From positions 1-22,172 of IMG/VR virus record IMGVR_UViG_3300046538_000155: DNA of 22,172 bases. The stretch is one strand, 5' to 3'. Source of the DNA: a virus. Below are positions 1 through 22,172 of this stretch, piece by piece. The notes beneath the pieces are model-generated. The model had not been told where the DNA came from. It did not search any database and saw nothing but the letters and a program-made list of their open reading frames with translations. Both the position numbers and the translations under genes were made by a program. Positions within the stretch are counted from its first letter, which is position 1. Each line of letters begins with the position of its first letter.

Positions 1-880
1 CGGTCAGTTCCAGGTTGCGGCGCGTGGCCGCGTCGAGGCCGATGAATTCCGATTCGGTTTCAACCGACAGGCTGCGCACGTGCTGCAGACCGCGTCCCTG
101 CGTCGCCTGGGCGTAGCGCAGCAGCGCACCGGCCGCGCCGAAGGCCGCGCCCAGGCCGTCCGCGCCGAAGCCGGTCAGCGTGGCCACGCCCAGCTGGTCC
201 AGCAGCGACTTGTGGCCGCCGACCACGTCGAAGTGCCATTCCGGCACCCGGTTCACATGGCACAGCGCGGGATCCTCGAACAGTTCGGCGTCGTCGCCGC
301 GCAGCATCTCGGCCGGCGCGATGCGCTCCAGTTCCTGCTGCAGGCGGACTGCCACGGTGCGGCTGTCGCCCGAAAACTCCATCAGGCGCAGCGAGCCGCT
401 GGCCAGCGACAGCCAGGCCAGGCCCGCCGTCACCACCTTGCGCTGGCTGATCAGCGCCATCGCCAGCAGCGGACGCTCGGCCTTTTCCGGCAGCAGGTCG
501 GAATCCGTCAGCGTGCCCGGCGTGACCACCCGCATTACCTTGCGCTCGACCGGGCCCTTGCTGGTGGCCGGATCGCCGATCTGTTCGCAGATCGCGCACG
601 ACTCGCCGATCTTGACTAGCTTGGCCAGATAGCCTTCCAGCGAGTGGAAGGGCACGCCCGCCATCTTGATCGGCTGGCCGTTCGCGCTGCCGCGCGCCGT
701 CAGCGTGATGCCGAGGATGCGCGAGGCTTTTTCCGCGTCTTCATGGAACAGCTCATAGAAATCGCCCATGCGGTAGAACACCAGCATGTTCGGATGTTCG
801 GCCTTGATGCGTAAATACTGCTGCATCATTGGCGTGACTTTCGATTTCGAGGACTCCGCAACCTCTTGATTTGACAGCAT
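1..880 (-). CDS. mutS: DNA mismatch repair protein MutS (5' part, runs off the window)
   Basis: MutS recognises base mismatches and small loops in newly replicated DNA and recruits MutL. About 293 N-terminal residues are visible, covering the mismatch-binding domain and the start of the connector domain; the ATPase part lies beyond base 1. The mismatch-wedging motif is intact: GDFYELF with Phe41, Tyr42 and Glu43 counted from the ATG at 880. It is followed by conserved stretches such as AGVPFH and CEQIGDP. The ATG at 880 has no clear ribosome binding site; a second possible start is MMQQYLRIK, about 17 codons in, where family conservation begins. This is the only host gene in the window and lies 162 bp from the integrase gene, divergently oriented, so its promoter region is at the prophage junction. 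The residues before VTPMMQQYL could have been altered by integration. Confidence 0.97.
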
Positions 881-1042
881 GTTCACAGATAAGTAATTGT
901 TCTATATGGTTAAAACTGAATTGCGCATCGCCCCGGCTTTACTGTCCTCGCATCGCCGCACATACCCACACTTGCACTTTTGGCGTAACTTTTTTCGTAG
1001 AGGAAACCAAAGTTACGCTAAAATTCTGGCGTAGTTCACCTG
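881..1042. other. Host/prophage junction between mutS and int (probable attL region)
   Basis: This short non-coding stretch separates host mutS from the phage integrase, so one prophage end (attL or attR) should lie in or very near it. Bases 881-930 are AT-rich, with TATAGA-like sequence on the minus strand that could serve a mutS promoter, although no good -35 pairs with it. Bases 979-1042 hold inverted repeats described separately. The core site cannot be delimited because the other prophage end is outside the window. Confidence 0.5.
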
Positions 1043-1064
1043 GTGGGTGAAAAGCTACGCCAAA
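979..1064. repeat. Two overlapping-theme inverted repeats upstream of int (possible integrase/excisionase sites)
   Basis: Four copies of a GGCGTAR element occur in 86 bp in alternating orientation. TTTGGCGTAACTTT (979-992) is inverted as AAAGTTACGCTAAA (1009-1022), with one mismatch. TGGCGTAG (1027-1034) is inverted as CTACGCCA (1055-1062). The fourth arm lies inside the reading frame if int starts at GTG 1043, but upstream of the alternative ATG at 1085. Position beside int and mutS suggests arm-type integrase sites or an int operator; this is inference. Confidence 0.55.
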
Positions 1065-2374
1065 CCTACACCGCAAAGGGAATCATGCCATTCGATGCGC
1101 GCGCCGCCAAGCTCCTGCCGGCAGGCCAACACTTTACCATTTCCGAGTGCCCAGGGCTTCGTTTAGAGGCAACGGCGGCGAAGCGATCTTGGATTTATCG
1201 CTACAAGAGCCCGGTCGACGGCAAGATGAAGCAGACCAAAATCGGCGAGTGGCCGGCCGTATCCTTCGCGGCAGCCACGGTGGCCTGGGAAAAGCTGCGC
1301 GAAGCCCGCTCCGAAGGCGCGGACCCGAGCGCAGTGAAGCGCGCCGAGCGGGGCGAAAAGCGAGCGGTGGCCGCGGCCGAACGCGAGCGGGCAGCGATGG
1401 AGGTGATCACGGTCGCCGACATCTGCGATAACTACCTCGTCAAATACATCGAGAAGAATCGAGGCGAGAAGGGCGCTGCCGAGGTCCGGCGCATGTTCCA
1501 AACCATGCTGGGCGAGACCGGATATCTTCGTGCGGCCGACGTCACCCGGTCTGTTGCATTCGACTTGATTGAATCGTTCGGCCACATCCCGGTCCAGGCA
1601 GCAAAGTTGCGGGCCGAGATCGGTGCTGCATGGGACTATGCGCTGGATTCCGGGCGGCTTCCCGAATCCGTGCCGAACTGGTGGCGTCTGATTATGCGCG
1701 GCAAGCTGCGAAGCAAGGGGCGCATGATCCAGGGCGCGCCGGCCGGCGTCGTGAAGCGCGTGCTTAGCGAGGCCGAGCTGGCAAAGCTAATTCCATGGCT
1801 GCCGAATTTTTCCAGGCTTGTGGAAGACACGCTGACGCTGTACCTTTGGACCTGCGCGCGCGGCTCGGAGATTATGGCCATGCACGCCAGCGAAATTTCG
1901 GAAGAGAGTGATGGGCTGTGGTGGACGGTGCCCAAGGATAAAACGAAGAACAGCTGGCGGGAACATTCGACAGATTTCAGGGTGCCGCTGGTCGGCCGCG
2001 CCGAGCGCATCGTGCGGCGCCGGCTGGAAGTGGCGAACGATGGCTACCTTTTTCCGTCGAAGCATTGCGCCTCCGGGCATGTCGAGCAAAAAAACGTCGC
2101 GTCGCAGGTCTGGCTGCACATGCCTTATTCGAAGACGCGGCCGGAATATGACCGGCCGAGGTTGCCGGTGGAGCGCTGGGCGCCGCACGATCTCCGGCGC
2201 AGCTCCCGGACGTTGCTGGCGGCGCTTGGGTGCCCGGACGAGGTGGGCGAGGCCATTCTCGGGCACATGAAACAGGGCATTACGGGCGTATACAACCGAC
2301 ACGCGTATGACAAGGAACGGCGCGACTGGCTTACGCGCCTTGATCCTCATCTGGAGCAGCTGGCGCGCGTTTAA
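1043..2374 (+). CDS. int: Tyrosine-type site-specific integrase (DUF4102/P4-like)
   Basis: This phage integrase catalyses recombination between attP and the chromosomal site at mutS. The 443-residue product has the usual layout: an N-terminal DUF4102-type arm-binding region (about 15-110, with SWIYRYKSP and KIGEWP), a core-binding region (about 120-235) and a C-terminal catalytic domain. The catalytic set is visible: Arg273 in CARGSEI, a Lys near 300 in PKDKTKN, His382 and Arg385 in HDLRR, His408 in LGHM, and nucleophile Tyr417 in GVYNRH. The GTG at 1043 gives the full frame. ATG at 1085, preceded by AAGGG at 4-5 bases, is a credible alternative that would leave the upstream inverted repeat non-coding. 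The 3' end overlaps the convergent excisionase gene by 44 bp, so the two messages are antisense to each other at their ends. Confidence 0.95.
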   Translation: MGEKLRQTYTAKGIMPFDARAAKLLPAGQHFTISECPGLRLEATAAKRSWIYRYKSPVDGKMKQTKIGEWPAVSFAAATVAWEKLREARSEGADPSAVKRAERGEKRAVAAAERERAAMEVITVADICDNYLVKYIEKNRGEKGAAEVRRMFQTMLGETGYLRAADVTRSVAFDLIESFGHIPVQAAKLRAEIGAAWDYALDSGRLPESVPNWWRLIMRGKLRSKGRMIQGAPAGVVKRVLSEAELAKLIPWLPNFSRLVEDTLTLYLWTCARGSEIMAMHASEISEESDGLWWTVPKDKTKNSWREHSTDFRVPLVGRAERIVRRRLEVANDGYLFPSKHCASGHVEQKNVASQVWLHMPYSKTRPEYDRPRLPVERWAPHDLRRSSRTLLAALGCPDEVGEAILGHMKQGITGVYNRHAYDKERRDWLTRLDPHLEQLARV

Positions 2375-2603
2375 CTCCCTTGCGGCTGCCTGTGTTCGGC
2401 GGCGGCGGCAAGTCAGAGACTGGACGCTCTTCGGCCCAGGCCTCGACCTCGCGCAGCAGCCAGCCGACGCGCTGGGCCGACAGTTTGCGCGGCCGGGGGA
2501 ACTCGTTTTGCCGTACCATCTTCTGAATGGTCGCGGTGGCCAGCGTCACCAGGCTGGCGACCTCGGGCAGATCGACGTAGATTCGTTTGACGTTCGTGCT
2601 CAT
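2331..2603 (-). CDS. AlpA/MerR-type DNA-binding protein, probable excisionase
   Basis: The 90-residue product is a small helix-turn-helix protein of the AlpA/excisionase type. The DNA-binding part is at about residues 9-60: VDLPEVASLVTLATATIQKMVRQNEFPRPRKL in broad form, followed by GWLLREVEAWAEERP, the usual AlpA ending. A proline-rich, basic tail follows. ATG at 2603 is preceded by AGGA at suitable spacing. It is the last gene of the leftward early operon and overlaps the 3' end of int tail to tail. A small excisionase beside int at the end of an early-left transcript matches the lambda logic, in which excision is tied to lytic early transcription. A role in regulating int or other genes, as AlpA does, is also possible. 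Confidence 0.8.
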   Translation of the reverse strand: MSTNVKRIYVDLPEVASLVTLATATIQKMVRQNEFPRPRKLSAQRVGWLLREVEAWAEERPVSDLPPPPNTGSRKGVKRAPAAPDEDQGA

Positions 2604-2623
2604 TTTTTCCTACCGTTGCTGTG

Positions 2624-2848
2624 TTATTTGTGATCAATTCTTGTCGCGAGCGTGAGCTGGCGGCCAGGTAGTGGCGAGGGGCTGCCGGTGAGGTAGACCA
2701 CGGTCTCCACCTCGCTGCCGATGAGTTCGTACCGCAACACCTGGATGAAGCGTTCGTGGCCCTCGTACAGAACAGGGTGAGCGGTCTGCAGCGCGTGCAG
2801 CAGCACGCGGTTGTGTTGCTGTGGATCGGGGTTAGGCTGCGCGCTCAT
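2624..2848 (-). CDS. Small phage protein of unknown function (74 aa)
   Basis: I do not recognise this protein. The preferred start is the ATG at 2848, which overlaps the TGA of the upstream gene as ATGA and has GGAGGG four bases before it; an in-frame ATG at 2860 lacks a good site. The product begins MSAQPNPDPQQHN and has a compact core with HERFIQVLRYELIGSEVET and VVYLTGSPSPLPGRQL. No membrane segment or known motif is apparent. It is translationally coupled to the 115-residue gene before it and lies just upstream of the AlpA-type gene. Confidence 0.7.
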   Translation of the reverse strand: MSAQPNPDPQQHNRVLLHALQTAHPVLYEGHERFIQVLRYELIGSEVETVVYLTGSPSPLPGRQLTLATRIDHK

Positions 2849-3192
2849 GCTGCCCTCCATTCGTTTCTATAGCCCTTGTAATCTGGCGAGCCCGGCCTTT
2901 CGGCCTCGATCCCCTTGCCTAAGTAGACCTTGTTCTCCTGCAGCCGTCCCTCGCGTACCAGCTGGTAAAGCACGTGCCCCATGCAAAAGCCGATCTGGTG
3001 CCGCTCCATCACCGCGCGGAAGTCGTTCCACTGGAGCCAGTCGCCCGGACGAGAAGCGGCCACCGCGAGCAGTTCCAGCTTCACCGGTTCCGTAAACGCG
3101 AGGTGGAAGCGTTTTTGCACACCAGGTGGACCACCTCCGCAAATCCGCTTAACTTCCACCTCCGGCGCGAACAGCGCAAGCTGGGCGCTCAT
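2845..3192 (-). CDS. Phage protein of unknown function (115 aa)
   Basis: The 115-residue product is not recognised. It begins MSAQLALFAPEVEVKRICG and contains FHLAFTEPVKLELLAVAA and GHVLYQLVREGRLQENKVYLG, which read as a small winged-helix-like core: a helical part followed by a strand with a short basic turn. The 3' end overlaps the next gene by ATGA and the 5' end overlaps the previous stop by ATGA, so it sits in a translationally coupled chain. The name-like start MSAQ is shared with the downstream 74-residue gene, which may reflect only a similar start context. Confidence 0.75.
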   Translation of the reverse strand: MSAQLALFAPEVEVKRICGGGPPGVQKRFHLAFTEPVKLELLAVAASRPGDWLQWNDFRAVMERHQIGFCMGHVLYQLVREGRLQENKVYLGKGIEAERPGSPDYKGYRNEWRAA

Positions 3193-3527
3193 GGCTGTCC
3201 TTCGGTTGATGGAGCAGCTTCGGCGACAATGCGCGGCATGAACGAGAGGTCAATAAAGCACTCCCCGAACCCGATAGAAATTGTCCAGCGCTCCCTGCCA
3301 TGCACAGTCGTGTCGGGCTGGCCGACAGTCTTGATGGCGAACGTGCCGGTGATCTGGGATACGACTTCTGCGGGTTCGCTCGGCTGCTCGACCCACGGAA
3401 TGCAGATCAGGTCCATATCGCGGCCCAGCGTGCCGTGTACCGCCAGGGCGTAGCCGTGCTTGCGTGCGATCCCAGCCAGCTGTGGGTACAGAGCGCAGTA
3501 CATCGGCGCATAGGTGGCGTCGCGCAT
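3189..3527 (-). CDS. Phage protein with a nucleotidyltransferase-like DxD motif (112 aa)
   Basis: The frame is open much further upstream, but the start is set by AGGAGG at 3534-3539. ATG 3527 lies six bases from it; ATG 3530 lies three bases away and is possible. The 112-residue product begins MRDATYAPMYCALYPQLAG. The segment HGTLGRDMDLICIPW resembles the hydrophobic-D-x-D strand of nucleotidyltransferase-fold proteins, but the usual GS helix turn is not clear. Later segments include RERWTISIGFGECFIDLSFMP. Function is unknown; proteins like this occur among small early phage genes. Its stop overlaps the ATG of the 115-residue gene (ATGA). Confidence 0.7.
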   Translation of the reverse strand: MRDATYAPMYCALYPQLAGIARKHGYALAVHGTLGRDMDLICIPWVEQPSEPAEVVSQITGTFAIKTVGQPDTTVHGRERWTISIGFGECFIDLSFMPRIVAEAAPSTEGQP

Positions 3528-3571
3528 CATGCACCTCCTACTGGGGCAGATAGGATTGGGCGTTCTTTCAT
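3527..3571 (-). CDS. Possible 14-codon mini-ORF bridging two early genes
   Basis: The frame ATG (3571) to TGA (3527-3529) encodes MKERPILSAPVGGA. GGAGGG stands four bases before its ATG. It overlaps the upstream 251-residue gene's stop (ATGA) and overlaps the next gene's start region (ATGATG). It may be a translational relay carrying ribosomes from one gene to the next rather than a functional peptide. I cannot show that it is conserved. Confidence 0.3.
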   Translation of the reverse strand: MKERPILSAPVGGA

Positions 3572-4323
3572 GCTGCCCTCCGCTTCGGCGCTGCCGGCAA
3601 GTCCATCCAGTCCGTGACCTTGGCCGATTCGATCGGCGTGGCATCGGCATATCGCCAGACGTCACCGTCGCGGACGCCGGGCCACACTTCTTCATCCGAG
3701 AGCGCGAGCAGCACCAGGGTATCGTCGTCCGGCAGACGTTCGCTTACAGAAATCCAGCTTTCAAGTGCCGCGCTGGGTTCAGCTGGCTGCGTCGGCGGAG
3801 TGCTGGGATTGGGCGACAGGCCCAGGTATTCGCGCCATGGCACCTTGGCGCCATCAACCATGAAGCCCCACGAGCCGCGGTAGCGTCCGGTGATGAACAA
3901 GGTCCACGCCCCTCCGGGCACCAGCGAAGTGATGCGGTGATACTCGCCGTACTTCAGCGTCGCCGTGTCGCCGGCCAGCCTCGTATGGCGGTCGTAAAGA
4001 CCTGCCTGGCGGCGCTCTTCGGTGTAGCCGCCCTTCAGCACAATGGTGCGTGCGTTCCACGGGTGGTCGTGCAGATCACGGTCTTGGTCTGGCAGAACAA
4101 TGTGGTGAATGCGAACCGAGAGGGGGAAGCGCCAAGGCTTCCGGTCTGCGCCCGATTTGCCGGTATCAGGGTAGGGATTGAACAGCCACGCCCGGTCCAT
4201 GTACAAGCGGCCTTCTTTGATAATCGGGCTGTAAGGCGTGCGTTGGGCACGGCGGATTATCCAGTCGGCCACAGCTGGGTGGGTGACAATTTTTGCGATG
4301 ATGGTCCAGAGGGTTGAGATCAT
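3568..4323 (-). CDS. Cupin-like phage protein with C-terminal DUF551 domain
   Basis: The 251-residue product appears to be a fusion. The N-terminal part (about 30-170) resembles cupin-like phage proteins: RIHHIVLPDQDRDLHDHPW (His-rich strand at 72-89), VLKGGYTEER at 95-104, GEYHRI at 126-131, and WTLFITG at 140-146, with PWREYLG at 162-168. The histidines at 85, 87 and 129 could bind a metal. A Pro/Ala-rich linker (171-187) leads to a DUF551 domain starting WISVSERLPDDD (190-201) and ending in VTDWMDLP. Function is unknown for both. ATG 4323 is preceded by AAGGA at six bases. It is a member of the early-left operon, coupled to the mini-ORF downstream by ATGA. Confidence 0.75.
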   Translation of the reverse strand: MISTLWTIIAKIVTHPAVADWIIRRAQRTPYSPIIKEGRLYMDRAWLFNPYPDTGKSGADRKPWRFPLSVRIHHIVLPDQDRDLHDHPWNARTIVLKGGYTEERRQAGLYDRHTRLAGDTATLKYGEYHRITSLVPGGAWTLFITGRYRGSWGFMVDGAKVPWREYLGLSPNPSTPPTQPAEPSAALESWISVSERLPDDDTLVLLALSDEEVWPGVRDGDVWRYADATPIESAKVTDWMDLPAAPKRRAA

Positions 4324-4405
4324 GATTTTTCCTTTTGGATTTGCCCACTCATGCAGCCTTCCGGTAGGTCTTGGTGAATGCCTTGTTGAACCTTGAATGA
4401 CTAAA

Positions 4406-5017
4406 TTACTGTGTGACTAATCTGCGGACAGCGCACGTCCGGCCCTCGGCCGCCTTGTGGTTGATGATCTGATTGCCATCGTAGAAGCCCTGACTCCACG
4501 CGCCGTATGGGCCCGGGGCGTACTGCGTGCTGGACCAGTACCAGCCCTCGGCAAACAGCTCCGGCACGTTCACCCACATCAGGCGCAGCTCGCGGCGCGA
4601 CGGCAGATAGAAGTCGCACAGCTCGCCGATCTCGATGTCAGCGGCCCATTCGGCAGCCGGGTGCGAGTGCTCGGACTGGATCAGTGCCACGGTGTTGGCC
4701 AGGCCGTTGTATTCACTGCACGCGTCCGTGATGTCCTGGCCTGGCGAGCCCCATGCGATGGACGCGATGTAGGCGGCGGGATCGGTCGGCACGATCAGGT
4801 GATAGTCGGGCTGGCCGTCCTCGCCGCGCATGATGCCGGCGTACACGCCACCCTGGCCGGGCCACTCGTCGCCGATGCGCGGCACCGCGATGAAGGGCGC
4901 CGGCGCGGGCTTTTTCGTCATGATGCGGTCCAGCCAGGCGCCGACGAGCGACGAGGTCGGGACGGTCAGGTGACCGTCGCCCACGTCCACGGTGATCATT
5001 TTGTGCACTACATCCAT
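4406..5017 (-). CDS. DUF1566-like (Lcl C-terminal type) phage protein
   Basis: The preferred start is ATG 5017, with GGAG seven bases upstream; an in-frame ATG at 5029 has no site. The product is about 203 residues. The C-terminal 50 residues match the DUF1566 pattern: YLPSRRELRLMW, then GWYWSSTQY, then a tryptophan/glycine-rich strand and a closing CAVRRL. This fold is related to C-type-lectin/FGE-like modules and is common in phage proteins of unknown role. The N-terminal part (PFIAVPRIGDEWPGQGGVYAG) is typical of the same phage family. Such proteins are sometimes diversity-generating retroelement targets, but no reverse transcriptase or template repeat is visible here. It is an early gene in the leftward operon. 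Confidence 0.8.
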   Translation of the reverse strand: MDVVHKMITVDVGDGHLTVPTSSLVGAWLDRIMTKKPAPAPFIAVPRIGDEWPGQGGVYAGIMRGEDGQPDYHLIVPTDPAAYIASIAWGSPGQDITDACSEYNGLANTVALIQSEHSHPAAEWAADIEIGELCDFYLPSRRELRLMWVNVPELFAEGWYWSSTQYAPGPYGAWSQGFYDGNQIINHKAAEGRTCAVRRLVTQ

Positions 5018-5038
5018 TTGGAACTCCATAGGGGTTAA

Positions 5039-5413
5039 TTACGCGCCGACGGTGGCGCAGAAAATTTCAACTTGTGCTACGGCCTTGGTCAGCTTGTTCA
5101 CAGGCAGGAACGGCAGGCGCTGGTCGATGCCGGCGGCCGCCTCGCGCAGCGCAGCCGCCTCGCAGTCCTTCAGCCCGATCTTGCCGATGCGCTCGAAGCG
5201 GTCGCAGACAACGTTCATGGTGCTGCTGGCCTGCTCCAGCGCAGGACACTCCATGCCGGCAGTGGCCAGCGCCGCCAGCATCTTCGACACCTGGTTGTAC
5301 GACTCCGGCGCCGGGCGGGCGATCAGCAGTTCCACCGACGTGCGCAGCTGCAGCGCCAGGCGGTTGCGGGCTTCACTGGTCATGGGCACATTGCCCGGCG
5401 GGAGGCGTCGCAT
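5039..5413 (-). CDS. Phage protein of unknown function (124 aa), largely helical
   Basis: I do not recognise the 124-residue product. It is predicted by eye to be almost entirely alpha-helical (TSEARNRLALQLRTSVELL, then CEAAALREAAAGID) with few strand-forming stretches. The ATG at 5413 lies four bases after the stop of the preceding 67-residue gene, so it is probably reinitiated. An ATG ten codons further in (MTSEARNRL) is an alternative. It lies between the DUF1566-like gene and the 67-residue gene in the early-left operon. Confidence 0.7.
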   Translation of the reverse strand: MRRLPPGNVPMTSEARNRLALQLRTSVELLIARPAPESYNQVSKMLAALATAGMECPALEQASSTMNVVCDRFERIGKIGLKDCEAAALREAAAGIDQRLPFLPVNKLTKAVAQVEIFCATVGA

Positions 5414-5417
5414 GGCG

Positions 5418-5621
5418 TTATGCGCTTGCGGCCGCGCGCTGCAGCTGCTCGACCGGCATGGCCCAGGGCTCGCCGTTGAGCGTGCCCTGCACCTTGATCA
5501 TTGCGACGCGGCGGCCGTTGCTCAGATCGGACTTGAAGCTGTGCACGGTGCCGCGCTGCGGGCCATGGTCGCTGTCGAAGCTGACCGGCGTGCCGATGAC
5601 GATATCGGTGGAGGATTTCAT
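5418..5621 (-). CDS. Small phage protein of unknown function (67 aa)
   Basis: The start at ATG 5621 is chosen over the longer open frame because AAGGGG lies six bases before it and the upstream gene ends only ten bases away (5632). The product begins MKSSTDIVIGTPVSFDSD and reads as a small beta-barrel-like protein: alternating strands such as IVIGTPVSF, GTVHSF and VAMIKVQG, ending with PWAMPVEQL. No known motif is identified. It follows the DUF2303 gene. Confidence 0.7.
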   Translation of the reverse strand: MKSSTDIVIGTPVSFDSDHGPQRGTVHSFKSDLSNGRRVAMIKVQGTLNGEPWAMPVEQLQRAAASA

Positions 5622-5631
5622 TGCGTTCCCC

Positions 5632-6465
5632 TTACACTTTGCCCATGAGGACCGTGAAGCCGCTGGCCACTGCGGACACCACGTAGCCCTTGAAGGCGTC
5701 TTCCACCACATTGGTGGGACGGTCCAGCTCGTACCAGAATTTGAGCTTGCCAGCGCCAAGGCGGTACTTCAGGCGGGCCTTGATGCGGTAGCCTTCCGTC
5801 GCGTTCTTGAACACGCGCAGACCGATGGTGAATTCGCGCGGGATCTCCAGCTGGCCGTCGGCGCCGGCCGTGGAGGAAGTGTTCTCGCTGTAGCCGAACT
5901 GCACCTGGCCGTTGTCCAGGCGGCGGTGCGATTTGAAGTTGACTTCGGTCTTCGCCTGCAGCGTCAGCGCTACCTGCAACAACGCCTCGCCGGAAGGCTC
6001 CACCACGTCGGCGATGTTGTCTTCCAAGAAAACGGCGAATTCTTCCTGCTCCATCTTCACGCCGTCGGACTTCAGCCAGAGCGCGAATTCGCGGCTGTAC
6101 TCGGCGGTGTAGACCGCGCGGTGGTCGCGCCAGCCGGGTATACCATTTTCTTTACCGTGGTCGTTCAGGATCGCGGTCAAGCGGCGACTGTCCGGATCGG
6201 CGTAGATGTAGGTGGAGGTCAGTGGCGCCTGGTCCTTCAAGTACTGCGTGAAGCTGGCCACGTCGCTCAGCGTCACCGCGCCCGTCTTGCGGTTCGGGTT
6301 GGATGCGGCCGCCTCGACGGCTTTGGTCAGTTCCTGCAGCTGATAGCCTGGCGGCAGGACGGCGTGATGGGCATCGCCGGTCTTCTTGATCTCGATGGCG
6401 GCGGCAGTCAGCGCTCCGATGGTGTCGATCATGGATGCTTCGCCCAGGATTTTCGGTTGGGTCAT
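5632..6465 (-). CDS. DUF2303 family phage protein (YfdQ-like)
   Basis: The 277-residue product matches the DUF2303 family seen in the early regions of many proteobacterial prophages (YfdQ of E. coli is the reference). Family-like segments include PPGYQLQELTK, VTLSDVASFTQYLKD, YADPDSRRLTAILNDHG, WRDHRAVYTAEYSREFALWL and the C-terminal FWYELDRP. Function is unknown; its place beside recombination or replication-accessory genes in other phages suggests nucleic-acid metabolism, which is inference. ATG 6465 overlaps the preceding stop (ATGA), so it is coupled to the 117-residue gene. DUF2303 genes are often paired with a small gene of this size. Confidence 0.88.
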   Translation of the reverse strand: MTQPKILGEASMIDTIGALTAAAIEIKKTGDAHHAVLPPGYQLQELTKAVEAAASNPNRKTGAVTLSDVASFTQYLKDQAPLTSTYIYADPDSRRLTAILNDHGKENGIPGWRDHRAVYTAEYSREFALWLKSDGVKMEQEEFAVFLEDNIADVVEPSGEALLQVALTLQAKTEVNFKSHRRLDNGQVQFGYSENTSSTAGADGQLEIPREFTIGLRVFKNATEGYRIKARLKYRLGAGKLKFWYELDRPTNVVEDAFKGYVVSAVASGFTVLMGKV

Positions 6466-6815
6466 TTCGTGGCTTCCTTAAGGGTGGTGGGTGGGGTGAT
6501 GGTGGCGGCGTCGCGCAGATCCAGCGAGGTCTGGCGCGGGTGGTTGCGGGACAGCTGGCTGTCGTCGGTGAGCCAGTAGAAGTCCTCGCCGCGCTCAGGC
6601 GAGGGCAGCTTGGCGGTGATCTTGTCCTTGATCACGACCTTGTCGACTTCGGAGCCGCGCGTAGCGGGGCCGACTTTGATCTCCAGCGTAATGGAGCCAC
6701 CTTTGCCGGTGTCCTTCACCTTCTGCAGAAGCTCGCCCAGCAGGCTGCTCAGTTCGCTGTGGGTGCGGCCGTCCCGCAGTTCCTGCAGGAAGACGGCGTA
6801 TGCCTTGTTGCTCAT
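6462..6815 (-). CDS. Phage protein of unknown function paired with DUF2303 (117 aa)
   Basis: The product begins MSNKAYAVFLQELRDGRTH, with a helical N-terminal half (LSSLLGELLQKVKDTGKG) and a strand-rich middle (GSITLEIKVGPATRG, VVIKDKITAKLP). It ends in RQTSLDLRDAATITPP. I know proteins like this as the small partner gene directly before DUF2303 in prophages, with no assigned function. The 3' end overlaps DUF2303 by ATGA. A weak AAGG lies ten bases before ATG 6815. Confidence 0.75.
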   Translation of the reverse strand: MSNKAYAVFLQELRDGRTHSELSSLLGELLQKVKDTGKGGSITLEIKVGPATRGSEVDKVVIKDKITAKLPSPERGEDFYWLTDDSQLSRNHPRQTSLDLRDAATITPPTTLKEATK

Positions 6816-6833
6816 GTGGATGGGGCCTTTCTT

Positions 6834-7028
6834 TCAGTTGTTGTCGTTGGCTTGCAGCTTTTTCACATCAGGCCGCGCGCGGCGCTGCATGTGCCGGCGT
6901 GCGAGTAAATTCAGGATCAGCGTCTGGGCGCGGTCTTTCAGCATTTCATCCAGCGACACTTTGCTGGCCAGCTGGCGGTGCGCGATCTCGAGCGCTGCGC
7001 GGTCGGGGTCGGGGTCGGGGCGGGCCAT
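6834..7028 (-). CDS. Small basic phage protein (64 aa), unknown function
   Basis: The start at ATG 7028 is preferred because an upstream small gene ends at 7031, just two bases away, and the longer frame has no other support. The product is MARPDPDPDRAALEIAHRQL followed by a helical, Arg-rich stretch ending KKLQANDNN. The PDPDPD repeat comes from a short GGGGTC-type tandem repeat at 7009-7022. The function is unknown. Confidence 0.55.
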   Translation of the reverse strand: MARPDPDPDRAALEIAHRQLASKVSLDEMLKDRAQTLILNLLARRHMQRRARPDVKKLQANDNN

Positions 7029-7030
7029 GG

Positions 7031-7132
7031 CTAGAACCCGTGGCGGTTGAGCTTCCACGCGCGGGCGAGGGCGCTGCGGACCGAGATACCGCATTTGCGG
7101 AAGTGGCAGTAGTAGGCAATCAAGGCAACCAT
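7031..7132 (-). CDS. 33-residue small phage ORF
   Basis: This reading frame is too short for routine ORF calling. ATG 7132 has GGAG six bases upstream, and the frame runs 33 codons to TAG at 7031-7033, two bases before the next gene. The peptide starts MVALIAYYCHFRKCGISVRS and ends WKLNRHGF. The pattern of a short aromatic helix, then a Gly turn, then an Ala/Arg-rich helix with a Trp, resembles very small proteins repeatedly seen in early regions of proteobacterial phages. An in-frame ATG four codons upstream is possible. The function is unknown. Confidence 0.5.
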   Translation of the reverse strand: MVALIAYYCHFRKCGISVRSALARAWKLNRHGF

Positions 7133-7159
7133 GCTGATCTCCATTACGAGGGCGGGCTG

Positions 7160-7411
7160 TTACGCCGCGCCCTGTTGCATTGCGAGGTGCTCGCGCCAGA
7201 TGGCATTGCCTTCATCCACGCCGGAGTAAAAGGCATCGCTGCCGGCGGTGCCCTGTTTGTAAGGGGAGACGAGAGGCTGGCGCACCAGGCGGAATTCCAG
7301 CGCGGAGCGCACGCCGGCCTTGTATTCCGCGCTACGCGGATCGCGAGGAAGGCCGAACGCCTGCCGCATCAGCGCCTCCACCTTGGCGTGTGGATTCACT
7401 GCCGCGCTCAT
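7160..7411 (-). CDS. Phage protein of unknown function (83 aa)
   Basis: The product begins MSAAVNPHAKVEALMRQAFG and contains RDPRSAEYKAGVRSALEFRL, then a short C-terminal segment ending WREHLAMQQGAA. Pattern, length and position match small early phage proteins whose role is unknown. ATG 7411 overlaps the stop of the 145-residue gene (ATGA), so translation is coupled. No known motif was found. Confidence 0.65.
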   Translation of the reverse strand: MSAAVNPHAKVEALMRQAFGLPRDPRSAEYKAGVRSALEFRLVRQPLVSPYKQGTAGSDAFYSGVDEGNAIWREHLAMQQGAA

Positions 7412-7845
7412 GCCGCACCTACCCGGGCGAGTAGCTGGCGCAGGAGCTCCACGGTGTGTGGCGAGACCGTGCCGCTGGCCTCATAGTCCAGGTCCACCAG
7501 CCGGCAGGTGTTTGCCAGTTCCTCGCTATAGGCCATGCGCATAGCGACCAGACGCAGCTCGGCGGGCGTGAAGCCGCAATGGCCCGGCGACACGGTGCGC
7601 GCGATGTAGCGGCCGGCCCCGTTGTACAGCGAGTAGCAGCCGAGCGCGCACATGCGAGCGCGCACGCCGCTCTCGCGCTGGCGCGCCTCCAGATATTGTT
7701 CGTGTGCGCGCAGGCGCTCGGCCTGCTGCGTGTTGGTTGGCGGGCGCGTGCCCACCACAAAAAAGCGGCGATCGGTTTCGAAGGCCTTCAGCGCGTCTTT
7801 GTGTCCGGACGCAAACACCATGTTCAGCGGGGCTGGGCGGTTCAT
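7408..7845 (-). CDS. Phage protein of unknown function (145 aa) with a D5-helicase-like DRRFFVV stretch
   Basis: The function is not known. The N-terminal residues 9-34 (MVFASGHKDALKAFETDRRF and on) resemble the arginine-finger segment of D5/VapE/DUF5906 phage helicases, where a Ser/Thr-Asn..DA pattern is followed by DRRF. The phage's own primase-helicase has ELEDRRFMVI at the matching place. The rest (GCYSLYNGAGRYIA, CGFTPAELRLVAMRMAYSEEL) shows no ATPase motif, so it is not itself a helicase. It is the second gene of the early-left operon; ATG 7845 has AGG seven to eight bases upstream, and its stop overlaps the next start. Confidence 0.65.
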   Translation of the reverse strand: MNRPAPLNMVFASGHKDALKAFETDRRFFVVGTRPPTNTQQAERLRAHEQYLEARQRESGVRARMCALGCYSLYNGAGRYIARTVSPGHCGFTPAELRLVAMRMAYSEELANTCRLVDLDYEASGTVSPHTVELLRQLLARVGAA

Positions 7846-7857
7846 GGTTGGGCCTGC

Positions 7858-7998
7858 TTAGGCTGCAGCTGGGTCATTGCTGTCGCGGGCCTGGCCGGCG
7901 TAGAAGCCACCAGCTAAGCGGTCGCCGATCCGCACCAGCACGGTCTGGCGCACTTCGTCGGAAAGGGTGGTTTGTGCTGCTTGGGCTTGCTGTGCCAT
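7858..7998 (-). CDS. First gene of the early-left operon, 46 aa, unknown function
   Basis: This small gene is too short for routine ORF calling. ATG 7998 is preceded by GGAGG four bases away (8003-8007) and runs 46 codons to TAA at 7858-7860. The product begins MAQQAQAAQTTLSDEVRQTV and ends ARDSNDPAAA, with LVRIGDRLAGGFYAG in between. It is the first gene downstream of the putative PL promoter at 8030-8058. Lambda's N antiterminator has a comparable position, but the peptide is not Arg-rich, so I do not propose that function. Confidence 0.6.
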   Translation of the reverse strand: MAQQAQAAQTTLSDEVRQTVLVRIGDRLAGGFYAGQARDSNDPAAA

Positions 7999-8002
7999 GT
8001 GG

Positions 8003-8028
8003 CCTCCATCGTGTGATTGCGATGGAGG
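8003..8028 (-). promoter_or_regulatory. Inverted repeat overlapping the ribosome binding site of the first early-left gene
   Basis: CCTCCATCG (8003-8011) and CGATGGAGG (8020-8028) are perfect nine-base inverted arms with an eight-base loop. One arm is the ribosome binding site of the 46-residue gene. A transcript entering from upstream could fold to hide the site, whereas a transcript started at PL (+1 near 8023) would lack half of one arm. Confidence 0.5.
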
Positions 8029-8029
8029 T

Positions 8030-8058
8030 ATTAAACACCATGTTTATCTAGAATGCAA
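8030..8058 (-). promoter_or_regulatory. Putative early-left promoter (PL)
   Basis: Read on the minus strand there is TTGCAT (8058-8053), a 17-base spacer and TTTAAT (8035-8030), matching the sigma70 pattern 3/6 and 5/6. Predicted start is near 8023, about 25 bases before the first early gene. The same architecture, nearly base for base, occurs at the right promoter (10576-10604). The proximal operator lies in the spacer and -10, so bound repressor would block polymerase. Confidence 0.65.
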
Positions 8059-8070
8059 ACACTATGTTTA
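8031..8070. promoter_or_regulatory. Left operator (OL): two repressor sites
   Basis: Two copies of a TAAACA-N3-TGTTTA palindrome lie 24 bp apart, centre to centre: 8032-8046 (perfect) and 8056-8070 (CAAACA-CTA-TGTTTA, one mismatch). The perfect copy is identical, on the opposite strand, to the right-operator copy at 10588-10602. These are the expected binding sites of the S24-type repressor and of the Cro-like protein. Confidence 0.75.
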
Positions 8071-8100
8071 TTAAATTGCGTTTCGCAAAGTACATGAGCG

Positions 8101-8125
8101 AAAAAAAACCCGCACGAGGCGGGTT
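8101..8125 (-). terminator. Rho-independent terminator of the repressor-kinase-HIRAN transcript
   Basis: On the minus strand the arms AACCCGC and GCGGGTT (8119-8125 and 8107-8113) enclose a five-base loop and are followed by a run of eight T. It lies 20 bp after the HIRAN gene and separates the lysogenic transcript from PL/OL. Confidence 0.85.
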
Positions 8126-8144
8126 GTACAACGCGTCAGCAAAA

Positions 8145-8852
8145 TTATCGGACTGAGACGAAGATGTAGACCAAAGGGCGTCCAGACTGCCCGTTCACTC
8201 GTTCGACGACTCCGGAAACCGAGTAACCTTTTTTGAACCATGTACAGAATGAGGGCGCCTGTGCGCGATCCACAAAGCCGATGCGACTCCCATTGTAGAA
8301 AATTGCTACGGCATGTTCGTCGTGCGCATTATCCTTATCTCGCTTGAAAACAACGGGATCGCCGATGTAGAGATCATCTGCGGATACTGCGGCCTGGTGT
8401 CGAAAACCGGCTACTTCGATGATTAGCTCAAGCGGAGGACGAGCATCTGAGAAGTCAGGATAAAGTTCAAAGGAGTCACTTGGCAACTTGGCGTTCGTGT
8501 ACCCCAGTAGTGCCATATCAGGAAGTCGCGTCATCGCAGGTAAGCGGTGACGTCGAAGGTATGTTTCGAAATCATCCCTTTTCCGAGGAGGTAATCGACG
8601 CAAGAACGAGTCGAGCACCCCTGACGAATGCTCGCGGTTCTTGATGGGGAATGCTGGGTAGCCAAGGAACCCGTCATCTTTTGCATGTTCATAGTCCGCA
8701 GTGCCCGTGAGATATCGAAGCGTGACCGGTTCATCAGGCGAAGGCTGCAATATCTCGGCCACGACACGCCTACTCGGTGACTTCTGTACAAGACCGGCGC
8801 GCCAGACAAGTAGTAGACGCGCGGGCTCGACGATGTGTTCAATCTGATTCAT
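8145..8852 (-). CDS. HipS-like plus HIRAN-like two-domain protein, partner of the HipA-like kinase
   Basis: The 235-residue product has two parts. Residues about 29-132 resemble the small N-terminal subdomain of HipA (separate as HipS in HipBST): VVAEILQPSPDEPVTLRYL, then FLGYPAFPI, then SFLRRLPPRKRDDFETYL and a closing SDSFELYP. Residues about 143-235 look like a HIRAN domain: LELIIEVAGF, GDPVVFKRDKDNAHDEHAVA, then SRIGFVDRAQA. HIRAN domains, as in HLTF, bind 3' single-stranded DNA ends. The ATG overlaps the kinase stop (ATGA), so both proteins should be made together. Local GC is visibly lower than in the phage core, suggesting separate acquisition. I infer a modulator or DNA-sensing partner of the kinase; both domain assignments are by eye. 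Confidence 0.7.
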   Translation of the reverse strand: MNQIEHIVEPARLLLVWRAGLVQKSPSRRVVAEILQPSPDEPVTLRYLTGTADYEHAKDDGFLGYPAFPIKNREHSSGVLDSFLRRLPPRKRDDFETYLRRHRLPAMTRLPDMALLGYTNAKLPSDSFELYPDFSDARPPLELIIEVAGFRHQAAVSADDLYIGDPVVFKRDKDNAHDEHAVAIFYNGSRIGFVDRAQAPSFCTWFKKGYSVSGVVERVNGQSGRPLVYIFVSVR

Positions 8853-9793
8853 CCGAGGGCCGCCATGATTTTCTGTTTACGAATTCCTAGCAGTTTAATA
8901 TACATGGTTTTGCGCGCGCGCGTTAGAGCAATCGCAAGCGGAAGTGTGCACAGATAGTCGAGGATTCTCTCTAACTCTGCCATGTCGAACTGCGCAATTT
9001 TGTCCAGCATGAACATGCGCAACTGGGGGTGCATGTGGATAAGCTTCACCAATAATTCGATGTGCCTGACGCCGCCCCCATCACCTTTCTGCCAACGGAT
9101 GTGATGAGTGCCTTTTTCGACATACCGTAGGTAGTTCGCGTCGGTCCAAGTCGCAACATGCTCAGGGAATCTCTCATGCCCTAGGCTAGTCCCGTTGTCG
9201 AACAGTGGAGCTAGGGTCACGTGGGCCATATTGTTTCGCTTAACGCCCAGGTATCCCCAGTTATCTTGGTGACGGTCTGTGTTTCCGATTAGCGCATCAA
9301 AAAGGAATAACTCAGCCCATTTTTCTTGCCAAGAGTCGTCGCTAATCCTTAGCATCGAAAACGCTCTGGCCAACGTCTGCACTGCGTGGAAATTGTGAAG
9401 TTCGCCACGTTTGCGGTCAAATTCCGGTATTAATGCCTGCATGTAAGACCCCCCAGGCGTAAAGATGGCCTTCCCATCCTCGTAGAACCATTCAATAAGG
9501 GCGGCGCAATCGTTCTCAGCGCTGTTTGTGGCTACGAACGCTGGAGGTACTGTGACGCCCAGCAAACAACCCACTTGATACGAGACGACCTCACCCCAGA
9601 GCTGGTCAGGATACTTTTTGTTTGATCGTTTATAGAGATAGCGGCGCCCTTGGCGGATAAATGCATGAGGGCAGTTTGCTGGTGGGAAGTATGCGTCTTT
9701 TGACCGCGCCCCTTCCGGGTAGGACGCATAGAGGTCGTCTGATTGCCATGTGGCCACATCAACGACTACATCTTGCAGCTTCGCTTCGATCAT
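8849..9793 (-). CDS. HipA/HipT-like serine/threonine kinase
   Basis: The 314-residue product is close to the length of HipT kinases that lack the HipA N-terminal subdomain. Kinase features are visible: GARSK (28-32) like the HipA GAQPK loop, a candidate ATP-binding Lys55 in YLYKRS, Glu68 in the following helix, the catalytic loop GNTDRHQDN with Asp173 and Asn178 (five apart, as in HipA), and the metal-binding Asp199 in LFDNG. HipA-type toxins phosphorylate aminoacyl-tRNA synthetases (GltX for HipA, TrpS for HipT) and stop growth; the target here is unknown. It starts 24 bp after the repressor gene, is translated into the HIRAN partner by ATGA overlap, and is lower in GC than the phage core. 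All key catalytic residues are present, so it is probably active. Confidence 0.85.
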   Translation of the reverse strand: MIEAKLQDVVVDVATWQSDDLYASYPEGARSKDAYFPPANCPHAFIRQGRRYLYKRSNKKYPDQLWGEVVSYQVGCLLGVTVPPAFVATNSAENDCAALIEWFYEDGKAIFTPGGSYMQALIPEFDRKRGELHNFHAVQTLARAFSMLRISDDSWQEKWAELFLFDALIGNTDRHQDNWGYLGVKRNNMAHVTLAPLFDNGTSLGHERFPEHVATWTDANYLRYVEKGTHHIRWQKGDGGGVRHIELLVKLIHMHPQLRMFMLDKIAQFDMAELERILDYLCTLPLAIALTRARKTMYIKLLGIRKQKIMAALG

Positions 9794-9817
9794 TCTCTGC
9801 TCAAGTATTAGGTTGGA

Positions 9818-10528
9818 TCAAATCTTGTCCGTCTCCCGACGTACGACGCGGCCGACGATGATGCATTCGCCGTTGCGGCACCGCTTGCGCGCGTACTTGC
9901 GCTGATCCGAGTTGTCCGATGTCAGCCACCAGTCACCTTGATCGCGAGCTAGGCGTTTGATGACCGCCTCACCCTCGTAGTTGAACGCGTATACGCCGCC
10001 GTCCTCCATGCGAATGTCAGCCGTGTTCACGATCACTTGGTCACCCTCGTAAAGACTTGGTTCCATGCTTTCGCCCTTCACTGATATGGCGATGAGTTTG
10101 GCGGGATAGTAGCCGTTGCGGTCCACCCAGTTCTTGGGCACACTCAGCTTGCTTCCATCGTGAATGTCGGGGATGGTCTGAAATCCGGTAATTCCGGCCT
10201 GGAGCTGCAGTTTCACCTTCTGAATTTGATAGAAACCTGGATCACCGTCTTCCGCGATCACGACCTTGGTGTAATTGGAGATGCCAGGCCCAACCATATC
10301 GCCCATACCGTCGCGAAGCCAGATTGCGTTGCAGCCGATGATCTCTTGCGCGCTGAGCAGCCCTTCGTTGGAAATGCCGCGCACTTCCCAGTTGTTGACG
10401 CGCTGGGGAGATATGTTTAGCAATTTTGCAATCGCACTTTGCCCTTCTGCCTTGCACAGCTCGGCGGCGGCTTGGTAAAGGCGCGTCATCTGTGGGTGCA
10501 TACCTACCCCATTTTCGGTTTCTTTCAT
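9818..10528 (-). CDS. CI-like repressor, HTH plus S24 (LexA-type) autocleavage domain
   Basis: The product maintains lysogeny and is expected to self-cleave when RecA is activated. With ATG 10528 it has 236 residues. An HTH spans about 22-55 (SAIAKLLNISPQRVNNWEVR). The C-terminal S24 domain has Ser154 in GESMEP and Lys191 in AVIKRL, 37 residues apart as in LexA; Ala111-Gly112 is a candidate cleavage site. The longer frame to 10594 runs through operator sequence and is unlikely. ATG 10501, with GGGG upstream, is an alternative. Transcription would start within the right operator (a PRM-like arrangement) and continue into the kinase and HIRAN genes 24 bp downstream, so those genes should be on in the lysogen. 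Confidence 0.92.
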   Translation of the reverse strand: MKETENGVGMHPQMTRLYQAAAELCKAEGQSAIAKLLNISPQRVNNWEVRGISNEGLLSAQEIIGCNAIWLRDGMGDMVGPGISNYTKVVIAEDGDPGFYQIQKVKLQLQAGITGFQTIPDIHDGSKLSVPKNWVDRNGYYPAKLIAISVKGESMEPSLYEGDQVIVNTADIRMEDGGVYAFNYEGEAVIKRLARDQGDWWLTSDNSDQRKYARKRCRNGECIIVGRVVRRETDKI

Positions 10529-10548
10529 GGCGCCAATGATCCTCGAAT

Positions 10549-10602
10549 TAAACAAGATGTTGTTAAACGCGGCGTTTGCGTTTTTCATAAACATGGTGTT
10601 TA
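10549..10602. promoter_or_regulatory. Right operator (OR): three repressor sites between cI and cro
   Basis: Three sites of the TAAACR-N3-YGTTTR type are present: 10549-10563 (TAAACA-AGA-TGTTGT, two mismatches), 10564-10578 (TAAACG-CGG-CGTTTG, one mismatch) and 10588-10602 (TAAACA-TGG-TGTTTA, perfect). The perfect site overlaps the rightward -10. The weakest site is next to the repressor start, where a minus-strand TTTAAT (10551-10546) without a good -35 could be PRM, consistent with repressor-activated autoregulation as in lambda. Confidence 0.75.
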
Positions 10603-10604
10603 AT
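10576..10604 (+). promoter_or_regulatory. Putative early-right promoter (PR)
   Basis: TTGCGT (10576-10581), a 17-base spacer and TTTAAT (10599-10604) give a predicted start at about 10611, the A of the cro ATG. Nearly the same sequence makes up PL on the other strand. The perfect operator 10588-10602 covers the spacer and -10. Confidence 0.65.
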
Positions 10605-10610
10605 GCTCGT

Positions 10611-10928
10611 ATGGATGAGAAAAACCAAATTCAGGCCGACAAGGAGCTTATCGAGTCTTTGGGTGGCCCTACACGGCTGGCAGAAAGACTTGGCTTCGAC
10701 AAAACGAAGGGTGGCGTGCAGCGCGTCCAGAATTGGATGACGCGCGGTATCCCGCCGAAGGAGAAGCTGGCGCGTCCGGATATTTTCCTTCAGCAACTGG
10801 GTCGGCGCACCTCCGATCCGATACCCCAACCAGGTCATGGCGGCCGTCAGCCGCCAAAGCCGCACAACATCTTGGACACCGTGCCGGATAGCGCCGTGAT
10901 GTCCCCAATTCCCGCGCCGAAGGCCTGA
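10611..10928 (+). CDS. Cro-like helix-turn-helix protein
   Basis: The 105-residue product begins MDEKNQIQADKELIESLGGP and has an HTH-like segment TRLAERLGFDKTKGG, then RVQNWMTRGIPPKEKL. This is the Cro/YdaS pattern in which a short HTH protein starts the rightward operon opposite the repressor. The C-terminal tail is Pro-rich and probably unstructured. No Shine-Dalgarno sequence precedes ATG 10611 and the predicted PR start is at the same place, so the mRNA may be leaderless. In-frame upstream ATG 10593 lies inside the operator and is unlikely. It probably competes with CI for the TAAACA-N3-TGTTTA sites. Confidence 0.8.
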   Translation: MDEKNQIQADKELIESLGGPTRLAERLGFDKTKGGVQRVQNWMTRGIPPKEKLARPDIFLQQLGRRTSDPIPQPGHGGRQPPKPHNILDTVPDSAVMSPIPAPKA

Positions 10929-10929
10929 C

Positions 10930-11022
10930 ATGGCCGAATCGACGCTCGGCGTGGATGTGCCAGTCGTAGGTCGTGAAACGGAAGTATTGGCGCACATGGA
11001 AACCCTGTCCTTATTTGTATGA
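10930..11022 (+). CDS. Possible 30-residue ORF after cro
   Basis: ATG 10930 begins one base after the cro stop and has AAGG six bases upstream. The frame runs 30 codons to TGA at 11020-11022; the peptide starts MAESTLGVDVPVVGRETEVL. It is too short for routine calling. Context and start site support translation, but no family is recognised. Confidence 0.35.
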   Translation: MAESTLGVDVPVVGRETEVLAHMETLSLFV

Positions 11023-11077
11023 CATCAGTTTGCCTGTTAGAAATTTTGTTTACATCATTCTTTTTAGGGTCTTTCGT
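11023..11077 (+). promoter_or_regulatory. AT-rich leader before the CII-like gene, possible weak promoter
   Basis: This AT-rich gap has TTGCCT (about 11030-11035), a 17-base spacer and CATCAT, each 4/6 to sigma70. It could be a weak promoter for the CII-like and replication genes, or an untranslated leader of the PR transcript. Confidence 0.25.
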
Positions 11078-11521
11078 ATGAACGCACACGACGCTTTCCA
11101 CCAGACAGTACATAACGCGCCGGGCGGCCATGAAGCGCTGGCGGCGCGCATGAACATGTCGGCGGCGGTATTGCGTAACAAGGCCAACCCGAACGCCGCC
11201 GGCAACGTGGTCGCGCTGCGCGATGTCGAGAACGTGATGGGTCTGACCGGTGACTACAGCGTGCTGCACGCCCTGGCCAAGTCCGTTGGCTTCGTATGCG
11301 TGAAGGTGACGCAGGACATGCCGGTCTCGGACGTGGCGCTGCTGGAAATCGTCACGCACGCCTGGACCACGCACGCCAATGTCGGCGTGGCAGTGCATGA
11401 AGCCCTGGCCGACGGCCGCATCGAGCGGCACGAAGTAGAACGCGTCAAGGATCAGGTCTTCCGCGCCACGCGTGTTCTGCACGAGCTGGTCGCCCGCATG
11501 GAAGGGATGGCTGAGAAATGA
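11078..11521 (+). CDS. CII-like phage regulatory protein (CP76 family)
   Basis: The 147-residue product matches the Phage_CP76/CII-like family. It begins MNAHDAFHQTVHNAPGGHEA and has the diagnostic LAARMNMSAAVLRNKANPN, where an HTH-like helix meets the conserved NKxNPN end. The middle and C-terminal helices continue to KDQVFRATRVLHELVARMEG. ATG 11078 is favoured by family start and an AGGG about nine bases upstream; the longer open frame to 10973 has no support. Family members regulate the lysis-lysogeny choice or early transcription. The stop overlaps the primase-helicase start as ATGA, so the two are coupled. Confidence 0.88.
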   Translation: MNAHDAFHQTVHNAPGGHEALAARMNMSAAVLRNKANPNAAGNVVALRDVENVMGLTGDYSVLHALAKSVGFVCVKVTQDMPVSDVALLEIVTHAWTTHANVGVAVHEALADGRIERHEVERVKDQVFRATRVLHELVARMEGMAEK

Positions 11522-14247
11522 CGCTTGACCAGCTGTTGGTCGAGATGCGTGGCCACGGTCTGCCGGAACTGCCGGTGGGCCACCCCAAGCTGACGGGCAA
11601 GATACAGCGCTTCGGCAAGGGAAAGAAAGCCTGGTACCAGCTACGTTCGATCGCGCTGCGCTCTGGCGGCGAAGTGGTGGTCGGCGCCTTCGGCATGTGG
11701 CAAGGACAAGATCCGGGCACCGTGCCAGTGGCGGTGGACTGGTCCGGCATCAGCGACGAAGAGCGCGCGGAGGCTGAGCGACGCCAGGCCGCGTATGCCC
11801 AGCAGGAGAAGGACCGCCGCGCACATGCCGCAGAGCTGGCCGCGGGCCGCGCCCGGCGCCAGTGGGCCCGCGCGGAAGTGCCCGCCAGTGCCGAGACGGT
11901 GCCATACCTGGTGCGCAAGCGCGTTGATGCCGAGGGGGTGCGCGTGGACGAGTTGGGCCAGCTGCTGGTGCCGGCGCGCCGCTACGGTGGCGGCCATCGC
12001 GGCGAATTGGTCAGCGTGCAGAAGGTGGGAGCGGATGGCGAGAAGCGCTTTAACGACGGCGCCGACATGGCGGGCGCCGCCTGCCTTCTGGGCACCATCG
12101 CGCGCGATGTGCGACTCATCGGCATAGCAGAGGGCTATGCTACCGGTGAGACGGGGCGCATGGCCACGGACCGGGGCATCCCCGTCATGGTGGCGTTCAA
12201 TGCCGGCAACCTGCTTGCCGTGGCGCGCCAGTTGCGCCTGGATTTCCCCGAAGCGGCGCTGCTGTTCCTGGCCGACGACGACTGGCAGCTGGAGCAGCGC
12301 TATGTGCGCGATCTGGCCGAAAACTTCGGGATCGAGGATGCGCCCGAGATCGACGGCGAAGACCATCGGGTGAGCGTCGCAGACGGCGTTACCGCCAGCG
12401 TGCGCTCCACCTGGCGCAATGACGCGACCGGTACGCGCTACATCGAGGCCGATGTCCGGTGCGGGCGCAGAATCCGCATGCTCAAGTTCGAGAATGCCGG
12501 CCTGGCGCGCGCTCGCGCTGCTGCGAGCGAAGTGGGGAATGCCCATGTACTCTGGCCGGCCTTTGCCGCGCGCGGCGAAAACAAGTGGACTGACTTTAAC
12601 GACCTGCACGTCGAGCAGTCGCTGGATGACGTTCGCGCGCAGCTGCTCCCCGTCATCGACCTTATCCGGGCGAGTGAGAGGTTGTCTGTGCCAGCGGTGG
12701 AATCATTGGCGGCTGTGCCAGCGGCCAGGCCCGCCGCTTCCCCCACACCCCCATTGGAGGATGAGCCGGTCGGCATAAATGTGCCAACCGCCGAGCAGCT
12801 GATCGCGCACTTTGCGCTGGTATGGCCCACCACGGACATCTGGGACGAGCTGCGCAAGCAGCGCATGAAGCGTGCGCCGTTCCAGGCGTGGGTTGGCAAG
12901 GATGCGGCGCTGGCGTGGGAAAAGGATCCGCGTCGCCGCACCATTATGCGCGACTCGCTGCCGGTCCTTGTGGGCGGCCGCGCCGTCCCAGGGGGCGCCG
13001 GGGGCGGCAAACTGGGCGAGATGCTGGACAACCTGACGCTGCTGCGCGGCACCGAGACGGTGTGGGACGCCATTGGGCAGCAGGTGATGACGCTGGGCGC
13101 CGTGCGCGCCGACTACACCGCCGACCTGACCTCCAAGTGGCAGGAACATGCGCTGCGCAAGACCATTGAGGCGAAAAACCTGCTGTTCGACCCGACGCAG
13201 CAGGCCGACCCGGAAACGACGGTGAACATCTTCCTCGGCTGGCCGCTCAAGCCGAAGCCCAACGCGGACCTGGTGCAGCCTATCCTCGCGCTCCTTGAAT
13301 CGCTATGCGGCGCCGAGGACAACGTGGACGAGTGCGTGGCCTGGATACTGCGCTGGCTGGCCTTCCCGCTACAGAACCCGGGTGCCAAGATGCAGACCGC
13401 GCTGCTGATGTTCGGCGAAAAGCAGGGCACCGGCAAGAGCCTTTTCTTCCAGGACGTGGTGGCGCCCATCTACGGCGATTACGGCACGGTGGCCAGCCAG
13501 CACCAGCTGGACTCCACCTTCACCGCGTGGCGCTCGCGCAAGCTGTTCGTGCTGTTCGAAGAGGTGCTGTCCCGCGACGACAAGTACAGCCACAACGGCA
13601 CGCTGAAATACATGATCACCGGCAAGTCGATGAGCATCAACCAGAAGAACCTGCCGGAGCGCACCGAGCGCAACCACCTGAACGGCGCCTTCCTGTCCAA
13701 CGAGCCGCAGCCGATCCCGATCGAGCTAGAAGACCGGCGCTTCATGGTCATCGAGGCGCGCGCCAAGCAGTCGCAGGCGTTTTACGACAGCGTCAGCGCG
13801 GCCATCAAGGCCGGCGCGGTGGAGGCGTTCTACGACTTCCTGCTGAATTTCCCGCTGGACGGCTTCAACGAGCACACGAAGCCGATGATGACGCTGGCCA
13901 AGGAGCGCGTGATCGAGTTCGGCCTGAACGGCTGGATGTCGTTCCACCGCGCCTGGAAGGACGGCTATCTCGACGCGCCATATTGCTCCTGCCTCACGGA
14001 GGACCTGTTCAACATCTACCGCCGCTGGTGCGAAAAGAGCGGGGAGAAGCCGCTCACGTTGTGCAAGTTTTCCGGCCTGATCGCAAGCCGGGAGGTCAAG
14101 GTCAAGCGCAAGGTGGCCGTGGGCAGTAAGCAGGCGAAGAGCCGCATGGTGTACGAGATCGATTCGCCGGACAAGGCGGCGCTGGAGAAACAGATCGCCG
14201 AGTTCAGGAAACTGGCAGACGTGCGCGCCGATGGTGCGCTGGGTTGA
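11518..14247 (+). CDS. Primase-helicase: TOPRIM plus D5-like (DUF5906) ATPase
   Basis: This 909-residue protein should start and drive phage DNA replication. The N-terminal part (1-120) is a DUF5906-associated leader with an Arg/Glu-rich helix around 80-118. A TOPRIM domain follows, with Glu205 in IGIAEGYATG and the Asp pair at 253-255 in LADDDWQ. After a Pro/Ala-rich linker near 400-418 comes the helicase: Walker A GEKQGTGKS (633-641), Walker B VLFEEV around 681-686, and the arginine-finger-like EDRRF (738-742). The stop is followed by an array of GCAGGGT repeats that could be its origin. It is the largest gene of the early-right operon. Confidence 0.92.
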   Translation: MTLDQLLVEMRGHGLPELPVGHPKLTGKIQRFGKGKKAWYQLRSIALRSGGEVVVGAFGMWQGQDPGTVPVAVDWSGISDEERAEAERRQAAYAQQEKDRRAHAAELAAGRARRQWARAEVPASAETVPYLVRKRVDAEGVRVDELGQLLVPARRYGGGHRGELVSVQKVGADGEKRFNDGADMAGAACLLGTIARDVRLIGIAEGYATGETGRMATDRGIPVMVAFNAGNLLAVARQLRLDFPEAALLFLADDDWQLEQRYVRDLAENFGIEDAPEIDGEDHRVSVADGVTASVRSTWRNDATGTRYIEADVRCGRRIRMLKFENAGLARARAAASEVGNAHVLWPAFAARGENKWTDFNDLHVEQSLDDVRAQLLPVIDLIRASERLSVPAVESLAAVPAARPAASPTPPLEDEPVGINVPTAEQLIAHFALVWPTTDIWDELRKQRMKRAPFQAWVGKDAALAWEKDPRRRTIMRDSLPVLVGGRAVPGGAGGGKLGEMLDNLTLLRGTETVWDAIGQQVMTLGAVRADYTADLTSKWQEHALRKTIEAKNLLFDPTQQADPETTVNIFLGWPLKPKPNADLVQPILALLESLCGAEDNVDECVAWILRWLAFPLQNPGAKMQTALLMFGEKQGTGKSLFFQDVVAPIYGDYGTVASQHQLDSTFTAWRSRKLFVLFEEVLSRDDKYSHNGTLKYMITGKSMSINQKNLPERTERNHLNGAFLSNEPQPIPIELEDRRFMVIEARAKQSQAFYDSVSAAIKAGAVEAFYDFLLNFPLDGFNEHTKPMMTLAKERVIEFGLNGWMSFHRAWKDGYLDAPYCSCLTEDLFNIYRRWCEKSGEKPLTLCKFSGLIASREVKVKRKVAVGSKQAKSRMVYEIDSPDKAALEKQIAEFRKLADVRADGALG

Positions 14248-14256
14248 GTGCCGGGT

Positions 14257-14497
14257 GTGCAGGGTTAAAAACCAACCCTGCTCCGCGCAAAACCGCATGA
14301 ATGCAGGGTCTGAGCAGGGTTGCAGGGTTAGCAGGGTTGCGCGCACATATGTGGAAATTTGTAGTGATGGACTGCGTTTATTTTTTTTCGCAGTCACATT
14401 AAAAACTACCCTGCAACTATACATACCCTGCTCCAAGTAAGTGGTGGTGTGGGTTTCAACGGAGCAGGGTTGTAATTGAAGGCTGCGAACCCTGCAG
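14257..14497. repeat. Cluster of ten GCAGGGT repeats (candidate replication origin iterons)
   Basis: Ten copies of GCAGGGT occur in 240 bp, six forward (14259, 14303, 14314, 14322, 14331, 14464) and four inverted (14274, 14408, 14425, 14488). Three forward copies (14314-14338) are spaced eight to nine bases apart. Inverted pairs could form hairpins: GCAGGGTT/AACCCTGC at 14259-14281 with a seven-base spacer, and ACCCTGCTCC (14425-14434) with GGAGCAGGGT (14461-14470). A T-rich palindrome lies in the middle. The place directly after the primase-helicase suggests an origin. Confidence 0.6.
14344..14395. repeat. AT-rich centre of the repeat cluster with palindromes
   Basis: CACATATGTG (14344-14353) is a perfect ten-base palindrome. 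GACTGCG (14370-14376) and CGCAGTC (14389-14395) are seven-base inverted arms around a 12-base loop of almost only T (TTTATTTTTTTT). It sits between the forward and inverted GCAGGGT copies and could be a DNA unwinding element. Confidence 0.45.
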
Positions 14498-14514
14498 AAA
14501 TGAATGGAGAAGCG

Positions 14515-15303
14515 ATGAGGATCAGCATACAAACGAATTTCCCCGACGTGGCGCGCCGCATCAGCGACCTGGGCAGCCAGGGCCCCTATGTGGCGTCCGC
14601 CGCGCTGACGCGCTCGGTCAAGGACGCCCAGGGCGCCATCAAGGCCGAGATGCAGCGGGCGTTCGACCGGCCCACGGCCTACGCCTTGAACGGCACCTTC
14701 GTCAAGGCGGCGACCAAGAACCGCCTGGAAGCGCGGGTCTGGGTCAAGGACAACGTCGCGAGCAAGGGCACGCCCGCCGACCGCTTCCTGCTGCCGCAGA
14801 TCTACGGCGGTGGGCGCGGCCAGAAGGGCATGGAGCGTATGCTGCAGCGTAGCGGCCTGCTGCCGGCCGGCTGGTACGCGGTGCCGGCCGCCGGCGCGCA
14901 GCTGGACGGCAACGGCAACGTCAAGCGCAGCCAAATTGTGCAGATCCTGTCGCAGTTGCGGGTGCAGCGCGGCGCCGGCTATGAGTCGCGCGCCAGCGGC
15001 AGCACCCGGTCGGACCGGACGATCGCGCGCCAGGGCGTGACCTACTTCGCGCTGCCCAGCGCCAGGCGCGGCCTCCAGCCCGGCATCTACCTGAAGCGCA
15101 AGTTCGCCCAAGGCAGCGCGATCCGGCCCGTGTTCATCTTCGTCCCGCGCGTCACGTACCAGCCGCGCCTGAAGTTCTTCGAGGTCGGCGAGGCGACGGC
15201 CAAGCAGCGCTTCCCGGTCCACTTCGATGAACTGATGGCGACGGCGGTCGCCAACGCGCGCCTCGGCCGGACCCTCGGCGGGCGACCCGCCCCCGGGGGT
15301 TAG
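14515..15303 (+). CDS. Phage protein, possible virion morphogenesis/minor tail Z-like (262 aa)
   Basis: ATG 14515 has GGAG five bases before it. The product begins MRISIQTNFPDVARRISDLG and carries YVASAALTRSVKDAQGAIKAE, then a strand-rich part with RVWVKDNVASKGTPADRFLL and, near the C terminus, RPVFIFVPRVTYQPRLKF. This N-terminal helix-plus-strand layout resembles tail-completion or minor tail Z-like proteins, in which a helical head pairs with basic strands. I am not certain; in related prophages a gene of this size is often just hypothetical. It is first in the structural run, directly after the repeat cluster and before the terminase genes. Confidence 0.55.
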   Translation: MRISIQTNFPDVARRISDLGSQGPYVASAALTRSVKDAQGAIKAEMQRAFDRPTAYALNGTFVKAATKNRLEARVWVKDNVASKGTPADRFLLPQIYGGGRGQKGMERMLQRSGLLPAGWYAVPAAGAQLDGNGNVKRSQIVQILSQLRVQRGAGYESRASGSTRSDRTIARQGVTYFALPSARRGLQPGIYLKRKFAQGSAIRPVFIFVPRVTYQPRLKFFEVGEATAKQRFPVHFDELMATAVANARLGRTLGGRPAPGG

Positions 15304-15407
15304 GTTCTCCCCGAAGCATGGCTGGCAAGGGTAATTCAGGCCCCGTCAGCGCACTAGCGGATGCCAAAACAATTTCCTGACAACTAACCTGACAAGCACC
15401 AAGCAAC
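15304..15407 (+). promoter_or_regulatory. Short gap before the terminase genes, possible cos/packaging region
   Basis: This 104-bp gap contains the direct repeat CCTGACAA at 15376-15383 and 15388-15395 (12-bp period). In lambda the cos site lies just before nu1, so this is the expected place for it, but no cohesive-end sequence can be identified from the sequence alone. Confidence 0.25.
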
Positions 15408-15956
15408 ATGCCGAACATGACAACAATTGCCGAATGGTCCAAGACGCTGAGCATCTCGCGCCAGCAGGGGTACGAGGCCATCAAGCGCTGCGAGATTCCG
15501 GTGACGGACGGGAAGGTCGATCCGGAGTACGCGACCCACCTGTACAACCGCCATACCCGCAAGCGCGCGCACGGCCAACGCCCTGACTCCCTGGCTGCCG
15601 CGGGGCCGTCCGCAGGCGCGGGAGGTCCGGAACCGGTCGCGAAGATCCCGGGCTACGAAACCAGCCGTGCGCGCAGGGAGGCGGCCGAGGCCACGACCGC
15701 GGAGATCAAGCTGGCGGATCTGGCCGGCACGTTCCTGGTGAAGGCCGCCGTCGATTCGGCGGTGTTTGAAATCGCGCGGGCGCTGCGCGATGGCCTGATG
15801 AACTGCGCGCGCCGGATCGCCGCCGACGTGGCTCCGCTGACCACCGCCGAGGAGTGCGAGGCGGTCATCGATCGCGAGCACCGCGTCCTGCTCGAGAGCA
15901 TGGCGCACTCGCTCGGCGAGAAGCTGAAGGTCGTCATGGAAGCGAACGCCGAATGA
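15408..15956 (+). CDS. Terminase small subunit (Nu1-like)
   Basis: The 182-residue product directs the packaging complex to phage DNA. Its N-terminal HTH-like part (TIAEWSKTLSISRQQGYEAI and then KRCEIPVTDGKVDPEYAT) matches Nu1-type DNA-binding subunits, in which a short winged helix recognises cos. The middle is an Ala/Pro/Gly linker and the C-terminal half is helical, suited to binding the large subunit. ATG 15408 has no strong ribosome binding site; ATG 15417 is an alternative. The stop overlaps the large subunit's ATG (ATGA), giving coupled synthesis. Confidence 0.82.
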   Translation: MPNMTTIAEWSKTLSISRQQGYEAIKRCEIPVTDGKVDPEYATHLYNRHTRKRAHGQRPDSLAAAGPSAGAGGPEPVAKIPGYETSRARREAAEATTAEIKLADLAGTFLVKAAVDSAVFEIARALRDGLMNCARRIAADVAPLTTAEECEAVIDREHRVLLESMAHSLGEKLKVVMEANAE

Positions 15957-17944
15957 CGTTCCTGACCCCGGCCGCCGACGTCGTCTGGCCATCGTTCGCG
16001 CGCGGCCTGCAGCCCGATCCGAACCTGATGGTCGATGCCTGGGCCGACCAGTACATGATTATCCCGAAGGAGTCCGGCGCCAACGAGGCTGGCAAGTACC
16101 GCACCAGCCGGACCCCGCATGCGCGCGCGGTGATGCAGGCGCTGTCCGATGCGCACCCGTGCAAGACGGTCGCGTTGATGGGCGCGTCGCAGATGCTCAA
16201 GACCCAGGTGGGCCTGAACTGGTTCTGTTCGACGGTGCATCAGTCGCCGGCGAACTTCCTGTGGATCCTCCCGACCGGCAAGCTGGCCAAGCGGACCAGC
16301 GCGCGCGTGAGCAAGACGATCGCGGCGGTGCCGGAAGTGCGCGAGCGGGTGGCCGCGCCGCGCTCGCGCGACTCTGTCAACACGCTCGACACGAAGGAAT
16401 ACATCGGCGGCTCGCTGCACATCGTCACCGCCGGCGCCGCCGCCAACCTGTCCGAGATTCCGGCGCGGCGCGTGCTGTTCGACGAGGTCGATCGAGCCGA
16501 ATCGAACGTCAACGGCGAGGGCGATCCGGTGGCTCTGGCCAAGGCGCGCCAGACCACGTTCGAACGCAACCGCAAGAGCTACTTCCCCAGCTCGCCGACG
16601 ATCACCGGGCAGTCGATCATCGAGAACCTATACCTGCAGGGCACGCGCCAGGAGGCGCTGGCCGACTGCGTGCACTGCGGCCATGCGCAGCCGCTGGTAT
16701 TCGAGCGCCTGCAGCAGGACGAGGCCGGCCAGGCGATTTACCCGTGCATCGAGTGCGGCGCCGTGATGTGCGAGACCGACAAGAGCCGGATGTTTGCGCG
16801 CGGCGCCTGGTCGGAAGGTGTGCCCGGCGACGGCGAGACGGTCAGCTTCACGATCAACGCCATGTTCGCCCCGTACGGCTGGCTGCCCTGGAGCGCGCTG
16901 CTGCGCGAGTACCGCGCCGCCAAGACCAAGCTGGACGAGGGCAGCGAAGAGCTGATGGTCACGTTCTACAACACGCGCCTGGCGCGCTGCTGGGAACGCA
17001 AGAAGGAACAGACCAAGGCCAGCGAGCTGGCTGCGCGCGCCGAACCGTACAAGCTGGGTACCGTGCCCAAGGGTGGCCTGATCCTGACTGCGGCCACCGA
17101 CACCCAGCCGGATCGGCTGGAGACGAAGGTAATCGCCTGGGGCGAAGGCATGGAGGCCCGGGTGGTCGACTACCAGGTGTTCTTCGGATCACCCGCGGAG
17201 ACGGACGTCTGGGATCGCCTCGACCAGCTGCTGCTGGCGCGCTACAAGCACGCCGGGGGGCGCATGCTGCCGATCTCCGCCGCCTTCATCGACTCGGGCG
17301 GCGCCAACACGCACGACGTCTACAATTTCACGCGCACGCGCCAGCACCGCCACATCTACGCGATCAAGGGCGCCTCCACGATGAACAAGCCCATTCTCAG
17401 CGCCAAGCCGTCGCTGGTGGACGTGAACTGGATGGGCAAGACCGTCGCGCACGGGGCCAAACTGTGGATGATCGGCACCGACACCGCTAAGGACTACCTG
17501 GCCGCGCGTTACCACCTTACCAGCGGCCCGGGCGCTATCCACTTCTCGGCCGAACTGCCGCCCGAGTACTACGAGCAGGTGACGGCCGAATATTGCATCG
17601 CCGTCTACAAGCGCGGGCGCAAGGTGCGCGTATGGGACAAGAAGAAAAACGACCGCAACGAGGCCGGCGACCTGATGGTCTACAACCTGGCCTGCGCCCA
17701 CTACCTCGGTCTGCACAAGAAGACCGCCAGCCAGTGGCAGGCCGTGCGCGAGTTCGTCGATCCGGACACGCGCGACCTGTTCCAGGAACCGCCGGCGCCG
17801 AGCGCCAGCCAGGAGAGCGCGGCACCCCAGGCATCAAGCCCGGCACCAAGCCCCACAGCCCAACCCCGACAGGATCCATGGCAAGCGCAGAAACCGCAAT
17901 CGACGACAACCCGCCAGCGACGGCCAGCCGGGAGGCAATGGTGA
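15953..17944 (+). CDS. Terminase large subunit (GpA family)
   Basis: The 663-residue motor-nuclease packages DNA into the prohead. It starts at ATG 15953, overlapping the small-subunit stop. The ATPase has a Walker A-like ALMGASQMLKT (75-84), and Walker B RRVLFDEVDRAE with Asp177 and Glu178. A zinc-finger-like pair follows (CVHC and CIEC, at about 236-273), then the nuclease domain with DTQPDRLETKV and FIDSGG as candidate acidic positions. The last 45 residues are Ser/Pro/Gln-rich and probably disordered. The 3' end overlaps the Mor-like gene by seven bases. Confidence 0.95.
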   Translation: MTFLTPAADVVWPSFARGLQPDPNLMVDAWADQYMIIPKESGANEAGKYRTSRTPHARAVMQALSDAHPCKTVALMGASQMLKTQVGLNWFCSTVHQSPANFLWILPTGKLAKRTSARVSKTIAAVPEVRERVAAPRSRDSVNTLDTKEYIGGSLHIVTAGAAANLSEIPARRVLFDEVDRAESNVNGEGDPVALAKARQTTFERNRKSYFPSSPTITGQSIIENLYLQGTRQEALADCVHCGHAQPLVFERLQQDEAGQAIYPCIECGAVMCETDKSRMFARGAWSEGVPGDGETVSFTINAMFAPYGWLPWSALLREYRAAKTKLDEGSEELMVTFYNTRLARCWERKKEQTKASELAARAEPYKLGTVPKGGLILTAATDTQPDRLETKVIAWGEGMEARVVDYQVFFGSPAETDVWDRLDQLLLARYKHAGGRMLPISAAFIDSGGANTHDVYNFTRTRQHRHIYAIKGASTMNKPILSAKPSLVDVNWMGKTVAHGAKLWMIGTDTAKDYLAARYHLTSGPGAIHFSAELPPEYYEQVTAEYCIAVYKRGRKVRVWDKKKNDRNEAGDLMVYNLACAHYLGLHKKTASQWQAVREFVDPDTRDLFQEPPAPSASQESAAPQASSPAPSPTAQPRQDPWQAQKPQSTTTRQRRPAGRQW

Positions 17945-18234
17945 GCGAAGGCATTTTCGACAACCCTGACCTGTTCGACGCGATCTTCGCCTACATCGTG
18001 TCCGAGATGCCGGAGTGCGCCGAGCGCGCCGCCCAGCTCAAGGAAGCGACCCGCAAGGAATTCTGCGGCATCGAGATCTACATCCCACGCCGCTCGGCGC
18101 TGGAGCGCCGGCGCCTGGAAGCCGAGGTGCTCGGCATGTTCAACGGCCGCAACGCCACCGAGATCGCGCGCCGGCTGGGCATCGGGCGGACCACCGTGTA
18201 CCGGATCATCAAGCAGGCGGGCGGCAAGAAATAA
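17938..18234 (+). CDS. Mor-type transcription activator
   Basis: The product (about 98 residues from ATG 17938, or 97 from GTG 17941) matches the Mor/Martha family of phage activators. The dimerisation part is ECAERAAQLKEATRKEFCG with EIYIPRRSALERRRL, followed by the C-terminal HTH FNGRNATEIARRLGIGRTTV and RIIKQ. GGGAGG (17930-17935) sits two bases from the ATG and five from the GTG, so the GTG may be the true start. The gene overlaps the terminase tail. Mor proteins of Mu activate middle or late promoters through inverted repeats; a near-palindrome begins three bases after this gene's stop and recurs at 20005. The location between terminase and gpW suggests late gene control. Confidence 0.85.
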   Translation: MVSEGIFDNPDLFDAIFAYIVSEMPECAERAAQLKEATRKEFCGIEIYIPRRSALERRRLEAEVLGMFNGRNATEIARRLGIGRTTVYRIIKQAGGKK

Positions 18235-18236
18235 TC

Positions 18237-18261
18237 GTCCCACTTTTCCGAGAAATGGAAC
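18237..18261. promoter_or_regulatory. 25-bp near-palindrome, copy 1
   Basis: The element runs GTCCCA...TGGAAC, with a core TTTTC-C-GAGAA, and differs from copy 2 (20005-20029) by one base. It starts two bases after the Mor-like gene's stop and ends 25 bases before gpW. A TTGACC at 18264-18269 follows. It could be the binding site of the Mor-like protein or a transcript-processing hairpin. Confidence 0.6.
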
Positions 18262-18285
18262 GCTTGACCCGCTACGCTGGGCGGC

Positions 18286-18498
18286 ATGGCTATCTCACAA
18301 ACCGACCTTGACGCCCTCGACGCGGCGATCGCCACCGGCACGCTGGAGGTGGAATTCGACGGGCGCCGCGTGCGCTACCAGAAAACCGCTGACCTGCTGG
18401 CCGCGCGCGCCCACGTGGCCACGGTCCTGAGCCGCGCCGCCGCGCCGGCGCGCAAAAACACCTACCGCTTCACCTTCACCACAACCCGGGGCGACTGA
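18286..18498 (+). CDS. gpW-like head-tail joining protein
   Basis: The 70-residue product completes the head by plugging the portal after packaging. It begins MAISQTDLDALDAAIATGTL and has VEFDGRRVRYQKTADLLAAR, the pattern of lambda gpW: a short N-terminal helix, a two-stranded hairpin containing DGRRV, then a second helix. A basic tail follows. Its place between the terminase large subunit and the portal is the same as lambda (A-W-B). The stop overlaps the portal ATG (TGATG), so translation is coupled. Confidence 0.82.
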   Translation: MAISQTDLDALDAAIATGTLEVEFDGRRVRYQKTADLLAARAHVATVLSRAAAPARKNTYRFTFTTTRGD

Positions 18499-19979
18499 TG
18501 GCCAACCTGATCGACCGCCTGGTCGGCTGGATCAACCCGGAGGCCGGCATCGCGCGCCACATCGCGCGCCGCCGGCTCGAGCGCGCCTATGAGGCTGCCA
18601 GCCCGCGCGACCCATGGCGCCCGCGCCGCGCCGGCGCCAGCGCCAACACCGATCACCTGGCGGACGGCGCCACGATGCGCGCCAAGGCGCGCGCGCTGGT
18701 CCAGAACGTGCCCTACGTGCGCGCCGGCCTGGACGGCCTGGTGGCCGCCACCATCGGCACCGGCATCGTGCCGCGTGCCACCGGGCGCGAGAAGGACGCG
18801 ATCAACGCGCTCTTCACCCAGTGGGCGCCAATGTGCGACGCGGACGGCCGGCTCGACTACTACGGCATGATCAAGGCCGCCTACGCGGCGATGGAGCAGG
18901 ACGGCGAAGTGCTGCTGCGCCTGCGCCCGCGCCGCCCCGACGACGGCCTGCCTGTGCCACTGCAACTGCAGCTGCTAGAAATCGACTGGCTCGATAGCTT
19001 CCGGGTCGGCAGCTACAACGGCAACCAGATCCTGAACGGCATCGAATACGACATGCTGGGCCGTGTCGCTGCCTACTGGCTGTGGGACCAGCACCCGGGC
19101 GACCGCTCGCTGATCCGCACCGCCAAGACCCAAAGCACGCGTGTGCCGGCGTCCAGCATCATCCACCTGTTCAGTCCCGAACGTCCAGGCCAGGGTCGCG
19201 GCTTCACCCGCTTCGCGTCGGTCATCAACCGGGTGCGCGACCTGCAGCTGTACGAGGATGCCGAGCTGGCTCGCAAGAACAACGAGACGCGTCTGTCGGT
19301 GCTGGCCAGTGGCGACCTGAGCCAGATGGAAAATCCGGCCGCGCAAGGCGACGGCGGCGCCGGCCAGAAGGTGGGCGAGCTGGGCGAGCTGGGCGGCGGC
19401 GCGATCATCAACACGCCCCCGGGCTTGAACTTCACCGTGCTCGAGCCGAAGGCGGCGCCCGGCTACGTGGATTACGTGAAGTACAACCTGCACCTGGTGG
19501 CCGCTGGCATAGGCGTGCCGTACGAGATGCTGACCGGCGACATGAACGAGGTCAACTTCAGCAGCGCCCGAGTGCGCCTGCTGGACTTCCGGCGCGCGGT
19601 GCAGCAAATGCAGTGGCTGGTACTGATCCCGAAGCTGTTGGTGCCGATCCACGCCGCCTTTATCGAGGCCGCCTACCTGGCCGGCGCCATCAAGGGCCGA
19701 GACAAAGCGGTCGATTTCAGCCCGCCGAAGTGGGACTACGTGAACCCGCAGCAGGACGTGCAGGCCGACCTGATCGAGATCGGCGCCGGCCTGTCGACCG
19801 TCAGCGAAAAGCTACGCCAGCGCGGCTACGACCCGGCTGTCGTGGCCGCCGAGTGGAAATCGGACTTGGAGCGATTCAAGGAGTTGGGCACGCTAGAAAC
19901 CATGCTGTTCATGCAGCGCGGGAACCTGCCGACCGGCTCCGGTATCCAGGCCGAGGCCGCTGGTGGAGCGAGCAAGTGA
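18498..19979 (+). CDS. Portal protein (lambda gpB family)
   Basis: The 493-residue product forms the dodecameric portal through which DNA enters the head and to which the tail joins. Family signatures include RAKARALVQNVPYVRAGLDG near residue 60, GTGIVPRAT near 88, MEQDGEVLLRLRPRRP, LQLLEIDWLDS, then HLFSPERPGQGRGFTRFASV and the C-terminal GVPYEMLTGDMNEVNFSSAR. Length fits lambda-type portals. It is translated in overlap with gpW. A Gly-rich insertion near 280-300 (GDGGAGQKVGELGELGGGA) is a variable loop in the family. Confidence 0.95.
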   Translation: MANLIDRLVGWINPEAGIARHIARRRLERAYEAASPRDPWRPRRAGASANTDHLADGATMRAKARALVQNVPYVRAGLDGLVAATIGTGIVPRATGREKDAINALFTQWAPMCDADGRLDYYGMIKAAYAAMEQDGEVLLRLRPRRPDDGLPVPLQLQLLEIDWLDSFRVGSYNGNQILNGIEYDMLGRVAAYWLWDQHPGDRSLIRTAKTQSTRVPASSIIHLFSPERPGQGRGFTRFASVINRVRDLQLYEDAELARKNNETRLSVLASGDLSQMENPAAQGDGGAGQKVGELGELGGGAIINTPPGLNFTVLEPKAAPGYVDYVKYNLHLVAAGIGVPYEMLTGDMNEVNFSSARVRLLDFRRAVQQMQWLVLIPKLLVPIHAAFIEAAYLAGAIKGRDKAVDFSPPKWDYVNPQQDVQADLIEIGAGLSTVSEKLRQRGYDPAVVAAEWKSDLERFKELGTLETMLFMQRGNLPTGSGIQAEAAGGASK

Positions 19980-20004
19980 GCGCCGACCGGCGCCCCGAAA
20001 AATC

Positions 20005-20029
20005 GTTCCACTTTTCCGAGAAATGGAAC
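20005..20029. promoter_or_regulatory. 25-bp near-palindrome, copy 2
   Basis: GTTCCA...TGGAAC is a near-perfect dyad, with one mismatch and one G-T pair out of 12. It lies 26 bases after the portal stop and 24 before the preferred start of the protease-capsid gene. The upstream context AATCG is shared with copy 1, making the repeated element 29 bp with one difference. Confidence 0.65.
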
Positions 20030-20052
20030 AGTCGAATCCGCACAATGACCAC

Positions 20053-22098
20053 ATGACAACGCCAACCGCCCAGCACCACGCCAGCCGCTCCGCCGGCGAC
20101 CCGCGCACCATGCCGCCGCTCAGCCGCGCGGCGGAACTGGTACCGGCCACCTTCAACGAAGCGGACAACACCATCGACGTGGTGTGGACCACCGGCGCGC
20201 GCGTGCGCCGCTACGACTGGTGGACCGAAACCGCCTACGAGGAAGAACTGGCGGTCACGCCGGAAGCGGTTGACATGTCGCGCTTCGAGGCCGGCACCGT
20301 GCAGGTGCTCGACGGCCACCGCGTATATGGTGGCGTGGCCGCCATCCTCGGCATCGCCACGCGCGGCAGCATCGAGAACGGCGAAGGGCGCGCCACGCTG
20401 CGCCTGTCCACGCGGCCCGAAATGGCCGGCATCGTCGCCGACATCCGCGCCGGCATCATCCGCTCGATCAGCTTCGGCTACAACGTCACCAGGTACGAGA
20501 TCACCCGTGCCATCGACCGTACCGACGGCGTCAACATGCCGCTGTACCGAGCCGCCGCGTGGCAGCCGTACGAAATCAGTTTCGTCACCGTCCCTGCCGA
20601 CGCCGACGCGAGCACGCGCCAGCAACCGGCAAGCGGTGGCATGCCGTGCGAGTTCATTACCCGGGCGAGCGCCCAACCCACTCCAACCTCACAGGAACCC
20701 ACCATGACCCAAGGTACCCAGCCGGGCGCTCAGAATCCCGCGCCCACCGACCCGAACCGCGCCGCCGAACCGGCCCCGGCCCCGGCTCCGGCCGTCGCGC
20801 CGGCCACCAGCGCGCCGCCCGCTGCCGACGCCGCCAGCCGCGCTGCCGACATCACCGACCTGTGCGTGCGCCATGGCGTGGCCAACCTGGCCGCCGGCCT
20901 GATCCGCTCCGGCAATTCTGTCGACCAGGCGCGCGCCGCCGTGCTGGAAGAGCTGGCCCGCAACGACGCCGCGCGTGGCGGACACCAGAATGTGCGCGTG
21001 CAGACCGTCTCCGACGAGCACGAAACCCGCATCGCCGGCATCACCGAGGCGGTGCTGCACCGGGTCGACGCGCGCGCCCAACTCACCGACAATGGCCGTC
21101 AGTACCGCGGCATGACGCTGCTCGAGCTGGGACGCGACCTGCTGGAGTCGCGCGGCGTCAACACGCGCGGCATGGACCGCATGCGCCTGGCGTCCGAAAT
21201 GCTGCAGTTCCGCTCCGGCATGCACTCGACTTCCGACTTCGCGAACCTGTTTGCCAACGTCGCCAACAAGCGCCTGCGCGCGGCCTACGATGAAAACCCG
21301 GGCACCTACGCGTTGTGGGCGCGCCGCGCGCCGAACGCGCCGGACTTCAAGAACATCTCGGTGGTGCAGCTGTCGGGCGCGCCGGACCTGCTGCAGACCA
21401 ACGAGCACGGCGAGTTCAAGTACGGCACCATGAAAGACGGCGCCGAATCGTACAACGTGCTGACCTACGGCCGCATTGTCTCGCTATCGCGCCAGGCGCT
21501 GATCAACGACGACCTGCGCGGCTTCGACCGGCTGGTGGCCGCATTCGGAAACAGCTCGCGCCGGCTGGAAAACCGCACCGTCTACAGCCAGCTGACCGCG
21601 AACGCCAACATGGCCGACGGCGTAGCCTTGTTCGAGGCCGGCACGCACAAGAACCTCGGCACCGGTGCCCCGTCGGCACTGCAGTTCTCGGCACTGACCA
21701 CCGCGCGTGCCGCGATGCGCGTGCAGAAGGGCCTGCAGAACGAAGAGCTGAACCTGGCCCCGGCCTACCTGATCGTGCCGGCGGCGCTGGAGCAGACCGC
21801 CTACCAGCTGACCAGTTCGAACTACGTGCCGGCCAAGCAGGCCGACGTGAACGAATTCCGCACCGGCGGGCGCACCTCGCTCGAGCCGATCATCGAGCCG
21901 GTGCTGGACGCCAACAGCGCCACCGCCTGGTACCTGGCCAGCAACAACGGCCAGATCGACACCGTCGAATACTGCTACCTGGACGGCGCCGAAGGTCCGG
22001 TCATCGAGAGCGAAGTCGGCTTCGAGGTGGACGGCCTGTCGTACAAATGCCGGCTCGACTTCGCCGCCAAGGCCATCGACTACCGCGGCGTGTACTAG
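20053..22098 (+). CDS. Prohead protease / major capsid protein fusion
   Basis: This 681-residue fusion (from ATG 20053) combines an HK97-type S78 prohead protease with the major capsid protein. Protease: His89 in VLDGHRVYGG, Ser140 in RSISFGY, and an acidic residue in PYEISFVTVPADA. An Ala/Pro linker (about 230-275) and a helical, scaffold-like region (about 280-385) follow, then a capsid domain with FANLFANVANKRLRAAYDE, TYGRIVSLSRQALINDD and the C-terminal VGFEVDGLSYKCRLDF. The frame is open to 19963, but ATG 20053 avoids the palindrome. An in-frame ATG at 20704, with AGGAA six bases upstream, could start a separate scaffold-capsid product. Proteolysis would trim the scaffold part. Confidence 0.93.
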   Translation: MTTPTAQHHASRSAGDPRTMPPLSRAAELVPATFNEADNTIDVVWTTGARVRRYDWWTETAYEEELAVTPEAVDMSRFEAGTVQVLDGHRVYGGVAAILGIATRGSIENGEGRATLRLSTRPEMAGIVADIRAGIIRSISFGYNVTRYEITRAIDRTDGVNMPLYRAAAWQPYEISFVTVPADADASTRQQPASGGMPCEFITRASAQPTPTSQEPTMTQGTQPGAQNPAPTDPNRAAEPAPAPAPAVAPATSAPPAADAASRAADITDLCVRHGVANLAAGLIRSGNSVDQARAAVLEELARNDAARGGHQNVRVQTVSDEHETRIAGITEAVLHRVDARAQLTDNGRQYRGMTLLELGRDLLESRGVNTRGMDRMRLASEMLQFRSGMHSTSDFANLFANVANKRLRAAYDENPGTYALWARRAPNAPDFKNISVVQLSGAPDLLQTNEHGEFKYGTMKDGAESYNVLTYGRIVSLSRQALINDDLRGFDRLVAAFGNSSRRLENRTVYSQLTANANMADGVALFEAGTHKNLGTGAPSALQFSALTTARAAMRVQKGLQNEELNLAPAYLIVPAALEQTAYQLTSSNYVPAKQADVNEFRTGGRTSLEPIIEPVLDANSATAWYLASNNGQIDTVEYCYLDGAEGPVIESEVGFEVDGLSYKCRLDFAAKAIDYRGVY

Positions 22099-22152
22099 GC
22101 GGCCGGCGTCTGATCCGGCGCCCCATCCACCGAATAGAAAAGGAACTCGGAC

Positions 22153-22172
22153 ATGAAAAATTTTGTGCAAGG
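22153..22172 (+). CDS. Start of a probable DUF2190 capsid decoration protein (truncated by window)
   Basis: Only MKNFVQ is visible. AAGGAA lies 9-14 bases before ATG 22153. MKNFVQ is the typical beginning of DUF2190 family proteins, which commonly follow a protease-capsid fusion and act as decoration proteins. Six residues cannot prove it. Confidence 0.5.

Follow-up and report, generated by a model that had tools for sequence, protein, structure and literature searches.

Background

The closest described relative of the locus reported here is hipIN, a family predicted by Gerdes, Baerentsen and Brodersen in 2021 (PMC8262856), in which a HipA-homologous kinase of about 279-321 aa without N-subdomain 1 has a HipS-HIRAN protein as the normal partner of the HipI family. 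Those authors proposed a model in which the kinases of hipIN and hipL respond to the DNA ends or replication intermediates of a phage by becoming active and aborting the infection; the neutralisation of HipI by HipN is a prediction in that paper as well (PMC8262856). A second reference point is hipBST, whose three genes form an operon that includes a HipB HTH regulator of its own and encodes HipS as a stand-alone protein. In terms of position, RexAB of lambda and P. putida offers a comparison: downstream of cI, a protein that binds DNA is paired with an effector that arrests growth (PMC12894663). The gpA-gpQ hotspot of P2 was shown by Rousset et al. to hold antiphage systems (PMC9122126), and the main text of that paper contains neither the word HipA nor the word HIRAN. 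PADLOC lists PDC-M03, a computational candidate for phage defence. In the open-licence PubMed Central literature we found no mention of PDC-M03 and no experiments on hipIN or hipL. The hipIN family has already been predicted; what appears to be undescribed in this literature is that it occupies the rex slot in a temperate phage.

Organization of the immunity region

The window, meaning the whole stretch of DNA analysed, is a 22,172-base viral record. It carries an integrase (1043-2374, phrog_1), early-left genes on the minus strand, the immunity region and a primase, together with terminase subunits, a portal and a head/protease protein, and judged by this gene content it represents a temperate tailed phage. 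A tRNA/tmRNA search of the window returned no hits. Among the early-left genes, one ORF (3568-4323, minus strand) joins an N-terminal match to a PHROG labelled as cysteine dioxygenase (3.5e-43) to DUF551.

The immunity region includes a CI-like repressor with HTH and S24 peptidase parts (9818-10594, minus strand; Pfam Peptidase_S24, 3.4e-20; phrog_4 transcriptional repressor, 3.1e-38), a divergent cro-like HTH gene (10603-10928, plus strand; phrog_8008 DNA binding protein, 3e-17, scanned on the ORF 10527-10928) and a CII-like activator of the Phage_CP76 type (10973-11521, plus strand; Pfam, 3.5e-35; phrog_101, 4.1e-31), the start position of which is uncertain. The right operator, OR, occupies 10547-10604 between cI and cro, with sites near 10548, 10563 and 10587. 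The 18-mer ATTAAACACCATGTTTAT at 8030-8047 has an exact inverted copy at 10587-10604, beside the cI start, and 100 shuffled controls gave 0 matches. This repeat belongs to a left operator, OL (8030-8071), with two palindromic sites, AAACACCATGTTTAT and AAACACTATGTTTAT, forming a 41-nt inverted match to OR; the OL and OR flanks are 80% complementary across 41 nt, and on these repeats we regard the identification of the left operator in the window as firm.

Two genes co-oriented with cI, hipI and hipN, lie in the interval from cI to OL, which is the lambda-style rex slot. A sequence-only reading of this DNA had already placed a kinase and its partner there, and the inverted repeat of ATTAAACACCATGTTTAT and the 25 bp that separate hipI from the end of the repressor at 9818, both genes being on the minus strand, bear this out. 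The ATGA overlap that it described is likewise present, with ORFs at 9793-8849 and 8852-8145 (both minus strand) sharing positions 8849-8852. So is the closing terminator, an intrinsic hairpin 3' of hipN (8107-8125, minus strand) with a 7 bp stem, a T run and a fold z of -2.1; the window-wide scan found 3 terminators where 3.2 were expected, overall not above chance. Hairpins also occur just 3' of hipN in four homologous loci (L097, L112, L106 and L081), and the terminator of the window is homologous in the related L139. The promoter scan of the window, itself close to chance, placed no promoter-like site between the genes, and this, combined with the spacing, suggests that cI, hipI and hipN are co-transcribed.

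Identity of the two proteins

The first gene, hipI (8849-9793, minus strand), encodes a predicted HipA-fold Ser/Thr kinase of 314 aa that consists of the core kinase only (Pfam HipA_C, 1.3e-8; PDC-M03A, 2.1e-38). The nearest solved structure to the HipI model (pLDDT 87) is H. pylori CtkA (3akj; Z 27.2 across 274 residues, ~18% identity), followed by HipT (Z 17-20; Legionella HipT, Z 19.8) and HipA (Z about 18), and the structural match to CtkA and HipT is closer than that to HipA. The model aligns along the full length of HipT and CtkA, the best alignments with HipA begin only at HipA residue 122-125, and in this model HipI is without the N-subdomain 1 of HipA. Lys55, Glu68, GNTDRHQDN and FDNG are invariant in an alignment of 13 homologues; the HipA-type active site is complete by alignment and by model, in line with the earlier claim of intact motifs. 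Ser31, which comes after GAR in the window, falls in a column that is variable among the 13 homologues and has no conserved Ser/Thr.

The second gene, hipN (8145-8852, minus strand), encodes 235 aa with a HipS-like and a HIRAN domain (PDC-M03B, 8.7e-23; model pLDDT 92), as had been read from the sequence. Residues 10-134 match stand-alone HipS (Legionella 8ezr, Z 10.6; E. coli 7ab3, Z 9.8) and N-subdomain 1 of HipA (3tpe, Z 9.9). Residues 139-235 match HIRAN structures (lp_0118, Z 14.5; HLTF, Z about 12), the DNA-bound HLTF HIRAN structure among them, and the Pfam HIRAN match at residues 144-222 (3.8e-9) agrees with the structural one. The HIRAN motifs of HLTF align with those of HipN as GLRYY/GFRHQ, NPYDKNAI/NAHDEHAV and VGHL/IGFV, so that among the subset of contact residues compared several positions are kept. 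Since the motifs are conserved only in part, DNA-end binding by HipN is not assured.

The profile and structure comparison that the sequence-only reading had proposed thus matched HipA/HipT, HipS and HIRAN alike. A RexA fold was not among the structural matches listed for either model, the lists being filled by HipA, HipS and HIRAN folds. A RexB-type membrane effector with four transmembrane helices was not found either: both models match soluble folds, and the 19-residue hydropathy maxima of the pair (1.56 and 0.96) indicate no obvious membrane protein.

Because the partner shows the two-domain composition of HipN described by Gerdes et al. (PMC8262856), we identify the pair, by its predicted folds and motifs, as hipIN, comprising a HipI kinase and a HipS-HIRAN HipN, and not as HipBST with a domain added. 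The kinase, at 314 aa, has the core Hip kinase motifs conserved and N-subdomain 1 absent, and the gene downstream of it encodes a HipS-like N-terminal and a HIRAN C-terminal domain. In PADLOC, the adjacent matches to PDC-M03A and PDC-M03B together make up PDC-M03, and a PHROG profile, PHROG_26212, corresponds to a fused kinase-HipS-HIRAN form.

Homologous loci and their neighbourhoods

After removal of known duplicates, our survey of viral and bacterial contigs comprised 109 homologous loci. HipN was the adjacent, co-oriented neighbour of the kinase in 92/109 loci and fused to it in 15/109 (107/109 in total), and the two loci without a partner both stop at a contig end; such a constant partner fits a regulator that acts on the kinase. 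The upstream neighbour genes were not constant, and most loci had no repressor adjoining the pair. The sequence-only reading had framed the pair as HipBST, with the phage repressor in the place of HipB and HIRAN as an extra domain of the S partner, and neither part of this framing survived the survey, given the scarcity of repressors beside the pair and the HipS-HIRAN architecture of the normal partner. HipBST membership was rejected on three grounds, namely that the kinase gene comes first, that HipB is missing and that HIRAN is constant in the partner; a HipB-like gene as part of the module was rejected as well, in view of the variable upstream genes.

An S24 repressor lies directly upstream on the same strand in the window (gap 25 bp), L106 (15), L112 (27), L081 (84; Pseudomonas sp. 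PDM18) and L102 (104). L112 and L102 escaped a search that used only the window repressor as seed, and a multi-seed profile recovered both. HTH repressors also occur near hipIN in L097, L096 and L104, with intervening genes between them. In L097, operators of the same OL/OR family flank the repressor, one extra gene, the kinase and HipN, with a shared operator-segment score of 25 versus a shuffle maximum of 12. The search that found these operators did not find flanking operators in L081, L102, L106, L112 and L104, so operator-bounded placement applies to the window and L097 only. In two different phages (L097:6289-6909 and L104:3555-4193), homologous ORFs of ~210 aa separate the repressor from the kinase; they show a weak BRCT match (0.011 in L104) and may represent a third component of the module. 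In L119, an S24 repressor gene (1885-2493) is convergent with the pair across a gap of 26 bp, so that the phage-repressor neighbourhood of hipIN is also found in the opposite orientation.

Other members are located elsewhere. P2-like phages and prophages carry the module, fused or split, 4-20 bp 3' of a DEDDh exonuclease gene, between gpA and the portal gene, in the hotspot described by Rousset et al. (PMC9122126). Of 5,426 complete E. coli genomes, 61 contain it at ≥99% identity. Among isolated phages, Escherichia phage 899 (L169, PV533660.1) carries the fused form with the exonuclease upstream. The DEDDh 3'-5' exonuclease (Pfam Rv2179c-like, 6.8e-57) precedes HipL or the pair in L114 (5954-8158), L169 and the 61 E. 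coli genomes, and its presence beside a putative DNA-end-binding domain suggests joint action. Genes of the hsdS type lie 3-10 bp upstream of hipIN in L023, L024, L026, L028, L043 and L082, with Pfam Methylase_S confirmed for four of the six; in several Proteobacteria hipIN stands behind such genes of type I restriction-modification operons as if wired to the restriction system. As for plasmid carriage, we found only distant matches with about 24-29% identity.

In the kinase tree, the window, L096 and L097 group together (support 97), and repressor-linked members appear in at least two places, namely the window group, a Pseudomonas-type group and L112 on a long branch. It is likely from this tree that hipIN entered repressor-linked slots more than once, although the support values are also compatible with one origin.

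An exchangeable cassette between cI and OL

The repressor of the related L139 is 84% identical to that of the window. At the DNA level, homology between the two extends through OR and cI (81%), stops at about window position 9840, and returns at 8123-8004, that is, at the terminator and OL (76%); a break near the cI end followed by a return at the terminator and OL argues that the slot is variable and that the pair occupies it as a swapped cassette. The slot contains an 83-aa ORF in L139-L141 and a 174-aa zinc-ribbon protein in L142-L143; L144 has no gene there, its OL lying 122 nt beyond cI. A survey of this slot, as proposed in the earlier reading, yielded repressor-linked kin, the operator-flanked L097, and relatives that hold other genes or none.

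A local GC drop had been taken to suggest a separately acquired cargo. The drop itself is real (kinase 0.515, GC3 0.58; hipN 0.528, GC3 0.53), but cI shares much of it (0.544, GC3 0.68), so the limits of the cargo cannot be read from GC alone, which was rejected as the sole proof of separate acquisition. The L139 alignment break is the stronger evidence, and on it the acquisition claim holds.

Cargo of other kinds at L142:3553-4077, L145:5478-5894 and L139:5807-6058 consists of zinc-ribbon proteins with hydrophobic segments and the family-less 83-aa ORF. It is operator-bounded in L139 and L142 (in L145 it is only downstream of cI), and these genes are candidates for other exclusion functions.

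Proposed function

A role in exclusion or persistence, as suggested by the sequence-only reading, is a reasonable inference, and location favours exclusion, since members of the family occupy the rex slot, the P2 defence hotspot and hsdS operons. We think it fairly probable that hipIN in the rex slot is a lysogen-expressed superinfection-exclusion (abortive infection) module in which HipN holds HipI inactive until its HIRAN domain is triggered. In a quiet lysogen, hipN would be translationally coupled to hipI via the ATGA overlap, and the HipS-like domain of HipN would bind HipI and keep the kinase inactive; by fold and family, this part should restrain HipI as HipS restrains HipT. When another phage replicates, HIRAN may bind stalled-fork structures or DNA ends that are free or single-stranded, whereupon the complex would open. 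The freed HipI would then phosphorylate a host target that is essential, an aminoacyl-tRNA synthetase by analogy (the known kinase targets are GltX for HipA and TrpS for HipT), and translation would halt before the invading phage matures. The position behind cI would let lysogens express the genes and would switch them off when the prophage is induced, which would limit self-targeting. Kin in the P2 gpA-gpQ hotspot and directly behind hsdS, together with the PADLOC listing as a defence candidate, support an antiphage effect, with the counterpoint that the PADLOC candidates PDC-M63AB and PDC-S04 gave no defence when tested (PMC12409345).

The same genes might instead serve maintenance, as a toxin-antitoxin pair that arrests cells losing the prophage and plays no part against other phages. 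A HipS-like partner with a HipA-type kinase is indeed a toxin-antitoxin composition, here carried on a mobile element, but relatives that follow hsdS within type I restriction operons or occupy a hotspot of phage defence fit this poorly, and the constant HIRAN domain would have no obvious role; we consider it unlikely. Even more doubtful is that hipIN tunes the lysis-lysogeny decision or the induction of its own phage, sensing DNA damage via HIRAN. Its place in the immunity region adjoining cI has a precedent in RexA, reported to bias the lambda switch (PMC11077077), yet relatives in the P2 late region and in hsdS operons have no such switch at hand, and close sister phages hold other genes or nothing in the slot. 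A HipA-like contribution to persistence or stress tolerance, whereby HipI slows host growth under stress and raises lysogen survival, would agree with the HipA fold and the intact active site, but HipI is nearer to CtkA and HipT than to HipA, N-subdomain 1 is missing and the neighbouring genes are defensive rather than metabolic, which makes this explanation quite improbable. That hipIN is recent cargo without function in this phage, as its GC and GC3 below the phage core and the differing slot contents among relatives might indicate, is the least probable, considering that, with the nearest relatives at about 53% identity, both reading frames are uninterrupted and every catalytic residue is retained, and that the same arrangement recurs in different phages.

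What the rex slot would add to the family prediction, if the exclusion reading is right, is an expectation of when the genes are on, namely with cI in the lysogen and off at prophage induction. Cassettes that are bounded by cI and OL and cleanly removable offer natural tests of the 2021 hipIN/hipL antiphage prediction; further ready ones are coliphage 899, with its fused form and exonuclease, and sister phages in which the slot is empty or filled differently.

Comparison with known systems

Like hipBST of E. coli O127 and HipS-HipT of L. pneumophila, the pair has the kinase fold (Z 17-20) and the HipS fold (Z about 10). It differs in having no HipB gene, in placing the kinase gene first and in a partner that bears a HIRAN domain, and the three-gene operon with its own regulator and stand-alone HipS is not seen in the window. 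CtkA (3akj), in turn, has no HipS-HIRAN partner in its structure. HipL, as in PHROG_26212 and Escherichia phage 899 (PV533660.1), has the identical three domains in the same order and also occurs in phages, but it is one polypeptide, has a DEDDh exonuclease gene upstream and sits in the P2 gpA-gpQ hotspot, not in the rex slot. The closest agreement is with hipIN (PMC8262856), a two-gene operon in which the gene for a HipS-like plus HIRAN protein comes after that for a small HipA-fold kinase lacking N-subdomain 1; the window pair departs from it in sitting in the cI-to-OL slot and apparently using the promoter of the repressor, a location not described in the available text of that paper.

With rexAB of lambda and of P. 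putida prophage P1 (PMC12894663) the pair shares a co-oriented position downstream of cI, and with that of lambda also the position before OL. No fold similarity to RexAB was found among the structural matches listed, and the effector in the window is a kinase with no obvious membrane protein at its side; by analogy, both systems put a DNA-binding-type protein beside an effector. Tentatively, and with somewhat less than even confidence, we propose that temperate phages have repeatedly placed a HIRAN-gated kinase in the rex slot, as a lysogen-only exclusion system with a DNA-end-sensing antitoxin that frees the kinase when a foreign phage replicates, convergent in function with RexA-RexB through unrelated proteins. 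If true, a HipA-type kinase would be gated by a DNA-end sensor, and the rex slot would serve defence in general, holding sensor-effector pairs that are unrelated to one another.
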